From positions 124,001 through 188,000 of the forward strand of contig NZ_JAFNJS010000001.1 in NCBI RefSeq assembly GCF_019024325.1: a stretch of DNA of 64,000 nucleotides, given 5' to 3'. The notes below the pieces were generated by a model. The model saw only the letters and a list, made by a program, of their open reading frames with translations. It made no database searches and was not told the origin of the DNA. The translations under genes were made by a program, and so were the position numbers. The first letter of the stretch is position 1, and every line of letters starts with the position of its first letter. This DNA comes from Falsiroseomonas tokyonensis (lineage in GTDB: Bacteria > Pseudomonadota > Alphaproteobacteria > Acetobacterales > Acetobacteraceae). This document shows positions 1 through 64,000 of this stretch, in pieces.

Positions 1-2
1 CC

Positions 3-1019
3 CCGCGGCACCCGCCGGGCTGGTATGGCACGGGCACCAGCGGGGATGGCGCGCATCGCCGGGCGCTGAACCTCGGCGCCGGCATTTCGGCGCCGCGACT
101 CGCGGCGGCGCCGCCTTCCGGCACCGCCACGCGGGCGATCGGCGGCGTGCCGGCGGAGCGTGACCTCGGGCCCTGGCTGCTGGCGGCGGCGATGCTGCTG
201 CTGGTGGTGGACCTGCTGGTGTCACTGGGCCTGCGCGGCGTTCTGGCACGGCCCCGCGCGGTGGCTTCCGCCCTGCTGGTGGGGCTGCTGTGGGGCGGCC
301 CCGCCTTCGCCCAGGAAGGCAGCGCGGCGCTGGCGACGCGGCTGGCCTATGTGGTGACCGGCGATGCGCAGGTGGATGAGGTGAGCCGCGCCGGCCTGGT
401 GGGCCTGTCCGACTTCGTCAACCGGCGCACCGCCGCGGCCCTGGCGGACCCGACGCCGGTGGTGCCCGGGCAGGACGATCTTTCCTTCTTTCCGCTGCTC
501 TACTGGCCGGTCACGGGCGATGCGCCGCAGCCGGGCGCGCCGGCCGTGGCCGCGCTGAACGGCTTCATGCGCAATGGCGGGATCATCCTGTTCGACACGC
601 GCGACGAGGGCTCGGGAGAGGGATTTTCCCCCGGCGCCCGCGCCGCACTGCGCCGCGTGACGCGGGACCTGACGGTGCCGCCCCTGGCGCCGGTGCCGGA
701 GGACCATGTGCTGAAGCGCGCCTTCTACCTGCTGGCCGACCTGCCCGGCCGCTTCGCCGGCGGCACGGTCTGGGTGGCGCGCGACCAGGACCGGGCGAAT
801 GACAGCGTCAGCCCCGTCATCATCGGCGGGCATGACTGGGCGGCGGCCTGGGCGATCGATGCCCGCGGCAACAACCCCTATGCGGCGATCCCCGGCGGCA
901 CGCGGCAGCGCACGCTGGCCTATCGCTTCGGCACCAACCTCGTGATGTACGCCCTGACCGGCAACTATAAGGGCGACCAGGTGCATGTGCCCGCCATCCT
1001 CGAAAGGCTCGGCAATTGA
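3..1019 (+). CDS. DUF4159-domain membrane protein, 5' end outside window
   Basis: C-terminal part of a protein whose reading frame is open from the first complete codon of the window, so the start lies upstream. A hydrophobic segment (GPWLLAAAMLLLVVDLLVSL) is followed by a soluble region with DUF4159 features: LAYVVTGDAQVDEV, a LYWPV stretch and NGGIILFDTRD, a Rossmann-like fold related to class I glutamine amidotransferases but without an obvious catalytic triad. In the known family an N-terminal BatA-like double-transmembrane region precedes this domain, and the gene sits beside MoxR ATPase and DUF58 genes; those partners would be left of the window. Its stop overlaps the next start (TTGA), so the two are translationally coupled. 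Probable role: assembly or maintenance of envelope complexes; exact function unknown. Confidence 0.85.
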   Translation, partial: PRHPPGWYGTGTSGDGAHRRALNLGAGISAPRLAAAPPSGTATRAIGGVPAERDLGPWLLAAAMLLLVVDLLVSLGLRGVLARPRAVASALLVGLLWGGPAFAQEGSAALATRLAYVVTGDAQVDEVSRAGLVGLSDFVNRRTAAALADPTPVVPGQDDLSFFPLLYWPVTGDAPQPGAPAVAALNGFMRNGGIILFDTRDEGSGEGFSPGARAALRRVTRDLTVPPLAPVPEDHVLKRAFYLLADLPGRFAGGTVWVARDQDRANDSVSPVIIGGHDWAAAWAIDARGNNPYAAIPGGTRQRTLAYRFGTNLVMYALTGNYKGDQVHVPAILERLGN

Positions 1020-3184
1020 ACCAGGCCCTCGCCGGGATCGATTTTGCGCCCGTCATCCCGCTCTGGCTGCTGGCGGGTCTCGCCGCGCTGGCGGCACTCG
1101 CCCTGCTGCCGGCGCTGCTGCGCCGGCAGCCGGATGCCACCGGCGCGCGGCGCTGGCAGCCGGCGCGCGGCGCCTGGCTGCGCGCCCTGGCCTTCGGCGC
1201 GCTGCTGCTGGCGCTGGCCAATCCGCGGCTGGTGGAGGAGACGCGCGAGACGCGGCCGGACATCGCCCTGCTGCTGGTGGATCGCAGCGACAGCGCCGGC
1301 CTCGGCGCCCGCCCCAACCAGATCACCGCCGCGCGCGACGAGATCGAGGCCCGCGCCCGCCGCCTGCCGGACCTGGAGCTGCGCACGGTGGAGGTGCCGG
1401 AGGCCGGCAACCAGGGCACGCGTCTCTTCTCCGCCATGGAACGCGCCTTGGCCGATATCCCGCGCGCCCGGCTGGCCGGCGTCATGGCGCTGACCGATGG
1501 CCAGGTGCATGACGTGCCGCCCGCACCGGCGCTGGACGCGCCCTTTCATCTGCTGCTGCCCGGCCAGGCGGGCGAGGTCGATCGCCGCATCCGCGTCATC
1601 GAGGCGCCGGGCTTCGGCATCGTCGGTCGCCCCGTGGAACTGCGCGTGGTGGTCGAGGATCTCGGCGCTCGGCCGAATGAGGGCGGCGCGGCCCGCCTGA
1701 CCATCCGCCGCGACGGCCAGCCGCCCCGCGTGGAATCGGTGCCGGTGGGGCGGGAGCATCGCATCGCCGTGCCGATCGAGCGCGGCGGGCCCACCGTGGT
1801 GGAGCTGACGGCCGAGACCCGTGCCGGCGAGGTCTCGGACCTTAACAACCGCACCGTGGTCTCCATCAACGGCGTGCGCGACCGGCTGCGGGTGCTGCTG
1901 GTCTCGGGCGAACCGCATGCGGGGCAGCGCACCTGGCGGCGGCTGCTGAAGGCGGACCCCAATGTGGACCTGGTCCACTTCACCATCCTGCGCCCGCCGG
2001 AGAAAGACGACCTGACGCCGCTGCACGAGCTGGCGCTGATCGCCTTCCCGGTGCGCGAGCTGTTCCAGGTGAAGCTGCGCGAATTCGACCTGATCGTCTT
2101 CGACCGCTTCGGCAATCGCGGCCTGCTGCCGCCGGTCTATCTGCGCAACATCGCCGACTATGTCCGCGGCGGCGGCGCGCTGCTGCTGTCCGTGGGCCCG
2201 GAATTCGCGGGCCCCACCAGCCTGGCCGCCACGCCGCTCGGCCAGATCCTGCCGGCGCGCCCGCCGACCGGCGCCGGCGCCGCCCAGGCAGCCCTGCTGG
2301 AAGCGCCCTTCCGGCCCCAGGTGACGGAGCTCGGCGCGCGGCACCCCGTCACCGAAAACCTGCCCGGCGCGAATAGTTTTGGGCCGGAGGGCAATCCCCT
2401 GGCCGAGGCCACATGGGGCCGCTGGTACCGCGCGCTGCGCGCCGAGGCGCGGGCCGGCAGCACGGTGATGCAGGGCCCGAACGGCGCGCCGCTGATGGTG
2501 CTGGACCGGGTCGGCGAAGGCCGCGTCGCCCTGGTGCTCTCCGACCATATCTGGCTCTGGTCGCGCGGCCATGATGGCGGCGGCCCCCAGCAGGAACTGC
2601 TGCGCCGCATCGCCCATTGGACGATGAAGGAGCCGGAGCTGGAGGAGGAGGACCTCTCCGCCCGGATCGAGCACGGGCTGATGACGGTGGTGCGCCGCAG
2701 CCTGGAACCCGGCGCGCCGCCCGAGATCGCCATCACCGCGCCGGATGGCGGCCTCACCCGCCATGCCCCGGTGGCGCGTGGCGCCGGGCGGGCGGTGGTG
2801 GAACGCGCCGCGCTGCAGCCGGGCGTCTGGCAGGCCAGCGACGGCCGCCGCACCGCCTTCGCCGCCGCCGAGGCGCCGAATCCGCTGGAAGTCGCCGACC
2901 TCCGCGCCGATGCCGCGCCGCTGCGCCCGCTGGTTGCCGCCACCGGCGGCGGGCTGCGCTGGCTGGGCACGGGGGCGGAGCCGCTGCTGCCGGAACTGCG
3001 CCGCGTCGCCATCGGCCGAGATGCCCAGGGCGGGGCTACCCCCGGCCCGGGCTGGATCGGCCTGCGCCGCAATGGCGACCACAGCGTGACGGGCATCACA
3101 GCCCTGCCGCTGCTGCCGCCCTGGCTGGCGCTGCCGCTGGTGCTTGGCCTGGCGCTGCTCGCCTGGCGACGGGAAGGGCGCTGA
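1016..3184 (+). CDS. Membrane protein with vWA-like and glutamine-amidotransferase-like regions (MoxR/BatA cluster)
   Basis: 722 residues starting at TTG inside a TTGA overlap with the DUF4159 gene. Two N-terminal hydrophobic helices (about residues 10-35 and 60-80) precede a vWA-like segment (DIALLLVDRSDSAG, about 83-96), then a beta-rich region, then a flavodoxin-like part with IADYVRGGGALLLSVGPEF where class I glutamine amidotransferase-like proteins have their core. A final membrane helix (LALPLVLGLALLAW) closes the protein. The vWA MIDAS is imperfect (DRSDS instead of DxSxS), so metal binding is doubtful. Coupling to DUF4159 is the usual arrangement in alphaproteobacterial moxR-DUF58-DUF4159 clusters, thought to act as a chaperone or quality-control system of the cell envelope. 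Start chosen because no earlier in-frame start fits better. Confidence 0.8.
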   Translation: MNQALAGIDFAPVIPLWLLAGLAALAALALLPALLRRQPDATGARRWQPARGAWLRALAFGALLLALANPRLVEETRETRPDIALLLVDRSDSAGLGARPNQITAARDEIEARARRLPDLELRTVEVPEAGNQGTRLFSAMERALADIPRARLAGVMALTDGQVHDVPPAPALDAPFHLLLPGQAGEVDRRIRVIEAPGFGIVGRPVELRVVVEDLGARPNEGGAARLTIRRDGQPPRVESVPVGREHRIAVPIERGGPTVVELTAETRAGEVSDLNNRTVVSINGVRDRLRVLLVSGEPHAGQRTWRRLLKADPNVDLVHFTILRPPEKDDLTPLHELALIAFPVRELFQVKLREFDLIVFDRFGNRGLLPPVYLRNIADYVRGGGALLLSVGPEFAGPTSLAATPLGQILPARPPTGAGAAQAALLEAPFRPQVTELGARHPVTENLPGANSFGPEGNPLAEATWGRWYRALRAEARAGSTVMQGPNGAPLMVLDRVGEGRVALVLSDHIWLWSRGHDGGGPQQELLRRIAHWTMKEPELEEEDLSARIEHGLMTVVRRSLEPGAPPEIAITAPDGGLTRHAPVARGAGRAVVERAALQPGVWQASDGRRTAFAAAEAPNPLEVADLRADAAPLRPLVAATGGGLRWLGTGAEPLLPELRRVAIGRDAQGGATPGPGWIGLRRNGDHSVTGITALPLLPPWLALPLVLGLALLAWRREGR

Positions 3185-3215
3185 GACGCTGGAAGCATCA
3201 GGCCGGGCGCCCCAC

Positions 3216-3587
3216 ATGCGGTGGATGACCCGGTCACGCCTGCTTCCACTCCTCGTCGCCCTGGCCGCCCTCGGCGCCTGCGCCCAGGGGCCGACGCTGG
3301 ACCAGCGCCTGTCCACCTTCGTCGGCCGCGGGGAGGCCGATCTGGTCGCCGCCCTCGGCGTGCCGGTGCGGACCTATGAGGCGGAAGGCCGGCGCTTCCT
3401 GCAATTCGAGCAGCGCCGCAACCTGCTGGTCGCGTCCCCGCTCGCCGCCCCCTATGGCCCCTGGGGCCCGCGCTATGGCTATTGGGCCCCGCCGCCTTCC
3501 TATGTCCAGGCGAGCTGCGACCTGACCTTCGCGCTGCGCGACCAGCGGGTGGAAAGCTTCAGCTATCGCGGCGAGGCCTGCGGCTGA
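3216..3587 (+). CDS. Small putative lipoprotein
   Basis: 123 residues from the ATG that directly precedes a signal peptide (MRWMTRSRLLPLLVALAALGAC). The lipobox LGAC predicts cleavage and lipidation at Cys, hence export to the inner or outer membrane. The mature part (TFVGRGEADLVAALGVPVRTYEAEGRRFLQFEQR) resembles small SmpA/BamE-like or 'outer membrane assembly' folds in which a V-x-x-x-G-x-P motif and a conserved final beta hairpin are seen, but I cannot assign it to a family with certainty. A longer frame open from 3144 would place the signal peptide internally, so 3216 (or 3225) is the start. It lies 31 bases after the preceding membrane protein gene, so it may be cotranscribed. Confidence 0.75.
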   Translation: MRWMTRSRLLPLLVALAALGACAQGPTLDQRLSTFVGRGEADLVAALGVPVRTYEAEGRRFLQFEQRRNLLVASPLAAPYGPWGPRYGYWAPPPSYVQASCDLTFALRDQRVESFSYRGEACG

Positions 3588-3604
3588 GGCGGCGCCGGCC
3601 CGAC

Positions 3605-3628
3605 GCGGGTGACCAAAAGCGGGTGACC
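3605..3628 (+). repeat. 10-bp direct repeat between lipoprotein and ankyrin genes
   Basis: GCGGGTGACC occurs at 3605-3614 and again at 3619-3628, separated by AAAA. It lies between the lipoprotein stop (3587) and the ankyrin gene (3679). It could be a protein-binding site, or chance in high-GC DNA. Confidence 0.4.
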
Positions 3629-3678
3629 CGGCCGGGGCGCCCTTCCTCCGCGCGCCGATTTTCCCTAGGTTCCGCCCC

Positions 3679-4344
3679 ATGCGCCCCTTCCTCCGCCTGC
3701 CCCTGATGGCCGCCCTGGTGGCCCCGCTCCTCCTGCCCGCCTCCCTCGCGGGGGCGCAGGGGATCATCCGGCCGGCCGATACGCCCGCCGCGCCGAATGT
3801 GCGCGCCCCGGCCCTGCCGGGCCTGGCGGCCCGCCGCGCGCCGGCGCCGATTCCGGCGGAGCCCGGCGCCGCCGCCCTCGCGCCCAATGCCGCGCTGTTC
3901 GATGCGATCAGCCGCGGCGACCTGGCGGCGGCGCGGGATGCGGTCAGCCGCGGCGCGAATATCGAGGCGCGCAACGCGCTCGGCCTCTCGCCCCTGGATG
4001 CGGCGGTGGACCAGGGCCGCAACGAGATCGCCTTCTACCTGCTCTCGGCCCGGGACGGCAGCCGCAGCAGCGCGCCACCGCCGGACCTGCCGCCGGGCGC
4101 GCCTTCCCCGGCCGCGGCCATCGCCGCGCGGCTCGGCGCCGCGCCGCCGCCAGCCGCGCGCAGCCGCGCGCCGCTGAACACCCCGCCGGTGCTGGCGGAG
4201 GAGCCCTCGGGCGCCCGGCTCTGGGCTGGCAATGGCGGCGCGGCGCAGCCGGAGGTGGGTTTCCTCGGCTTCGATGCCGGGCGCCCGGCCGGCGCCGAGC
4301 CGCCCCTTGCGGAGACGCGCAGCCCCCGCCGCGCCCGGCCCTGA
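3679..4344 (+). CDS. Secreted ankyrin-repeat protein
   Basis: 221 residues with a clear signal peptide (PLMAALVAPLLLPASLAGAQ, cleavage after AGA). After a proline/alanine-rich linker comes at least one ankyrin repeat pair, about residues 73-115: LFDAISRGDLAAARDAVSRGANIEARNALG continuing into a second helix pair ending IAFYLLS. The remaining C-terminal half is low-complexity and Ala/Pro-rich. Periplasmic ankyrin proteins usually act through protein-protein contacts. Its TGA stop (4342-4344) overlaps the CTG where the IalB-family protein that follows appears to begin, so the two are probably made in a fixed ratio and may interact. Confidence 0.8.
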   Translation: MRPFLRLPLMAALVAPLLLPASLAGAQGIIRPADTPAAPNVRAPALPGLAARRAPAPIPAEPGAAALAPNAALFDAISRGDLAAARDAVSRGANIEARNALGLSPLDAAVDQGRNEIAFYLLSARDGSRSSAPPPDLPPGAPSPAAAIAARLGAAPPPAARSRAPLNTPPVLAEEPSGARLWAGNGGAAQPEVGFLGFDAGRPAGAEPPLAETRSPRRARP

Positions 4345-4943
4345 GCGCCCGCGCGCCCTTCCGCGGCCGCCTGCTCTCGGCAGGTCTGCTTTGGGGCCTG
4401 CTGCTGCTGGCAGGCGCCGCCTGGGCGCAGCGCGGCCCCGCGCCGCTGCCCCCGCCGCCGCCCCCCGCGCCCCTCCAGCAGGCTGCGCCGGCCGAGCCGG
4501 AGCTGGTGCCGGAGCTGACCTGGCGGATGATCTGCAGCGAAGCGGCCGCCGAGACGCCCCGCGCCTGCCGCGTCGCCACCACCCTGCTGGCGCGGCCGCA
4601 GAGCACGCCGCTCGCCCAGCTGCTGCTGACCCGGCAGCGGGAGAGCGGCGCGCTGACCCTGATCTTCCAGCTGCCGCACGGCACCTCCCTGCCCGCGGGC
4701 CTGGCCTGGCAGGCGGATGAGGCGCCGCTGCAGCGCCTGGCCTTCCGCAGCAGCGATGCCGCCGGCGTCTATGCCGCCATGGTGGTGACGGAGGAGATGC
4801 TGGCCACGCTGCGCCAGGCGCGGATGCTGCGCCTGTCCTTCATCACCGATGCGCGCCGCCAGCTGGTCTCGCTGCCCGTCCCGCTGGAGGGCTTTGGCCC
4901 GGCCGTGGCCGAGATGCTGGCCGCCGAGTCCACGACGCGCTGA
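4341..4943 (+). CDS. Invasion-associated locus B (IalB) family periplasmic protein, CTG start
   Basis: The IalB-like domain spans roughly residues 56-195 (WRMICSEAAAETPRACRVAT, later LTLIFQLPHGTSLPAGLAW and MLRLSFITDARRQLVSLPV), with the two family cysteines at about 65 and 76. The nearest ATG/GTG/TTG start is a GTG at 4506, which would remove any export signal. The same frame is open upstream to CTG at 4341, and from there encodes a signal peptide (RLLSAGLLWGLLLLAGAAWA, then Q) plus a Pro-rich linker. CTG at 4341-4343 overlaps the TGA of the ankyrin gene (CTGA), an efficient layout for translational coupling. I therefore take CTG as the start, giving 200 residues. IalB proteins are periplasmic beta-sandwich proteins of uncertain biochemical role. 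Confidence 0.8.
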   Translation: MSARAPFRGRLLSAGLLWGLLLLAGAAWAQRGPAPLPPPPPPAPLQQAAPAEPELVPELTWRMICSEAAAETPRACRVATTLLARPQSTPLAQLLLTRQRESGALTLIFQLPHGTSLPAGLAWQADEAPLQRLAFRSSDAAGVYAAMVVTEEMLATLRQARMLRLSFITDARRQLVSLPVPLEGFGPAVAEMLAAESTTR

Positions 4944-5085
4944 CCACACCGCCCCCCCCGGCGGCGCCCCTTTCCCCCCGAATCCCTACCGGAACACCCC
5001 GATCCGGGCTGGCGCCGCGCGCGCGGCTGGCGGAGGATGCGGAGGCGATCCTGGCACGGAATCGCCGCCTGGGAGGATGACGACG

Positions 5086-5685
5086 ATGACCACCCCCATC
5101 CGGATAGCCGAAACTGGCCCGCGCCGCCTGCGCGGCTTCATCGCGGCGATGACCCGCCTGGTCGAAGAGGCCGGGGAGGACGAGGCCCGCATCCTGGAGC
5201 AAGGCCGCCACCTGCTGGCCGATCTGGTCGCGGTGGATGATTGGCTGCCGGAGGCCTATGCCCAGCCGCATCCGGTGCACTACCGGCAATACCTGCTGCA
5301 TTGCGACCCGTTGGAGCGCTTCAGCCTGGTCAGCTTCGTCTGGGGCCCCGGCCAGCGCACGCCGATCCACGACCACACCGTCTGGGGCTTGATCGGCGTG
5401 CTGCGCGGGGCGGAGGAGGCCGAGCTCTTCACCCCCGACGGCCTGCCCCATCCGGCGGGGCGGGAGCGGCTGGAGGCCGGGATGGTGGATGCCGTCTCGC
5501 CCCGCATCGGCGATATCCACCGCGTCTCCAATGCCTATGACGACCGCGTCTCCATCAGCATCCATGTCTATGGCGCGAATATCGGCGCGGTCTCCCGCCA
5601 TGTCTTCGATGCCGCCTCCGGCGCGCCCAAGGGGTTTGTCAGCGGCTATGCCAATGACAGCCTGCCCAATTGCTGGCAGGGGTGA
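5086..5685 (+). CDS. Cysteine dioxygenase-like cupin
   Basis: 199 residues of a type I cysteine dioxygenase/thiol dioxygenase cupin, which oxidises cysteine (or a related thiol such as 3-mercaptopropionate) to the sulfinate with non-haem iron and O2. The iron site is visible: His95 and His97 in PIHDHTVWGLIGVL and His145 in GDIHRVSN. Length and the RTPIHDHTVWG core match bacterial members. Two ATGs are possible, 5077 and 5086; GGGAGG at 5071-5076 abuts the first but stands 9 bases before the second, so 5086 is preferred. The gene is monocistronic, ending just before a convergent regulator gene. Substrate (cysteine or another thiol) cannot be fixed from sequence. Confidence 0.88.
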   Translation: MTTPIRIAETGPRRLRGFIAAMTRLVEEAGEDEARILEQGRHLLADLVAVDDWLPEAYAQPHPVHYRQYLLHCDPLERFSLVSFVWGPGQRTPIHDHTVWGLIGVLRGAEEAELFTPDGLPHPAGRERLEAGMVDAVSPRIGDIHRVSNAYDDRVSISIHVYGANIGAVSRHVFDAASGAPKGFVSGYANDSLPNCWQG

Positions 5686-5691
5686 GGGACT

Positions 5692-6570
5692 TCACAGGTT
5701 GAAGGCGACGCGGCCAGTTTCGGAAATGTCGTAGCCGCCCATCCGGGCGGCGCGGGCGGCGAAGGCGGTGCTGCGGGCGAAGGCGAACAGGGCCTGCAGG
5801 GCGGGTTCGAAATAGGCGCGGCGGCGCATCGCCAGGTCGAAGCGCTCCCGCACCAGCGGCACGAAGTCGAGGCCCCGGGCGGCGGCCTCGGCGCGGATGC
5901 CGAAGCCGGCATCGGCGCGGCGCTCGGCCACGGCAGCCGCGACCTCGTCCTCGGCCAAGGCGGGTTCGGCCAGGAAGCCGATCGCCTCCAGCAGCAGCCC
6001 GGCCTCGGCCAGCAGGTGCATCAGCAGGACATGGCTGCCGGCGCGCGGCTGGCGGCCGATCACGCGCAGGCCGGGCCGGGCGAGATCCGCCACCGCGCGG
6101 ATGCCCAGCGGATTGCCCGGCGCCAGCAGCAGCCCCTGGTCGCGCCAGGCCCAGGTGAGGCCGACCACCGGCTGGCCCGCCAGCAGATCCCGCACCGCCG
6201 GTTCGTTGAAGCGGCCGCTATCCGGGTCCAGCAGATGGATGGCGGCCGCCACCGCCTCCCCCGCCTGCAGCGCCGCCAGCCCGTCCAGGCTGCCGCCGGC
6301 GCGCAGCGCCAGGCCGCAGCCGGATTGCCGTACCGCCCAGTCCAGCAGCGGGTCGTGGCTGCCGGCCAGGATCGGCGGCGGCGCTGCCTGGGCGTCCTCC
6401 GCCACCTCCGCCTGCGCCACCAGCCAGCGGTCCAGCTGGGCGCGGGGAAACAGCCATTTGCCGCCCAGCTGCGCCGCCGGCAGGCGCCTGGCGCGCGCCA
6501 GGTCATACAGCGCGCGTTCCGAGAGCCGGAGCAGCGCCGCGGCCTCCTTCAGCGTCAGCAGATCCGGCAT
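5692..6570 (-). CDS. Excisionase-type HTH regulator with molybdate/tungstate-binding-like domain (COG1910 type)
   Basis: 292 residues. Residues 1-50 form a MerR/excisionase-type helix-turn-helix (LLTLKEAAALLRLSERALYDLARARRLP then LGGKWLFPRAQLDRWL). The rest, about residues 70-290, is a periplasmic-binding-protein-like fold (AVRQSGCGLALRAGGSLDGLAALQAGEA..., LAPGNPLGIRAVADLARPGLRVIGRQPRAGSHVL) as in COG1910 'molybdate-binding' regulators and the C-terminal PBP-like domain family. It has no signal peptide and should sense oxyanion in the cytoplasm. It is divergent from tupB across 68 bases, so it is very likely the regulator of the tungstate importer. An upstream ATG-equivalent at 6630 would overlap that promoter region and adds non-conserved residues, so 6570 is chosen. 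Confidence 0.85.
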   Translation of the reverse strand: MPDLLTLKEAAALLRLSERALYDLARARRLPAAQLGGKWLFPRAQLDRWLVAQAEVAEDAQAAPPPILAGSHDPLLDWAVRQSGCGLALRAGGSLDGLAALQAGEAVAAAIHLLDPDSGRFNEPAVRDLLAGQPVVGLTWAWRDQGLLLAPGNPLGIRAVADLARPGLRVIGRQPRAGSHVLLMHLLAEAGLLLEAIGFLAEPALAEDEVAAAVAERRADAGFGIRAEAAARGLDFVPLVRERFDLAMRRRAYFEPALQALFAFARSTAFAARAARMGGYDISETGRVAFNL

Positions 6571-6638
6571 ATGGCGGCAGATTCCGGCAGATCGTGTGAG
6601 GATGCAGCCCGACGGCGGCGTTGACGTCAAGGGTCGCC
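6571..6638 (+). promoter_or_regulatory. Divergent control region between the COG1910 regulator and tupB
   Basis: The 68 bases hold two copies of GGCAGAT at 6576-6582 and 6586-6592, spaced exactly 10 bases (one helical turn), and a perfect 10-base palindrome TTGACGTCAA at 6621-6630 that abuts the tupB ribosome binding site (AAGGG, 6629-6633). Either could be the operator of the adjacent HTH regulator. I cannot define -35/-10 boxes with confidence. Confidence 0.45.
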
Positions 6639-7361
6639 ATGGCCAGCTTGCCCGGCATGAACGACCTGACCTCGGCCCTCGGCCAGGCGCTCGGCCTGGT
6701 GGCCGGGGGCGATGCGGCGCTCGGGCACATCGTGCTGCTGTCGCTGCGCGTCAGCCTGACGGCGGTGGGCCTGGCCGCGCTGGTCGGGCTGCCGCTGGGT
6801 GCGCTGCTGGCGGTGGCGCGCTTTCCCGGCCGCGGCGGGGTGGTGGTGGCGCTGAATGCGCTGATGGGGCTGCCGCCGGTCGTCGCCGGGCTGCTGATCT
6901 ACATCCTGCTGTCGCGCTCCGGCCCGCTGGGCTCGCTCGGCCTGCTCTTCACGCCGACCGCCATGGTGATCGCCCAGGCGCTGCTGATCGCGCCCATCCT
7001 GGCGGCGCTGACCCGGCAGGTGCTGGAGGCGATGTGGGAGGAATATGCCGAACAGCTCCGCAGCTTCGGCGCCGGCCCCTGGCGCGCGGTGCCGACGCTG
7101 CTCTGGGACGGCCGCTTCGCCCTGCTGACCGTGCTGCTGGCCGGCTTCGGCCGGGCAAGTGCCGAGGTCGGCGCGGTGATGATCGTCGGCGGCAATATCG
7201 AGGGTTTCACGCGGGTGATGACCACGGCCATTGCGCTGGAGACCAGCAAGGGCGACCTGCCGCTGGCCTTGGCGCTCGGCCTGGTGCTGATGGCGATCGT
7301 GCTGACGGTGAATGCTCTGGCGCAGGGGCTGCGCGACCTGGCCGCGCGGCAGGCCGGCTGA
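6639..7361 (+). CDS. tupB: Tungstate ABC transporter permease
   Basis: 240-residue inner-membrane permease with about five to six transmembrane helices. The EAA-type loop that contacts the ATPase is visible as YAEQLRSFGAGPWRAVPTLLW, and the segment AGFGRASAEVGAVMIVGGNIEGFTRVMTTAIALETSKGD is characteristic of TupB rather than ModB. It imports tungstate with the ATPase and binding protein that follow. Start at 6639 is supported by AAGGG five bases upstream; TTG at 6621 and ATG at 6657 are alternatives. Its stop overlaps the ATPase start by one base (TGATG). Confidence 0.9.
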   Translation: MASLPGMNDLTSALGQALGLVAGGDAALGHIVLLSLRVSLTAVGLAALVGLPLGALLAVARFPGRGGVVVALNALMGLPPVVAGLLIYILLSRSGPLGSLGLLFTPTAMVIAQALLIAPILAALTRQVLEAMWEEYAEQLRSFGAGPWRAVPTLLWDGRFALLTVLLAGFGRASAEVGAVMIVGGNIEGFTRVMTTAIALETSKGDLPLALALGLVLMAIVLTVNALAQGLRDLAARQAG

Positions 7362-8083
7362 TGCGCGCGCCGGAGGCCATTCTGCCGCTGCGCGCCGAGG
7401 GGCTGCGCTTTTCCGCCGGCGGCGTCGGGGTTCTCCAGGGCATTGACCTGGCGATCGAGGCCGGGCGGCCGACGCTGGTGATCGGCCCGAATGGCGCGGG
7501 CAAGAGCGTGCTGCTGCGGCTGCTGCACGGGCTGCTGGCCCCCACCTCCGGCCGCGTGGCATGGGACGGGCCGGCGCCCGATCCGCGCCGCCACCAGGCC
7601 ATGGTCTTCCAGCGCCCGGTGCTGCTGCGCCGCTCCGTCCTGGCCAATCTGCGCTATCCGCTGGCGCTGGCCGGGCTGGACCGTGCCGAGCAGGACGCCC
7701 GGGCGGCGGAGGCGCTGGCGCTGGTGGGCCTGGCGCCGCTGGCGGATCGCCCGGCCCGCAGGCTCTCGGGCGGGGAGCAGCAGCGCCTGGCGCTCGCCCG
7801 CGCCGCGGCGCTGCGGCCCGAGGTGCTGTTCCTGGACGAGCCCTGCGCCAGCCTGGATCCCGCCGCCACCCGCGCGGTGGAGGAGACGCTGCAGGCCCTG
7901 GCGGCGCGCGGCACCAAGCTGGTGATGACCACGCATGACCTGGGCCAGGCACGCCGCCTGGCCGGCGACATCGCCTTCCTGCATCGCGGCCGGCTGCTGG
8001 AACACGCCCCGGCCGCGCGCTTCTTCGCCTCGCCCGCGACGGCGGAGGCCGCCGCCTTCCTGCGCGGCGAGCTGGTCTGGTAA
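7361..8083 (+). CDS. tupC: Tungstate ABC transporter ATP-binding protein
   Basis: 240-residue ABC ATPase. Walker A is GPNGAGKS (42-49), the signature is LSGGEQQRLALARA, Walker B is VLFLDEPCASLD, and the switch His is in MTTHDLGQARRLA. There is no C-terminal TOBE/Mop domain, unlike the ModC further downstream, which fits TupC. ATG at 7361 shares a base with the tupB stop, giving tight translational coupling. It powers tungstate import at the cytoplasmic face of TupB. Confidence 0.88.
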   Translation: MRAPEAILPLRAEGLRFSAGGVGVLQGIDLAIEAGRPTLVIGPNGAGKSVLLRLLHGLLAPTSGRVAWDGPAPDPRRHQAMVFQRPVLLRRSVLANLRYPLALAGLDRAEQDARAAEALALVGLAPLADRPARRLSGGEQQRLALARAAALRPEVLFLDEPCASLDPAATRAVEETLQALAARGTKLVMTTHDLGQARRLAGDIAFLHRGRLLEHAPAARFFASPATAEAAAFLRGELVW

Positions 8084-8099
8084 CCGGAGGATCCCGCGC

Positions 8100-8924
8100 A
8101 TGCTGCGTCGCCTGCTGCTTCTCGCGCTGCTCGCCTTGCCCCTGCCGCTCGCGGCGCAGGAGCGCAGCATCACGGTGGCCAGCACCACCAGCACGGAGCA
8201 ATCCGGCCTCTTCGGCCACATCCTTCCGATCTTCACGCGGGAGACGGGCATCGCCGTGCGCGTGGTGGCGCTCGGTACCGGCCAGGCGCTGGATGTCGGC
8301 CGTCGCGGCGATGCGGATGTGGTCTTCGTGCATGACCGCGTGGCGGAGCAGCGCTTCGTGGCGGAGGGCCACGGCGGGCCCCGCCAGCATGTGATGCTCA
8401 ACGATTTTGTTCTCGTGGGGCCGGCGGATGACCCGGCCGGTATCGCCGGATCGCGCGACACGGCGGCGGCCTTGCAGCGCATCGCCGCGGCCCGCGCGCC
8501 CTTCATCTCCCGCGGCGACCGCAGCGGCACCCATGCGGCGGAGCTGCGGCTCTGGCAGCAGGCGGGCGTCGATCCCACCGCCGGCCGCGGCGCCTGGTAC
8601 CGGGAGATCGGCCAGGGCATGGGCCCGACGCTGAACACGGCGGCCGCCCAGGGCGCCTATGCCATGACGGACCGGGGCACCTGGCTCGCCTTCCGCAACC
8701 GCCAGGGGCTGCGGGTGGTGGTGGAGGGCGATGCGCGGCTGTTCAACCAGTACGGCGTCATGCTGGTGAACCCGCAGCGCCACAGCCACGTGAAGCAGGC
8801 CGACGGACAGCGGTTCATCGACTGGATCGTCTCCCCCGCCGGCCAGGCCGCGATCGCCAGCTACCGGATCAATGGGGAGCAGCTGTTCTTCCCGAATGCG
8901 ACCCAGCCGGAGCCTGTCTCCTGA
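8100..8924 (+). CDS. tupA: Tungstate ABC transporter substrate-binding protein
   Basis: 274 residues with an N-terminal signal peptide (LRRLLLLALLALPLPLAAQ) and the TupA-type binding motif: ASTTSTEQSGLFGHILP, then ALGTGQALDVGRRGDADVV and HVMLNDFVLVGPADDPA. The TTST and GTGQAL segments line the oxyanion pocket in characterised TupA proteins. GGAGG at 8086-8090 sits 9 bases before ATG 8100. Gene order tupB-tupC-tupA is a permutation of the more common tupABC. The protein acts in the periplasm and delivers tungstate to TupB. It ends 4 bases before the convergent ModE-like gene. Confidence 0.92.
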   Translation: MLRRLLLLALLALPLPLAAQERSITVASTTSTEQSGLFGHILPIFTRETGIAVRVVALGTGQALDVGRRGDADVVFVHDRVAEQRFVAEGHGGPRQHVMLNDFVLVGPADDPAGIAGSRDTAAALQRIAAARAPFISRGDRSGTHAAELRLWQQAGVDPTAGRGAWYREIGQGMGPTLNTAAAQGAYAMTDRGTWLAFRNRQGLRVVVEGDARLFNQYGVMLVNPQRHSHVKQADGQRFIDWIVSPAGQAAIASYRINGEQLFFPNATQPEPVS

Positions 8925-8928
8925 CCGG

Positions 8929-9279
8929 TCACGGCGCCAGGTTGCGGCGGAACCACTCCAGCCTTTCGGCACAGGCGGCGGCGGCCAGGGCCTCGATCTC
9001 CCGATAGGCGGCCAGCACCGCCTCCCCGAAGGGGGTCAGCGCGCTGCCGCCGCCGCGCGCGCCGCCCTTGGCCGGTGCCAGCACCGGCTCCCGGAAATGG
9101 CTGTTCATGGCGGAGGCGAGGTCCCAGGCGCGCTGGTAGGACATGCCGAGCCGGCGGCCCGCCGCGGCGATCGACCCGGTCTCCCGGACCGCCTCCAGCA
9201 GATCGGCCTTGCCCGGGCCGAAGGGCATGTCCTTGGCCAGCAGGACGCGGATTCGCAGCGGGTTGTCAGGGGCGGGCAT
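8929..9279 (-). CDS. One-domain ModE-like winged-helix regulator
   Basis: 116 residues equal to the N-terminal DNA-binding domain of ModE only. The wHTH region includes LLEAVRETGSIAAAGRRLGMSYQRAWDLASAMNS (recognition helix SYQRAWDL) and the wing GGARGGGSALTPFGEAVLAAY. Full ModE (about 260 residues) carries two further Mop/TOBE domains that bind molybdate; here they are absent, so the ligand input is either missing or supplied by another protein. The gene is divergent from modA across 98 bases that contain a ModE-box-like site. Likely a repressor of modA-modB-modC and/or a molybdoenzyme regulator. Confidence 0.85.
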   Translation of the reverse strand: MPAPDNPLRIRVLLAKDMPFGPGKADLLEAVRETGSIAAAGRRLGMSYQRAWDLASAMNSHFREPVLAPAKGGARGGGSALTPFGEAVLAAYREIEALAAAACAERLEWFRRNLAP

Positions 9280-9324
9280 GCGGCTGAGGGAACCATGAAC
9301 CGCGCCGGGCGGAAACGCCGCTTG

Positions 9325-9364
9325 CGCTATCTTCCATGATGGATATCGTTGCCGGCAGATAGCG
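9325..9364 (+). promoter_or_regulatory. ModE-box-like operator upstream of modA
   Basis: CGCTAT (9325-9330), twelve bases, then ATATCG (9343-9348) gives the 6-12-6 geometry of the known ModE box (CGNTAT-N12-ATANCG) with one mismatch to perfect dyad symmetry. A third half-site, ATAGCG (9359-9364), pairs perfectly with the first; the longer arms CGCTATCT (9325-9332) and AGATAGCG (9357-9364) are exact inverted repeats. Inside is a small perfect repeat TCCAT-G-ATGGA (9333-9343). The site lies directly before the modA ribosome binding site (GAAGGAG, 9364-9370), where binding would block transcription or initiation. Confidence 0.6.
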
Positions 9365-9377
9365 AAGGAGCTCCGCG

Positions 9378-10142
9378 ATGCGCCGCCTGATCCTGGCCGC
9401 GATGTCCCTGCTGCTGGCCGCGCCCGCTTTGGCCCAGCCGGCGCCGGTCACGGTCTTCGCCGCCGCCAGCCTGACGGATGCGATGCGCGCCCTGGGCCAG
9501 GAATGGGCGGCGCGGGGCAATCCGGTGCCGCGCCTGTCCTTCGCCGCCTCCTCCGCCCTCGCCCGGCAGATCGAGCAGGGGGCCGGGGCGGACCTGTTCC
9601 TCTCGGCCGACGAGCCCTGGATGGATTTTCTGCAGTCGCGCGAGCTGATCGTGAACGCCTCGCGGACCAGCCCGATCGGCAATGCGCTGGTGCTGGTGGC
9701 GGCCGCCACCCCCGCCCGCGCGCCGGTGGCGCTGGGGCGCGGCACGGATCTGCTGGCCCTCGCCCAGGGCGGCCGCATCGCCACCGGCGATCCCGCCCAT
9801 GTACCGGTCGGCCGCTATGCCGAGGCCGCCTTGCGCTGGATGGGGCAGTGGGAGGCGGTCTCGCCGCGCCTGGCCCGCGCCGACAATGTCCGCTCCGCTT
9901 TGCTGCTGGTGGAGCGGGGCGAGGCGCCGCTCGGCATCGTCTATTCCACCGATGCCGCGGCCAGCCGCGGCGTCGCGCTGCTCGGCACCTTCCCGGCCGA
10001 GAGCCACGCGCCCATCACCTATCCCTTCGCCCTGACCCGCCGCGCCGCCGGCAATGCCCAGGCCGTGGCGCTGCATGCCTTCCTGGCGGGGCCGGAGGCG
10101 GCGGCGACCTGGGAACGCTTCGGCTTCCGCCTCGCCCGCTGA
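9378..10142 (+). CDS. modA: Molybdate ABC transporter substrate-binding protein
   Basis: 254 residues with a signal peptide (LILAAMSLLLAAPALAQ). The mature protein begins with the ModA hallmark VTVFAAASLTDAMRALGQEW, followed by SFAASSALARQIEQGAGADLFLSADEPWMDFL and IATGDPAHVPVGRYAEAALRW; the two serine-containing loops (AAASL, AASSAL) bind the oxyanion. It captures molybdate (and tungstate) in the periplasm. A strong ribosome binding site (GAAGGAG) is 7 bases before the ATG. First gene of modA-modB-HAD-modC; its stop overlaps the modB start (TGATG). Confidence 0.95.
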   Translation: MRRLILAAMSLLLAAPALAQPAPVTVFAAASLTDAMRALGQEWAARGNPVPRLSFAASSALARQIEQGAGADLFLSADEPWMDFLQSRELIVNASRTSPIGNALVLVAAATPARAPVALGRGTDLLALAQGGRIATGDPAHVPVGRYAEAALRWMGQWEAVSPRLARADNVRSALLLVERGEAPLGIVYSTDAAASRGVALLGTFPAESHAPITYPFALTRRAAGNAQAVALHAFLAGPEAAATWERFGFRLAR

Positions 10143-10846
10143 TGGATCTTTCGCCGGAGGAATGGCAGGCCGTCCGGCTGAGCCTGGAGGTCGCGCTGCG
10201 CTCCGTGGCTCTCGGCCTGGTGCCGGCGGTGGCGGTGGCGCTGCTGCTGGTTCGCGGGCGCTTCCGCTTCTTCCCGCCCGGGCGATTCCTGTTGGATGCG
10301 CTGGTGCACCTGCCGCTGGTGGTACCGCCGGTGGTGATCGGCTGGGCGCTGCTGATGCTGTTCGGCCTGCGCGGCCCGATCGGCGGGCCGCTGCATGACT
10401 GGTTCGGCATCCGCCTGGTCTTCACGACGGAGGGCGCGGCGCTGGCCACCGCCGTCATGTCCTTCCCGCTGATCGTGCGTGCCGTGCGGCTGGGCCTGGA
10501 GCATGTGGATCCGGGGCTGGAGGCCGCGGCGCGCACGCTGGGCGCGGGGCCGCTCGACCGTTTCCTGACCATCACCTTGCCGCTGATGGCGCCGGGCATT
10601 CTCGCGGGCGCCGTCACCGCCTTTGCCGCGGGCCTCGGCGAATTCGGCGCGGTGATCACCTTCGCCTCGAACATCCCCGGCGAGACGCAGACCCTGCCGC
10701 TGGCCATCTATACCGCGACCCAATCCCCGGGCGGGGAGGCGGTGGCGGCGCGGCTGGCGGGCATCTCCCTGACCCTCGCTCTGGCCCTGCTGCTGCTGGC
10801 GGAGCTGATCGCGCGGCGGATGCATGTGCTGCTCGGGCGTGTGTGA
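10142..10846 (+). CDS. modB: Molybdate ABC transporter permease
   Basis: 234-residue integral membrane permease with five to six helices. The EAA loop reads AARTLGAGPLDRFLTITLPLMAPGI, and the segment RAVRLGLEHVDPGLEAAA and FAAGLGEFGAVITFASNIPGETQTLPLAIY are characteristic of ModB. ATG shares a base with the modA stop. The last bases (GTGA) also form a possible start for the following HAD gene. It forms the molybdate channel with ModC. Confidence 0.95.
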   Translation: MDLSPEEWQAVRLSLEVALRSVALGLVPAVAVALLLVRGRFRFFPPGRFLLDALVHLPLVVPPVVIGWALLMLFGLRGPIGGPLHDWFGIRLVFTTEGAALATAVMSFPLIVRAVRLGLEHVDPGLEAAARTLGAGPLDRFLTITLPLMAPGILAGAVTAFAAGLGEFGAVITFASNIPGETQTLPLAIYTATQSPGGEAVAARLAGISLTLALALLLLAELIARRMHVLLGRV

Positions 10847-10857
10847 TACGGAGCGGC

Positions 10858-11514
10858 ATGCCCGAAGGAAGCCCCCTCTGCCACGCCGTGATCTTCGACA
10901 TGGACGGGCTGCTCTTCGACAGCGAGACGCTCTACCTGCAGGCCATCCTGGCCGCGGCGCGGGAGCTGGGCATCCGCTTCACCCGAGCCGATTTCCCGGA
11001 GCTGGTCGGCCGGTCCTGGGCGCTGAACCGCGTGACGCTGCAGCGCCATGTCGGGGCTGATGGCGATGTCGAGGTTTTTCGCCAGGCCTGGGTGCGCCAC
11101 TATGACGGCATGCGCGGCGATCTGGCGCTGAAGCCGGGCGTGCGGGAGCTGCTGGACAGGCTGGATGCGCTGCGCCTGAAGCGCGCCATCTGCACCTCCT
11201 CCAGCCATGCCGATGTCGCGCATAATCTGGCGCTGCACGGGCTGGAAGGCCGCTTCGATGCCGTGGTGGCCGCCGGCGACTATGCAAGCGGCAAGCCGGC
11301 GCCCGATCCCTATCTGCGCGCTGCCGAGGTGCTGGGCTTGGAACCCGCGGCCTGCCTGGCGCTGGAGGATTCCCACAATGGCGTCCGCGCCGCGGCGGCG
11401 GCCGGCATGCGCACGGTGATGGTGCCGGACCTGCTGCCGCCCACCGAGGAGCTGCGCGCGCTGTGCCATCGGGTGGCCGCCGATCTGCACGAAGTCAGGG
11501 CGCTGCTCGACTGA
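10858..11514 (+). CDS. HAD-superfamily phosphatase embedded between modB and modC
   Basis: 218 residues, subfamily IA beta-phosphoglucomutase/phosphatase-like HAD. Motif I DMDGLLFDSE has Asp14 (nucleophile) and Asp16 (acid/base); motif II is CTSSSH, motif III Lys is in YASGKPAPDPYLRAAEVLGL, motif IV is ALEDSHNGVRAAAAAGM. Such enzymes dephosphorylate small sugar phosphates or nucleotides; the substrate cannot be told. Start taken at ATG 10858 with GGAG just upstream; GTG at 10843, overlapping the modB stop as GTGA, is an alternative. Its own stop shares a base with the modC ATG, so it is cotranslated within the molybdate transport operon. An HAD gene inside mod is unusual. Confidence 0.85.
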   Translation: MPEGSPLCHAVIFDMDGLLFDSETLYLQAILAAARELGIRFTRADFPELVGRSWALNRVTLQRHVGADGDVEVFRQAWVRHYDGMRGDLALKPGVRELLDRLDALRLKRAICTSSSHADVAHNLALHGLEGRFDAVVAAGDYASGKPAPDPYLRAAEVLGLEPAACLALEDSHNGVRAAAAAGMRTVMVPDLLPPTEELRALCHRVAADLHEVRALLD

Positions 11515-12602
11515 TGCTGCGGGTCGCGCTGCGCCATCGCTACGGCCGCGACGGCTTTTCGATCGAGGCCGACTTCACCGTGCCGGAGGCGGGCGTCACC
11601 GCGCTGTTCGGCCCCTCCGGCTGCGGCAAGTCCACCATTCTGTCCATCGTCGCGGGGCTGCTCCGGCCCGACTTCGGGCGGGTCGTGCTGGATGGCGACG
11701 TGCTGCTGGACACGGAGCGCGGCATCGCCCTGCCGCCGGAAGCGCGGCGCTGCGGCGTGGTGTTCCAGGAGGCGCGGCTCTTCCCGCATCTCAGCGTGGC
11801 GAGCAACCTGCGCTACGGGATGAAGCGCGCGCCGCCCCGCGCCGAGGGGCCGGAATTTGAAGAAGTGGTCGACCTGCTCGGCATCGCGCCGCTGCTGGCC
11901 CGCCGTCCGGCCGCGCTGTCAGGCGGCGAACGCCAGCGCGTGGCACTTGGCCGCGCCCTTCTCTCCCGCCCGCGCCTGCTGCTGATGGATGAACCGCTGG
12001 CGGCGCTGGATGCGCCTCGGCGAGCGGAGGTGCTGCCCTTCCTCGCCCGGCTGCGCGACGCGGCGCGCCTGCCCATCCTCTACGTGACCCATGCGCTGGA
12101 GGAGGTGGATGCGCTGGCCGATCGCCTGGTGCTGCTGCAGACCGGCCGCGTGCTGGCGGAAGGATCGGTGGAGGAGCTGGCCACCCGCACCGACCTGCCG
12201 TTGGCGGCACGCCGCGATGCCGGCGCGGTGCTGGCCTGCACCGTGGCGGGCATCGAGGACGGGCTGACGCGGCTGGACTTCGCCGGCGGCACCTTGGTGG
12301 CCGTGATGCGGGCGGAGCCTGTGGGCACGCGGCTGCGGCTCCGCATCCGCGCGCGCGACGTGGCGGTGGCCACCGAGGAACCGCGCGGCCTGTCCACCCG
12401 CAACATCCTGGCCGCCGAGATCACCGCCATCAGCCCCGCCAGCGGCCCGCAGGACGTCTTTCTGCAACTGGCCATCGGCGACAGCACGCTGCTGGCGCGG
12501 GTGACGCAGGACAGCGTGACGCGGTTGGGTCTGCGGCCAGGGCTACGAGTCTGGGCGCTGCTGAAGGCGGTGACCTTCGACCATCTCGGCGGGCCGCGTT
12601 AG
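11514..12602 (+). CDS. modC: Molybdate ABC transporter ATP-binding protein
   Basis: 362 residues. ABC ATPase domain: Walker [10 protein letters not shown] (33-41), signature [15 protein letters not shown], Walker [13 protein letters not shown], switch [18 protein letters not shown]-terminal Mop/TOBE domain (about residues 290-360: [40 protein letters not shown]) is typical of ModC and binds molybdate for feedback inhibition. Length and domain order are normal. ATG 11514 shares a base with the HAD stop. The end overlaps by four bases the convergent peptide-transporter gene. Confidence 0.95.
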
Positions 12603-13569
12603 CCGCGCAGGTGACACGCCACGCGATGGCCTGGCGCAATCTCCCGCAATTCCGGCACGACGGTCTGGCAGGGCTCCGCCTTCGCGATCGGGCAGCGCGT
12701 GTGGAAATGGCAGCCGCTCGGCGGGTTCAGCGGGCTCGGCACGTCGCCCTTCAGCATGATGCGCTGGCGCTTCACCGTGGGGTCCGGGATCGGCACCGCA
12801 CTCAGCAGCGCCTCCGTATAGGGATGCGTCGGATTGGCGTAGAGATCGCGCGCCGAGGCGATTTCCACGATGCGGCCGAGATACATCACCGCGACACGGT
12901 CGCTGGTGTGCTCCACCACCGAAAGATCATGCGCGATGAACAGGTAGGTGAGGCCCAGCTTCTCCTGCAGATCCTCCAGCAGGTTCACCACCTGCGCCTG
13001 GATCGAGACATCGAGTGCGGAGACCGGCTCGTCGCAGACGATCAGCTTCGGCGAGACGGCCAGCGCGCGGGCGATGCCGATGCGCTGGCGCTGCCCGCCC
13101 GAGAATTCATGCGGGAAGCGGCGCATCTGGTCGGCGTTCAGCCCGACCGTTTCCAGCAGCTCCACCACGCGATCCTCGCGCTCCTGCCGCGTGCGGCCGA
13201 GTTTGTGGATGACCAGCGCCTCCCCGATGATCGCGCCCACCGTCATGCGCGGATTGAGACTCGCGAACGGATCCTGGAAGATGATCTGCATGTCCCGCCG
13301 CAGCGTCCCGAGCTGGTTGCGGTCCAGCGCCGTCACGTCGCGCCCGTCGAACCACACCTGGCCGCCGCTGGGCTCGATCAGGCGCAGGATCAGCCGGCCG
13401 GTGGTGGATTTGCCGCAGCCGGATTCGCCCACCAGGCCCAGCGTCTCCCCCGGCGCGATGTCGAAGCTGACGCCGGAGACGGCGTGCACCTCCTCCACCT
13501 TCTGGCGGAACAGGCCGCCGTTGATGGCGAAACGCTTTTCCAGGTCCTGCACGCGCAGCAAGGGTTCGG

Positions 13570-13573
<4 letters not shown>
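12599..13573 (-). CDS. Dipeptide/oligopeptide ABC transporter ATP-binding protein (DppF/OppF type)
   Basis: 324 residues. Walker [10 protein letters not shown], signature [16 protein letters not shown], Walker [17 protein letters not shown], then the oligopeptide-specific C-terminal tail [16 protein letters not shown] and a Cys-containing Fe-S-like motif ([16 protein letters not shown]). It is the second ATPase of a peptide importer. The ATG (13573) overlaps the stop of the DppD-type gene (ATGA). A longer frame extends upstream but those residues belong to the other gene's reverse shadow. Last gene of the minus-strand operon that begins at 19584. Confidence 0.92.
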
Positions 13574-14597
<1,024 letters not shown>

Positions 14598-14601
<4 letters not shown>

Positions 14602-15527
14602 GTCACGCGCCGCGGGTCGAGGGCATCGCGCAGCCCGTCGCCGATGAAGTTGATGGTCAGCACGGTCAGGAAGATGGCCAGGCCCGGGAACAGCGCCCAA
14701 TGCGGTGCGAAATCCAGGTTGTCCTTCGCATCGAACAGCAGCCGCCCCCAGGTCGGGATGTCCGGCGGGAAGCCGAGGCCGAGGAAGGACAGCGTGCTTT
14801 CCGCGATGATCGCCGCCGCCACGTCGATGGTGGCCGCCACGATCACCGGCCCGAGCGCATTGGGCAGGATGTGGCGCACGACCAGCCGCGGCCGGGAAGC
14901 ACCCAGCGCGCGCGCGGCTTCCACGAATTCCTTTTCCCGCAGCGAGAAGAACTGCGCCCGCACCAGGCGCGCCACGGGCATCCACCGGAAGCCGCCGATG
15001 ACGGCCACGATCATGATGAAGACGCCGGCCTCCGGCCCCACGATCTGGCCCAGCCCGTCGCGGAACAGGTAGATGATCAGCAGCAGCAGCGGCAGTTCCG
15101 GCAGCGACAGGAACAGGTCGGTCAGCCACATCAGCGCCGCATCGACGCGGCCGCGCGACATGCCGGCGATGGCACCGACCAGGACGCCGACGAAGACCGC
15201 GACCAGCATGGCGGCGACGCCGACGGCCAGCGAGATGCGCCCGCCATGCAGCACGCGCGCCAGGATATCCTGGCCCAGGTCATCCGTGCCGAAGGGATGT
15301 TCCCAGGACGGCCCCTGCAGGCGCGCGGAGAAATCGATCTCGTCAATCGGCAGCGTCCAGACCAGCGGCCCCACCAGCAGCGCCAGCACGATCAGGCCGA
15401 GGATGACCAGGCTGACCACCGCGAGCCGATGCTTGCGGAAGCGTCGCCAGGCCTCCTGCCCCGGCGTCACGCGACGGCGGGCGGCCGGCGCGCTAGCTGT
15501 AGCTGATGCGAGGGTCGAGCCAGCCAT
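14598..15527 (-). CDS. Dipeptide ABC transporter permease (DppC type)
   Basis: 309 residues. N-terminal cytoplasmic stretch, first helix LAVVSLVILGLIVLALLVGPLVW, the DppC motif HPFGTDDLGQDILARVLHGGRISLAVG, the EAA loop FVEAARALGASRPRLVVRHILPNALGPVIV, and a C-terminal FIGDGLRDALDPR tail that is diagnostic of DppC/OppC. It overlaps the preceding DppB gene by 35 bases and the next gene by four, so the operon is tightly packed. Confidence 0.93.
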
Positions 15528-16452
15528 AGATCACATCCGCCAACAGGTTGAAGAAGACCACGAGGCAGGCGAAGACGAAGGTGACGGCCATGATCACCGG
15601 CGTGTCGTTGGCCAGGATGGCGCTGATCAGCAGCGATCCGATGCCGGGCACGCGGAAGATCTGCTCTGTCACGATGGCGCCGCCGAAGACGGTGGGCATC
15701 TGCAGCGCCACCAGCGTGACCACCGGGATCAGCGCATTGCGCACGATATGGCGCAGCGTGACGCGGCCTTCCGGCAGGCCCTTGGCGCGCGCCGTGGTCA
15801 CATGGTCCAGCCGGATCACGTCCAGCACGGCCGATCGCACGAAGCGCGTCCAGGCCGCGCCCTGGAACAGGCCCAGCACCGCCACCGGCATGATGGATTG
15901 CCGCAGCTGTTCCCAGACCCAGGTCCAGCCGGTTGACGAAAGATCCGCGCGATAGACGAAGGGCAGCCAGTCCAGCGTAATGGAGAACAGCAGGATCAGC
16001 AGCAGCCCGGTGAAGAAGGTGGGTAGCGAGAAGCCGATGAAGGCCAAAGTATTCGCCACCTGGTCGAAGATGGAATAGGGCCGCGTCGCCGCCATCACGC
16101 CGACCGGAAGCGCGATGGCGAGTGCGAGGATCTGCGACGCGCCGATGATCGCCAGTGTGGTCGGCAGCCGCGCCAGGATCAGATCGTCCACATTCACGCG
16201 GCTGACGAAGGAATAGCCCCAGTCGCCGCGCAGCATCGCGGTCAGCCAGCTGAAGTAGCGGGTCCAGACCGGATCATCCAGCCCGAGGCTGGCGCGCAGC
16301 GCGGCGCGCACATCGGGCGGGATGGCGGGGTTGGTCGCCAGCTCCTCGAACGGGTCGCCCGGTGCCAGGGCGAGCACGGTGAAGAGGATGACGCTGATCC
16401 CGAGCAGGCTCGGGATCGCGATCAGCAGGCGGCGGAGGACGTAGTTGGTCAC
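15493..16452 (-). CDS. Dipeptide ABC transporter permease (DppB type)
   Basis: 319 residues beginning MTNYVLRRLLIAIPSLLGIS, the typical DppB N-terminus. Six helices; the EAA loop reads TTARAKGLPEGRVTLRHIVRNALIPVVTL, and the C-terminus VIYGWLDPRISYS is the DppB/OppB signature end. Starts 9 bases after the binding-protein gene stop. Forms the channel with the DppC-type subunit. Confidence 0.94.
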   Translation of the reverse strand: MTNYVLRRLLIAIPSLLGISVILFTVLALAPGDPFEELATNPAIPPDVRAALRASLGLDDPVWTRYFSWLTAMLRGDWGYSFVSRVNVDDLILARLPTTLAIIGASQILALAIALPVGVMAATRPYSIFDQVANTLAFIGFSLPTFFTGLLLILLFSITLDWLPFVYRADLSSTGWTWVWEQLRQSIMPVAVLGLFQGAAWTRFVRSAVLDVIRLDHVTTARAKGLPEGRVTLRHIVRNALIPVVTLVALQMPTVFGGAIVTEQIFRVPGIGSLLISAILANDTPVIMAVTFVFACLVVFFNLLADVIYGWLDPRISYS

Positions 16453-16461
16453 GCGCGGGCG

Positions 16462-18252
16462 TCAGGCCGCGCGATGCCAATCGTGCAGGAAGCCGAAGGT
16501 CAGGTCCCAGGCGCTCAGTTTGTGGTGCAGCGTGTTCAGGCTGGCGGAGACGGTGGGCCGGCCGACCAGCGGGATGACGTGGTTCGAGCTCACGATCAGG
16601 TCGTTCATCTTGATGAACAGCGCGGCGCGCTTCACCGGGTCCAGCTCGCCTTCCGCGGCGCGATAGGCGGCGTCGTATTCGTCGTTCTTCCAGCGGACGA
16701 TGTTGCGCCCCTGCCAGGAATTCGCCTTGGTCGACATCTCCCACGACACGTACTGGTTCATGAAAAGCTGCGGGTCCGCCTGCGGCATCGTCGTGGTGTA
16801 CATCTGGATGTCGGACCAGAATTTCGTGTAGGTGTCCGGATTCGCCAGGTCCGAGGAGAAGAAGACCGAGGCGGTGACGGCCTTCACCTCGATATCGATG
16901 CCGGCGCGCTGCGCCGCCTGCTTGATGACGGCCTGGGTGCGCTGCCGCGGCGTGTTGATGGAGGTCTGGTAGACGAACTTCAGCCGCTTGCCGTCCTTGG
17001 CGCGGATGCCGTCCCGCCCACGGACCCAGCCCGCCGCGTCCAGCACCTCATTCGCCTTGGCGATGCTGAATTCGAACTTCATGTTCTCCGACCGGAAGCG
17101 CGGCGGATTGTTCAGGAAGTTCGCGGTGGCCGGGCCGCCGCGGCCGTAGATGAACTGCTCCAGCGCATTGCGGTCGCAAAGCAGCGCCAGCGCCTGGCGC
17201 ACGGCGGGGTCGGACAGGGTGGGGTGGGTGGTGCTGATATGGGCCCGCTCGCCCTCCACCTCCGTCCAGGGATCGCGCGTATGCAGCTGGATGAACTCGA
17301 TGCCGCCGCCCGGCAGCACGTTCACCTTGCCGCGGCCATTGGCCTCCAGCCGCTTGAGGATCTCGTCCTCCACCTGCATGTTCCAGGCATAGTCGAACTC
17401 GCCCGTCTGCATCACGGCGCGCGCGGCGGAAACCGCATCGCCGCCGCCCTTCACCTCCAGCGTGTCGAAGAAGGGGCGGTTGGGCATGTGGTAGTTGCGG
17501 TTCGCCTCGCCGCGCAGCATGTCGCCGGGCTGGAATTCCGTGAAGCGATAGGCGCTGGTGCCGACCGGGCGCAGGTTGGTGGGCGCATCGCGGGACTTGG
17601 CGCCGGTATAGTCCTTGAACAGGTGCTTCGGGATCAGCATGCCGCGCGATCCGACGAAGGCATCGGCCCAGAAGGGCGTCGGCCGCTCGAACTCCACGCG
17701 CACCGTGTAGTCGTCCACCTTCACCACATTCACGTCGCGGTAGCTGCCGGTGGTGACGGAGGCGGTGGCAGGATCCTTCGCATATTCCCAGTTGAAGACG
17801 GCATCGTCGGCGGTGAAGTCCTGGCCGTCATGCCACTTCACGCCGCGCTTCAGCTTCCAGGTGACGGAGCGCCCATCCTCCGCCAGGCCGCCATTCTCGC
17901 GCGAGGGAATCTCGGCCGCCAGCACCGGCTCCAGCGTGCCGTCCTGCGACCAGCCGGCCAGCGGCTCGTAGAAGGCGCGGCTGCCGTCCTGGTCCTTGGT
18001 GCCCACGGCGAAATGCGGGTTCAGCAGCGTGGCGCCCTGCCAGTAGAGCACCTTCAGCGCCCCGCCGCCGCGCCGCGCGGGATAGGGTGTCACGGTCTGG
18101 GCGGCGGCCGGCGCGGCGCCGGCGATGGCCAGAAGCTGCGTCGCCATCGGCGCCGTCAGCCCGACCGCTGCCATCCGCTTCACGAAACCACGACGCGAGA
18201 GGCTGCCGCGCTGCACGCGCCCGATCATCTGGCGCAGGTCGTCCTCGTTCAT
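16462..18252 (-). CDS. Peptide ABC transporter substrate-binding protein (SBP family 5)
   Basis: 596 residues, family 5 solute-binding protein. A Tat-like signal (SRRGFVKRMAAVG with Arg20-Arg21, cleavage near AAAQ at about 52) sends it to the periplasm. Family 5 features include WKLKRGVKWHDGQDFTADDAVFNWEYAKD and the long domain with LLCDRNALEQFIYGRG. TTG at 18267 is a possible earlier start, but ATG 18252 has GGGAGAG six bases upstream and begins a better N-terminus. It binds peptides, opines or similar compounds for the DppBCDF-type transporter downstream. The 132 bases before it separate it from the amidohydrolase gene. Confidence 0.92.
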   Translation of the reverse strand: MNEDDLRQMIGRVQRGSLSRRGFVKRMAAVGLTAPMATQLLAIAGAAPAAAQTVTPYPARRGGGALKVLYWQGATLLNPHFAVGTKDQDGSRAFYEPLAGWSQDGTLEPVLAAEIPSRENGGLAEDGRSVTWKLKRGVKWHDGQDFTADDAVFNWEYAKDPATASVTTGSYRDVNVVKVDDYTVRVEFERPTPFWADAFVGSRGMLIPKHLFKDYTGAKSRDAPTNLRPVGTSAYRFTEFQPGDMLRGEANRNYHMPNRPFFDTLEVKGGGDAVSAARAVMQTGEFDYAWNMQVEDEILKRLEANGRGKVNVLPGGGIEFIQLHTRDPWTEVEGERAHISTTHPTLSDPAVRQALALLCDRNALEQFIYGRGGPATANFLNNPPRFRSENMKFEFSIAKANEVLDAAGWVRGRDGIRAKDGKRLKFVYQTSINTPRQRTQAVIKQAAQRAGIDIEVKAVTASVFFSSDLANPDTYTKFWSDIQMYTTTMPQADPQLFMNQYVSWEMSTKANSWQGRNIVRWKNDEYDAAYRAAEGELDPVKRAALFIKMNDLIVSSNHVIPLVGRPTVSASLNTLHHKLSAWDLTFGFLHDWHRAA

Positions 18253-18384
18253 GCCCCACTCTCCCAAGTCTCGAACACGCCCTGGGCGCCGGATCTGTTT
18301 GTCCGTCCGGTCGCCCTGGGAAACCCTGTCCCGGGAACGCTACAGCATGGAGGCGGCCTGTCTAACTGTTTTTGATGTCCCGCA

Positions 18385-19584
18385 TCAGCGCCGCTGCTGC
18401 CCCAGCTCCTGGTCCACCACGCTGACCCAATAGGCGACGCCCATCGGGATGATCGCATCGTTGAAGTCGAAATGCGGCGTGTGCAGGTTGGGCGAGGTGC
18501 CGTCCGGCCCGCTGCCGGCGCCGAGGAACATGAAGGCGCCGGGCCGCGCTTCCAGCATCAGCGCGAAATCCTCCGCCCCCGTCACCAGCGGGAAATCGGC
18601 ATCCACCGCCACCGCGCCCACCAGGGCCCGGGCCGCATCCAGCGCCAGCGCGGTCTGCTCCGCATGGTTCACCAGCGCGGGCACGCCGCGGCGATAGGCG
18701 ACCTCGGCCGTGCAGCCATGCATGGCGGCGAGGCCATTTGCCAGCTCGCCGATCCGCCGCTCCAGCAGGTCCCGCACCGCGGGCCGATAGCTGCGCGCGG
18801 TGCCGGTGACGGTGATCTCCGCCGGCATGACGTTCGAGGAGACGGGCGATCCGCCTTGGATCGAACCCACGCTCAGCACCGCCGCCTCCACCGCCGCGAC
18901 GTTGCGGCCGATGATGGTCTGCAGCGCCAGGACGAAATGCGCCTGCACGATGGTGACATCGGTGGCGAGATGCGGCGTGGATCCGCCGTGCCCGCCGGTG
19001 CCGTGAAAAGTCACGGCGAAACGGTCCGCGGCCGCAAGCGCCGGACCTTTCCGAGTCGCGAAATGGCCGGCCGGCAGGGTGGGCTTGTTGTGCAGGCCGT
19101 AGATGGCATCGCAGGGGAAGCGATCGAACAGGCCGTCCGCCAGCATCGCCTTCGCGCCGCCGCGGCCTTCCTCCGCCGGCTGGAAGATCAGGTGGACCGT
19201 GCCGGCGAAATCGCGGTGCTGCGACAGCCAGCGCGCCGCGCCCAGCAGCATGGTGGTATGCCCGTCATGGCCGCAGGCATGCATGATGCCCGGGTTGGTG
19301 GAGGCGTAGGGCTTGCCCGTGGCTTCCGGGATCTGCAGCGCGTCCATGTCCGCGCGCAGCCCGATCACGCGCTGGCCCGGCCGCGTGCCGCGGATGGTGC
19401 CGACCACGCCGAAGCGGCCTATGCCCTCCGTCACCTCCACGCCGTATTCGCGCAGCTGCCGCGCCACCAGGGCGGAAGTGCGCACCTCCTCCATGCCCAG
19501 TTCCGGATGCGCATGGATGTCCTGCCGGATGGCGGCGAGTTCCGCCTGCCAGGCCTGCACGCCCTCGATCACCGCCTGGTTCAT
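18385..19584 (-). CDS. M20-family amidohydrolase (hippurate hydrolase/aminoacylase type)
   Basis: 399 residues. Metal ligands of the M20D peptidase family are visible: Cys104 and His106 in MHACGHDGHTTMLLGAARWL and the Glu pair in IFQPAEEGRGGAKAML (138-139); a further His lies in YGLHNKPTLPAGHF. These enzymes hydrolyse N-acyl amino acids, hippurate, indole-acetyl amino acids or peptidoglycan-derived amides in the cytoplasm. It heads a minus-strand operon with a complete peptide ABC importer, so it probably cleaves what that importer brings in. The specific acyl or amino acid is unknown. Confidence 0.9.
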   Translation of the reverse strand: MNQAVIEGVQAWQAELAAIRQDIHAHPELGMEEVRTSALVARQLREYGVEVTEGIGRFGVVGTIRGTRPGQRVIGLRADMDALQIPEATGKPYASTNPGIMHACGHDGHTTMLLGAARWLSQHRDFAGTVHLIFQPAEEGRGGAKAMLADGLFDRFPCDAIYGLHNKPTLPAGHFATRKGPALAAADRFAVTFHGTGGHGGSTPHLATDVTIVQAHFVLALQTIIGRNVAAVEAAVLSVGSIQGGSPVSSNVMPAEITVTGTARSYRPAVRDLLERRIGELANGLAAMHGCTAEVAYRRGVPALVNHAEQTALALDAARALVGAVAVDADFPLVTGAEDFALMLEARPGAFMFLGAGSGPDGTSPNLHTPHFDFNDAIIPMGVAYWVSVVDQELGQQRR

Positions 19585-19703
19585 GCCGGGCTTCCCTGTC
19601 TGCCATGGCCAGGATGAACCCGATCCGCGCTGTCGTCACGCGGCCCGTGCAACCGGCGCGCCCCGGCGGCTTTTCACTCCGGCGCATTGGCAGGAGGAAC
19701 GGC

Positions 19704-19922
19704 ATGGCGACGAAGGACAAGACCCTGAAGCCCGGCGACAAGGTCGCCTGGGGCACCAGCCAGGGCGAGACCCATGGCAAGGTGGTCCGCAAGCAGACCA
19801 GCCCGACGGAGATCAAGGGCCATAAGGTCGCGGCCAGCAAGGACGATCCGCAATATATCGTCGAAAGCGACAAGACCGGCGCCCGTGCGGCGCACAAGCC
19901 CTCGGCGCTGCACAAGCGATAG
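19704..19922 (+). CDS. DUF2945 (HVA1/Tudor-like) small protein
   Basis: 72 residues: KPGDKVAWGTSQGETHGKVV followed by TSPTEIKGHKVAASKDDPQY and VESDKTGARAAHKPSALHK, an almost complete match to the DUF2945 consensus ('hypervirulence associated protein, Tudor domain'). A ribosome binding site AGGAGG (19692-19697) fixes ATG 19704; a longer frame from 19605 lacks support. Function unproven; the fold is SH3/Tudor-like. Convergent with the DUF2188 gene, 14 bases away. Confidence 0.9.
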   Translation: MATKDKTLKPGDKVAWGTSQGETHGKVVRKQTSPTEIKGHKVAASKDDPQYIVESDKTGARAAHKPSALHKR

Positions 19923-19936
19923 GTGGCGGCGGGTCG

Positions 19937-20179
19937 TCAGCCCGTCACATCGGCCTCCGGCCGATCGCCGGCGGCCGAGTATTCGGTGTGCCACGCGCCC
20001 TGGGCGTCCTGGTATTCGATCATCGCCCCCGCATTGCCCGGCACATGCTGCTGCCGGGCCACCTGGCGCGCGCGGGCCAGCGCCGCGTCATGGGTGGGGA
20101 AGGTTTCCGAGAAGACGTCGCCCAGCTTGTAGGCCCAGCCGCCATCATGCTGGACGACGCGGTAATGGATCTGTGTCAT
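19937..20179 (-). CDS. DUF2188 small protein
   Basis: 80 residues with the DUF2188 pattern HYRVVQHDGGWAYKLGDV, then SETFPTHDAALARARQVARQQ and a C-terminal IEYQDAQGAWHTEY. Members are small, soluble, often found near stress or plasmid-borne genes, with no known biochemical activity. The opposite-strand neighbour is DUF2945, and this pairing is also seen in other alphaproteobacteria as far as I know. Confidence 0.85.
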   Translation of the reverse strand: MTQIHYRVVQHDGGWAYKLGDVFSETFPTHDAALARARQVARQQHVPGNAGAMIEYQDAQGAWHTEYSAAGDRPEADVTG

Positions 20180-20247
20180 CTGTCTCTCTCCGCTTGCCTG
20201 GCAGCAATGCGACGGGGCGGCGACGGTTCCCGCGGGAAGGGCGCCGG

Positions 20248-20910
20248 CTATTCGCGCCGCAGGATGCCGTCCACCAGCCGATCGGCCCAGGGCCGGCTCT
20301 GGAAGGCGGCGCGCAGCGCCGCCTCGTCATAATCCTGGCGCAGCCAGTCGAGGAAGGGTTTCGGGCCGTGCTGCGCCTGGTGTGCGGCATAGGCCTGGAA
20401 GAAGGCGTCCAGGATGCCGGTGCGGCTGGCGGCGACATGGCCGAAGCGCCAGTGCAGCTGGTCCAGCGCCGCCGCCACCGGGCGGCCCTGCAGCAGCAGC
20501 CAGATGCCGGCGATCAGCCCGGTGCGATCGGCGCCCGACTTGCAATGGATCAGCACCGGCTCCGGCAGCGTCTCCAGCAGGCCGACCAGGCGCAGGATGC
20601 GGTCCTTGTGCGGCGCGCCGCGGCTTTCGAAGGGCGCATCGGCATGCACCAGGCCGAGCTCCGCGGCCCTGGCCCGGCCCAGCGCATCGCTGCCGCAATC
20701 CTGCCGATGGCCGCGCAGGTTGATGACGGAGCGCAGGCCGAAGCGGCGCTTGGCCGCATCCAGCTGCCAGGGCAGCGGGTGGTTGGAGCGGTAAAGCCGG
20801 CCGGCCTCCACCACGCCCCAGTTGCGCCAGGACATGCGGAGCGCGGCGTGGTCCACCAGCAGGCTGTTGATCCAGGCGGCGCGCCGCCCGGCGGGGGAGG
20901 AAAGGTTCAC
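20248..20910 (-). CDS. Tyrosine/dual-specificity phosphatase-like protein
   Basis: 220 residues from a GTG start. The P-loop HCKSGADRTGL (His122, Cys123, Arg129) is the CX5R active site of protein tyrosine phosphatases; the upstream Asp for general acid is probably in VHADAPFESRGAP. A motif VINLRGHRQDCG and GRLYRSNHPLP are common in bacterial DSP/Siw14-like phosphatases. The substrate may be a phosphoprotein or inositol/polyphosphate. The gene lies 43 bases downstream of a DedA gene on the same strand. Confidence 0.82.
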   Translation of the reverse strand: MNLSSPAGRRAAWINSLLVDHAALRMSWRNWGVVEAGRLYRSNHPLPWQLDAAKRRFGLRSVINLRGHRQDCGSDALGRARAAELGLVHADAPFESRGAPHKDRILRLVGLLETLPEPVLIHCKSGADRTGLIAGIWLLLQGRPVAAALDQLHWRFGHVAASRTGILDAFFQAYAAHQAQHGPKPFLDWLRQDYDEAALRAAFQSRPWADRLVDGILRRE

Positions 20911-20953
20911 CGCCCCGATATGGCTTCTGGCGCGCCCGAAGACCAGTCGCCCG

Positions 20954-21574
20954 CTATTGGGGCAGGCTGGCCCGGGCCCAGAAGACCCGCAGCCGCCACC
21001 AGACCAGCAGCACGCCCAGGACGAAGCCCGCCAGCAGCAGCGCGTCGCCGCGATCCTCCACCAGCGCGGCCACTGCGCCCACCGCGGTGCCCGGTACCAG
21101 CAGCAGCGGCGCCCAGACCACGGCGGAGCCGATATTGGCCGCCTGGAAGCGCCAGTTGGACATGCGGGAGACGCCGGCGATGACCGGCGCCACCGCCCGC
21201 AGGGGGCTGATGAAGCGGGCGATGAAGACCGCCCAGATGCCCCAGCGGCGAAAGATCAGCACGCCGCGCGCATAGCTGCGCCGATAGCCGCGCGGCAGGT
21301 GGGCGCGCACGAAGGCGGGGCCCAGCCAGCGCGACAGCCAGAAGCCCAGCGCGTCGCCGATCACGGCGCCGGCGAAGGTGGCCAGCAGCATCGGCCAGGC
21401 CGGCAGCACCCCGGTGCCGATCAGCAGCCCCAGCCCCAGCAGCAGGGCGGAGCCGGGCAGGAAGATGCCGATCAGCGGCACGGATTCGACGAAGGCGACG
21501 GCGAAGGCGATCAGCGGCGCCCAGGCCGCATTCGCCTCCGCCCAGGCCAGGGCCGCCTCACCGATCCGCTCCAT
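20954..21574 (-). CDS. DedA/VTT-family membrane protein
   Basis: 206 residues with about five membrane segments. VTT (SNARE-associated) motifs are clear: FVESVPLIGIFLPGSALLLG, FAGAVIGDALGFWLSRWLG and FIARFISPLRAVAPVIAG with the two conserved Arg residues (FxxRFxxPxR). DedA proteins are undecaprenyl-phosphate or phospholipid flippases that depend on proton motive force. Conserved Glu in VAFVESVPLIG and Asp in VIGDALG are present, so the protein should be functional. Confidence 0.9.
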   Translation of the reverse strand: MERIGEAALAWAEANAAWAPLIAFAVAFVESVPLIGIFLPGSALLLGLGLLIGTGVLPAWPMLLATFAGAVIGDALGFWLSRWLGPAFVRAHLPRGYRRSYARGVLIFRRWGIWAVFIARFISPLRAVAPVIAGVSRMSNWRFQAANIGSAVVWAPLLLVPGTAVGAVAALVEDRGDALLLAGFVLGVLLVWWRLRVFWARASLPQ

Positions 21575-21619
21575 CCGCCACCCTGCCTGATGCCGCCGAG
21601 ATGCCGCGCCGGCCGCGGG

Positions 21620-22618
21620 CTATTCCAGGCGGGCGCCGGAAATCCGCACCGTCTCCCGCCACATCGGCCGCTCCCGCGCGGCGCGCGCGGCCGCCTCCTC
21701 CGGCGTGCTCCAGATGGCCCGCGCGCCGGTGCGCAGGAAGCGGTCCTGCATCGCCGGCGTCTCCGAGACCTCCTTGATCGCGGTGGAGGCGCGCTGGGTG
21801 ATCGCGGCCGGCACGCCGGCCGGGAAGGCCATGGCGCACCAGGAGGTGACGACGAAATCGGGCACGCCGGCCTCCGCCATGGTGGGCACATCCGGCAGGG
21901 TCGGCCAGCGCTCCGCGCTCGTCACCGCCAGCGCCCGCATCTGCCCGGCCGTGATGACCGGGACATAGGAGGCCAGGTTGTCCAGCGCGAAGTTCACATC
22001 GCCCCCCAGCAGCGCCGGGATGGTCTGCGCCGCGCCGCGGAAGGGCACGTGCACGCCCTCGATCCCCAGCCGGTTGGTGAACATGGCGCCCGAGAGATGC
22101 GGCGTGGTGCCGACGCCGGGCGATCCGTAGTTCACCCCGCCCTGCTTGGCCTTCGCCCAGGTGATGAAGTCCCTCAGATTGGTCGCCGGCACATGCGCGG
22201 TGGGTACCACCAGCACATTGGGCAATTCCCAATGCATGGAGATCGGCGCGATGTCCTTCTCCGGATCATAGGGCAGGCGGGCATAGAGGTACTGGTTGAT
22301 CGACCAGCCGCCGACCGTGACCGGGCCCATGGTGTAGCCATCCGGCGTGGATTTCGCGATCGCATCGGCGCCGATATTGCCGCCGGCGCCCGGCCGGTTC
22401 TCGACCACGAAGGGCTGGCCCAGCTTCTGCGACAGCTGTTCGGAGATCAGGCGCGCCAGCACATCGGTGGACCCGCCGGGCGGCCAGGGCACGATGACGC
22501 GCACCGGCCGGTTGGGCCAGGCCGATTGCGCCAGAGCGGGGGCCGCGAGCGGCGGCAGGGTGGCGGCGAAGGGGGCGCCGAGCGTCGTGCCCAAAAGGGC
22601 GCGGCGGCTGATGGTCAT
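21620..22618 (-). CDS. Bug/TctC-family periplasmic substrate-binding protein (orphan)
   Basis: 332 residues with a signal peptide bearing a twin arginine (SRRALLGTTLGAPFAATLPPLAAPALAQ). Bug hallmark motifs: WPNRPVRVIVPWPPGGSTDVLARL, VENRPGAGGNIGADAIAKSTPDGYTM, VNYGSPGVGTTPHLSGAMF and MRALAVTSAERWPTLPDVPTMAEAG. Binds carboxylates or related anions in the periplasm. No TctA/TctB membrane genes are nearby, so the partner transporter is encoded elsewhere, or the receptor senses ligand. Confidence 0.93.
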   Translation of the reverse strand: MTISRRALLGTTLGAPFAATLPPLAAPALAQSAWPNRPVRVIVPWPPGGSTDVLARLISEQLSQKLGQPFVVENRPGAGGNIGADAIAKSTPDGYTMGPVTVGGWSINQYLYARLPYDPEKDIAPISMHWELPNVLVVPTAHVPATNLRDFITWAKAKQGGVNYGSPGVGTTPHLSGAMFTNRLGIEGVHVPFRGAAQTIPALLGGDVNFALDNLASYVPVITAGQMRALAVTSAERWPTLPDVPTMAEAGVPDFVVTSWCAMAFPAGVPAAITQRASTAIKEVSETPAMQDRFLRTGARAIWSTPEEAAARAARERPMWRETVRISGARLE

Positions 22619-22651
22619 TCTTCTTGCTCCTGGACGTGGGACCGCTCCCAG

Positions 22652-22680
22652 GGTAGCCGCCCCCCGTCCCGGCGGCTACC
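22652..22680 (-). terminator. GC-rich hairpin downstream of the basic hypothetical protein
   Basis: GGTAGCCGCC (22652-22661) and GGCGGCTACC (22671-22680) form a perfect 10-bp stem with a 9-base loop, located 22 bases past the stop of the minus-strand gene at 22702. There is no T-run, so it may be a rho-assisted or mRNA-stabilising structure rather than a classical terminator. Confidence 0.55.
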
Positions 22681-22701
22681 GCCCCTCTGAATCCCGGCGC
22701 T

Positions 22702-23238
22702 TCAGCCATCCCGCCGTGCCTGGTTGTCCCTTGTGGCCTGGGAGATGCTGCCGATGGCCCGCGGGTCCGGGCCGGGATGCACCTCCATCGGGCTGGTGTC
22801 GCGCATGCCGCGGCCGGGGGTGCGGCCGGGCTGGGGGTGGTGCGGGCGCGCGCTGCGGCGGCGCGCCAGGGCGGCGCGCAGCGCCTCGGCATTGCGGTCC
22901 TTGCTGCGGCGGTCCGCCTGGCGGGCGAATTGCGCATTCACCCGGCGCAGCGCGGCGGCGAAGACCTGCTTCTTCTGCGACAGCTTCTCGGCCGCCGCGG
23001 TGGCCGCGCGCGGCGTGGCCACGGCCTCGCCCCGCACCGGAACGCCCTTGCCGCGCCGGCTGCGCTGGGCCTCCCGCACCAGGTCGCGGGCGCGGCGATG
23101 GGCGCCGCGCAGGCGTTCCGCCAGGGCCCGCAGCTCCTCCGCCGGCAGCGCGGCCAGCGCCGGATGATGGCTCGGCTCCAGCAGCGCCGCCTCCTCATGC
23201 GAGAGCAGGCGCTGCTCTTCCTTGCGGGTGATCGCCAT
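22702..23238 (-). CDS. Conserved-looking basic hypothetical protein
   Basis: 178 residues, rich in Arg/Ala and predicted largely helical. N-terminal KEEQRLLSHEEAALLEPSHHPALAALPAEELRALAERLRGA and RRARDLVREAQR suggest a helical region; the middle AAAEKLSQKKQVFAAALRRVN and FARQADRRSKDRNAEAL are strongly basic. No signal peptide or membrane segment. It resembles small basic proteins of unknown function seen in Acetobacteraceae and Rhizobiales, perhaps nucleic-acid binding, but I do not recognise a named domain. Confidence 0.7.
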   Translation of the reverse strand: MAITRKEEQRLLSHEEAALLEPSHHPALAALPAEELRALAERLRGAHRRARDLVREAQRSRRGKGVPVRGEAVATPRAATAAAEKLSQKKQVFAAALRRVNAQFARQADRRSKDRNAEALRAALARRRSARPHHPQPGRTPGRGMRDTSPMEVHPGPDPRAIGSISQATRDNQARRDG

Positions 23239-23311
23239 GGCGGGTCCTCCTGATAGATGAAGGACTGGTAACGTGACCCCGCCCGCAAGGTTGCTTTCAG
23301 TTAATCCAATG

Positions 23312-25552
23312 CTAGGCCTCGCCCAGCCGATGCTTGCCGAAGGGCAGGCTGCGGATGCGCCGGCCGGTCAGCGCGGCGATGGCATTGGCCACGGCCGGCG
23401 GCACGCCCGGCGTGCCGGGTTCGCCGATGCCGCCCATGGGCGCGCCGCTTTCCACGATCCGCACATGCACCTTCGGCATCTCCGCCCGGGACAGGGTGCG
23501 GTAGGTGTCGAAGTTGCGCTGCTGCGGCTGGCCGCCCTCGAAGACCACTTCCTCGAAGGCCGCCGAGGACAGGCCGATGCAGGCCGCACTTTCCACCTGC
23601 GCCTTGATGATGGCGGGGTTCACCACTCGGCCGGGGTCGATGGCCACGAAGATGTCGTGCACCACCGCCTCCCCGTCCCGCAGCGACACTTCCGCGACGG
23701 TCGCGACCTCCGACCCGAAGGGGGAGGCCATGGCCAGGCCGCGGGCGCGGCGGGTGCCGTCAGCTGCCTCATAGGGGCCGCGCCGCCAGCCGCCCGAAAG
23801 CTCCATCACCGCATCCAGCAGCGCCAGGTGCCGCGGGCTGTCGGACAGATGGGTGCGGCGGAAGGCGAGCGGATCGGCGCCCGCCGCTTCCGCCACCTCG
23901 TCCAGGAAGGCTTCGTAGAAAAAATCGTTCATGGAATGGCCGACGGAGCGCCAGAAGCCGACATTGATCGGGTGCGGCACATGCACCCATTCCACGCGAT
24001 GGTTCGGGATGGCGTAGGGCTTGAAGGCCACGCCCTCCACCGCCGAGGTGTCGACCGGCGGATTGCCCATCCGCGCCGTCCCGAAATGTTTTGCCACGGG
24101 CCCCTCGCCGGGGACCGTGGCGTGGAAGGCGGTGATCTTCCCCGCCGCGTCCAAGCCTGCGCGCAAACGAACAAAACCCATGGGGCGGTAGGCGTCGCGG
24201 GCGAATTCCTCCTCCCGCGTCCAGATCACCTTCACCGGGCGTTCCACGGCCCGCGCCAGGCGGATGGCCTGGTTCATCGGGTGGATGTTGCCATAGGTGA
24301 AGTGCCGGCCGAAGAAGCCGCCCAGCAGTGGCGAATGGATGCGGATCTTCTCCGCCGCCAGGCCGGATTCGCGCGCCGCGATGCCCTGGAAGGCCTCGGG
24401 CGACTGGTTCGGGGTCCAGACGTCCAGCGTGCCATCCGGATTGAAGCGCACGGTGGCCGAGGGCGGCTCCAGCTGCGCATGGGCCAGGTAGGGTGCGTCG
24501 TAATCCGCCGTCACGACCTTGGCGGCGGCCCGCAGCGCGGCCGGCGCATCGCCCTTCGCATCATTGGCGGGGTTGCCCGGCGCATCGGCCTGGGCGCGCA
24601 GCGCCTCCCGCATCCCGTCCGAGGAGAAGTCCTGCGGCACCACCGGCTGGCCGGAGAGCGCGGTCCAGGCCACCTCCGCCGCCTCCGCTGCCTTGCGGGC
24701 GCGCCAGAAGCTGTCGGCCAGCACGGCGACGGCGCCGGGCAGGCGGTGCACGGAATGCACGCCGGGCATGGCGCGCAGCGCGGCCTCGTTCAGCACCTCC
24801 CCCGGCTCGGCGCCGGCGCGTGGCGCATGCACCACGGCGGCCTGCAGCATGCCGTCAACGCGCATGTCGATGCCGTATTGCGCCTGGCCGGTGCTTTTCG
24901 CCCGCGTATCGAGGCGCTTCTGCGGCGTGCCGATCAGGCGGAAGGCGCCGGTCTTGGGCTCGGCATCGGCGGGCACCGGCAGGGCGGCGGCGGCCTCTGC
25001 CAGCTCGCCATAGGGGATGCGGCGGCTGGTCGCGGCATGGATCACGAAGCCGGGCTCCGTGCTCAGCTCGCTTGCCGGCACGCCGAGGCGCTGCGCGCCG
25101 GCGGCCAGCAGCATCGCCCGCGCCGTCGCGCCCAGCACCCGGAAATGCGCAAAGGTGTTGCGGATGGAAAAGCTGCCGCCGGTGACGCGGCGGGTGCCGT
25201 TGAACAGCACCTGGTAGTCCGGCCCGGCGGGCGCCGTCTGCACCTCGAAGGCCGCGAGATCGGCGTCCAGCTCCTCCGCCACGATCTGCGCGACGGCGGT
25301 ATGGATGCCCTGCCCGCCTTCCGCAAAGGGGTTCTGCAGCAGGATGCGGCCATCCGGCCGGATGGTGAGGTAGGAGGGCACCTTCCGCGCATGCGCCAGC
25401 CCGCCCATGGCCTGGGCGCGGGCCGGCCGCTGCGGGATGCCGAGCGCCAGCAGCAGCCCGCCACCGAGGCCGGCCCCCAGCGCGGCGCGGCGCGAAAGGT
25501 TCAGCGGGGCGCTGCCCTGCAGCGCGGCCAGCGCGTCATCGAGACGGGTCAT
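23312..25552 (-). CDS. Molybdopterin-binding subunit of an isoquinoline 1-oxidoreductase-like aldehyde/xanthine-oxidase-family enzyme
   Basis: 746 residues. A Tat-type signal (LSRRAALGAGLGGGLLLALGIP, Arg21-Arg22) indicates export of the folded cofactor-containing enzyme. Mo-hydroxylase motifs include GGFFGRHFTYG and the C-terminal GIGEPGTPGVPPAVANAIAA, which holds the catalytic Glu of the xanthine-oxidase family (GEPG). Two-domain repeated architecture matches IorB/Ald_Xan_dh_C2 rather than XdhB. ATG 25552 was chosen because the longer frame continues only as antisense shadow. It partners the [2Fe-2S] protein 14 bases upstream and would oxidise an N-heterocycle or aldehyde using Mo-MCD cofactor; electrons usually go to a cytochrome, not seen here. 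Confidence 0.9.
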   Translation of the reverse strand: MTRLDDALAALQGSAPLNLSRRAALGAGLGGGLLLALGIPQRPARAQAMGGLAHARKVPSYLTIRPDGRILLQNPFAEGGQGIHTAVAQIVAEELDADLAAFEVQTAPAGPDYQVLFNGTRRVTGGSFSIRNTFAHFRVLGATARAMLLAAGAQRLGVPASELSTEPGFVIHAATSRRIPYGELAEAAAALPVPADAEPKTGAFRLIGTPQKRLDTRAKSTGQAQYGIDMRVDGMLQAAVVHAPRAGAEPGEVLNEAALRAMPGVHSVHRLPGAVAVLADSFWRARKAAEAAEVAWTALSGQPVVPQDFSSDGMREALRAQADAPGNPANDAKGDAPAALRAAAKVVTADYDAPYLAHAQLEPPSATVRFNPDGTLDVWTPNQSPEAFQGIAARESGLAAEKIRIHSPLLGGFFGRHFTYGNIHPMNQAIRLARAVERPVKVIWTREEEFARDAYRPMGFVRLRAGLDAAGKITAFHATVPGEGPVAKHFGTARMGNPPVDTSAVEGVAFKPYAIPNHRVEWVHVPHPINVGFWRSVGHSMNDFFYEAFLDEVAEAAGADPLAFRRTHLSDSPRHLALLDAVMELSGGWRRGPYEAADGTRRARGLAMASPFGSEVATVAEVSLRDGEAVVHDIFVAIDPGRVVNPAIIKAQVESAACIGLSSAAFEEVVFEGGQPQQRNFDTYRTLSRAEMPKVHVRIVESGAPMGGIGEPGTPGVPPAVANAIAALTGRRIRSLPFGKHRLGEA

Positions 25553-25566
25553 CGCCTGTTCCCCCC

Positions 25567-26019
25567 TCACGCCGCATCCGCCGCCTGGCGGATGCCGGCG
25601 GCGATCATGTTGTAGGTGCCGCAGCGGCAGAGATTGGTCATGGCGGCGGCGATATCCGCATCGCTCGGCTTCGGCGTTTCCTTCAGCAGGGCGGTGGCCG
25701 CCATCAGCTGGCCGGACTGGCAGTAGCCGCATTGCGGCACGTCCAGCGCCACCCAGGCCGAAACCAGCTTTGCCCCGACCGGATCGGCCTCCACCGCCTC
25801 GATCGTGGTGATGCGCTGGCCCGCCACGCTGTCCACCGGCACCTGGCAGGACCGCATGGCGGTGCCATCCACCAGCACGGTGCAGGCGCCGCACTGGGCG
25901 ACGCCGCAGCCGTATTTCGTCCCGGTCAGGCCGAGGGTGTCCCGCAGCACCCAGAGCAGCGGGGTATCGGCTTCCACATCCACCTGGCGCGGCGCGCCAT
26001 TCACGGTGATCTCGATCAT
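25567..26019 (-). CDS. [2Fe-2S] subunit of isoquinoline 1-oxidoreductase-like molybdenum hydroxylase
   Basis: 150 residues, the small subunit type IorA/CoxS. The plant-type ferredoxin cluster is in GTKYGCGVAQCGACTVLVDG with a later Cys in MRSCQVPVDSV; the second cluster motif is VPQCGYCQSGQ and LCRCGTYN. All eight cluster cysteines appear to be present. AGGAGG lies just upstream of ATG 26019, ruling out the longer 26043 start. Passes electrons from the Mo subunit encoded next. Confidence 0.92.
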   Translation of the reverse strand: MIEITVNGAPRQVDVEADTPLLWVLRDTLGLTGTKYGCGVAQCGACTVLVDGTAMRSCQVPVDSVAGQRITTIEAVEADPVGAKLVSAWVALDVPQCGYCQSGQLMAATALLKETPKPSDADIAAAMTNLCRCGTYNMIAAGIRQAADAA

Positions 26020-26096
26020 CGGCAGCCTCCTGGGCAGGGCCATCCGGCCCGTTGCGGCGGAGTGTGCCGAAGCGGCGGGGCGGCTGTCGAGCGTCG

Positions 26097-27038
26097 TTAC
26101 GGCCAGCCGGTCTCCGGCGGCAGGGACATCAGGATCGCCTCGACATTGCCGCCGGTCTTCAGGCCGAAGATGGTGCCGCGGTCATAGAGCAGGTTGAACT
26201 CCACATAGCGGCCGCGGCGCATCAGCTGGTGGGCGCGCTCGGCCTCGGTCCAGCTCTCATGCATGCGGCGGCGGACGATGGCGGGATAGGCCTCGAGGAA
26301 GGCCAGGCCGACGTCCTTGGTGAAGGCGAAGTCATTCTCCACCCCGCGCCCCGGCGTGCGGTCGCCCAGCCAGTCGTAGAAGATGCCGCCCAGGCCGCGG
26401 GGCTCGTTGCGGTGCGGCAGGAAGAAGTATTCGTCGCACCACTGCTTGAAGCGCGGGTAGTAGCTCGGGTCGTGGCGGTCGCAGGCGGCGCGGTAGGCGG
26501 CGTGGAAGACCTCCGCATCCTCCAGGCTGTGCGGTGCGGCGTGGTCCATCGGCGTGATGTCGCCGCCGCCACCGAACCAGGCCTTGGTGGTCAGGATGAA
26601 GCGGGTGTTCATATGCACCGCCGGGACGCGCGGGCTGCGCTGGTGCGCGACCAGGGAGATGCCGGTGGCCAGGAAGCGCGGATCCTCCTCCGCCCCCGGA
26701 ATCTGCTTGCGGAACTCGGGCGAAAATTCGCCGAAGACGGTGGAGACATTCACCCCCACCTTCTCGAAGACCCGCCCCTTCATCACGGACATCACGCCGC
26801 CGCCCCCCTCCGGGCGGTCCCAGGCGGTGCGCTGGAAGCGGCCGGCGGGCAGGCCGGCATGGGGGCCGGCGGAGAGTTCGTCCTCGATCGCCTCGAATTC
26901 CGCGCAGATGCGGTCGCGCAGGCTTTCGAACCAGGCGCGGGCGGGGGCCACCATCGGGTGGCCAGGGGGATTACCAGGGGGATTGCCAGGGGGATTGCCA
27001 GTCGGCGCCACGGCGGCGGGAAGCGGGGATTCGGGCAT
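26097..27038 (-). CDS. hemF: Oxygen-dependent coproporphyrinogen-III oxidase
   Basis: 313 residues. HemF converts coproporphyrinogen III to protoporphyrinogen IX with O2 in haem synthesis. Motifs: [75 protein letters not shown] and [18 protein letters not shown]. Length is normal. Start at 27038 is supported by GAGGA about 9 bases upstream; 27062 is possible. The N-terminus contains the peptide [13 protein letters not shown] encoded by a 12-bp tandem repeat, not a part of the conserved domain. Confidence 0.95.
26962..27000 (-). repeat. 12-bp tandem repeat inside the hemF N-terminus
   Basis: On the plus strand CCAGGGGGATTA, CCAGGGGGATTG, CCAGGGGGATTG and a trailing CCA run head to tail at 26962-27000 (three full copies plus three bases). 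On the coding strand each copy gives Gly-Asn-Pro-Pro. The run stays in frame, so copy-number change would alter length only by four residues. Confidence 0.85.
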
Positions 27039-27527
27039 GCTGGACGTTCCTCGGATGGCCACCGGCCGGCAGCCGCATGGCGCGGCAGATTGGCAGGGCC
27101 TTAACCGTCTGGCGACCCTTGCCGATCAAGGATGAGCCCCATGCGGCGCATGGACTGGGCGCTTGCGACGCGCGGCCCGGGACCCTGCAGTTCACGGCCT
27201 CCGGCCGGGGGCGGTGCATGGCCCCCGGCCCGGGCGGTGCATGGCCGAGATTTCAGGCACGACAGCGGATGGACACCGCCGTAAGCCACCCTTTATATGC
27301 TCCGCAGCGCCATTTCCGGCAGAAGAGGCTTTCGTGCCCGTCGCGCAAGCGTCTGGCCCTCGACCCGCCGGTCTGGAGCGAAGGTTTGCGGGTAAGTGGG
27401 TCGCCTGGCGGGTCTTCCGCAAGGCCCGGCAAGCGGTCTCGGACAACGGTTCCAGCCGGCTCGGGCCCGGACGGGTGGCAATACGGGTGGGTAGAGCCGC
27501 AAGCGGCAGGCGGAAAAGGACGACGAG
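27039..27527. other. 489-base divergent intergenic region between hemF and petA
   Basis: Short open frames here overlap one another with no family match and no consistent ribosome binding site, so I call none. Visible structure: GGGCGGTGCATGGCC occurs twice (27209-27223 and 27232-27246), and GGCCGGGGG (27203-27211) is mirrored by CCCCCGGCC (27222-27230) around a 10-base loop. The stretch must hold the promoters of hemF (leftward) and petABC (rightward); I cannot locate -35/-10 boxes convincingly. Confidence 0.6.
27203..27246 (+). repeat. Hairpin and 15-bp direct repeat upstream of petA
   Basis: Perfect 9-bp stem GGCCGGGGG/CCCCCGGCC with a 10-base loop at 27203-27230, overlapping two copies of GGGCGGTGCATGGCC with a 23-base period (27209-27223, 27232-27246). 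A regulatory site or mRNA leader structure of the bc1 operon is possible. Confidence 0.5.
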
Positions 27528-28130
27528 ATGGCCGAAACAATGGTGTCCCCTGGGGTAGCCCCGGCTGGATCCGCCCAGCATGGTGCGCCCCATGGTGCCC
27601 CCCATGGTGCTGCGGCAGGCGAGACGCGCCGCGACTTCCTGATGCTGACCACCGGCGCCTTCGCGGCGGTCGGCGTCGGCGCGGTGGTCTGGCCCTTCAT
27701 CAGCTCGATGAACCCGGCACGGGACGTGCTGGCCCTGGCCTCGACCGAAGTGGACCTGACGCCGATTGCGGTCGGCCAGGCGGTGACCGTGGTCTGGCGC
27801 GGCAAGCCGGTCTTCGTGCGCCACCGCACGGCGGAGGAGATCCAGGCCGCGCGCGCCACGCCGCTGTCGCAGCTGAAGGACCCGGCGACGGACCAGAGCC
27901 GGGTGCAGCGGGACCAGTGGCTGGTCGTGGTGGGCGTCTGCACGCATCTGGGCTGCGTGCCGCTCGGCCAGAAGCCGACCGATGCCAGGGGTGAATACCA
28001 AGGCTGGTTCTGCCCCTGCCATGGCAGCCACTACGACACCTCGGGACGCATCCGCCTCGGCCCGGCGCCGCTGAACCTTGCGGTTCCCGAATACAGCTTC
28101 ACCTCCGACACGCAAATCAGGATCGGCTGA
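27528..28130 (+). CDS. petA: Ubiquinol-cytochrome c reductase Rieske iron-sulfur subunit
   Basis: 200 residues. The N-terminus carries a low-complexity [10 protein letters not shown] run, then a Tat motif [17 protein letters not shown] and a single membrane helix, as in other alphaproteobacterial Rieske subunits. Rieske cluster boxes: CTHLGC (Cys138, His140, Cys143) and CPCHGSHYD (Cys162, Cys164, His165). All ligands and the disulfide pair are present. Inner-membrane anchored, periplasmic head; it moves electrons from ubiquinol to cytochrome c1. First gene of petABC, 61 bases before petB. Confidence 0.96.
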
Positions 28131-28191
28131 GCGCGGCTGGGCGCGGTATCGTCCGCGCCCGCCCTCAACCTCCACTGGGGAGCCAGGCAAG

Positions 28192-29463
28192 ATGGCCATC
28201 GGCCTTCACGACAGCACCATCAAGAACCCCGTGCTCCGCTGGGTCGACCAGCGGCTGCCGGTGTTCACCATGATGCAGAAGGAATACGGGACGTTCCCGA
28301 CGCCCCGGAATTTCAACTACTTCTGGAACTTCGGCGCCCTCGCCATGGTCACGCTGATGATCATGATCGCGACCGGCATCTTTCTGGCGATGAACTACAC
28401 GCCGCACACGTCCTATGCCTTCGACAGTGTCGAACGCATCATGCGGGACGTGAACTACGGCTGGCTGATCCGCTATGTGCACATGAACGGCGCCTCGATG
28501 TTCTTCATCGTGGTGTTCATCCACATCTGGCGCGGCCTGTATTACGGGTCCTACAAGGCGCCGCGGGAGCTGCTGTGGATCCTCGGCGTGGTGATCTTCC
28601 TGCTGATGATGGCCACCGCCTTCATGGGCTACGTCTTGCCTTGGGGCCAGATGTCCTTCTGGGGCGCCACCGTCATCACCAACCTGTTCTCCGCCTTCCC
28701 GCTGGTGGGCGAGCACATCGTGACCTGGCTCTGGGGCGGCTTCTCCGTCGACAATCCGACGCTGAACCGCTTCTTCAGCCTGCACTACCTGATGCCCTTC
28801 GTGATCGCCGGCGTGGTCTTCCTGCACGTGGCCGCGCTGCACATCACCGGCTCCAACAACCCGCTGGGCATCGACCCGAAGGGCCCGCAGGACACCCTGC
28901 CCTTCCACCCCTACTACACGGCGAAGGACAGCGTCGGGCTGATCGTCTACTTCATCGTCTTCGCCTTCCTGGTGTTCTTCATGCCGAACTACCTCGGCCA
29001 CCCGGACAACTACATCCCGGCGAACCCGCTGGTGACGCCCGCGCATATCGTGCCGGAATGGTACTTCCTGCCCTTCTACGCCATTCTCCGGGCCGTTCCG
29101 GACAAGCTCGGCGGCGTGCTGCTGATGTTCGGCTCCATCGCGGTGCTGTTCATCCTGCCCTGGCTCGACACCTCCCCGGTGCGCTCCATGCGCTTCCGCC
29201 CGGTGGCGAAGTGGGCGCTGTTCCTCTGGCTCATCGCCTTCTTCGTGCTGATGTGGGCGGGCGGCAAGCCGGCGGAGGAGCCGTATGTGACGATCTCCCG
29301 CATCGCCACCGCCTATTACTTCGCCTACTTCCTGGTGATCCTGCCCCTGCTTGGCCGCCTTGAACGGCCGTTGTCGCTGCCCGAGAGCATCGCCATGCCT
29401 GTCCTCCGCGGTGGCGGACCGGTGATGGCGGGCGCCGCGGCGAAGCCGATGGAGAAGGCCTGA
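28192..29463 (+). CDS. petB: Cytochrome b subunit of the bc1 complex
   Basis: 423 residues with about eight membrane helices. Haem-ligand histidine pairs are in [21 protein letters not shown] and [23 protein letters not shown]; the quinol-oxidation motif [16 protein letters not shown] contains the key Glu. Unsplit, full-length cytochrome b. Start chosen at ATG 28192; the frame's earlier start lies inside petA. Its stop overlaps petC by one base. Confidence 0.97.
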
Positions 29464-30248
29464 TGCGCGCTGTCCGCAACCTGATCGGCGCCCTGGCCCT
29501 GGGCGCCGTGGCCAGCCTCGGCGCCGTGCTGCCCAGCCCGGCCCGCGCGGCGGGGGAGGCGATTGCCATCCCGGACGCCAATTTCGGCTTCGCCGGCTTC
29601 TTCGGCACCTTCGACCGCGGCGCCGCCCAGCGCGGCCTGCAGGTCTACAAGGAGGTCTGCTCGGCCTGCCACGGCATGTACCACCTGTCCTACCGCAACC
29701 TGCTGGAGATCGGGCTGAGCGAGGACCAGGTGCGCGCCCTGGCCGGCACCTTCACCGTGATGGACGGGCCGAACGATACGGGCGAGATGTTCGAGCGCCC
29801 GGCCCGCCTGTCCGACCGCTTCCGCCGGCCCTTCGCCAATGAACTGGCGGCGCGTGCCGCCAACAACGGCGCCTATCCGCCGGACCTCTCGGTGATGGCC
29901 AAGGCGCGGCCGAATGGCGCCAACTACCTGCACGCCCTGCTGACCGGCTATGTCGATCCGCCGGCCGGCTTCACCGTGGCCGATGGCATGTACTACAACG
30001 CCTATTACCCGGGCCATCAGATCGCCATGCCGCCGATCCTGAACCCGGACCAGGTGACCTATGCCGATGGCACCGCCGCGACGGTGGACCAGATGGCCCG
30101 CGACGTCGCCACCTTCCTCGCCTGGGCGGCGGAGCCGGAGACCGAGCAGCGCCGCGCCATGGGCGTGAAGATGATCCTGTTCCTGATCGTCCTCGGCGGC
30201 CTGACCTATGCGGTGAAGCGCAAGGTCTGGGCGGATGTGAAGCACTGA
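29463..30248 (+). CDS. petC: Cytochrome c1 subunit of the bc1 complex
   Basis: 261 residues with signal peptide (NLIGALALGAVASLGAVLPSPARAA), haem c motif CSACH (Cys66, Cys69, His70), the axial Met region HQIAMPPIL, and a C-terminal anchor helix MILFLIVLGGLTYAVKRKVWADVKH. Located in the periplasm, it passes electrons to soluble cytochrome c. Its ATG shares a base with the petB stop. A hairpin terminator follows at 30275. Confidence 0.96.
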   Translation: MRAVRNLIGALALGAVASLGAVLPSPARAAGEAIAIPDANFGFAGFFGTFDRGAAQRGLQVYKEVCSACHGMYHLSYRNLLEIGLSEDQVRALAGTFTVMDGPNDTGEMFERPARLSDRFRRPFANELAARAANNGAYPPDLSVMAKARPNGANYLHALLTGYVDPPAGFTVADGMYYNAYYPGHQIAMPPILNPDQVTYADGTAATVDQMARDVATFLAWAAEPETEQRRAMGVKMILFLIVLGGLTYAVKRKVWADVKH

Positions 30249-30274
30249 AGCCGAGCCCCCGGGCCGGTTTCCGG

Positions 30275-30304
30275 AAGGGCCGCTCCCGCCAGGGGGCGGC
30301 CCTT
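30275..30304 (+). terminator. Terminator of the petABC operon
   Basis: AAGGGCCGC (30275-30283) pairs with GCGGCCCTT (30296-30304), a 9-bp stem with a 12-base loop, followed by TTCTGCTTT. It sits 26 bases after the petC stop, consistent with intrinsic termination. Confidence 0.75.
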
Positions 30305-30355
30305 TCTGCTTTCCGGGCCCCATTGTAGAAGCCCCGCGCAGCCAGGAGCCTCCGC

Positions 30356-31243
30356 ATGTCCGAAACCGTCACCCCCGTCATCGGCCTGATCGGCGGCTCC
30401 GGCCTGTACGATCTGCCGGGGCTGCAGCAGCGCGAATGGAAGCGCATCGAAAGCCCCTGGGGGGAGCCCTCGGACGAGATCCTGCATGGCACGCTGTCCG
30501 GCGTGCCGGTGCGCTTCCTGCCGCGCCATGGCCGCGGCCACCCCACCCCGCCCTCCCGCCTGAACTACCGCGCCAATATCGATGCGATGAAGCGGGCGGG
30601 CTGCACCGAGATCATCTCCCTCTCTGCGGTGGGATCGCTGAAGGAGGAGCTGCCCCCGGGCCACTTCGTCATCGTCGACCAGTTCATCGACCGCACCTTT
30701 GCGCGGGAAAAATCCTTCTTCGAGACCGGCTGCGTCGGCCATGTCTCGGTGGCCCATCCGGTCTGCCCGCGGCTCGGCGATGCGCTGGAGGCCTCGGCCC
30801 GCAAGCTGGGCCTGCCGGTGACGCGCGGCGGCACCTACATGGTGATGGAAGGCCCACAATTCTCGACCAAGGCGGAAAGCCTGCTGTATCGCAGCTGGGG
30901 CTGCAGCGTGATCGGCATGACGAACATGCCGGAGGCGAAGCTGGCGCGGGAGGCGGAGCTTTGCTACGCGACCGTCGCCATGGTGACCGACTTCGACTGC
31001 TGGCACCCGGACCATGATGCGGTGACGGTGGACCAGGTGGTGAAGGTGCTGTTCGGCAATGCCGACCTGGCGCGCGGGCTGGTCGCCGATGTGGTGCCGG
31101 GCCTCGGCGCGCCGCGCGGCCACTGCCCCGCCGGCTGCGACCGCGCGCTGGACCATGCGCTGATCACGGCGCCGGAAAAGCGCGACCCGGCGCTGATGGC
31201 GAAGCTGGATGCGGTGGCCGGGCGGGTGCTGCGGGCCGCCTGA
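30356..31243 (+). CDS. mtnP: S-methyl-5'-thioadenosine phosphorylase
   Basis: 295 residues, class I purine nucleoside phosphorylase fold. Motifs: GLIGGSGLYDL, the phosphate-site RHGRGHPTPPSRLNYRANID, GGTYMVMEGPQFSTKAES (base and ribose site) and GMTNMPEAKLAREAELCYAT then MVTDFDCWHP. These match MtnP rather than PNP. It cleaves methylthioadenosine to adenine and methylthioribose-1-phosphate in methionine salvage. It ends 3 bases before the DUF1275 gene, which is probably cotranscribed. Confidence 0.93.
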   Translation: MSETVTPVIGLIGGSGLYDLPGLQQREWKRIESPWGEPSDEILHGTLSGVPVRFLPRHGRGHPTPPSRLNYRANIDAMKRAGCTEIISLSAVGSLKEELPPGHFVIVDQFIDRTFAREKSFFETGCVGHVSVAHPVCPRLGDALEASARKLGLPVTRGGTYMVMEGPQFSTKAESLLYRSWGCSVIGMTNMPEAKLAREAELCYATVAMVTDFDCWHPDHDAVTVDQVVKVLFGNADLARGLVADVVPGLGAPRGHCPAGCDRALDHALITAPEKRDPALMAKLDAVAGRVLRAA

Positions 31244-31246
31244 CCG

Positions 31247-32032
31247 GTGCCCGCGCGGCTGCTGCGCCCGCTGGCGCCGGCCATCCTCTTCGCGCATCGC
31301 CTGGTGGCGGACCGGCGCAGCGAGGCCAGCGACCGCCATTTGGCCTATGCGCTGGCCTTCATCGCCGGCGCGATCAATGCCGGCGGCTTCTTCGCCGTCG
31401 GGCACTATACCTCCCACATGTCGGGCATTGTCTCCGCCGTCGCGGACCATGCGGCGCTCGGCCATTGGCCGCTGGCCGGGGCCGGGCTGGCGGCGGTGCT
31501 CTGCTTCGTGCTGGGCGCCGCCACCTCCGCCTGGCTGATCAACTGGGGCCGGCGGCACGAATCCACCGCGCAATATGCCCTGCCGCTGCTGCTGGAGGGG
31601 GTGCTGCTGGCGGGCCTTGGCGCGGCCGGCATGGTCTGGGGCGGCGGGGTGCCAGGGGCGTTGAGGGGGGCGTTGACGGTGGCGGTGGCGCTGCTCTGCT
31701 TCCTCATGGGGCTGCAGAACGCCACGATCACCAAGGTCTCCGGCGCCCGGCTGCGCACCACCCATGTGACCGGCATCGTCACCGACATCGGCATCGAGCT
31801 GGGCAAGCTGGGCTACTGGAACCGCGGCGGGCTGGGTCCGGCGGTGCGCGCCGATCGCGCGAAGCTGCGGCTGCTGGGCGCCATGCTCTGCGCCTTCCTG
31901 GCGGGCGGCACGCTGGGCGCGCTGGGCTTCAGCCAGTTCGGCGCCGCGGCCGCGCTGCCGCTGGCGCTGCTGCTGGGCCTGCTCGGCACGGCCCCCGCGG
32001 CGGCGGCCGTGCTGCGGCGGCGGGCGGGCTGA
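31247..32032 (+). CDS. DUF1275/YoaK-family membrane protein
   Basis: 261 residues from GTG, about six membrane helices. Family motifs: ALAFIAGAINAGGFFAVGHYTSHMSGIV, LCFLMGLQNATITKVSGARLRTTHVTGIVTDIGIELGKL. These are diagnostic for DUF1275 (YoaK). Members are integral inner-membrane proteins of unknown function, sometimes linked to stress or efflux. Follows mtnP after 3 bases. Confidence 0.88.
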   Translation: MPARLLRPLAPAILFAHRLVADRRSEASDRHLAYALAFIAGAINAGGFFAVGHYTSHMSGIVSAVADHAALGHWPLAGAGLAAVLCFVLGAATSAWLINWGRRHESTAQYALPLLLEGVLLAGLGAAGMVWGGGVPGALRGALTVAVALLCFLMGLQNATITKVSGARLRTTHVTGIVTDIGIELGKLGYWNRGGLGPAVRADRAKLRLLGAMLCAFLAGGTLGALGFSQFGAAAALPLALLLGLLGTAPAAAAVLRRRAG

Positions 32033-32033
32033 G

Positions 32034-32252
32034 CTAGTCCTTCACTTCCTCCAGCCGCACCGCCAGCTCGCCGGACTGGGCCGCGCCCTCCCGCTTCCGG
32101 CGGCGCAGCACCAGCGGCACCACGAAGACCACCAGGGCCAGCAGCGCAATGACCCAGAAGGGATAGGTCGGCTGCGCGCCGCCCGGGCTCCAGATCGGGA
32201 TCATGATCAGCAGGGCCAGGCAGATGCCGGAGGTGATGTAGTAGCCGAGCAT
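32034..32252 (-). CDS. Small two-helix membrane protein
   Basis: 72 residues with two hydrophobic segments, YYITSGICLALLIMIPIW and FWVIALLALVVFVVPLVL, joined by a short loop, and a cationic/acidic C-terminal tail (RRRKREGAAQSGELAVRLEEVKD). No domain recognised. It is convergent with the DUF1275 gene, 2 bases away, and lies 24 bases downstream of the dienelactone hydrolase gene, so it may be cotranscribed with it. Confidence 0.6.
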   Translation of the reverse strand: MLGYYITSGICLALLIMIPIWSPGGAQPTYPFWVIALLALVVFVVPLVLRRRKREGAAQSGELAVRLEEVKD

Positions 32253-32276
32253 GGCGTCAGCTCCCCAATGCTTGGG

Positions 32277-32936
32277 TCAGAGATGTTTGGCGAAGAAGGC
32301 GAGCGTGCGGGCCTGGGCCACATCGGCATCGGCCGGCTTGTAGGAGCCGCGCTCCTCGCAGCCGAATCCATGGCCGGCGCCCTGATAGACGAAGATCTCG
32401 ACGCCCGGCTGCGCCTGGCGGATCAGTTCGACATCCGACATCGGGATGGAGGCATCGACCTCGCCGAAATGCAGCTGCACCGGGCAGGCGGGCTTTTCCG
32501 TGCGGGTTCCGGCGATGCCACCGCCATACCAGCCGCAGGCGGCCTTGAAGCTGTGGCTGCGCGTCGCGCCCCACCAGGCGATGGTGCCGCCCCAGCAATA
32601 GCCGACGATGCCGCGCGCGGCCGTGCCCGGCAGGGCGGCGGCGGCGGCCTCGATGTCCAGCATCGTGTCCTTCTCATCGACCTTGGCGCGCAGGTCGCGG
32701 CCGCGGGCCACATCCTCCGCCGCATAGCCGAGCTCGACGCCGCGCTCGACGCGGTCGAACAGCGCCGGGCAGACCACCGCATAGCCTTCGGCCGCGAAAG
32801 CGTCGCAGACATGCCGCATATGGCGGTTCACGCCGAAGATTTCCTGCACCACCACCAGGGCACGCTTCGCATCGGCGGGGCCGGCGCGATAGGCATTCAG
32901 GCGATGGCCATCGGCGGCCTTGAGCTCGATCTGCAT
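32277..32936 (-). CDS. Dienelactone hydrolase family protein
   Basis: 219 residues, alpha/beta hydrolase of the DLH type. Catalytic triad: Cys114 in GYCWGG, Asp161 in FGEVDASIP and His189 in GAGHGFGC. The motif QEIFGVNRHMRHVCDAFAAEGY is characteristic. Cys nucleophile rather than Ser favours dienelactone hydrolase or a related carboxymethylenebutenolidase; the substrate here is unknown and no chlorocatechol genes are nearby. Confidence 0.87.
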   Translation of the reverse strand: MQIELKAADGHRLNAYRAGPADAKRALVVVQEIFGVNRHMRHVCDAFAAEGYAVVCPALFDRVERGVELGYAAEDVARGRDLRAKVDEKDTMLDIEAAAAALPGTAARGIVGYCWGGTIAWWGATRSHSFKAACGWYGGGIAGTRTEKPACPVQLHFGEVDASIPMSDVELIRQAQPGVEIFVYQGAGHGFGCEERGSYKPADADVAQARTLAFFAKHL

Positions 32937-32975
32937 GACGTTTCCCGCGCAGGTTCAGCACGGTAGTGTTCCCTT

Positions 32976-33161
32976 ATGGGCAAACTCGTCAACCTCAACC
33001 ATGCGCGCAAGGCGCTGGCGAAGCGGCAGGCGGAGGCGGAGGCCGCCGCGAACCGCGTGAAGCACGGCCGCACCAAGGCGGAGAAGCTGGCCGATCGCGC
33101 GGCGGAGGCGCGGCGCGCGGCGCTGCTGGATGGCGCGAAGCGGGAATCCGCGGAAGACTGA
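32976..33161 (+). CDS. DUF4169 small protein
   Basis: 61 residues: MGKLVNLNHARKALAKRQAE, then AAANRVKHGRTKAEKLAD. This N-L-x-x-A-R-K start and the NRxKxGRTKAEK motif define DUF4169, a family of short, charged, helical proteins of unknown function found mainly in alphaproteobacteria. The thioesterase gene starts 4 bases after its stop, so they share a transcript. Confidence 0.85.
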   Translation: MGKLVNLNHARKALAKRQAEAEAAANRVKHGRTKAEKLADRAAEARRAALLDGAKRESAED

Positions 33162-33165
33162 GTGG

Positions 33166-33579
33166 ATGGACAGCACCGCTTACGACCCCGCCACCGATGG
33201 CTGGCAGATCGTCACCCCCTCCGGCCTGCCGGAGACCGCGAACCCACTCTGGCAGCGCGGCGCCGAATACGGTTTTGCGGCGCGCCCGGACCACGCCAAT
33301 GGCCGCGGCGTCATCCATGGCGGCATCCTCGCCACCTTCATGGACCATACGCTGGGGCTGATCGTGCGCGCCGCGACCGGCGGCGGCATCAACCTGGCCA
33401 CCATCCAGCTCGACCTGCACTACCTGGCGGCCGCGAAGCCGGGGCAGTTTCTGGTGGGCGCGGGGGAGATCACGCGGCAGACCCGCAGCGTGGTCTTCGT
33501 GCGTGGCACGCTGCGCGCCGGCGATACGGCGGTGATCGCGGCCACCGGCATCTGGAAGCTGCTGGCCCCCCCGCGGTGA
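33166..33579 (+). CDS. PaaI-type hotdog thioesterase
   Basis: 137 residues of a hotdog fold. The motif GRGVIHGGILATFMDHTLGL matches the PaaI/4HBT active-site region (HGG then D), and NLATIQLDLHYLAAAKPGQF follows. These hydrolyse acyl- or aryl-acyl-CoA. ATG 33166 is chosen because it follows the DUF4169 stop; the frame opens earlier at 33130 inside that gene. The protein acts in the cytoplasm as a multimer. Confidence 0.85.
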   Translation: MDSTAYDPATDGWQIVTPSGLPETANPLWQRGAEYGFAARPDHANGRGVIHGGILATFMDHTLGLIVRAATGGGINLATIQLDLHYLAAAKPGQFLVGAGEITRQTRSVVFVRGTLRAGDTAVIAATGIWKLLAPPR

Positions 33580-33632
33580 CGCTCGGCCCATACCTGGGCT
33601 AGAAGGCGGGCCGCGACAGACGGAGAGAATCC

Positions 33633-34343
33633 ATGAAAATCACCTGGTTCGGGCACTCGGCCTATCGCCTGGAATTCGCCAATTCGGTGGTGCTGATCGA
33701 CCCCTTCCTGACCGGCAACCCGGTCTTCCAGGGCGATGCCGAGGCGGCCAGCGCGGGCGCCACCCACATCCTGCTGACGCATGGCCACAGCGACCATGTC
33801 GGCGACACGCTGGCGATCCACCAGCGGACGGGCGCCAAGGTGGTGGCGAATTTCGAGATCTGCATGTGGCTGGCCCGCCAGGGGCTGAAGGCCATGGACC
33901 CGATGAACACGGGCGGCACCACGCAGCAGGACGATTTTGCGGTGACGCTGACCATCGCCTTCCATTCCTCGGCGGTGATGGACGAGAACGGCGTGACCCA
34001 GGACCTCGGCCTGCCCGGCGGGCTGGTGATCACGCCGAAGGCCAAGGGCGAGCCGGTGGTCTATCACATGGGCGATACCGAGGTGTTCGGCGACATGGCG
34101 CTGATCGGGGAGCTGCACAGCCCGACGGTGGCGATGGTGCCGGTGGGCGACCGCTTCACCATGGACGGCAAGCGCGGCGCGCTGGCGGTGAAGCGCTTCC
34201 TGCCCAGCGTCACCACCGCCATCCCCTGCCACTTCGGCACCTTCCCGATGATCGCGCCGGATGCCTCGGTCTTCGAGCGGGAGATGGCGGGCGCCAAGGC
34301 CCGCGTGCTGGTGCCGGAAAAGGGCGTGGCCTTCACGCTGTAG
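33633..34343 (+). CDS. UPF0173-type metal-dependent hydrolase (metallo-beta-lactamase fold)
   Basis: 236 residues beginning [15 protein letters not shown], the UPF0173 (YtkL) signature. The metal motif THGHSDH (His50, His52, Asp54, His55) and the later [10 protein letters not shown] and IPCHFGTFP are as expected. Function is unproven; a broad metal-dependent hydrolase. It overlaps the convergent FAD oxidase gene by 11 bases. A weak ribosome binding site (GGAGAG) precedes the ATG. Confidence 0.92.
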
Positions 34344-35439
34344 GGATCGCCGCCATCACCTCCTCCGCCAGCGCGAGGGAGGCCGTCAGCCCCGGGCTCT
34401 CGATGCCGAAGAGGTTCACGAGGCCCGGCACGCCATGGGTGGCCGGACCCTGGATGACGAAGTCCTGGCCCGGCGCGCCCTGCGGCACCGTCTTCGGGCG
34501 GATGCCGGAATAGCCCGGCGCCAGCGCGCCATCCGGCAGGGCGGGCCACCAGCGGCGGATGCTGTCGTAGAACAGCTCCCCCCGCCGCGGGTCCACATTG
34601 TAGTCGATGCGGTCGACCCATTCGACATCCGGCCCGAAGCGCGCCTGGCCGCCGAGGTCGATGGTCAGGTGGGTGCCCAGGCCACCCGGCACCGGCACCG
34701 GGTAGATCAGCCGGCTGAAGGGCGATTTCATCGTCAGGCTGAAGTAGTTGCCCTTGGCGTAGAAGGCGCCGGGGATGTGCTGTTCCGGCATGCCCGCGAT
34801 CCGCCGCGCCAGGCCCGGCGCATGCAGGCCGGCGGAGTTCACTAGCAGGTTGCAGGACAGCGCCATGGGCTCTGCCCCGCCCACCTCCAGCTCGATCCGC
34901 GCGCCGGCCACGCGGCCCTGCAGCACCGGCGCGTGGAAGGCGAACATGGCGCCCGCATCCTCGGCATCGCCCTGAAGCGCCAGCATATAGGCATGGCTGT
35001 CGATGATGCCGGTGGAGGGTGAGACCAGCGCCGCCGTGCAGGACAGGGACGGCTCGATCGCCCGCGCCTCATCCCCCGAGATGAAGCGCAAATCGTCCAC
35101 GCCATTGGCGGCGGCGCGCTGGCGGATGCCTTCCAGCTGCTCGGCCTCCGCCTGGCTGGTGGCGACGATCAGCTTGCCGCAGTTGCGATAGGGCACGCCG
35201 TGGCTGTCGCAGTATTCGTAGAGCTTCCACTTGCCGGCGACGCAGGTCTTCGCCATCAGGCTGCCGGCCTTGTAGTAGATGCCGGCGTGGATCACCTCCG
35301 AATTGCGGGAGGAGGTCTCGGTGCCGATGCCCTCCGCCGCGTCCAGCACCAGCACCTCCCGCCCCGCCTGGGCCAGCGCCCGGGCCACGGCGAGGCCGAC
35401 GACGCCCGCCCCCACCACCACGCAATCCACCTGGTCCAT
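34333..35439 (-). CDS. FAD-dependent oxidoreductase, L-2-hydroxyglutarate oxidase-like
   Basis: 368 residues of the DAO superfamily. FAD motif [27 protein letters not shown] (Gly residues 9-14), then [22 protein letters not shown], which is the LhgO/L2HGDH motif; [15 protein letters not shown] and [10 protein letters not shown] fit too. Oxidises L-2-hydroxyglutarate or a related 2-hydroxyacid and passes electrons to quinone or O2. Start ATG 35439 has GGGGGAG upstream; the longer 35475 start adds low-quality residues. LhgO itself is slightly longer (about 400), so specificity is uncertain. Confidence 0.88.
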
Positions 35440-35583
35440 GCTGCTCCCCCGAGGCTTTGGGGATGGGTATGGCAAAACGCGGCGCGGGGCGAGGGGGCCC
35501 GCGCCGCTTCGTGAAGCGTCGCCAAGCTGGAAACGCCGCCCCGGCAGGCGCAGGATCGCGCCAAGTCCGATGGGAGGATGTCC

Positions 35584-36624
35584 ATGTCGTTCTTCGCACG
35601 CCGTCGCGCCACGGCATTGCGGGCGGAGGCCGTCGCGCCCTCCCGCCGCCAGCTGCTCGCTTTGGGCTGCGCCTGCTGCACCGCGCTGGCCGCGCCGGTC
35701 AGCCAGGCCGCCGCGCAGTCACCCGCGGTGCAGCAGCACCTGGCCCTGGCCCGCGCCGCGGCGGGGGATGACCTGACGCATCTGCTGCGGCTGGGGGAGG
35801 TCGCCGCTCCCACCCCCGGCCTGCGCCTGCCGACGCCGGATGAGCAGCGCGCCCGACCCACGCCGCCGCCGGCGCGCGCCTTCGACAACCTGGTCTTCCT
35901 GGGCAACCACTGGGTCAGCGCCTGGGCGCTGCTGACCTCCGACGGGATCATTGTGATCGACGGCATGGACCACGACGCCATGGCCGAGCGCGATATCGAG
36001 GGCGGGCTGCGCCGCATGGGGCTGGACCCCGCTCAGGTGAAGCTGATGATCGTGACGCATGGCCATGCCGACCATTATGGCGGCTGCGGCCACTTCACCC
36101 GCCGCTACGGCACCCGCGTGGTGATGAGCGAGACGGATTGGCAGATGCTGGATTCCGGCCGGCTGGAATTCGACCGGCCGGAGCTGGGCCGGCCGCCGCG
36201 CCGGGACATTTCCGTCGGCGACGGCAGCGAGGTGCGGCTGGGCGACACGGTGGTGCGCATCCTGTCCACGCCCGGGCATACCCGCGGCACCATCTCACCC
36301 ATCATCGACCTGAAGCTGGGCGGTGCGACGCATCGGGCGCTGCTCTGGGGCGGCACCTCCTTCAACTTCGGCCGGCAGCCGGACAGGCTTCCGCGGCTGC
36401 AGAGCTATATCGACGGCACCGCCCGCGCCCGCCAGGTGGCGGGGGAGCAGGAGATCGACGTGTTCCTGTCGAACCACAGCAGCTTCGACCTGGCCATCCC
36501 GCGACTGGAGCGGATGCGCGATGGCGGGCCGAACCTCTTCGTCACCGGCGTGCCCGCGACGCAGCGCGCGCTGACCGTGATGCATGAATGCGCCCGGGCG
36601 ACCATGGCTGCCTGGACGGCGTGA
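35584..36624 (+). CDS. Exported metallo-beta-lactamase-fold hydrolase with B3-like metal site
   Basis: 346 residues. A Tat-like signal ([19 protein letters not shown]) predicts export. Zinc ligands in the order of subclass B3: [10 protein letters not shown] (His159, His161, Asp163, His164), His232 in [10 protein letters not shown] and His298 in [14 protein letters not shown] at 35572-35577 abuts the ATG at 35578 but is 6 bases from 35584, so 35584 is taken. A B3-type metallo-beta-lactamase, a lactonase-like or another hydrolase are all possible; whether it hydrolyses beta-lactams cannot be read from sequence. Confidence 0.85.
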
Positions 36625-36627
36625 GGC

Positions 36628-38292
36628 TCACCCCTTCAGGCGCCGCCAGGCGGTGACCTGAAGGGCGGAGGCCTGCACATGCACCACCGCCGGCTTCGTG
36701 CGCGGCGCCAGCGCCGCATCCAGCACGGGCGCGATGTCGGATTCGCTGGCGATGGTGAAGCCCTCCGCCCCGAAGGCGCGGCCCCAGGCGGCGAAATCGG
36801 GGTTCACCAGGTCCGCCGCATCGGCGGTGTTCCGGCCGGGATAGCGGTTGGCGTGGTGCATGCCGATCGAGCCATAGGTGCGGTTGTCCGAGACCAGCAG
36901 CACCGGGGCCGCGCCATGGCGCATGGCGGTGGCGAGTTCATTGCCCGTCATCAGCGCGCCGCCATCGCCAGTCACGGCGATCACCTGCCGGCCCGGATGG
37001 CGGATGCTGGCGGCCACCGCCATGGGCATGCCCGCGCCCATCCCGCCGACCGCGGAGCCCAGGAAGATCTGGCCCGGCCGGAAGGGAATGTGGCGGTGCA
37101 CGAAGCTGGTGAAATTGCCGGCATCGGTGGTGAGCACCGCATCCGCCGTCATCCGCTCCGCCACCGCAATGCAGACGGCGGAGAAATTCACGCCATCCGG
37201 CGCCGGGTCCCAGCGCGGCGCCGTCAGGTCCCGGTGCAGCCCGTGCAGCCGCGCGATCCAGGCGGCGCGGCCAGGGGGAGTCGGCGGCGTGCGGCGGGCA
37301 AGCAGCGCCTCCACCAGCAGCGCCGGGTCGCAGGCCATGGGCAGGTCGGCGCGGAAGACGCGGTTGAGCTCGGAGGGGTCGGGCCAGACATGCACCAGCG
37401 GGATCTGCGGGTCGGGCGCGGTCGGCCAGGTGTAGGATTGGCTGACCACATCGGTCATCCGCTCGCCCAGCGCCACCAGCAGATCGGCCTCGCGTAGCGC
37501 CGCCATCAGCGGCGGCTGCACGCGGTTGCCGATATAGCCGGCATAGTTGGGGTGGTGGCTGTCGAACAGGTGCGGGCGGCGATGCGTCGGCGCCACCGGC
37601 AGTGACCATTCCTCCGCCAGGCGCTTCAGCGCGGAGAGCGCCGCGGGCGGGCCATCCATGGCGCCACCGACCAGCACCACCGGGCGCTGCGCGGCGGCCA
37701 GGCGCTTGGCCAGCTCCTCCACCTGCGCCGGCGCGGGGCCGGGCGTCGCGCGGATGCGCGGCTTGGCGAGCGGAATCTGCGTGGCGTCGTCGTCCAGCAC
37801 ATCCTCCGGCAGTACCACCGCCACGGGGCCGGGCGTGCCGGATTCGGCAAGGTGGAAGGCGCGCGCGATCGCCTCGCTGGCCTGCACCGCCATGTCCACG
37901 GGAATCACGGCCTTCACCGTATCCGCCAGGTACTTTTCGTAATTCTGCTCCTGAAGGGCGCCCCTGCCACGGTCGCGGCGCTCCACCTGGCCGATCAAAA
38001 GCACCATCGGGATGGCGTCGTGGAAGGCCGTGTGCAGGCCGATCATGGCGTTCGACACGCCAGGGCCGCGCGAGACCATGCAGACGCCGGCGCGCCCGGC
38101 GCGCATGCGGCCATCGGCGGCGGCCATATAGGCGGCGCCACCTTCATGCCGGCACACCACCAGCTTCAGCGCCGGCACATCCACCAGCGCATCCGTCAGC
38201 CCGAGAAAGCTTTCGCCCGGCACGCAGTACAACAGATCCACGCCATGCGCGGCGAGGCTTTCGGCGACGAGCCTTCCAACGCTGCGCGTCAT
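36628..38292 (-). CDS. Acetolactate synthase-like ThDP-dependent enzyme
   Basis: 554 residues. ThDP enzyme motifs: catalytic Glu50 in CRHEGGAAYMAAADGRMRAG, SRGPGVSNAMIGLHTAFHD, PGPVAVVLPEDVLDDD, and the ThDP/Mg motif GDGG (442) through SDN (Asn470). It resembles the large subunit of acetolactate synthase and related 2-oxoacid decarboxylases or carboligases; no regulatory subunit lies beside it. It is the last gene of a five-gene operon whose previous gene is a class IV aminotransferase, so the substrate is probably the 2-oxoacid produced there. ATGA overlap at 38289-38292. Confidence 0.85.
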   Translation of the reverse strand: MTRSVGRLVAESLAAHGVDLLYCVPGESFLGLTDALVDVPALKLVVCRHEGGAAYMAAADGRMRAGRAGVCMVSRGPGVSNAMIGLHTAFHDAIPMVLLIGQVERRDRGRGALQEQNYEKYLADTVKAVIPVDMAVQASEAIARAFHLAESGTPGPVAVVLPEDVLDDDATQIPLAKPRIRATPGPAPAQVEELAKRLAAAQRPVVLVGGAMDGPPAALSALKRLAEEWSLPVAPTHRRPHLFDSHHPNYAGYIGNRVQPPLMAALREADLLVALGERMTDVVSQSYTWPTAPDPQIPLVHVWPDPSELNRVFRADLPMACDPALLVEALLARRTPPTPPGRAAWIARLHGLHRDLTAPRWDPAPDGVNFSAVCIAVAERMTADAVLTTDAGNFTSFVHRHIPFRPGQIFLGSAVGGMGAGMPMAVAASIRHPGRQVIAVTGDGGALMTGNELATAMRHGAAPVLLVSDNRTYGSIGMHHANRYPGRNTADAADLVNPDFAAWGRAFGAEGFTIASESDIAPVLDAALAPRTKPAVVHVQASALQVTAWRRLKG

Positions 38293-39245
38293 TCCGCGGC
38301 GGCCTTCGCGGCATTGCCGCGCCAGACCGGTGTCAGCCAGGGGCGATACTTTTCGATCCTGCCGCGCACCGCGTCGTTGTAGAGCTGCTGCAGCTTCCGG
38401 GTGACGGCGCCCGGCGTGCCGTCGCCGATGTCGTAGTGGTCGATCGAGACCATCGGCAGCACCTCGGCGCCGCTGCCGCAGAAGAAGGCCTCATCGGCGA
38501 CATAGAGCTCCGAGCGGTCGACATCACGCTCCACCACCTCCATGCCCAGCTCCTCCCGCGCCAGCTCCATCAGCGTCTCCCGCGTGATGGATTCCAGGAT
38601 GTCGGCGGTGACGGGCGGGGTGATGAGCTTGCCGTGGCGCACGATCATCACGCAGGCGCCGGGGCCTTCCGCGACTTTGCCGGCCGCGTTCAGCATCACC
38701 GGCGGGCCCATGCCGTTCATCCGCGCCTCGATATAGGCGAGGCGGGAGTTGTGATAGTTCGCGCCCGACTTGATGCGGGAAGGCGACGACAGGTCGCTGT
38801 TGCGGCGCCAGGTGCTGATGGCGCTTTTCACGCCGGTCTCCTGCACCTTCTTCGACGGCATGGAGAAGGCCAGGATGAAGAAGCCGGTGCGGATCTCGCT
38901 GGGCAGATAATGGGTCAGCTCGCCTTCCGCGAAATAGACCACGGGGCGGTAGTGGATCGTCTCCCGGTAGTTGCAGGCGCGGATGAGCTCCAGGCTCGCC
39001 GCCTCGATCTCCGCATCGCTGTACGGGATCGTCATGCGCATGATTCGCGCGCCCTGGCGCAGGCGGGCGATGTGGTCGGCGTGGCGGAAGGTGTAGAGTT
39101 CCTGATGGTCTTCGTTCCAATAGGCGCGGATGCCCTCGAAGACATTCTCGCCGCGCAGCACGCATTCGGTGGAGATATGCATGGTGGCATTGGCCCAGGG
39201 CACCAGCTTGCCGTCGAGCCAGGCGTAATCCGCCGTCTTGCTCAT
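38289..39245 (-). CDS. Branched-chain-amino-acid aminotransferase-like (PLP fold type IV)
   Basis: 318 residues. PLP Lys159 lies in SSPSRIKSGANYHNSRLAYIEA; N-terminal MHISTECVLRGENVFEGIRAY matches IlvE/D-amino acid transaminase-type class IV enzymes. It interconverts an amino acid and its 2-oxoacid. Length is typical. ATG overlaps the hyuA stop (ATGA) and its own stop overlaps the next start the same way. The context (hydantoinase subunits upstream, ThDP enzyme downstream) suggests catabolism of an amino acid released from a cyclic amide. Confidence 0.9.
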   Translation of the reverse strand: MSKTADYAWLDGKLVPWANATMHISTECVLRGENVFEGIRAYWNEDHQELYTFRHADHIARLRQGARIMRMTIPYSDAEIEAASLELIRACNYRETIHYRPVVYFAEGELTHYLPSEIRTGFFILAFSMPSKKVQETGVKSAISTWRRNSDLSSPSRIKSGANYHNSRLAYIEARMNGMGPPVMLNAAGKVAEGPGACVMIVRHGKLITPPVTADILESITRETLMELAREELGMEVVERDVDRSELYVADEAFFCGSGAEVLPMVSIDHYDIGDGTPGAVTRKLQQLYNDAVRGRIEKYRPWLTPVWRGNAAKAAAE

Positions 39246-41338
39246 GGGGTGGTCTCCTCCGGATAGGTGATGTCGATCAGCAGATTGCCGTGGATGTCGC
39301 GCGTCACATGCGCGTCGGGGCCGAGCACCACGGTGGATTCGCGCTCCTCCACCACGGCGGGTCCGGCGATGCGTTCGCCCACGGGCAGGCGGTAGCGGTC
39401 ATAGACGGCGCAGGGGGCGAGGCCGGTGGCGGCGAACCACACCTTGCGATGCCCCTTCAGCGCCGGGCCTTCGCCCTTCGGTGGCGTGAAACCTTCCGGC
39501 ACCGCGGGGCGGCTGGCGGTGGCATGCAGGCGCCAGGAGAGCACCTCCATCGCCACGCCCGTGATGCGCCGGTCGAAGAGCTGGAAATAGGTTTCGCGGA
39601 AGGCGTGCTCCACCGCCGCGGCATCCGCCGCGTCGGGGACCGGCACGCTGATATCGAAACCCTGGCCGGCATAGCGCATGTCCGCGCTGCGGCGGAACGT
39701 CACGTCGCCTTCGGCCGCGCCGGCATCCAACAGCATGGCGCGGGCCTCCGCCTCCATTTCCGCAAATTTTCCAGCGACGCCGTCCCAGTCCACCGCCGTC
39801 AGCCGCTGCACGCCGGAGCGCACCAGGTCGATGGCGGGTGCCGCGACGAGAAAGCCGAGCGCGGAGGCGACGCCCGCGCCCTGCGGCACGATGACGCGGG
39901 ACAGCTTCAGCAGTTTGGCCAGCCCATAGGCATGAACCGGACCGGCGCCGCCGAAGGCGAGCATGGCGTAGCGGCGGGGATCGCGGCCCTTCTCCGCCAC
40001 ATACATGCGCGTGGCGGCGGCCATGTTCTCGTTGACGATGCTGTGGATGCCGGCCGCGGCCTCCAGCGCCGTCATGCCGAGCTTCTGGCCGAGCTGCGTC
40101 TCCATCGCACGCTCCACCGCCGCCAGATCCAGCGCCATCTCGCCGCCCAGAAAATACTCCGGCGAGAGATAGCCCAGCAGCAGATCCGCATCCGTCACCG
40201 TCGGCTGCGTGCCGCCGCGCCCGTAGCAGACCGGGCCGGGCACAGAGCCCGCGGATTCCGGCCCGACGTTCAGCAGCCCCATCGCGTTCACATGCGCGAT
40301 GGAGCCACCGCCGGCGCCGATCTCGATCAGGTCGATCACCGGCACCTTCAACGGCAGCCCCGACCCCTTGCGGAAGCGCCGCACCCGCGCCGCCTCGAAG
40401 GTCGAGGCATGTTCCGCCTCCCCCTTCTCGATCAGGCACATCTTGGCCGTTGTCCCGCCCATGTCGAAGGAGATCATGTCGGACACGCCGGCGATGCGGC
40501 CGTAATGCATCGCGGCCGTCGCACCCGCCGCAGGACCGCTCTCGATCAGCTGCACGGGATTGGCCCGCGCATAGCTGACCGATGCGATTCCGCCGGCCGA
40601 GAGCATCAGATGCAGCGGCCCGCCGAGGCCACGCCGGCGCAACTCCGCCTCCAGGCTCGCGAGATAGCGATCCATCAGCGGCAGGACATAGGCATTCACG
40701 CAGGCGGTATTCGCGCGCTCGTATTCACGGATTTCCGGCGCCACGTCGGAGGACAGCGTGACGGGCACGCCCGGCAGCTCCTCCGCCAGGATCGCGCCGA
40801 TGCGGCGTTCATGCGCGGGGTCGAGGTAGCTGTGCAGCAGGCAGACCGCCACCGCCTCCACCGCATCCGCGCCCAAGGCACGCGCCGCGTCGCGTACCTC
40901 GGATTCAACCAGCGCCACCAGCTCGCGCCCGCGCGCATCGTGCCGCTGCGTCACCGCATGGCGGCGCGGCCGCGGCACCAGCGGCTCCGGCTTGTCGAGG
41001 AAGAGGTCGTAAAGGTCGTAGCGCATCTCCCGCCCCATCTCGAGGCTGTCGCGGAAGCCGCGCGTGGTCACCAGGCCGATGCGCGCGCCCTTGCGCTCGA
41101 TGACGGTGTTGGTCACCAGCGTCGTGCCATGCACCACCTGGCGCACATCGCCGATGGCGGCGCCCGCCTCCGACAGGATCCGGGAGATGCCTTCGAGGAT
41201 GGCGCGGCCGGGATCGTCCGGCGTGGTCAGCCGCTTGCCGGTCAGCACGCGGCCGGTGGCGTCATCCACCAGCACGAAGTCGGTGAAGGTGCCGCCGACA
41301 TCCACACCGATGCGCAGCGGCTTCGAGACATCACTCAT
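39242..41338 (-). CDS. hyuA: Hydantoinase/oxoprolinase subunit A
   Basis: 698 residues, N-methylhydantoinase A/5-oxoprolinase N-terminal half. The ATP-binding opening GVDVGGTFTDFVLVDDATG, VVHGTTLVTNTVIERKGARIGLVTTRGF, and SFDMGGTTAKMCLIEKGEAE match the family. With subunit B it hydrolyses a cyclic imide or lactam (hydantoin, 5-oxoproline, acetone-carboxylase-like relatives) using ATP. Coupled by ATGA overlaps to the Bug receptor upstream and the aminotransferase downstream. Confidence 0.93.
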   Translation of the reverse strand: MSDVSKPLRIGVDVGGTFTDFVLVDDATGRVLTGKRLTTPDDPGRAILEGISRILSEAGAAIGDVRQVVHGTTLVTNTVIERKGARIGLVTTRGFRDSLEMGREMRYDLYDLFLDKPEPLVPRPRRHAVTQRHDARGRELVALVESEVRDAARALGADAVEAVAVCLLHSYLDPAHERRIGAILAEELPGVPVTLSSDVAPEIREYERANTACVNAYVLPLMDRYLASLEAELRRRGLGGPLHLMLSAGGIASVSYARANPVQLIESGPAAGATAAMHYGRIAGVSDMISFDMGGTTAKMCLIEKGEAEHASTFEAARVRRFRKGSGLPLKVPVIDLIEIGAGGGSIAHVNAMGLLNVGPESAGSVPGPVCYGRGGTQPTVTDADLLLGYLSPEYFLGGEMALDLAAVERAMETQLGQKLGMTALEAAAGIHSIVNENMAAATRMYVAEKGRDPRRYAMLAFGGAGPVHAYGLAKLLKLSRVIVPQGAGVASALGFLVAAPAIDLVRSGVQRLTAVDWDGVAGKFAEMEAEARAMLLDAGAAEGDVTFRRSADMRYAGQGFDISVPVPDAADAAAVEHAFRETYFQLFDRRITGVAMEVLSWRLHATASRPAVPEGFTPPKGEGPALKGHRKVWFAATGLAPCAVYDRYRLPVGERIAGPAVVEERESTVVLGPDAHVTRDIHGNLLIDITYPEETTP

Positions 41339-42315
41339 TCAGGCTTGATCCCCGCCGTCGTCACCACGTCGCGCCAACGCGCCGTCTCACTCACCAGCAT
41401 GCTGCGAAAGTCATCGGGGCCGAGCTGCAGCCGCTCCAGCCCCAGCGCCGGCAGCCGGGCCTGCACCGTTTCCGTCGCCATCGACTTGTCGATCGCCTCG
41501 CGCAGCCGCGCCACGATGGGCGCGGGAATGCCGGCCGGGCCGAGCACGCCCCACCAGAAGCCGGCGACCAGGTCCACGCCCTGCTCGCGCAGCGTCGGCA
41601 CATCCGGCATGGCGGCCAGGCGCTGCTCCGCCGCCACGCCGATCACCCGCATCTGCCCGGCGGCGACCAGCGGCGCGGCGGTGGCCATTGCCTGGATCAT
41701 CGCCTGCACCGTGTTGTTCAGCACATCCGGCAGCGCCGCGCCGGTGCCGCGATAGGGCACATGCGTCACCTTCACGCCGCTGCGCATCTGCAGCAGCTCG
41801 ATCATCAGATGCGTGCTGGTGGCGGTGCCGCCGGAGGCGACGTTCACCGCCTCCGGCCGCGCCTTGGCGGCCTCCAGCAGGTCCCGCGTGGTGCGGAAGG
41901 GCGAGCTGCTCGCCACCACCAGCAGCGCCGGCGCCACGCCGAGCGTCGCGATCGGCGTGAAATCCCGCGCCGTGTCGAAGGCCACGGGCTGGTTGTTGGC
42001 CGCCTGCACCGCCGGGATGGTCGCCAGCGGCGTATCGCCCAGCAGCAGGGTCAGCCCATCCGGCGGGCTGCGCATCACCGCCTCCGCGCCGATCTGGCTG
42101 CCGGCGCCGGCGCGGTTCTCCACCACCACGGGCTGGCCCAGCTCCGCGCCCAGCGGCGTGGCCAGCAGCCGGCCGAGCGTGTCGGAGCCACCGCCCGGCG
42201 CGAAGGGCACGATCATCCGCAGCGGCCGCGTCGGCCAGTTTGCCTGCGCGTGGGCTGCAAAGGGCGCAGCCGCGAAGGCGGCTGCCAGGGCACGGCGGGT
42301 GAGCTTCATTGTCAT
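41335..42315 (-). CDS. Bug/TctC-family periplasmic substrate-binding protein in the hyu operon
   Basis: 326 residues. Signal peptide LTRRALAAAFAAAPFAAHAQ; Bug motifs WPTRPLRMIVPFAPGGGSDTLGRLL, VENRAGAGSQIGAEAVMRSPPDG, VNVASGGTATSTHLMIELLQM, VPYRGTGAALPDVLNN and VAAEQRLAAMPDVPTLREQGV. GGAGG upstream supports ATG 42315. Lying between hyuB and hyuA with ATGA overlaps on both sides, it probably recruits the operon's substrate from the periplasm. No TctA/B subunits are adjacent. Confidence 0.92.
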   Translation of the reverse strand: MTMKLTRRALAAAFAAAPFAAHAQANWPTRPLRMIVPFAPGGGSDTLGRLLATPLGAELGQPVVVENRAGAGSQIGAEAVMRSPPDGLTLLLGDTPLATIPAVQAANNQPVAFDTARDFTPIATLGVAPALLVVASSSPFRTTRDLLEAAKARPEAVNVASGGTATSTHLMIELLQMRSGVKVTHVPYRGTGAALPDVLNNTVQAMIQAMATAAPLVAAGQMRVIGVAAEQRLAAMPDVPTLREQGVDLVAGFWWGVLGPAGIPAPIVARLREAIDKSMATETVQARLPALGLERLQLGPDDFRSMLVSETARWRDVVTTAGIKPE

Positions 42316-43952
42316 TGGTTTTTCCTCCCGTAGTCGCGTTGCGCCCCCTCGGGCGTGACGTAACCATCGGCGATGTCCCGCTGCACCGCCACCGGGTCCC
42401 GCAAGGCGGGGTCGCCATAGCCGCCGCCGCCGCCGAGATGCATGGTCAGCCGGTCCCCCGGCGCCAGCATGGTGCGCGACTTCGGATGCGGCTTGCGGCC
42501 GTCCTGCAACTGCACCAGCGCCGGCGCCCCCGCCTGCGCGCCATCCAGCCCGCCCGCCGGGTGCTTCATGCGGTCCGAGATCAGCGAGAGGCGCACGGGC
42601 TGGTCGGTCATCACCTCCAGCTCGATCTCCTGGCCCAGCCCGCCGCGGAACTGCCCCGGCCCGCCGCTATCCGCCAACAGGTCCTTGCGCCAGACGAGGA
42701 TCGGCGCGGAGGCCTCGAAAGCCTCGATGGAGCCGGAGCCCGAATTGGTCGGGAAGGCCGTGGTGTTCAGCCCGTCGCGCCCCTGTGTCGCACCCATGCC
42801 GCCGCTGCCGAACAGCACCTGGCTGAAGCGATCGCCGCGATCATCCTGGCCCGTATAGACCGGCCGTGGCGCCGGAGAGGCGCTGTCCGCCACCACCAGC
42901 CCCGGCGCGATCTGCGCCAGGCATTTGTACAGCGCGCCCGACAGGAACAGCCCCGTTAGATGCCGCGCATTCACCGCCGCCGGCCAGCGCGGATTGAGGA
43001 TGGATCCCTCCGGCGCCGTCACGCCGATGGCGCGGTAGCTGCCCTCGTTGCGCGGCGTCATCGGGTCCAGCGCGCATTTCAGCGGATAGACCGTATAGGC
43101 GTAGGTGTAGTTCATCACGCTGTTTAGCCCGCGCGCGATCTGCGGCGAGGTGCCGGCGTAATCCACGCTGAGGCTGTCGCCCGCGATGGTCACCGCGCAT
43201 TGGATGCGCGTCTCGGCCTCCTCATAGCCATCCGCGAAGACCGTGCCGTGCCAGGTGCCATCCGGCAGCGCCGCGATCGCCTGGCGCATCGCGCCATCCG
43301 CGCGCGCCTGCAGCGTCGCCGAGAGCGCCGTGAGATCCGCGAGGCCCGTATCGCCCAGGAATTCCACCACGCGCCGCGCACACACTGTGATCGCCGTGAT
43401 CTGCGCCTGGATGTCGCCCATCACCTGGTCGGGCACGCGCACATTGCCGCGGATGAAGCGCACCACCTCCCGGTTCTCGCGCCCCTCCACCAGGAATTTT
43501 GTGGGCGGAATCCGCAGGCCTTCCTCGAAGACCTCCGTGCAATCGGCCGACCACAAGGTGCCGCCGATATCCGGCATGTGCGAAGTGGCACCCGCGAAGG
43601 CCACCAGCCTGCCCTGATGAAACACCGGCATCGCCGTGGTGATGTCCAGCAGATGCCCCGTGCCCATCCAGGGATCGTTGGTCATCAGCACATCGCCCGG
43701 CCGCAGCTCCTCCAGCGGATACTCGGCCAGCATGTGCTTCAGCGTACGCGGCAGAAGACCCACGAAACTCGGAATGCCGATGGAATTCTCCGCCAGGCTG
43801 TTGCCCTCCGCATCCATCAGCACCGTCGCGAAATCGTTGGACTCGCGGACGATGGTGGAAAACGAGGTCCGCAACAGCGCCGCCGCCGCCTCATCGGCGA
43901 TCGAGATCAGCCGGCTCCACAGGATCTGCAGCGTGACGGGATCGAAGTGCAT
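42312..43952 (-). CDS. hyuB: Hydantoinase/oxoprolinase subunit B
   Basis: 546 residues of the hydantoinase B family. Motifs: DPVTLQILWSRLISIADEAAAALLRTSFSTIVRE, VLMTNDPWMGTGHLLDIT, AGATSHMPDIGG and GGGGYGDPALRDP at the end (about 520-535). ATG 43952 follows the divergent promoter; a longer frame to 44021 would cover the LysR control region. First gene of the operon hyuB-bug-hyuA-aminotransferase-ThDP enzyme. Confidence 0.93.
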   Translation of the reverse strand: MHFDPVTLQILWSRLISIADEAAAALLRTSFSTIVRESNDFATVLMDAEGNSLAENSIGIPSFVGLLPRTLKHMLAEYPLEELRPGDVLMTNDPWMGTGHLLDITTAMPVFHQGRLVAFAGATSHMPDIGGTLWSADCTEVFEEGLRIPPTKFLVEGRENREVVRFIRGNVRVPDQVMGDIQAQITAITVCARRVVEFLGDTGLADLTALSATLQARADGAMRQAIAALPDGTWHGTVFADGYEEAETRIQCAVTIAGDSLSVDYAGTSPQIARGLNSVMNYTYAYTVYPLKCALDPMTPRNEGSYRAIGVTAPEGSILNPRWPAAVNARHLTGLFLSGALYKCLAQIAPGLVVADSASPAPRPVYTGQDDRGDRFSQVLFGSGGMGATQGRDGLNTTAFPTNSGSGSIEAFEASAPILVWRKDLLADSGGPGQFRGGLGQEIELEVMTDQPVRLSLISDRMKHPAGGLDGAQAGAPALVQLQDGRKPHPKSRTMLAPGDRLTMHLGGGGGYGDPALRDPVAVQRDIADGYVTPEGAQRDYGRKNQ

Positions 43953-44035
43953 TTTTTTCCGAGATGCTCCGGCGGATCGCGGCAGTCTGCCGCCCGCTTG
44001 GCGCCCCCGGTAGCGATCCATTAGGGTGCGCCGCC
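43953..44035. promoter_or_regulatory. Divergent promoter region between hyuB operon and LysR regulator
   Basis: The 83 bases between the hyuB start and the LysR-type gene start are the only non-coding stretch of the cluster and must carry both promoters and the LysR binding site. No clear T-N11-A dyad or -35/-10 pair could be picked out by eye. Confidence 0.5.
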
Positions 44036-44935
44036 ATGAGCCTAACTCAAGGCGTCACCGCCCTCCCCCTCCAGGCCCTTCGCGCCTTCGATGCCGCCGC
44101 CCGCCACCTCAACATGGCCCGCGCAGCCGAGGAACTCGGCGTCACCCAAGGCGCCATCAGCCGCCAGGTGAAGGCCCTGGAAGAACAACTGGCCGAAACC
44201 CTGTTCCTGCGCGGCCCGCGCGGCCTGAAACTGACCGAGGCCGGGGACCTGCTGGCAGACTACGTGCGCCGCGGCCTGGAACAACTCGAAGCCGGCCTGT
44301 TCCGCATCGGCCAACCCCGGTCCCGCACCACCCTCGTCGTCAACGCCGCCCGCACCTTCGCCATGCGCGTGCTCGCCCCCCGTATCGCCGACTTCACCCG
44401 CGCCCATCCCTGGATCGAACTCCGCCTCGAAACCCACCGCTACTTCGCGCAACTCCACGGCGCCGATGTCGACGTCGCCATCCGCGCCGGCACCGGCGAC
44501 TGGCCCGGCCACGTCGTGCGCCCCCTCACCCGCGAAGTGCTCTTCCCCGTCTGCGCGCCCGACTACCTGCCCGCCGGCACCCCCGCCGCTACCGCCATCC
44601 CCAACTCCACCCTGCTGCACTACGCCGAACGCCCCCACTGGCGAGACTGGCTGACCGCCGCAGGCCTCGACCCCGCCCTCGCCACCCCCGGCCCCCGCTT
44701 CGACGAAACCGCCCTCACCCTCGCCGCCGCGGAAGCCGGCCAAGGCCTCGCCGTCGCCTGGGGCATCCTCGTCGCCGACGCCATCCAGGCCGGCCGCCTG
44801 ATCCGCCCCTTCCAACCCACCCTCGACGACGGCACCGGCTACCACCTGGTGATGACCGAACTCGCCTCCCGCCGCTCCACCGTCCACACCTTCTGCACTT
44901 GGCTCCAAACCGCCCTCACGCCTCGGCCGGATTGA
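44036..44935 (+). CDS. LysR-family transcriptional regulator (GcvA-like)
   Basis: 299 residues. N-terminal HTH: LPLQALRAFDAAARHLNMARAAEELGVTQGAISRQVKALEEQLAETLFLRGPRGLKLTEAGDLL, with the GcvA-type start. C-terminal effector domain follows (ADVDVAIRAGTGDWPGHVVRPL, VCAPDYLPAG). Divergent from hyuB across 83 bases, the normal place for a LysR activator of that operon. Codons here end in C (CTC Leu, GTC Val) noticeably more than in the operon it faces. Confidence 0.9.
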   Translation: MSLTQGVTALPLQALRAFDAAARHLNMARAAEELGVTQGAISRQVKALEEQLAETLFLRGPRGLKLTEAGDLLADYVRRGLEQLEAGLFRIGQPRSRTTLVVNAARTFAMRVLAPRIADFTRAHPWIELRLETHRYFAQLHGADVDVAIRAGTGDWPGHVVRPLTREVLFPVCAPDYLPAGTPAATAIPNSTLLHYAERPHWRDWLTAAGLDPALATPGPRFDETALTLAAAEAGQGLAVAWGILVADAIQAGRLIRPFQPTLDDGTGYHLVMTELASRRSTVHTFCTWLQTALTPRPD

Positions 44936-45013
44936 GGCGGTCGGCGGCCGGAGGGGGCGGGTGGTGCGCTGGTGATCGCCAGGGGGCTTTGCCCCCCGGC
45001 ACCCCCCACCAGG

Positions 45014-45033
45014 GTCGGACACATGTGTCCGAC
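45014..45033 (+). repeat. 20-bp perfect palindrome
   Basis: GTCGGACACATGTGTCCGAC reads the same on both strands with no spacer. It is either a dimeric-protein operator or the core of a repeat element. No copy is seen elsewhere in this window. Confidence 0.7.
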
Positions 45034-45056
45034 GTGCCTCCTGGACCTCAGGACCT

Positions 45057-45131
45057 TGAGTGGAAATGGAGAGGGGCCAGCGGGACCGCCTGACATGCGG
45101 TTCCTCCCCCCCCCCTCTCCATTTCCACTCA
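45057..45131 (+). repeat. 20-bp perfect inverted repeat with 35-base spacer
   Basis: Left arm TGAGTGGAAATGGAGAGGGG (45057-45076) and right arm its exact complement (45112-45131). In RNA this gives a long stem that would end transcripts from both convergent genes; alternatively the arms may be terminal repeats of a tiny non-autonomous element. No target-site duplication is apparent. Confidence 0.7.
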
Positions 45132-45245
45132 TGAATCAAAGGGTTCCAAGGGGCCACTGCCCCTTGGCGGGAGGGTGCAGGGAGGGCGGAGCCCTCCTTG
45201 CAAACCACCAGCCCAACACCCACCCCGTCCCGGCCACCGACCGCC

Positions 45246-46475
45246 TCAGCCAGGCCGTGGTGTGTTGGCGGTTGCGGTGCTGGGCAGCAGGTGGGGGTGG
45301 AAGGTGGTGGTGATGGCGATGGTGCAGAGCAGTCCGATGGTGGCGTAGAGGGTGGTGGCTTGGGTGAAGCCGAGCCAGGCGATGGCGGGGCCGGACAGGA
45401 CCAGGCCGATGGGCAGGCCGTAGACGGCCAGCATGCGCAGTCCCATGACGCGGCCGCGGTAGGGTTCGTCGGCGCAGCGCAGCAGGATGACGGACATCGG
45501 CACCATGGCGAAGGATTGGGTGAAGCCGATCACGGCCATCAGGGTCATGCCGGCGATGGGGTCCCGGATCTGGGCGAAGAGCATCAGCATGGGGAACCAG
45601 GCGAGGCAGGACAGCACCATGCTGCGGGCCGGTTTCAGGGCGGCGCCGCGGGCGATGACGACACAGGTGCCGGCCAGGGCGCCGCCGGCGAAGCAGGCGA
45701 CGAGGGTGCCGAGGCCGCCCTGGTCCATTCCGTAGATTTCGCGCGCGACGTAGGGCAGCAGGCCGCCGGTGGTGGGGAAGGCGGCCAGGTTGACCAGGAA
45801 GGCCAGCAGCATGGTGGCGAGGAGCGGTGGGTTGCCGCGCACATGGGCGAAGCCGTCGCGCAGGTCGCGCCAGGGGGAGGCGCGGGCGACGGGGGGTCGG
45901 GTGGGGACGGCGACGCCGAGGGTGCGGGCCAGGCTGAACAGGTAAAGGCCGGTGACGACCAGGTAGGTGGGGCCGAGGCCGAGGGTCGCGACCAGTCCGG
46001 CGCCGGCCAGGGCGCCGGCGATGCGCGCGGAATCGGCGCTGCTGCGGGAGATGCCCATGGCCTGGGTCATCAGCGGTGGCGGCATGGTGGCGGCGATCAG
46101 GGCGCTGCGCAGGCCGAGGTCGGAGGGCCGCACCAGACCCATCATGGTGGCGATGACGAGGACCTGCGGGGCGCCGAGGGTGTTGGTGAGGGCCATGGCG
46201 GCGATGATGGCGGCCTGGGCGGCGTAGAAGCCGCGCATGGCGGAGAGGAGTTGGCGATGGCCGATGCGGTCGCCGGCCACGCCGAACATCGGGGCGATCA
46301 GCGTGCCGAGGTATTGCAGCGCGGCGAAGGCGGTGAGCCAGACGACGGAGCCGGTTTCCGTCAGGACGAACCAGCCGAGCACCAGGGTCTCGACCTCGAA
46401 GGCCCAGGAGGTGGCGAGGTCGGCCGGGAATTGCCGCCGGAAGCCCGGCTGCCGGAAGGGCGCGAGGGGCTTCAC
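45246..46475 (-). CDS. MFS transporter (enterobactin exporter/MFS_3-like)
   Basis: 409 residues, about 12 membrane helices. N-terminal FRRQFPADLATSWAFEVETLVLGWFVLTETGS and GVAGDRIGHRQLLSAMRGFYA (loop 2-3 motif GDRxGHR) are typical of the MFS_3/EntS type exporters. Central RASPWRDLRDGFAHVRGNPPLLATMLLAF marks the mid-loop. It probably exports a small molecule or drug by proton antiport. Strong C-ending codon preference on the coding strand, like its two neighbours. Confidence 0.85.
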   Translation of the reverse strand: MKPLAPFRQPGFRRQFPADLATSWAFEVETLVLGWFVLTETGSVVWLTAFAALQYLGTLIAPMFGVAGDRIGHRQLLSAMRGFYAAQAAIIAAMALTNTLGAPQVLVIATMMGLVRPSDLGLRSALIAATMPPPLMTQAMGISRSSADSARIAGALAGAGLVATLGLGPTYLVVTGLYLFSLARTLGVAVPTRPPVARASPWRDLRDGFAHVRGNPPLLATMLLAFLVNLAAFPTTGGLLPYVAREIYGMDQGGLGTLVACFAGGALAGTCVVIARGAALKPARSMVLSCLAWFPMLMLFAQIRDPIAGMTLMAVIGFTQSFAMVPMSVILLRCADEPYRGRVMGLRMLAVYGLPIGLVLSGPAIAWLGFTQATTLYATIGLLCTIAITTTFHPHLLPSTATANTPRPG

Positions 46476-46512
46476 GCGCCGCGGGACTCCCGCCTCGTCA
46501 CCTGGTTCGTTT

Positions 46513-46549
46513 CCTCCGATTCGCCACGAGTATGGGCGAATGGCGGAGG
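46513..46549 (-). terminator. Hairpin between the PEP-mutase-family gene and the MFS gene
   Basis: CCTCCG-ATTCGCC (46513-46525) pairs with GGCGAAT-GG-CGGAGG (46535-46549), 13 bp with a two-base bulge and 9-base loop, located directly after the stop of the gene at 46566 (minus strand). Likely a terminator for that gene and a leader structure of the MFS gene. Confidence 0.5.
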
Positions 46550-46565
46550 CGCGCCAGGGGCCGGG

Positions 46566-47426
46566 TCAGCCGCCCAGGAAGTCGCGGATGGCGGTGTCGT
46601 AGTGGCCGTCCCGCTGCCAGCGCTTGGTGGTGGCAGAATCCGGCAGGCCTTGCAGGTCCTTGGGTGCGGTGCCGTCGCGCAGCGCCTTGAGGGTGTCGTG
46701 CACGGCCTGCATGGCGGCGGGGAAGGTGGCGTGGCCTTGCAGGGCGATGCGGGCGCCGTGGCGGGCGAGATCGGCGGCACCGCCGAGGCCGGGCTTGGCG
46801 CTGCCGACGAGGAGGGGCAGGCCGGTCGCCTCGCGCAGCGCGGTGAGCTGGGCGAGGTCGGTGAGACCGGTGACGAAGATGCCGTCGGCGCCGGCCTCCG
46901 CATAGGCGCGGGCGCGGGTGACGGCGTCCTCGGTAGTGGTCACGGAGAGGGCGGAGGTGCGGGCGACAATCACCAGGCTGGGATCGGTGCGGGCGGCCAG
47001 CGCCGCGCGGATCTTGCCGAGGCCCTCGGCGAGGGGGAGGAGTTCGGTGCGGTCCGGGCCGTAGGGGCGCGGCAGCAGCGTGTCCTCGATGGTCAGGGCG
47101 GCAACGCCGGCGGTCTCCAGCTCCTCGACGGTGCGCATGACGGACAGCGCATTGCCGTAGCCGTGGTCGGCATCCACCAGCAGGGGTGGGGCGCCGGCGC
47201 GGGTGATGCGGCGGATGAGGTCGGCGAATTCGGTGAGGGTCAGGATGATGTGGTCGGGCGCGCCGAGCACGGCGAGCGAGGCGACGGAGCCGCCGAGGAT
47301 CGCGGTCTCGAAGCCGAGATCGGCGGCGATGCGGCCGGAGATGGCGTCGAAGACGCTGGCGGGGTGCAGGCAGGCGGTGCCGGAAAGCACGGCCCGGAAG
47401 GCTTTCCGGCGCTCGGTCGCTGTCAT
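46566..47426 (-). CDS. Isocitrate lyase/PEP mutase superfamily protein (oxaloacetate decarboxylase-like)
   Basis: 286 residues of the (beta/alpha)8 ICL/PEPM fold. Motifs: PASVFDAISGRIAADLGFETAILGGSVASLAVLG, DADHGYGNALSVMRTVEELE (Mg-binding Asp), LTIEDTLLPRPYG and ARTSALSVTTTEDAVTRARAYAEAGADGIFVTG. The GGSVAS and DADHGYGNA variants match the PA4872-type oxaloacetate decarboxylase group more than true isocitrate lyase, which has KKCGH. ATG 47426 is chosen over an upstream extension. Cytoplasmic; precise substrate uncertain. Confidence 0.85.
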   Translation of the reverse strand: MTATERRKAFRAVLSGTACLHPASVFDAISGRIAADLGFETAILGGSVASLAVLGAPDHIILTLTEFADLIRRITRAGAPPLLVDADHGYGNALSVMRTVEELETAGVAALTIEDTLLPRPYGPDRTELLPLAEGLGKIRAALAARTDPSLVIVARTSALSVTTTEDAVTRARAYAEAGADGIFVTGLTDLAQLTALREATGLPLLVGSAKPGLGGAADLARHGARIALQGHATFPAAMQAVHDTLKALRDGTAPKDLQGLPDSATTKRWQRDGHYDTAIRDFLGG

Positions 47427-47462
47427 GGTCGGGTCCTGTGGCGTTTCCGCCAGCAGGGTAGC

Positions 47463-47498
47463 GCGCCGCCGGGTGGCTGACAGCCCACCCGGCGGCGC
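47463..47498 (-). terminator. Strong GC hairpin downstream of degP
   Basis: GCGCCGCCGGGTGG (47463-47476) and CCACCCGGCGGCGC (47485-47498) form a perfect 14-bp stem with an 8-base loop. It is 60 bases downstream of the degP stop on the minus strand. No T-run follows. Confidence 0.6.
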
Positions 47499-47558
47499 CC
47501 TTCCCGCCCGGCCCGCCAAGGGCGGCGCCGGGCGGCGTGACGTGAACCCGGGGGGGGT

Positions 47559-49088
47559 TCAGCCCTGGCCGGACAGCGGCAGCGCCACGAAGGCATTGCC
47601 GGAGTCGCGGGCGACCTGCAGGGCGATGGCCGGGCGGCCTTCGCGGCGGGCGGCGGCCACGGCCTCCGTCACGTCGCGCGGGCTGTTCACCACGCGGTCG
47701 CCGACGCGCAGGATGATGTCGCCGGCGCGCATGCCGCGGGCCTCGGCGACGCTGCCGGGGTCAACGGCGGCCACCTGCACGCCCCGGTTGCCCTGGCCTT
47801 CCGCCTGGGGCGCGCCCTTGCCCTGGACGCTCGCGCTACCGCGCGGCGCCAGGCGCAGGCCGAGCGAGCCGGGGCGGGCGCCCTCAGGGCGGGCCTCGGC
47901 CTGCTGCTGCGGCTGCTCCCGCAGCCCGACCGTCACCGCCTGCTCGGTCCGGCTGCCGTCGCGCAGCAGGGCCAGGGTGGCGCGGCTATTGGGCTCGATC
48001 TCTGCCACCGCCAGCGCCAGGTCGCGCGGGCTGGTGATCTCCTTCCCGTCGATCCCCACCACCACGTCGCCGGCGCGCAGGCCGGCGCGGGCGGCCGGGC
48101 TGTCCGGCTCCACATTCGCCACCAGGGCGCCGTGCTGGTTGGGCAGGCGCAGCGCCGCGGCCAGCTCGCTGTCGATCGGCTGCATCGCCACGCCCAGCCA
48201 GCCGCGCGCCACCACGCCATCCCGCTGCAGATCGGCGATCACGTGCCGCGCCATGCGGGACGGCACGGCGAAGCCGATGCCGACATTGCCGCCGCCCGGC
48301 GCGTAGATGGCGGTGTTGATGCCCACCACCTCGCCATTCGCGTTGAACAGCGGGCCGCCGGAATTGCCCGGGTTGATCGGCGCATCGGTCTGGATGAAGT
48401 CGTCATAGGGCCCGGCGCCGATCTGCCGGCCGCGGGCGGAGACGATGCCCGCGGTGACGGACCCGCCGAGGCCGAAGGGATTGCCCATGGCCACCACCCA
48501 GTCGCCGATGCGGGTGGCGTCGCTGTCGCCCCAGGCCACGGTCGGCAGCGGGCTGCCGGCCTCCACCTTCAGCAGCGCCAGGTCGGTCTGCTGGTCGCGG
48601 CCGACGACGCGGGCCGGCATGTCGCGGCCATCGGCCAGTTCCACGCGGACATTGGTGGCATCGCCCACCACATGGTTGTTGGTGACGATGAAGCCGGCGG
48701 CATCGATGATGAAGCCGCTGCCCTGGCCCATGCGGGCGCGGCCCTGCGGCGCCGGCTGCTGGCCGGGGCGCTGCTGCTGCTGGAAGCGGCGGAAGAAGGG
48801 TTCCATGGGCGTGCCGCGCAGCTCGGGCGGGATTTCCGCCAGGGCGGCGGCCGGCGCCTCCCCGGTCACGGTCACGCGCACCACGGCCGGCGCCACGCGG
48901 GCGGCGAGGTCGCCGAAGCCGGCGGGGCCGGCCTGGCGCGGCAGGGTGATGGCGGTCTCGGCCGCCGGGGATTGGGCATGGCCGGCGAAGGGCAGCGCCG
49001 TCAGCGCGCTGGTGCCCAGCGCGAGGGACAGCAGCCCGGCGGCCAGGATTTTGCGCGAGCGGGGCAGCTTGGTCAGGGTGTTGCTCAT
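47559..49088 (-). CDS. Periplasmic DegP/HtrA-family serine protease
   Basis: 509 residues, Do-type protease. Signal peptide (ILAAGLLSLALGTSALTALPFAGHAQ); catalytic triad His139 (TNNHVVGD), Asp169 (QQTDLALLKVE), Ser243 (INPGNSGGPLF); a Gln/Pro linker between domain start and protease core (about 102-117); two PDZ domains (about 285-380 and 425-500) with GLRAGDVVVGIDGKEI and GMRAGDIILRVGDRVV. It degrades or refolds damaged periplasmic proteins. Divergent from a response-regulator gene across 110 bases, so it is likely a target of that two-component system. Confidence 0.93.
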   Translation of the reverse strand: MSNTLTKLPRSRKILAAGLLSLALGTSALTALPFAGHAQSPAAETAITLPRQAGPAGFGDLAARVAPAVVRVTVTGEAPAAALAEIPPELRGTPMEPFFRRFQQQQRPGQQPAPQGRARMGQGSGFIIDAAGFIVTNNHVVGDATNVRVELADGRDMPARVVGRDQQTDLALLKVEAGSPLPTVAWGDSDATRIGDWVVAMGNPFGLGGSVTAGIVSARGRQIGAGPYDDFIQTDAPINPGNSGGPLFNANGEVVGINTAIYAPGGGNVGIGFAVPSRMARHVIADLQRDGVVARGWLGVAMQPIDSELAAALRLPNQHGALVANVEPDSPAARAGLRAGDVVVGIDGKEITSPRDLALAVAEIEPNSRATLALLRDGSRTEQAVTVGLREQPQQQAEARPEGARPGSLGLRLAPRGSASVQGKGAPQAEGQGNRGVQVAAVDPGSVAEARGMRAGDIILRVGDRVVNSPRDVTEAVAAARREGRPAIALQVARDSGNAFVALPLSGQG

Positions 49089-49198
49089 GACGTGGTCCTC
49101 TGCGATGCGGGATAGGCCCGTAGTGGCGATCTAAGGGGCCCGGCTCACCGCCAGCTCGCGGCTGGGCTACCAATTCGTAAGGTTGGAGGAGCGCGCCT
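49089..49198. promoter_or_regulatory. Divergent promoter region between degP and the two-component operon
   Basis: The 110 bases separate the degP ATG from the response-regulator TTG start (GGAGGA, 49185-49190, 8 bases before it). Both promoters must lie here. I see no long dyad; a short ATTCGTAAGGTTGGAGGA stretch is notably less GC-rich than the surroundings. Confidence 0.45.
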
Positions 49199-49870
49199 TT
49201 GCGGATCCTGCTGGTGGAGGACGATGCCGGCACGGCGGCGGAGGTGGCGCGCGGCCTGACCGGCGCCGGCCATCTGGTGAACCATGTGCCGGATGGCCGC
49301 GCCGGGCTGATGGAGGCGATCGGCGGCGGCTACGACCTGCTGGTGGTGGACCGCATGCTGCCGAACCTGGATGGCCTCGGCCTGGTGCGCGCGCTGCGCG
49401 CCGCCGGGGTGGCGACGCCGACGCTGATGCTGACGGCCCGCGCCGGGCTGGGCGACCGGGTGGAGGGGCTGGATGCCGGCGCGGATGACTACCTGGCCAA
49501 GCCCTTCGCCTTTGCCGAGCTGCTGGCCCGGGTGCATGCGCTGGGCCGCCGGCCGGCCTTGAACGCGGAGCCTTCGGTGCTGCGCGTGGCGGATCTGGAA
49601 ATGGACCTGCTGCGCCGCAGCGTGACCCGCGCCGGCCAGCGGATCGAGCTGCAGCCGCGCGAATTCCGCCTGCTGGAGGTCCTGCTGCGCCAGGCCGGAC
49701 GTGTGGTGACCCGGAACATGCTGCTGGAGCAGGTCTGGGACATCCATTTCGACCCGCGCACCAGCGTGGTGGAGACCCATATCAGCCGCCTGCGCGCCAA
49801 GCTGGGGGAGCCCACCCTGATCCACACCCTGCGCGGCGCCGGCTACGTCGCCCGACCCCCCGATGCCTGA
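49199..49870 (+). CDS. OmpR/PhoB-family response regulator
   Basis: 223 residues starting at TTG, with GGAGGA 8 bases upstream. Receiver domain: acidic pocket VEDD, phospho-acceptor Asp51 (LLVVDRMLPN), Thr79 (LMLTA), Lys101 (LAKPFAF). The C-terminal winged helix (about 127-220) has ELQPREFRLLEVLLRQAGRVVTRNMLLEQVWD and VVETHISRLRAKLGE then TLRGAGYV. Binds DNA when phosphorylated by the overlapping histidine kinase. Target probably includes degP next door. Confidence 0.94.
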   Translation: MRILLVEDDAGTAAEVARGLTGAGHLVNHVPDGRAGLMEAIGGGYDLLVVDRMLPNLDGLGLVRALRAAGVATPTLMLTARAGLGDRVEGLDAGADDYLAKPFAFAELLARVHALGRRPALNAEPSVLRVADLEMDLLRRSVTRAGQRIELQPREFRLLEVLLRQAGRVVTRNMLLEQVWDIHFDPRTSVVETHISRLRAKLGEPTLIHTLRGAGYVARPPDA

Positions 49871-51188
49871 GGAAAGGCCGACGCGCTGGTGGGCCACCAC
49901 CGGCTTCCGCATCACCCTGCTGCACCTGGCGCTGACGCTGCTGGGCACGCTGCTGCTGGCGGGCATCGGCTTCTGGGCCTCCTCCCGCTTCGCGGTGCAG
50001 CAGATCCAGGCGGAGATCGAGCGCGATGCCGGCGTGCTGCTGAATGCCGGACGGCTGGGCGGGCCCACCTCCATCGCGCTGTCGATCGAGGCGCGGATCG
50101 CCGCCGACCGCAGCGGCACGCAATATTTCCTGCTGTCAGGCCCGGATGGCGGTCGGATCGCGGGCAATCTGGCGGCGGCGCCCCGCAGCCCCGGCTGGGC
50201 GACCATGGGGCTGGATGCCGCGACCGATGACAGCGTGCTGCTGGCGCTCGGCACGCCGCTGCCGGCCGGGCATTTCCTGCTGGTCGGCCGCGACCTGGCC
50301 CCGGTGCGGGAACTGGAGGCGCGGCTGCTCGGCGCCGCCGGCTGGGTGGGCGGCGCGGCGCTGCTGCTGGCGCTGGCCGGCGGGCTGGTGATCGGCCGCA
50401 GCGTGGTGCGCCGCGCCGCGCAGATGGAGCGCGCCCTGGCAGAGGTGGAGCAGGGAAGGCTGGCCACAAGGCTGGCGGCGCGCCCTGGCGGCGATGAATT
50501 CGACCGCCTGGCGCGGCGGGTGAACGCCACGCTCGACCGGCTGGCGGATACGATGGCCGCGCTGCGCCAAGTGACCGACGATATCGCGCACGACCTCCGC
50601 ACCCCCCTCACCCGGCTGCGCCAGCGGCTGGAATCGCTGGAGGGGAAAGAGGCCGAGGCGGCGGTGGCCGAATGCGACCGCATCCTGGAGATTTTCGCGG
50701 CGTTGCTGCGCATCGCCCAGATCGAGAGCGGCGCCCGCCGTTCGGCCTTCGCCGGGGTCGACCTGACCGCGGTGATGGAGACGGTGGCGGAGCTTTATGC
50801 GAGCGCCGCCGCCGAGCGCGGCCAGCGGCTGGAGACGGACCTCGCCCCGGGCGTGGCGATGCAGGGCGACCGCGAATTGCTGGCGCAGATGCTGGCGAAC
50901 CTGGTGGAGAACGCGATCCGCCATGGGCGGGAGGGGGGGCGCGTGCAGCTGGCGCTGCGGCCAGGGCCGGAGATCACGGTGACGGATGACGGGCCCGGCA
51001 TCCCCGACGCCGACAAACCCCTGGTCTTCCGCCGCTTCCACCGGCTGGATGCGGCGCGCAGCAGCCAGGGCGCCGGGCTCGGCCTGGCGCTGGTCGCCGC
51101 GGTGGCGGAGCTGCACGGGCTGGCCGTGGCGCTGGAGGATGCCAGCGCCACCTCACCGCCCGGGCTGCGGGTGCGGCTGCGCGGGTAG
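49863..51188 (+). CDS. Sensor histidine kinase
   Basis: 441 residues. Two membrane helices (about 16-40 and 158-180) flank a periplasmic sensor region; HAMP follows (RSVVRRAAQMERALAEVEQGRL). H-box DDIAHDLRTPLTRLRQRLE with phospho-His243, N-box LVENAIRHG, G-boxes DDGPGIP and GAGLGLALV. It overlaps the response regulator by 8 bases and autophosphorylates in response to an envelope signal. The sensory domain is short and has no recognised ligand motif. Confidence 0.93.
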   Translation: MPEERPTRWWATTGFRITLLHLALTLLGTLLLAGIGFWASSRFAVQQIQAEIERDAGVLLNAGRLGGPTSIALSIEARIAADRSGTQYFLLSGPDGGRIAGNLAAAPRSPGWATMGLDAATDDSVLLALGTPLPAGHFLLVGRDLAPVRELEARLLGAAGWVGGAALLLALAGGLVIGRSVVRRAAQMERALAEVEQGRLATRLAARPGGDEFDRLARRVNATLDRLADTMAALRQVTDDIAHDLRTPLTRLRQRLESLEGKEAEAAVAECDRILEIFAALLRIAQIESGARRSAFAGVDLTAVMETVAELYASAAAERGQRLETDLAPGVAMQGDRELLAQMLANLVENAIRHGREGGRVQLALRPGPEITVTDDGPGIPDADKPLVFRRFHRLDAARSSQGAGLGLALVAAVAELHGLAVALEDASATSPPGLRVRLRG

Positions 51189-51253
51189 TGCCCCCACCCG
51201 GCCTTCGGCGTTGCGCCAGCGCCGCAACCCCCCGCCTTGCGGGAGAGGGAAGG

Positions 51254-52123
51254 CTAGGCTGCGACCTTGGGCAGGATGCGCCACTTGGCCTCCGCCCAGT
51301 CGAAATACAGCGTCCGCGCCTTCTGGCAGAGCGGCCCCGGCTGCATGTGCCGCCCCTGCCAGTTCGAACACGGCAGCACCTTGCCGTAGTTGCCGGTGGA
51401 GAAGATCTCGTCCGCCGTGTCCAGCTCCTCCGGCTTCACGGCGCGTTCCTCCACCGTCACGCCGGCCTCGCGCAGCAGGGCGATGACGCGGCCGCGGGTG
51501 ATGCCGGCCAGGAAGGTGCCGTTCACCGCCGGGGTGATCACCTTGCCGTCCTTGGCGAACATCAGGTTCGCATGGGCGAATTCCGCCACATGGCCGATCG
51601 GGTCGCAGACCACCGCGGCCTCGAACCCCTTTTCATGCGCGAAGGCGGCGGCGCGGGATCCATTGGGATAAAGGCAGGCGGCCTTGGCATCGGTCGGCGC
51701 CTGGTCCGGCGCCGGGCGGCGCTGCGGCGCCAGGCAGGCGGAGAAGCCTTTGTATTCCGGCAGCGGGCTGTCGTAGATCGCCAGGATGAAGTCGGTGCTG
51801 TCCGGGTCCGGCCGGGCGGCGCCCAGCCCCTTGCGGACGAAGAACATGGGGCGGATGTAGAGCTCCGCCTGCGGGCCCATGCGGCGGATGCCCTCCCGGC
51901 ACAGCTCCTCGATCTCGGCCGGGGTCTTGGTGGGCTTCATCAGCATGTTGCGGGCGGATTGCACGGCGCGGGCGCAATGCAGGTCGAGGTCCGGCGCCAC
52001 GCCGCCGAAGGACCGGCCGCCATCGAAGATCACGCTGCCGAGCCAGAAGGCGTGGTCCATGGGGCCGATCACCTTCGGCTCCTCGGTGGACCAGTTCCCG
52101 GCATACCAGTAGACGCCCGCCAT
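51254..52123 (-). CDS. Class IV aminotransferase (BCAT/D-amino-acid transaminase type)
   Basis: 289 residues. PLP Lys147 in PTDAKAACLYPNGSRAAAFA; ENV FDG-like motif VIFDGGRSFGGVAP; STGNYGKVLPCSNWQG towards the end. Second aminotransferase of this family in the window and only weakly similar in motif order to the one at 38289 (here the start WYAGNWSTEEP, MDHAFWLGSVIFDG). Could be a branched-chain or D-amino-acid transaminase or 4-amino-4-deoxychorismate lyase relative. No operon partner on its strand. Confidence 0.85.
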   Translation of the reverse strand: MAGVYWYAGNWSTEEPKVIGPMDHAFWLGSVIFDGGRSFGGVAPDLDLHCARAVQSARNMLMKPTKTPAEIEELCREGIRRMGPQAELYIRPMFFVRKGLGAARPDPDSTDFILAIYDSPLPEYKGFSACLAPQRRPAPDQAPTDAKAACLYPNGSRAAAFAHEKGFEAAVVCDPIGHVAEFAHANLMFAKDGKVITPAVNGTFLAGITRGRVIALLREAGVTVEERAVKPEELDTADEIFSTGNYGKVLPCSNWQGRHMQPGPLCQKARTLYFDWAEAKWRILPKVAA

Positions 52124-52239
52124 GGCGGCAGTCCCTTCTTCCCGTGTTTCCCCGCCCTGAATGGCACGTCGCGGGGGGCGGTTGAAGGGGGCGGGCGGCG
52201 GGCCTAGGGTGCCGCCTGCAAGCGCTACCGGGGGGATCG

Positions 52240-52524
52240 ATGCAAATCCATTTCGTCGTCCATGATGAGGGCGACAGCGTGGGCGTGGTTGTGGTGGAAG
52301 GCCTGAAGGCCGGCACCAGGCTGAACGGCTGGATCATGGACCAGGACAAGATGATGGAGTTCGACGCCAAGTCGGACATCCCGATCGGCCACAAGCTGGC
52401 CATCCGGCCCATCGCCAAGGGTGATACCATCATGAAGTACGGCACGGATATCGGCCGCGCGGTGGCCGATATCGGCGCCGGCGAGCATCTGCACGTGCAC
52501 AACGTCAAGACGAAGCGCTGGTAG
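52240..52524 (+). CDS. UxaA/SuyA-like small subunit (SAF domain)
   Basis: 94 residues forming a single SAF domain: [21 protein letters not shown], then [41 protein letters not shown]. Matches the N-terminal domain of altronate/galactarate dehydratases when split, and the small subunit (SuyA) of (R)-sulfolactate sulfo-lyase. Its stop is 13 bases before the large subunit. As a pair they would eliminate water or sulfite from a hydroxyacid. Confidence 0.85.
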
Positions 52525-52537
52525 GGGAACGGAACCG

Positions 52538-53713
52538 ATGGGCCTGAACCTGAGGGATGCCAGCTTCGAAGGCTGGCGGCGCGAGAATGGCCGGATGGGC
52601 GTGCGCAACCACGTCATCATCCTGCCGGTCGACGATCTGTCGAATGCGGCCGCCGAGGCGGTGGCGAACAACATCAAGGGCGCGCTGGCGATTCCGCACG
52701 CCTATGGCCGACTGCAATTCGGCGCGGACCTCGACCTGCACTTCCGGACGCTGATCGGCACCGGCACCAACCCGAACGTCGCCGGCGTGATCGTCATCGG
52801 CATCGAGCCCGGCTGGACCGGCAAGATCGTCGAGGGCATCGCCAAGTCCGGCAAGCCGGTGGAAGGTTTCGCCATCGAGCAGAATGGCGACATCAACACC
52901 ATCGCCAGCGCCTCCCGCGCCGCCTATCGGCTGGTGAAGCATGCCTCCAAGCTGAAGAAGACCAAGGCGCCGCTGGTGGAGCTCTGGGTCTCCACGAAAT
53001 GCGGCGAGAGCGACACCACCTCCGGCCTCGCCTCCTGCCCCACCGTCGGCAATTCCTATGACAAGCTCTGGGCCAACGGGAACACCCTGGTCTTCGGCGA
53101 GACCAGCGAGATCACCGGCGGCGAGCATCTGGTGGCGGCGCGCTGCAAGACGCCCGCGATCCGCGACCAGTTCATGGCGATGTTCGACCGCTACCAGCGC
53201 GTGATCGAGGCGAACAAGACCAACGACCTGTCGGACAGCCAGCCGACCAAGGGCAATATCGAAGGTGGCCTGACCACCATCGAGGAAAAGGCCCTGGGGA
53301 ACATCACCAAGATCGGCAAGAAGTGCACGGTCGATGGCGTGCTGGACAAGGCCGAGGTGCCGACCCATTCCGGCCTCTGGTTCATGGACAGCTCCTCCGC
53401 CGCCGCCGAGATGGTGACGCTCTGCGCGGCCTCGGGCTTCGCCGTGCACACCTTCCCGACCGGCCAGGGCAATGTCATCGGCAACCCGATCCTGCCGGTG
53501 ATCAAGCTGACGGCGAATCCGCGCACCCAGCGGACCATGTCCGAACACATCGACGTCGATGTGACCGGCCTGCTGCAGAAGCAGATGAACATGGACGAGG
53601 CCGGTGAGGCGCTGCTGGATTGCATCCTGCGCACCGCCGATGGCGAGCTGACGGCGGCCGAGCTGCTCGGCCACCGCGAATTCAGCCTGACGCGCCTCTA
53701 CGAAAGCGCTTGA
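52538..53713 (+). CDS. UxaA/SuyB-like large subunit (hydroxyacid dehydratase/sulfo-lyase)
   Basis: 391 residues of the UxaA C-terminal family. [57 protein letters not shown], and the Cys-containing [20 protein letters not shown] are family landmarks; a further Cys lies in TLCAASGF. Length and the split layout resemble SuyB ((2R)-sulfolactate sulfo-lyase, about 390 residues) as much as altronate dehydratase, which is usually one chain with SAF. The reaction here, dehydration or sulfite release, cannot be settled from sequence. A strong UUCG hairpin follows. Confidence 0.85.
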
Positions 53714-53718
53714 AGCCC

Positions 53719-53746
53719 TCGGTGCCGGGCTTCGGCCCGGCACCGA
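53719..53746 (+). terminator. UUCG-tetraloop hairpin after the UxaA/SuyB-like gene
   Basis: TCGGTGCCGGGC (53719-53730), loop TTCG, GCCCGGCACCGA (53735-53746): a perfect 12-bp stem closed by the very stable C(UUCG)G tetraloop. No T-run follows, so it may serve as a 3' stabiliser or a rho-assisted terminator. Confidence 0.75.
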
Positions 53747-53768
53747 TGCGCGAGGATGACGCCACGCC

Positions 53769-54362
53769 GTGACCCCGGCCATCTTCGCCGACCTGCAGCA
53801 CCGCCATGCGGAACCGCATCGCGCCTGGCATGACTGGGCGCGCATCTCCGCCATGCTGGCCATGGCGGAGGAGGTTTCCCATGCGCTGGCGGACAAGCCG
53901 GCCTTCATCCTGGCAATCCTGTTCCACACCGCCGTCTTCGACCGCGCCAATCCGCAGGCGGAGGCCGAGAGCATCCGCGTGATGCACCGCCACCTCGGCC
54001 GGATCCTGCCGCCGCCCATGCTGGCGCGGGCAGAGGCGCTTATCCATGCCGTGCTGCGCCAGGAATTGCCGGAGGCCGAGGATCCGGGCCTGCGCGCCGA
54101 TGCGGCCCTGCTGCTCGACATGGACCAGGCCGTCCTCGGCGACCCACCCGCGCGCTTCGAGGCCTTCGAGGCCGCGAACCGCCGCGAATACGCGCATCTG
54201 CCGGAAGATCGCTACCGCGCCGGCCGCATCGCCGCGCTGCAGATGCTGCTCTGGTGCGACCGCATCTACCACACGGACCGCTTCTTCCTGGAACGCGAGA
54301 AGCGGGCGCGGCGCAATATCGCCGACGCCCTGCGGCAGCTGGGTGCCGACGGCATATTGTAG
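53769..54362 (+). CDS. COG4339-like HD-superfamily protein with altered HD motif
   Basis: 197 residues from GTG. Overall pattern HAEPHRAWHDWARISAMLAM, then AILFHTAVFDRANPQAEAESI and LLLDMDQAVLGD with YAHLPEDRYRAGRIAALQMLL matches predicted metal-dependent HD phosphohydrolases (COG4339). In the family the second motif is usually FHDAVYD; here it reads FHTAVFD, with the HD Asp replaced by Thr (His53-Thr54), and the first His-x-x-His-I region reads WARI. The metal site is therefore probably incomplete. The substrate in the family is unknown. Confidence 0.78.
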   Translation: MTPAIFADLQHRHAEPHRAWHDWARISAMLAMAEEVSHALADKPAFILAILFHTAVFDRANPQAEAESIRVMHRHLGRILPPPMLARAEALIHAVLRQELPEAEDPGLRADAALLLDMDQAVLGDPPARFEAFEAANRREYAHLPEDRYRAGRIAALQMLLWCDRIYHTDRFFLEREKRARRNIADALRQLGADGIL

Positions 54363-54414
54363 AAGTAAAGTTTCTTGCATATCTTGCCCTCACCCTTTCG
54401 TGAGCGGCGCCAGC

Positions 54415-56985
54415 ATGGCCTACCCAATCGTCTCGGTCGGCTCCCAGTTCCTGGATATCGCGGAAGGCGACGGCGGCAGCCGGCTTCTCGGATTCACCAT
54501 CCTCCTCTCCGCCGCGGCGACCGAGGAGGTGACGGTCGCCTTCGAGACCGCGGATCTCAACGCTCTGGCCGGGCTGGACTACCAGGCGCAGCAGGGCCTG
54601 CTGCGCTTTGCGCCGGGCGAAACCGGCAAGAGCGTCTCCATCCGGATCCTGGGCGACACGGCCTATGAGGCGGATGAGAGCTTCCTGCTCAACCTGCAGC
54701 AGGTCACCGGCCCGGCGGCGCTTTCCTTCACGGCGGCCAGCGCCGTCGGCACCATCTTGAACGACGATGCGCCGCCGCTGCCCACCGTCGCCTTCGCATC
54801 CGGCTGGCCCGATATCGCGGAAGGCGATTCCGGCCGCAGCCTGGTGGAATTCACCGTCCGCCTTTCCACCGCCGCCGCCACGACCGTGCGCGTTGCCTAT
54901 TCCACGGCCGATGGAAGCGCCCTGGCCGGCACGGATTACGAGGCGCAATCGGGCGTCCTGGTCTTCGCGGCGGGCGAGACGACGAAGACCATCCAGGTGC
55001 CGGTCCTGGGCGACCGGGTCTATGAGCCGCATGAATCCTTCTTCCTGCGGCTGGATGGCGTCACCGGCGGCGCGGTGCTCGCCAATTCCGGCACCGTCTC
55101 CATTCCCACGATCCGCAACGACGATGCGCCGCCGCTGCCCACCGTCTCGCTGACGCCGCAATATCCGGAGGTGGTGGAAGGCGATGCGGGGCAGACCCGC
55201 CTGACCTTCACCGTGCAGCTCTCCGCCGCGGCGGCCCAGCCCGTGAGCGTCACCTATTCCACCGCCGATGGGCTGGCGAAGGCCGGGCTCGACTACCTGG
55301 CCAGCAGCGGCACGCTGACCTTCGCCATCGGCGAGACCAGCAAGACCTTCAGCGTCGCCATCCTCGGCGACCTCTCCTACGAGGCAGACGAATCCTTCTT
55401 CGTGCAGCTGGACCGCGTGCAGGGCGGCGCGGTGGCCGCCAATGCGGGCACGGCCACGGTGGCCACCATCCTGGATGACGACCTTCCGGGCCCGTCCCGC
55501 CTTTCGATCGTCCCCCAGCTGGTGGAGAGGGCGGAAGGCAGCGGGGTCGGCGTTTCCGTCTTCACCTATCGGGTCACCCGCGGTGGCGACCTCTCCGGCG
55601 CCAGCAGCGTGGACTGGGCGGTGCGCGGCAGCGGCGCGCAGGCGGCGGATGCGGCGGATTTCCTGGGCGGCGTCCTGCCCTCGGGCAGCCTGACCTTTGC
55701 AGCCGGAGAGGCGGAGCAGCTGATCCGGCTGCGCGTGCTGCGCGACACCCAGGTGGAAGGCGACGAGGCCTTCACCCTGTCCCTGTCCCGGCCGCGCGGC
55801 GCGGAGATCGCCGACGGCGAGGCCAGTGGCCTGATCCGCAACGACGATGCCGCCCTGGCGCGGCTTTCCATCCTCGGCACGGCCACGGACTTGGCGGAGG
55901 GCACCGGCTCCGGCCTTCGCGTCTTCACCTATGTCGTGACGCGCAGCGACGATCTTTCGCAGGCGCTGCAGGCCGGCTGGTCGGTGACGGGCAGTGGCCC
56001 GGTGGCGGCCCAGGCGGCGGATTTCGCGGATGGCGTCCTGCCCTCCGGCAGCCTCGCCTTCGCCCCCGGCCAAGCGGAGCAGACCGTCAAGGTGCGGGTG
56101 CTGCGGGATGCGGTGCCGGAGGCCGATGAGCATTTCACCATCAGCCTTTCCGCCCCCGCAGGCGTCAGCCTCGGCACCGCGACGGCCAGCGGCATCATCC
56201 GCGACGACGACGCCCTCCCATCCAGCTTCGCCCTGGCGGCCGAGGTCGCCGACCGCGCCGAGGGCACGGGCAGCGGGGTCAGCGTCTTCAGCTATGCGGT
56301 GACGCGCAGCGGCGATCTTTCGGGCCCGGCGCGGCTGGACTGGACGGTGCAGGGTGCCGGGGCGCAGGCGGCCTCGGCCGCGGATTTCCTGGGCGACGTG
56401 CTGCCGGCCGGCAGCCTGACCTTCGCGGCCGGGGAAGCTTCGCAGCTCATCAAGATCCGCGTGCTGCGCGATGCGGTGGCGGAGGCGGATGAAGGCTTCA
56501 CCCTGATCGCCCGCCCGGCCGGCGGCGGCCAGTCCCTCACGGCCCAGGGCGTGATCCGCGATGACGATGCCGCGCCCCGCGGCAGCCTGTCCCTCGCGGG
56601 CGAGATCACCGACCGCGGCGAGGGCACCGGCAGCGGCGTCAGCGTCTTCTCCTATATCGTCACCCGCGGCGGCGATGTTTCGGGGGCCGGCCAGGCCGCC
56701 TGGTCGGTGCGCGGCCATGGGCCGCAGGCCGCGGATGCCGCGGACTTTCTCGGCGGCGTGCTGCCCGGCGGCACGGTCAGTTTCGCCGCGGGGCAGACGG
56801 AGCAGCTCATCAAGGTCCGCGTGCTGCGCGATGCGGCGCCTGAGGCGGATGAGGGTTTCGCGCTGACCCTCGGCAGCCCCTCCGCCGGCCTCGCCATCCT
56901 GGAAGGCACCGCCTTCGGCACCATCCGCAACGACGACATGGCGCCCGGCCTCGCCAGCCTCTCCGACCATCTGCTGATCGGCTAA
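54415..56985 (+). CDS. Large Calx-beta repeat protein
   Basis: 856 residues made almost entirely of seven Calx-beta repeats of about 120 residues, each ending in an I-x-(N/D)DD calcium-binding motif (ILNDDAP, IRNDDAP, ILDDDLP, IRNDDAA, IRDDDAL, IRDDDAA, IRNDDMA). Repeats 1-3 carry STADG and GETTKTI-type motifs; repeats 4-7 carry AEGTGSG, VTR.GDLS and ADFLGGVLPSG motifs, a second subfamily. There is no signal peptide, transmembrane helix or RTX nonapeptide. Calx-beta repeats bind calcium in adhesins. ATG 54415 or GTG 54400 could start it. The long antisense frame is ignored. Confidence 0.85.
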   Translation: MAYPIVSVGSQFLDIAEGDGGSRLLGFTILLSAAATEEVTVAFETADLNALAGLDYQAQQGLLRFAPGETGKSVSIRILGDTAYEADESFLLNLQQVTGPAALSFTAASAVGTILNDDAPPLPTVAFASGWPDIAEGDSGRSLVEFTVRLSTAAATTVRVAYSTADGSALAGTDYEAQSGVLVFAAGETTKTIQVPVLGDRVYEPHESFFLRLDGVTGGAVLANSGTVSIPTIRNDDAPPLPTVSLTPQYPEVVEGDAGQTRLTFTVQLSAAAAQPVSVTYSTADGLAKAGLDYLASSGTLTFAIGETSKTFSVAILGDLSYEADESFFVQLDRVQGGAVAANAGTATVATILDDDLPGPSRLSIVPQLVERAEGSGVGVSVFTYRVTRGGDLSGASSVDWAVRGSGAQAADAADFLGGVLPSGSLTFAAGEAEQLIRLRVLRDTQVEGDEAFTLSLSRPRGAEIADGEASGLIRNDDAALARLSILGTATDLAEGTGSGLRVFTYVVTRSDDLSQALQAGWSVTGSGPVAAQAADFADGVLPSGSLAFAPGQAEQTVKVRVLRDAVPEADEHFTISLSAPAGVSLGTATASGIIRDDDALPSSFALAAEVADRAEGTGSGVSVFSYAVTRSGDLSGPARLDWTVQGAGAQAASAADFLGDVLPAGSLTFAAGEASQLIKIRVLRDAVAEADEGFTLIARPAGGGQSLTAQGVIRDDDAAPRGSLSLAGEITDRGEGTGSGVSVFSYIVTRGGDVSGAGQAAWSVRGHGPQAADAADFLGGVLPGGTVSFAAGQTEQLIKVRVLRDAAPEADEGFALTLGSPSAGLAILEGTAFGTIRNDDMAPGLASLSDHLLIG

Positions 56986-57032
56986 AGCACTATCGGTTCA
57001 CACTGAATCAGGGTGAACCGATTTCGTGCTTT
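56984..57032. terminator. Large hairpin 1 after the Calx-beta gene
   Basis: AAAGCAC plus ATCGGTTCAC (56984-57001) pairs with GTGAACCGAT plus GTGCTTT (57013-57032): 17 bp interrupted by small unpaired bases, with an 11-base loop. The TAA stop codon (56983-56985) forms part of the left arm. The repeat is bidirectional and lies between convergent genes. Confidence 0.8.
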
Positions 57033-57047
57033 AGAAACAATAGCTTC

Positions 57048-57087
57048 TACAGCACGAGATCTGTCCATTCGGACAGATCGTGCTGTA
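57048..57087. terminator. Large hairpin 2 before the AI-2E permease gene
   Basis: TACAGCACG (57048-57056), two-base bulge, ATCTGTCC (57059-57066), loop ATTC, GGACAGAT (57071-57078), CGTGCTGTA (57079-57087). Stem of 17 bp with a 2-nt bulge. It ends 10 bases before the stop of the minus-strand permease gene, and with hairpin 1 it forms a back-to-back terminator. Confidence 0.82.
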
Positions 57088-57096
57088 GCCGCTGCT

Positions 57097-58983
57097 TCAG
57101 GCGGCGGGCTCCGCCGCTACCGCCGGGGCCAGGCGCAGCGCCGCCCGCGCCACATCGGCCAGCCGGCCCTCCACCGCCAGCGCCCCTTCCTCCCGCAGTG
57201 AATCGGGCAGGCGGCCCTCGGCGGTGACGCCGACCACCAGGGCGCAGACCTGCGCCTGCGGGAAGCGGCGGCGCAGCCGGCGCAGCAGGTAGCGGGAGGC
57301 GGCGGCGGAGGCGCCGCCCTCGATGGTGCAGAACCAGGCCTGGCGCACCGCCTCCGGCTCCAGCCCCACCAGGTCGCCGCCGCGCAGCAGCTCGGCCGGG
57401 GCGGCCACGGCGCCCATCCCGCGCTTGCGCAGCAGCTGCGCCAGCATGCCCGCCGCGGCCTCGTCGAAGGGGCCACGGCCGGCCAGGCAGATGACGGAGC
57501 CTGGCGGCACCAGCACCTCCGGCGGCGGCGGCGGATCCGCCGGGCGGCTGGCTTCCTCCGCCTCGTCCAGCTCGGCCGGCGCGGCCTGCGGCGGGCGGTC
57601 GTCCTCGACCTCCTCCTCCAGATCCTCGATCAGGGCGGCGACGCGGGCCCGCAGCGCCGTCAGCCGTTCCGGCGCGAAGCTGCCGCGCAGCGCATCGGCC
57701 TGGGCCATCGCCAGCGCCGGCAGCGCCACCTCGTCGTAATAGTCGGACAGCCGCTTCTCCCGCAGCACGTCGTCGGCCTGCTCCTCCAGCGCATCGGCAT
57801 CGGCGGCCAGGGCGCGCTGGTAGAAGGTCTCGGGCGGGTCGAGCGGCGGCCGGTCGCCGAGCGCGACCTCGAGGAATTCGAACTGCTTCACATGCCGCCC
57901 CAGCACCACCAGGCAGACGGTCAGCGGCACCGCCACCAGCAGCCCGATCGGGCCCCAGAGCCAGGTCCAGAAGGTGGCGGCCGCCACCACCGCGATGGGG
58001 GAAAGGCCGGTGGAATGGCCGAAGACCATCGGCTCCAGCACATGGCCCATCAGCGCCTCGCTGATGGCAAACAGCACCAGCACCATCAGCGGGATGCTCC
58101 AGCCCGGATCGACCGCCAGCGCCAGCAACAGCGGGAAGCCCACCGCGACGAAGGTGCCGACAAAGGGCACGAAGCGCATCAGCCCGGCGACAATGCCCCA
58201 GAGCGCCGGCTGCGGCACGCCGATGAAGAACAGCGCGATGGTGATGAAGACGCCGAAGGCCGCGTTCATCGCCGTCTGCGCCAGGAAGAAGCGGGACAGG
58301 CGATAGGCCGCGTCGTCCATCGCCGCCATGGTGCGGTGCAGGTCGCCGGCGCCGACCAGGCGGATCACCCGGTCGCGCAGATCCTCGCGGTACAGCAGCA
58401 CGAAGATCACCAGCACCACAACGATGCCGAAGGTGGCCAGCGGATAGAGCAGCGGCTGCAGCACGTTCTGCAGCAGCTCGAAGGGCTTCGGGTCCGGCAG
58501 CCGGACCTCCACCGGCAGCGGCCGCACCGCATCCGCATTCAGCGAGGGCACCGGCTGCGGTGCCGCGCGCTCCGCCCCCGCGGCAAGGCCGCGCAGCATC
58601 TCCTGCGCCCGTTCCACCAGCCCGCCGCTGGCATTGACCGAGGCCAGCTTGCGCGACAGCTCGTACTGGTACAGCGGGATGTCGCTCGCCAGCTCCGCCA
58701 GCTGCCGGCCCATCACCAGGCCCAGCATGCCGATCACGGCGACCGCGGCCAGCACCGCCAGCAACACGCCGGGGACGCGGGGGATGCCGATGCGCCGCAG
58801 GGCGCGGGCGATCGGCGCCAGCACGAAGGACAGCAGTACGGCCAGCGCCAGCGGCACCAGCAGGTCGCGCGCGAAATACAGCACCGCGATGACCACCAGC
58901 GCGGCCTGGGCGATGGCGGCGCCACTCTGCGGCACGCCGGCGGCGCTGACGCCGCGATGGGCGGCGGGCGGGAATTCGGGCAT
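57097..58983 (-). CDS. AI-2E/PerM-family permease with C-terminal soluble extension
   Basis: 628 residues. The first ~370 hold about eight membrane helices typical of AI-2E_transport (PF01594): VLLSFVLAPIARALRRIGIPRVPGVLLA, FVLLYREDLRDRVIRL, FVPFVGTFVAVGFPLLLA, LEPMVFGHSTGLSPIAVVAAATFW. After that comes an acidic linker (EDLEEEVEDDRPPQ) and a soluble ~110-residue domain (SVICLAGRGPFDEAAAGMLAQLLRKRG...) with a Rossmann-like start. Such tails are known in some alphaproteobacterial members but are not characterised. ATG 58983 is preferred over GTG 59046. Substrate unknown. Confidence 0.85.
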   Translation of the reverse strand: MPEFPPAAHRGVSAAGVPQSGAAIAQAALVVIAVLYFARDLLVPLALAVLLSFVLAPIARALRRIGIPRVPGVLLAVLAAVAVIGMLGLVMGRQLAELASDIPLYQYELSRKLASVNASGGLVERAQEMLRGLAAGAERAAPQPVPSLNADAVRPLPVEVRLPDPKPFELLQNVLQPLLYPLATFGIVVVLVIFVLLYREDLRDRVIRLVGAGDLHRTMAAMDDAAYRLSRFFLAQTAMNAAFGVFITIALFFIGVPQPALWGIVAGLMRFVPFVGTFVAVGFPLLLALAVDPGWSIPLMVLVLFAISEALMGHVLEPMVFGHSTGLSPIAVVAAATFWTWLWGPIGLLVAVPLTVCLVVLGRHVKQFEFLEVALGDRPPLDPPETFYQRALAADADALEEQADDVLREKRLSDYYDEVALPALAMAQADALRGSFAPERLTALRARVAALIEDLEEEVEDDRPPQAAPAELDEAEEASRPADPPPPPEVLVPPGSVICLAGRGPFDEAAAGMLAQLLRKRGMGAVAAPAELLRGGDLVGLEPEAVRQAWFCTIEGGASAAASRYLLRRLRRRFPQAQVCALVVGVTAEGRLPDSLREEGALAVEGRLADVARAALRLAPAVAAEPAA

Positions 58984-59122
58984 GCGGTTGGTGGTCCTCG
59001 GGGCGGTGTCCTGATCCGGAACGCGGGCGCACCGGTCCTGGTTCACTCGGACCGGTCTTTCACCGATGGCTTTCCGGCGCGGCGCATTGCGCTACCCTGG
59101 CAGGCCCCCTACCGGACCCCGC

Positions 59123-60067
59123 ATGCCCGCCTTGACCGAGACCGCCCCGCCCCTTCGCGCGTCCCAGATCCCGCCGCAGGACCAGCCCGTCCCCCCCGGC
59201 TATGCCGCCGGCGCGCCGGCGCCCTGGTGGCTGAAACTGGCCGTGAAGCTGGCGCTGGGCGCCCTGCCGGTGCCGGCGCGGGCTTGGCGCGCGCTGGGCC
59301 TGCGCCGCCATTCCTTCGCGGCACTCGATCCCGGTCGGCTGGTGGCGCCGCTGCAATGGCGCATGGACCGCTTCCGGACCCTGTCCGGCCGCGCCCCGCG
59401 ATCGGTGCTGGAGGTCGGGCCCGGATCGATGGTGCTGCGCGCCCCGATCGCGGCCGCGCTTGGCCTGGGTCCGATCTGGTACCTGGATGTGGAGGATGCC
59501 GCGCCGCAGGACCTCGCCCCCTATCGCGCCGCGGCGGAAGCCGCCCGCCAGGCCGGCCTTACGCCGCCCGACCTCTCCGCCTGCCGGAACAGGGCGGAGG
59601 TGCTGGCCGCCTGCGGCGCCCGGCTGCTGGTCGGCGGGCCGGAGGCACTGGCCGCGGTCCCGGCGGGCTCCGTCGATCTGGCTTTCTCCGAGGTGGCGCT
59701 GGAGCATGTGCGGCGGGACGCGCTGGCCCCGCTGCTCGCGGCACTGCGGCGGGTGACGGCACCGGGCGGGCTCGGCCTGCATGCGGTGGATTTCCACGAC
59801 CATCTGGGCGGAGGGCTGCGCCACCTGTCCTTCGGCCCGCGCTTCTGGGAAGGGCCGGCGGTGGCCCGCGCCGGGCTCTATTGCAACCAGCTGGGCCTTT
59901 CCGAATTCCTGGCCGCCTTCGCCGCCGCCGGCTTTGCCGCCCGCGCCAGCCATCGGCTGGTCTGGGAATTGCCGCCGGTGCCGCCGGGCGGGGTGCATCC
60001 GGCGCTGGGCCGGGCGCCGGAGGATGACCGCATCTGCCACGCGGCGCTGGAGGTGACGCCGGCCTGA
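59123..60067 (+). CDS. Class I SAM-dependent methyltransferase-like protein
   Basis: 314 residues. SAM motif I SVLEVGPGSMVLRAPIAAALG (GxGS), motif with PAGSVDLAFSEVALEHVRRDALAPLLAALRRVTAPGG (acidic DLAFSEVALEHV as in methyltransf_11/25). N-terminal region has a hydrophobic patch but no clear membrane helix. ATG 59123 is chosen; an upstream extension is possible. Substrate unknown; nearby genes do not suggest one. Confidence 0.75.
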   Translation: MPALTETAPPLRASQIPPQDQPVPPGYAAGAPAPWWLKLAVKLALGALPVPARAWRALGLRRHSFAALDPGRLVAPLQWRMDRFRTLSGRAPRSVLEVGPGSMVLRAPIAAALGLGPIWYLDVEDAAPQDLAPYRAAAEAARQAGLTPPDLSACRNRAEVLAACGARLLVGGPEALAAVPAGSVDLAFSEVALEHVRRDALAPLLAALRRVTAPGGLGLHAVDFHDHLGGGLRHLSFGPRFWEGPAVARAGLYCNQLGLSEFLAAFAAAGFAARASHRLVWELPPVPPGGVHPALGRAPEDDRICHAALEVTPA

Positions 60068-60155
60068 CCCGCGACCGGAACGGATTCTTCTGTCCCGGGC
60101 GCCGCCTCTGCTGCCACTCTCCCGCCGCGCATCAAGACGCAGGATGGGAGGTTTC

Positions 60156-61124
60156 ATGCTTCGCCGCCGTCACGTCCTCGGCCTCGCCGCCGCGATGCTG
60201 CCCCTCGGGGCGCATGGACAAAGCTTTCCGGACCGCAACCCGCGCTACATCGTCCCCTTCCCGCCCGGCGGGCTGACCGACATCATGGCCCGGCTGGTGG
60301 CGCAGCGCCTGGGCGAGGCCTGGGGCCGTGCCGTGGTCATCGACAACCGCGCCGGCGGCAATGCGCTGATCGGCGCCGACCTGGCGGCCAAGGCGGAGCC
60401 GGATGGGCATACGCTGCTGGCCATCACCCTGACCCATGCGGTGAACGCCACCATGTTCCCCGCCGCGCCCTACGATTTTCGGCGCGCCTTTTCCGTGATC
60501 TCCGTACTCGGCTCGCTGCCGCTGGCGGTGGTGGTGAATGCCGAGAAGAGCCCGGCGCGGGACCTCGCCGGGCTGGTGGCGCTGGCGCGGGAGCGCAGGC
60601 TGAATGGCGGGTCCTCCGGCACCGGCTCCCCGCCGCATCTCGGGCTGGAGCTGTTCCGCCGCGTGGCCCGCGCCGGGGACAATATCGTGCACGTGCCCTA
60701 TCGCGGCGGCGCCCCCTCCGTCACCGACCTTGCCGGCGGCAGCCTCGACATGATGGTCTCCAACCTGCCCGAATGCCTGGCGCAGATCCGTGGCGGGCGG
60801 CTGCGGGCGCTGGCGGTCACCAGTGCGGAGCGCCACCCGCTGGTGCCCGATGTGCCGACGGTGCGGGAGGCCGGGCTGCCGGAGCTGGAGATCACCAACT
60901 GGACCGCGGTGCTGACCCAGGCCGCCGTGCCGCCCGCCATCCTCGCCCGGCTGGAACGCGACGTGCTGGCCGCCATCCACCACCCGGAGACCACGCGGCG
61001 CGCCCAGGAGGGCGGCTTCCAGGTGCTCGGCTGGGACAGCGCGCGCTCCACCCAGTTCGTCCGGGCCGAGACGGATCGCTGGGCCACCCTTGTCACGGAA
61101 GCCGGGATCAAGCCGGATGCGTGA
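60156..61124 (+). CDS. Bug/TctC-family periplasmic substrate-binding protein
   Basis: 322 residues. Signal peptide with twin arginine (LRRRHVLGLAAAMLPLGAHGQ); motifs YIVPFPPGGLTDIMARLVAQRL, IDNRAGGNALIGADLAAKAEPDG, LNGGSSGTGSPPHLGLELFRR and LRALAVTSAERHPLVPDVPTVREAG. GGGAGG just upstream fixes ATG 60156. It ends where the Ldh2 gene begins or overlaps, suggesting the oxidised hydroxyacid substrate is imported through this receptor. Confidence 0.92.
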   Translation: MLRRRHVLGLAAAMLPLGAHGQSFPDRNPRYIVPFPPGGLTDIMARLVAQRLGEAWGRAVVIDNRAGGNALIGADLAAKAEPDGHTLLAITLTHAVNATMFPAAPYDFRRAFSVISVLGSLPLAVVVNAEKSPARDLAGLVALARERRLNGGSSGTGSPPHLGLELFRRVARAGDNIVHVPYRGGAPSVTDLAGGSLDMMVSNLPECLAQIRGGRLRALAVTSAERHPLVPDVPTVREAGLPELEITNWTAVLTQAAVPPAILARLERDVLAAIHHPETTRRAQEGGFQVLGWDSARSTQFVRAETDRWATLVTEAGIKPDA

Positions 61125-61147
61125 AACCTCCGGATGAGCCCGCCCCC

Positions 61148-62167
61148 ATGCCGCGCCTGACCCTCGCCGAAGCCCAAGACCTCGCCACCGCGGCGCTGGC
61201 CGCCGCCGGCGCCAATCCCGAGATGGCGCGGCTGACCGCCCAGGCGCTGGTGGCCGCCGAGGCCGAGGGCCAGGGTGGCCATGGCCTGTCCCGCGTGCCG
61301 CAATATGCCGGCTTCCTCGCCAATGGCCGGGCCGATGGCAACGCCATCCCCGCGATCCTTGCCGAACGCGGCGGTGCGGCGCTGATCGATGCGCGGCACG
61401 GCCTGGCCTATCCGGCGCTCGACCTCGCGCTGCGGGAGGCCGCCGCGCGCGCGCGCAGGAATGGCGTGGCCTTCCTCGGCATCACCAACAGCCACCATGC
61501 CGGCGCCATGGGCCTGCCGGTGGCGGCGCTGGCCCGGCAGGGCCTCGTCGCGCTGGCCTTCACCAATTCCCCGGCCGCCATGCCCGTGCCGGGTGGCCGC
61601 CGCCCGCTGATGGGCACAAACCCCGTCGCCGCCGCCTTCCCGCGCCGCGACGCCGCCCCCCTGGTCATCGACATGGCCCTGTCCGAGGTCGCCCGCGGCA
61701 AGATCATGCTGGCCGCCAAGGCCGGGAAGAAGATCCCGCTCGGCTGGGCGCTGGACGCGGAGGGCAACCCGACCACCGACCCCAACGCGGCGCTGGATGG
61801 CGCCATGCTGGCCATGGGCGGCGCCAAGGGCGCGCTGCTGGCCCTGGTCGTCGAACTGCTCTGCTGCGCCCTGACCGGCGCCGCCTTCGGCTTCGAGGCG
61901 GACAGCTTCTTCGCCGCCGAGGGCAATCGCCCCCGCCTCGGCCACGCGCTGCTGGCGATCGACCCCGGCGCGCTGGCCGGGGAGGCCGGCTTCGCCGATC
62001 GGCTGGAATTCCTGCTGGCCGCCATGCAGGGCGACCCCGGCGTGCGCCTGCCCGGCAGCCGCCGCGCCGGCCTCGCGGCCCATGCGGCGGCCGATGGGCT
62101 GGAGGTGCCGGAGGCCCTGCTCGCCCAGCTGCAGGCCCTGGCCGCCAAAAGCGCGAAGGTGGCATAG
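61148..62167 (+). CDS. Ldh2/malate-lactate dehydrogenase-family oxidoreductase
   Basis: 339 residues, NAD(P)-dependent type-2 malate/L-lactate/ureidoglycolate dehydrogenase family. Motifs: EGQGGHGLSRVPQY (His45), ITNSHHAGAMGLPVAALARQGLVAL (catalytic His116), NSPAAMPVPGGRRPLMGTNPVAAAFP, and DMALSEVARGKI. ATG 61148 matches the family N-terminus MPRLTLAEAQDL. A GTG at 61121 overlaps the upstream Bug stop (GTGA) and could be used instead. The pair Bug receptor plus Ldh2 suggests uptake and oxidation of a 2-hydroxyacid. Confidence 0.85.
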   Translation: MPRLTLAEAQDLATAALAAAGANPEMARLTAQALVAAEAEGQGGHGLSRVPQYAGFLANGRADGNAIPAILAERGGAALIDARHGLAYPALDLALREAAARARRNGVAFLGITNSHHAGAMGLPVAALARQGLVALAFTNSPAAMPVPGGRRPLMGTNPVAAAFPRRDAAPLVIDMALSEVARGKIMLAAKAGKKIPLGWALDAEGNPTTDPNAALDGAMLAMGGAKGALLALVVELLCCALTGAAFGFEADSFFAAEGNRPRLGHALLAIDPGALAGEAGFADRLEFLLAAMQGDPGVRLPGSRRAGLAAHAAADGLEVPEALLAQLQALAAKSAKVA

Positions 62168-62207
62168 TTTCCGGCCCCCGGCGCAACACGCAGCAGGACC
62201 CCACCCC

Positions 62208-63338
62208 ATGCCGATGCCGCAGCTCAACCCCGGGGAGCCCATCCCGCCCTTCCACGCCCGCGCCGCCGGCAATCCGCGCTTCGCCTTCGACACCACGGCG
62301 GGCCGCTGGCTGATGGTGCTGATCCCGGGCCCACTCGGCGCGCCGGGCCAGCTGGAGCGGCTGGCCGGCATGGTCGCCCCCCATGCCGCGGTGCTGCGCG
62401 TGGAACACGCCTATCTGCTGGTGATCGGCACCGACCCGGCCGATGAACAGGCCGGGCGGATCACGGACGGCCATGGCCGCCGGGTGCTGTGGGACGATAC
62501 CGGCGCCGCACGCCAGGCCTTCCGCGCCACGGAGGCCGACGGCAGCCTGCGCCCCGGCTGGGTGCTGCTGGACCCGATGCTGCGCGTCTTCGCCGTCTGG
62601 CCGCTGGAGGCCGGCGCCGAGGCGATGGCGACACTCGCCGCCTTGCCGCCGCCCGGCGAGCATGCCGGCGTGCCGCTGGCAGCCCCCGTGCTGATCCTGC
62701 CGCGGGTCTTCGAACCGGCCTTCTGCCGCCGCCTGATCGCGGAATACGAGGCCGTCGGCGGCGGCGAGAGCGGCTTCATGCGCGAGGAGGGCGGCCGCAC
62801 CGTCGGCGTGATGGACCCCAGCCACAAGCGCCGGAAGGACGTCTTCCTGCAGGACGAGGCGCTGAAGGCGCAGATCCGCGCCCGGCTGAACGCGCGCCTG
62901 GTGCCGGAAATCCGTCGCGCCTTCCAGTACAACGTCACCCGCCTGGAACGCTACGTCGTCGCCTGCTACGATTCCGCCGACAAGGGCTTCTTCCGGGCGC
63001 ATCGCGACAACACCACCAAGGCCACCGCCCACCGCCGCTTTGCCGTGACCATGAACCTCAATACCGGCGAATACGAAGGCGGGGAGCTGAACTTCCCCGA
63101 ATTCGGCCCGCAGACCTACAAGGCGCCGGCGGGCGGGGCTGTGGTGTTTTCCTGCTCGCTGCTGCATGAGGCGCGTCCGGTCACGCGCGGACGGCGATAC
63201 GCCTTCCTGCCGTTCCTGTACGATGACGCAGCCGCGGAAATCCGCGAGGAGGGTGCAAAATTCCTGGGCCAGAACGACGCGGTCCCCCAGATGGGCCGCA
63301 GCAGGCCGGAGACGGCCGAAGCGACCGCGACCGCCTGA
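62208..63338 (+). CDS. Peroxiredoxin-like/2OG-Fe(II) oxygenase fusion
   Basis: 376 residues. Residues 1-160 look like a thioredoxin-fold peroxiredoxin relative (LNPGEPIPPFHARAAG, GRWLMVLIPGPLGAPG, DDTGAARQAFRA, GWVLLDPMLRVFAVWP) but contain no cysteine, so it cannot act as a peroxidase. Residues 160-350 are a prolyl-4-hydroxylase-type 2OG oxygenase: HRDN gives His265 and Asp267, with His320 (LLHEARPV) and Arg330 for 2OG; EYEGGELNFPEFG is the usual beta-strand. The enzyme would hydroxylate a protein or small substrate. AGGA is about 10 bases before the ATG. Confidence 0.85.
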   Translation: MPMPQLNPGEPIPPFHARAAGNPRFAFDTTAGRWLMVLIPGPLGAPGQLERLAGMVAPHAAVLRVEHAYLLVIGTDPADEQAGRITDGHGRRVLWDDTGAARQAFRATEADGSLRPGWVLLDPMLRVFAVWPLEAGAEAMATLAALPPPGEHAGVPLAAPVLILPRVFEPAFCRRLIAEYEAVGGGESGFMREEGGRTVGVMDPSHKRRKDVFLQDEALKAQIRARLNARLVPEIRRAFQYNVTRLERYVVACYDSADKGFFRAHRDNTTKATAHRRFAVTMNLNTGEYEGGELNFPEFGPQTYKAPAGGAVVFSCSLLHEARPVTRGRRYAFLPFLYDDAAAEIREEGAKFLGQNDAVPQMGRSRPETAEATATA

Positions 63339-64000
63339 GCCCGCCCGAGGGCGGCGATTTCCGCGCGCGCCCCTTCAGCCGGGGACGCGCGCCCGAACGC
63401 CCCCCGGAACGCCCCGAACTGGCCAATACCCCCCGCCCGCCCGTGGAACCCGGCCAGGCGCCGGTGCGCGGCTGGCGCGACTCCGACCTCGACCGGCTCT
63501 GCGGCCCCGCCGCCGCCGCCGCCGCCTTCGCCACAAGGCCGGACGCCGTCCTCCGCCTGTTCTACCTGGAGACCCGCCGCCGCGAGGTCGGCCCCCTCTG
63601 CGCCCAGATGGCGCGCAACCGCCGGCCCTACCGGGAAGTCACCCCCGACGAGCTGATGCGCATCGCCGGCACCGAACACCACGGCGGCGTCGTCGCCATC
63701 GCCGTGCCACGCACCATCCCGGAACTCGGCACCGGCCCCTTCCCGCCGGCACTCCTCGCCGCCCCCGTCCTGCCGCTGCTCGACGGCATCGGCAACCCAC
63801 ACAACCTGGGCGCCATCGCCCGCTCCGCCGCCTTCTTCGGCTGCACCGGACTGCTGCTGTCCAACGACCCACGCCAGGCCGGCCTCTCCGACGCCGCCTA
63901 CCGGATCGCCGAAGGCGGCCTGGAACACCTCGAAATCCTCCGCCTGCCCAACCCGGCCGTGGGCCTGCGCGCCCTGGCCCCCCGCTTCACCACCGTCGCC
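63335..64000 (+). CDS. SpoU/TrmH-family RNA 2'-O-ribose methyltransferase, 3' end outside window
   Basis: Open to the window edge; 222 codons visible. SpoU motif 1 is DGIGNPHNLGAIARSAAFFG, followed by GCTGLLLSNDPRQAGLSDAAYRIAEGGLEH. The upstream part has the SpoU substrate-binding region (DAVLRLFYLETRRREVGPLCAQMARNRRPYREVTPDELMRIAGTEHHGGVVAIA). No ATG precedes it in frame; the frame begins at CTG 63335 overlapping the 2OG-oxygenase stop as CTGA, or at GTG 63443. Codons from 63335 to 63443 end almost only in G or C, so CTG is favoured. Likely methylates tRNA or 23S rRNA. Confidence 0.8.
   Translation, partial: MSPPEGGDFRARPFSRGRAPERPPERPELANTPRPPVEPGQAPVRGWRDSDLDRLCGPAAAAAAFATRPDAVLRLFYLETRRREVGPLCAQMARNRRPYREVTPDELMRIAGTEHHGGVVAIAVPRTIPELGTGPFPPALLAAPVLPLLDGIGNPHNLGAIARSAAFFGCTGLLLSNDPRQAGLSDAAYRIAEGGLEHLEILRLPNPAVGLRALAPRFTTVA

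Follow-up and report, generated by a model that had tools for sequence, protein, structure and literature searches.

The window, the 64,000-nucleotide stretch of Falsiroseomonas tokyonensis DNA analyzed here, contains a minus-strand operon (43952-36628) of five genes, in the order hyuB, Bug receptor gene, hyuA, class IV aminotransferase gene, and acetolactate synthase-like (ALS-like) ThDP enzyme gene. The first gene, hyuB (42312-43952; 546 aa; PF02538, E 3e-150), is predicted to encode the metal-site, lactim-hydrolyzing subunit of an ATP-dependent lactamase/hydantoinase. It is followed on the same strand by the gene for a Bug/TctC periplasmic receptor, the variable member of the operon (41335-42315; 326 aa; PF03401, E 2.5e-59); hyuA, encoding the predicted ATP-binding, substrate-phosphorylating subunit (39242-41338; 698 aa; PF05378/PF01968/PF19278); the gene for a fold-type IV, BCAT-like aminotransferase (38289-39245; 318 aa; PF01063); and the gene for a ThDP enzyme of the PRK08199 subfamily and ALS-like fold family (36628-38292; 554 aa; three TPP domains). 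No aldehyde dehydrogenase gene or other next-step gene was found in the window operon. The operon likewise lacks TctA and TctB genes, so that of the TctC-TctA-TctB set of a tripartite tricarboxylate transporter it supplies the receptor only; the genome has six TctA genes at other sites.

The earlier note had described a five-gene operon with ATGA overlaps at four junctions and a divergent LysR gene before hyuB, and both descriptions stand. The 4-base ATGA overlaps are present, with correct frames, at all four junctions. When genes were called approximately from GC content across the window, a 4-base overlap was possible for 6 of 33 neighboring same-strand pairs, four of them being the operon junctions; the run is therefore not background. 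At 10 other genus loci, 27 of 36 junctions were 4-base or 1-base overlaps, with start codons chosen by script and one ThDP-Bug pair (L041), 5998 bases apart, left out. The divergent gene (44036-44935, plus strand) encodes a GcvA-like LysR-type regulator with HTH_1 and LysR_substrate domains, which scores slightly below the PRK11139 cut-off (277 versus 288 bits), adjoins hyuB at 9 of 12 genus loci, and probably senses the substrate or a pathway intermediate. The hyuB-lysR intergenic region (43953-44035) includes a possible regulator site, the perfect 15-base palindrome GCGGCAG-T-CTGCCGC (43979-43993). As a conserved LysR operator this palindrome was rejected: it is not kept in the 8 relatives compared, 6 of which have the core CAGTCTG.

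Orthologous HyuB was found in 12 of 15 genus genomes, and hyuA, the aminotransferase gene, and the ThDP gene follow hyuB in that order at 11 of the 12 loci, the twelfth ending at a contig end. Synteny limited to this genome, which the earlier note had named as a refutation, is thus not what was found: ten more genus genomes have the core, and in another it is cut by a contig end. Among the operon members, conservation is lowest for the Bug gene, which is orthologous and in place at 8 of the 12 loci and absent or displaced at 4; the genome holds at least 150 Bug genes. The exact five-gene set is kept within the genus where the orthologous Bug gene is retained (8/12 loci, one cut by a contig end), and this part of the earlier description is confined to the genus, the exact operon not being seen in the stretches read outside it.

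For the HyuAB pair, "hydantoinase" is a family label only. HyuA carries DVGGTFTD at 13, DMGGT at 292, and GSVPGP at 364, which conform to the DxGGTxTD, DxGGT, and GxxPGP signatures of the ATP-dependent lactamase (hydantoinase/oxoprolinase) family and match the P1, P2, and adenosine motifs defined for CapA (excerpts of PMC8453981). The metal tetrad D40/H100/D103/H125 of HyuB is present in all 24 aligned sequences, the window copy included. The closest solved chains to HyuB are the N-methylhydantoinase 7hk5 and CapB (6yra), and its RESxD stretch is common to 7hk5 and not CapB. When pocket positions were mapped by hand from the alignment and the CapB residue list, CapB residues L38 and T336 and the vicinal Cys pair corresponded to E37, H331, T402, and N403 in HyuB, with T402-N403 in place of Cys410-Cys411 and the other pocket positions remaining hydrophobic. 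Basic residues lie beside the pocket, namely, R330 (24/24) and R363 (16/16 sequences of clades A, C, and II). Identity with the caprolactamase CapAB was rejected on NCBIfam equivalog scores (518.8 and 250.2 bits; cut-offs, 1000 each) and, for CapB, on the loss of the vicinal Cys pair and part of the hydrophobic pocket.

The aminotransferase, which has the motif RIKSGANY with Lys159, passes PRK06606 (312 bits; cut-off, 279) and ilvE_I/TIGR01122 (294 bits; cut-off, 245.55). It is thus a member of the branched-chain aminotransferase models, its substrate preference being a prediction. The ThDP enzyme, with an RHE motif containing Glu50 and a GDG motif at 442, passes PRK08199 (555 bits; cut-off, 539), a model named only "thiamine pyrophosphate protein." It falls short of acolac_lg (TIGR00118; 277 bits; cut-off, 538), the AlsS models (240-271 bits; cut-offs, 510-551), and PRK07524 (218 bits; cut-off, 500). 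An IlvN-partnered acetolactate synthase is encoded at C23:581519-583831 and is 28% identical to the operon enzyme; the sole ALS_ss_C (PF10369) match in the genome comes after C23:581519-583150 and not beside the operon. With the model cut-offs missed and the IlvN partner at this other locus, an ordinary acetolactate synthase was rejected. The alternative that the earlier note had raised against its own reading, an ordinary acetolactate synthase whose regulatory subunit lies elsewhere, does not hold, the IlvB-IlvN pair being a separate locus.

The same three activities occur together in other arrangements. A second locus in the same genome (C34-type) has ThDP_b-hyuB-hyuA, an order shared by all 11 genus loci read; at 10 of them a divergent aminotransferase gene lies alongside. 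Modules with other gene orders were found in a few other alphaproteobacterial genomes: G362 and G491 have a contiguous aminotransferase-hyuB-hyuA-ThDP_b set accompanied by Bug and TctA genes, to which G491 adds an adjacent TctB, and G064 and G672 have hyuA, hyuB, the aminotransferase gene, and ThDP_c together. The conserved-synteny search thus places a hyuAB-aminotransferase-ThDP module in other genera and families as well. With 14 HyuB, 10 ThDP, and 6 class IV aminotransferase genes placed at random, about 1e-5 of 200,000 trials yielded two such loci. The window-lineage ThDP enzymes share 24-30% identity with their counterparts in the other modules, and a single clade for both was rejected (AU p 8.8e-5) in a quick tree with long branches. 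Since the window lineage is distant and does not form one clade with the others, recruitment of a ThDP enzyme to HyuAB and the aminotransferase seems to have happened more than once; types B and C group together, and only two ThDP origins are therefore indicated.

Outside these modules the association is looser. Type-B loci outside the genus were read in nine stretches from eight genomes, with ten Hyu pairs; ThDP_b was nearby in five cases and an aminotransferase in two. Among the Hyu pairs nearest clade A, one (L121) has an aminotransferase without a ThDP enzyme and two (L270 and L136) have neither. The orthologous ThDP gene has other neighbors outside the genus: all 55 stretches carrying it, some cut by contig ends, have neither the aminotransferase gene nor the orthologous Hyu pair. 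No Hyu gene was found in the stretches around two close aminotransferase relatives (L118 and L119). On the supporting side, a related Hyu clade has an aspartate transaminase-like class I gene nearby at 9 loci; in clade II, a class I aminotransferase is near only 7 of 36. A HyuA-based search with two peptide patterns, which was no census, gave 80 loci among the matches listed, of which 4 had AT4-like matches within the stretch and 2 (L134 and L135) had ThDP matches, these 2 being genomes also covered as L129 and L120. In clade II, the surroundings of L242, L243, and L245 gave weak ThDP matches (24-34%), and L243 also a weak AT4 match (28%).

On balance, these features favor an operon for the degradation of a cyclic amide, in which a predicted ATP-lactamase, an alpha-transaminase, and a 2-oxoacid-processing ThDP enzyme would act in turn. 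In the periplasm, the Bug protein would bind a ring compound of anionic character and deliver it to a permease of TctAB type whose genes lie elsewhere. By the family mechanism, HyuA would use ATP to phosphorylate the ring amide in its lactim form, and the HyuB metal site would hydrolyze the activated ring. Judging from the two enzymes that follow, the product would be an alpha-amino acid: a fold-IV alpha-transaminase would convert it into a 2-oxoacid, and a ThDP enzyme would then decarboxylate or ligate that 2-oxoacid. The ring opening, transamination, and ThDP step proposed in the earlier note gain weight from the recurrence of the three activities in other gene orders with ThDP enzymes of another lineage, and the enzyme combination is probably a real pathway because related bacteria have joined the same activities in other ways. 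The best-fitting substrate would be a lactam whose nitrogen sits on the carboxylate-bearing carbon, such as 5-oxoproline or a homologue or substituted form; such an alpha-carboxylated lactam would need no carbamoylase, and we infer a substrate of this 5-oxoproline-like kind. Opine lactams (excerpts of PMC6733357) are only a lead. A leucine-type substrate, suggested by the BCAT and by carboxyltransferase and biotin carboxylase genes near the C34-type locus, was not adopted; matches to the latter occurred at 3 of 11 type-B genus loci (in the stretches of L114, L117, and L133; none in L260 or L262).

Other readings differ mainly in what each enzyme is taken to do. The ring opened by HyuAB might be a 5-substituted hydantoin, giving an N-carbamoyl amino acid from which a carbamoylase or amidase encoded elsewhere would free the amino acid for degradation by the aminotransferase and ThDP enzyme. 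The N-methylhydantoinase name of 7hk5 and the RESxD stretch shared with it fit this route, as do an amidase-signature gene adjoining the Hyu and aminotransferase genes in L121 and amidase-like matches (29-35%) within the stretches of 4 of the 11 type-B genus loci and of L254, L261, and L140. It is nevertheless unlikely: the window operon has no amidase gene, and the L121 amidase is unmatched in the module stretches of G064, G362, G491, and G672, where many genes are unannotated. That HyuAB is instead an ATP-dependent carboxylase like those for acetone and acetophenone, the operon making a branched 2-oxoacid or amino acid, is very improbable. The superfamily is shared and chains of both carboxylases were matched, but the scores lie far under the NCBIfam carboxylase cut-offs (323/1500, 187/1250, and 119/1500 bits), by which acetophenone carboxylase identity was rejected, and the two-subunit layout resembles CapAB. 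Moreover, carboxylases give beta-keto acids, which alpha-transaminases do not use.

A carboligase role for the ThDP enzyme, joining the 2-oxoacid to another carbonyl compound with no decarboxylation to an aldehyde, is rather unlikely. All three module ThDP groups best match acetolactate synthases among solved chains and among models outside PRK08199; against this, the acetolactate synthase model score is about half of the cut-off, a CoA ligase-like gene and two acyl-CoA dehydrogenase genes lie near one module, and ALS-type enzymes can serve as 2-oxoacid decarboxylases, as in work, cited in PMC10418658, on Bacillus subtilis acetolactate synthase as a 2-ketoisovalerate decarboxylase. Chance neighborhood, with a duplicated BCAT and acetolactate synthase beside an unrelated hydantoinase, would suit both the restriction of exact synteny to the genus and a genome rich in Hyu and Bug genes. 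It is improbable given the recurrence of the three activities with nonorthologous ThDP enzymes, the genome's own IlvB-IlvN pair elsewhere, and a second BCAT-family gene in the window that scores above its PRK13356 cut-off.

Returning to the lactam reading, it is possible, and we put it forward tentatively, that the operon represents a new catabolic pathway for alpha-carboxylated, 5-oxoproline-like lactams, with an ATP-lactamase, an alpha-transaminase, and a ThDP 2-oxoacid decarboxylase, assembled more than once in Alphaproteobacteria with ThDP enzymes of different descent. No published description of this gene set was found in the literature searched (open PubMed Central papers). HyuAB/OplAB-type genes are common and often misnamed, and the caprolactamase structure paper makes the case that, in Pseudomonas, many of the genes labeled oplAB encode lactamases for other substrates (excerpts of PMC8453981). 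If the proposal is true, many "hydantoinase," "BCAT," and "acetolactate synthase" genes would gain a common real function. The recurring partner set points to an alpha-amino acid as the ring product and therefore leaves a smaller, testable range of candidate substrates. It also cautions against assuming that an ALS-like or BCAT-like gene in an operon of this type serves branched-chain biosynthesis.

Among known systems, tripartite tricarboxylate transporters share the Bug/TctC receptor family with the operon, which differs in having no TctA/TctB. The 5-oxoprolinases and N-methylhydantoinases (Hyu/Opl, 7hk5) share the family, the HyuA ATP motifs, and the HyuB RESxD stretch, whereas the operon's subunits are split and coupled to an aminotransferase and a ThDP enzyme, and their activity is predicted. 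In the arginine transaminase pathway, the transaminase AruH is followed by AruI, an ALS-like ThDP 2-oxoacid decarboxylase; the operon has a similar pairing, but AruH-AruI has no ring-opening step, and PRK07524, the NCBIfam model for this pathway, is the one that the operon ThDP enzyme misses at 218 bits. In the succinamopine Ti plasmid, hydantoinase/oxoprolinase A-B genes are proposed to open the lactam rings of opines; the region resembles the operon in its HyuAB-type pair, uptake-catabolism setting, and LysR regulator, and the consulted excerpts of that account mention neither a BCAT nor a ThDP enzyme (PMC6733357). The Pseudomonas jessenii caprolactam cluster, comprising capBA and genes for an omega-aminotransferase and 6-oxohexanoate dehydrogenase (excerpts of PMC6061476 and PMC8453981), likewise has a two-subunit ATP-dependent lactamase, B-before-A order, an aminotransferase gene, and the same catalytic motifs. 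The operon departs from it in the inserted Bug receptor, the loss of the CapB Cys-Cys pair and part of the hydrophobic pocket, and the replacement of the fold-I omega-transaminase and aldehyde dehydrogenase by a fold-IV alpha-transaminase and ThDP enzyme. By this analogy, the operon is best read as an alpha version of the caprolactam pathway.

The five genes that the earlier note had read as an operon were all found on the minus strand at the positions it gave, within the window G000:C1:124001-188000 of the 6.16-Mb genome: hyuB (42312-43952; PF02538), a Bug/TctC receptor gene (41335-42315; family match to PF03401), hyuA (39242-41338; family match to PF05378, PF01968, and PF19278), a class IV aminotransferase (AT) gene (38289-39245; PF01063), and a thiamine-diphosphate (ThDP) enzyme gene (36628-38292). 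As claimed there, all four junctions were 4-base ATGA overlaps, each of them in frame, and a LysR regulator gene (44036-44935, plus strand) was divergent; it encodes a GcvA-like protein and lay 83 bases from the operon. When genes were roughly called across the window, a possible 4-base overlap occurred in 6 of 33 adjacent same-strand pairs, 4 of which were the operon junctions. A convergent metallo-beta-lactamase-fold gene (35578-36624, plus strand), with 3 bases between its stop and the operon's, reached the cut-off of none of the 25 models listed (best, 120 versus 500 bits; subclass B3, 110 versus 240 bits). Downstream, 34333-35475 (minus strand) encoded an L-2-hydroxyglutarate-oxidase-like FAD enzyme under the model cut-off (202 versus 299 bits); a 93% homologue followed the operon in locus L039, and 71-72% homologues lay near the non-Hyu ThDP loci L059 and L067. 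On the other side, a PEP-mutase superfamily gene (46566-47519, minus strand; PF13714) was located past the MFS gene that adjoins LysR.

The operon AT exceeded the cut-offs of the BCAT models PRK06606 and TIGR01122. The ThDP enzyme exceeded that of PRK08199, a model named only "thiamine pyrophosphate protein," and reached about half of the acetolactate synthase model cut-off. The sole IlvN-type match (PF10369) in the genome, at C23:583610-583831, came directly after a separate ThDP gene (C23:581519-583150) whose product was 28% identical to the operon enzyme. An IlvN-partnered acetolactate synthase was therefore rejected as the identity of the operon enzyme, and the worry that it might be an ordinary acetolactate synthase with its regulatory subunit elsewhere proved unfounded. 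A BCAT-family class IV aminotransferase gene was also present at 51254-52123 (minus strand; 381 bits versus the PRK13356 cut-off of 262), which makes the operon AT one of at least two BCAT-like enzymes. UxaA/altronate-dehydratase-like reading frames, with translations judged by eye, followed that gene at 52240-53713.

HyuB was found at 79% identity or more in 12 of 15 genus genomes, the window included, and all 12 neighborhoods were read. In 11 of them, hyuB was followed by hyuA, AT, and ThDP (counting L125, where the ThDP gene runs past the contig end), so the synteny raised as a check in the earlier note is not limited to this genome; in the twelfth, L126, the contig stops after hyuB-Bug. 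An orthologous Bug gene (65-100%) lay between hyuB and hyuA in eight of the 12 loci, a different one (33%) was placed between AT and ThDP in L041, and no Bug gene was found inside the operon in L040, L042, or L125. A LysR gene adjoined hyuB in nine loci, and 4-base or 1-base overlaps occurred at 27 of 36 junctions in the 10 other genus loci examined. From this presence and placement, the core is hyuB-hyuA-AT-ThDP, and Bug is accessory. The operon Bug by itself tells little, because the genome contains at least 150 Bug/TctC genes and six TctA permease genes elsewhere; with so few permeases, most of these receptors must share them or have another role.

The key finding was that other loci also bring the three enzyme activities together. 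On contig C34 of the same genome, a second locus (type B) had the order ThDP_b-hyuB-hyuA with a divergent AT gene, whose product was 40% identical to the window AT. Going by the HyuB matches listed, 11 of the 15 genus genomes had this type of locus; ThDP_b lay beside hyuBA in all 11 (ending at the contig end in L117) and AT in 10, the eleventh genome, G152, having an AT match about 21 kb off, beyond the stretch. Nine non-genus type B stretches (ten Hyu pairs, eight genomes) were read, with ThDP_b nearby in five and AT in two. In the two with AT, L260 (G362) and L262 (G491), from other families of the class, AT-hyuB-hyuA-ThDP_b were consecutive; Bug and TctA lay upstream of the module in both, and TctB as well in L262.

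Further arrangements were found at a third group of Hyu loci (type C). In L120 (G064), whose contig is also that of L135 (an Acidisphaera MAG), hyuB-hyuA-ThDP_c-AT preceded two acyl-CoA dehydrogenase genes, and in L269 (G672, another family), hyuA-ThDP_c lay on one strand, with hyuB divergent and AT convergent with hyuB. L121 had hyuB-hyuA-AT and an amidase gene without ThDP. L270 was without AT and ThDP, and an isopropylmalate/tartrate-dehydrogenase-like gene adjoined hyuA (L270:14160-15221); in L136, nearer clade II in the HyuA tree, a gamma-glutamyltransferase-family gene followed the HyuBA pair (L136:7553-9415). These two neighbor genes, under NCBIfam cut-offs and clear in Pfam, are possible hints to the ring chemistry. 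The third Hyu clade, II, is common in the family and usually had the order hyuB-hyuA-Bug. A class I, aspartate-transaminase-like gene was near 7 of 36 clade II loci (on the other strand in L253) and also near clade II loci L122 (contig C45 of the window genome) and L123; among the 36, three had weak ThDP matches (24-34%) and one had a weak class IV AT match (28%). The L122 locus is a third Hyu operon, hyuB-hyuA-Bug-Bug-class I aminotransferase (G000:C45:51879-58921), whose aspartate-transaminase-like enzyme scored 535 bits versus a cut-off of 617.

At E 1e-120, 88 of 299 family genomes matched the operon ThDP, a count that takes in genus members and more distant paralogues. Stretches were read around 60 places among the ThDP matches listed; the operon was present in five, all from the genus. 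In the 55 non-genus stretches (ThDP, 54-65%), several ending at contig ends, AT and an orthologous Hyu pair were found in none, a distant Hyu pair (36-46%) in five (L055, L071, L073, L081, and L094), and Bug in 28; the exact operon was therefore seen only at the level of the genus. Across 385 class genomes scanned, the sole genomes outside the family with HyuB at 60% or more were G427, G672, and G365.

A tree of 40 ThDP sequences comprised 10 of the 11 operon loci (omitting L125, cut by the contig end), 10 of the 55 non-genus relatives, 12 of 16 type B enzymes, both type C enzymes, and six window-genome paralogues. The window lineage grouped with its own non-Hyu relatives; ThDP_b and ThDP_c fell elsewhere, together on a long branch, and a single clade of all module ThDPs was rejected (AU p 8.8e-5, in a quick tree with long branches). 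Identities were 32-39% between B and C and 24-30% between the window lineage and either. Judged by sequence, the module ThDP enzymes are not orthologous. HyuA clades A (the window's), II, and B were well supported (100, 99, and 100), and A joined four of five C rows with a support of only 80. The ATs of L120 and L121 were 57-59% identical to the window AT, a branch with support 97 separated B, and the stretches of two close AT relatives, L118 and L119, contained no Hyu gene. Read most simply, a HyuAB-plus-transaminase set was joined by a ThDP enzyme, or had one ThDP enzyme exchanged for another, on two or more occasions, as would be expected if the reactions form one pathway. When the genome's 14 HyuB, 10 ThDP, and 6 class IV AT genes were placed at random 200,000 times, at least two HyuB genes had both partners within 6 kb in about 1e-5 of the trials, and at least one did in 0.3%; this null is crude, taking no account of operons or common descent.

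All three nucleotide motifs in HyuA and the metal tetrad in HyuB, as described for caprolactamase (PMC8453981), were present. The tetrad and R330 were invariant in all 24 HyuB sequences aligned, which include the window's and cover clades A, B, C, and II; the 16 sequences from A, C, and II all had R363, and the 8 from B had Asn there. When the CapB pocket was mapped by hand through an HMMER alignment, L38, T336, C410, and C411 became E37, H331, T402, and N403 in the window HyuB, while the remaining positions were still hydrophobic; R330 and R363 adjoin pocket positions, and clades C and II have Gln in place of H331. By this alignment, the pocket would be more suitable for a ring that is charged or strongly polar than for a plain lactam.

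ThDP partner enzymes act on 2-oxoacids, so the amine freed by HyuAB should be an alpha-amine, and ring opening would supply it to the transaminase, whose 2-oxoacid product would pass to the ThDP enzyme. The predicted substrate is a lactam with a carboxylate on the carbon adjoining the ring nitrogen, such as 5-oxoproline or a homologue or substituted form of it; anionic compounds are also the usual ligands assumed for Bug/Tct systems. A hydantoin, opened on a route through a carbamoylase or amidase, is a rather unlikely substrate in its place, although amidase-like matches, which speak for it and against a lactam, were seen in the stretch at 4 of 11 type B genus loci and at L121, L140, L254, and L261. 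With a 5-oxoproline-like ring, the chain would run from the ring to a glutamate-like acid, a 2-oxoglutarate-like acid, and a semialdehyde. Such a chain is chemically complete, because ThDP decarboxylases of 2-oxodiacids are known and an acetolactate synthase can reportedly act as a 2-ketoisovalerate decarboxylase; the cyanobacterial alpha-ketoglutarate decarboxylase resembles acetolactate synthase. That decarboxylase is a ThDP enzyme only decarboxylating a 2-oxodiacid (PMC10418658). Plain 5-oxoproline is not a compelling candidate, since glutamate calls for neither a special transaminase nor a special decarboxylase. The sequence itself shows the operon, its conservation, the recurring module, the intact HyuAB motifs, and that the ThDP gene is distinct from the IlvN-partnered synthase; we infer the order of the reactions, a lactam bearing an alpha-carboxylate, a ThDP step that decarboxylates and does not ligate, and a sensing role for LysR.

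The locus belongs to the general type of ATP-dependent lactamase operons; in the open PubMed Central papers searched, HyuAB was not found described together with both a fold-IV transaminase and a ThDP enzyme. In the caprolactam pathway (PMC6061476), an omega-amino acid is transaminated to an aldehyde, on which an aldehyde dehydrogenase then acts, whereas the transaminase partner here is a ThDP enzyme.
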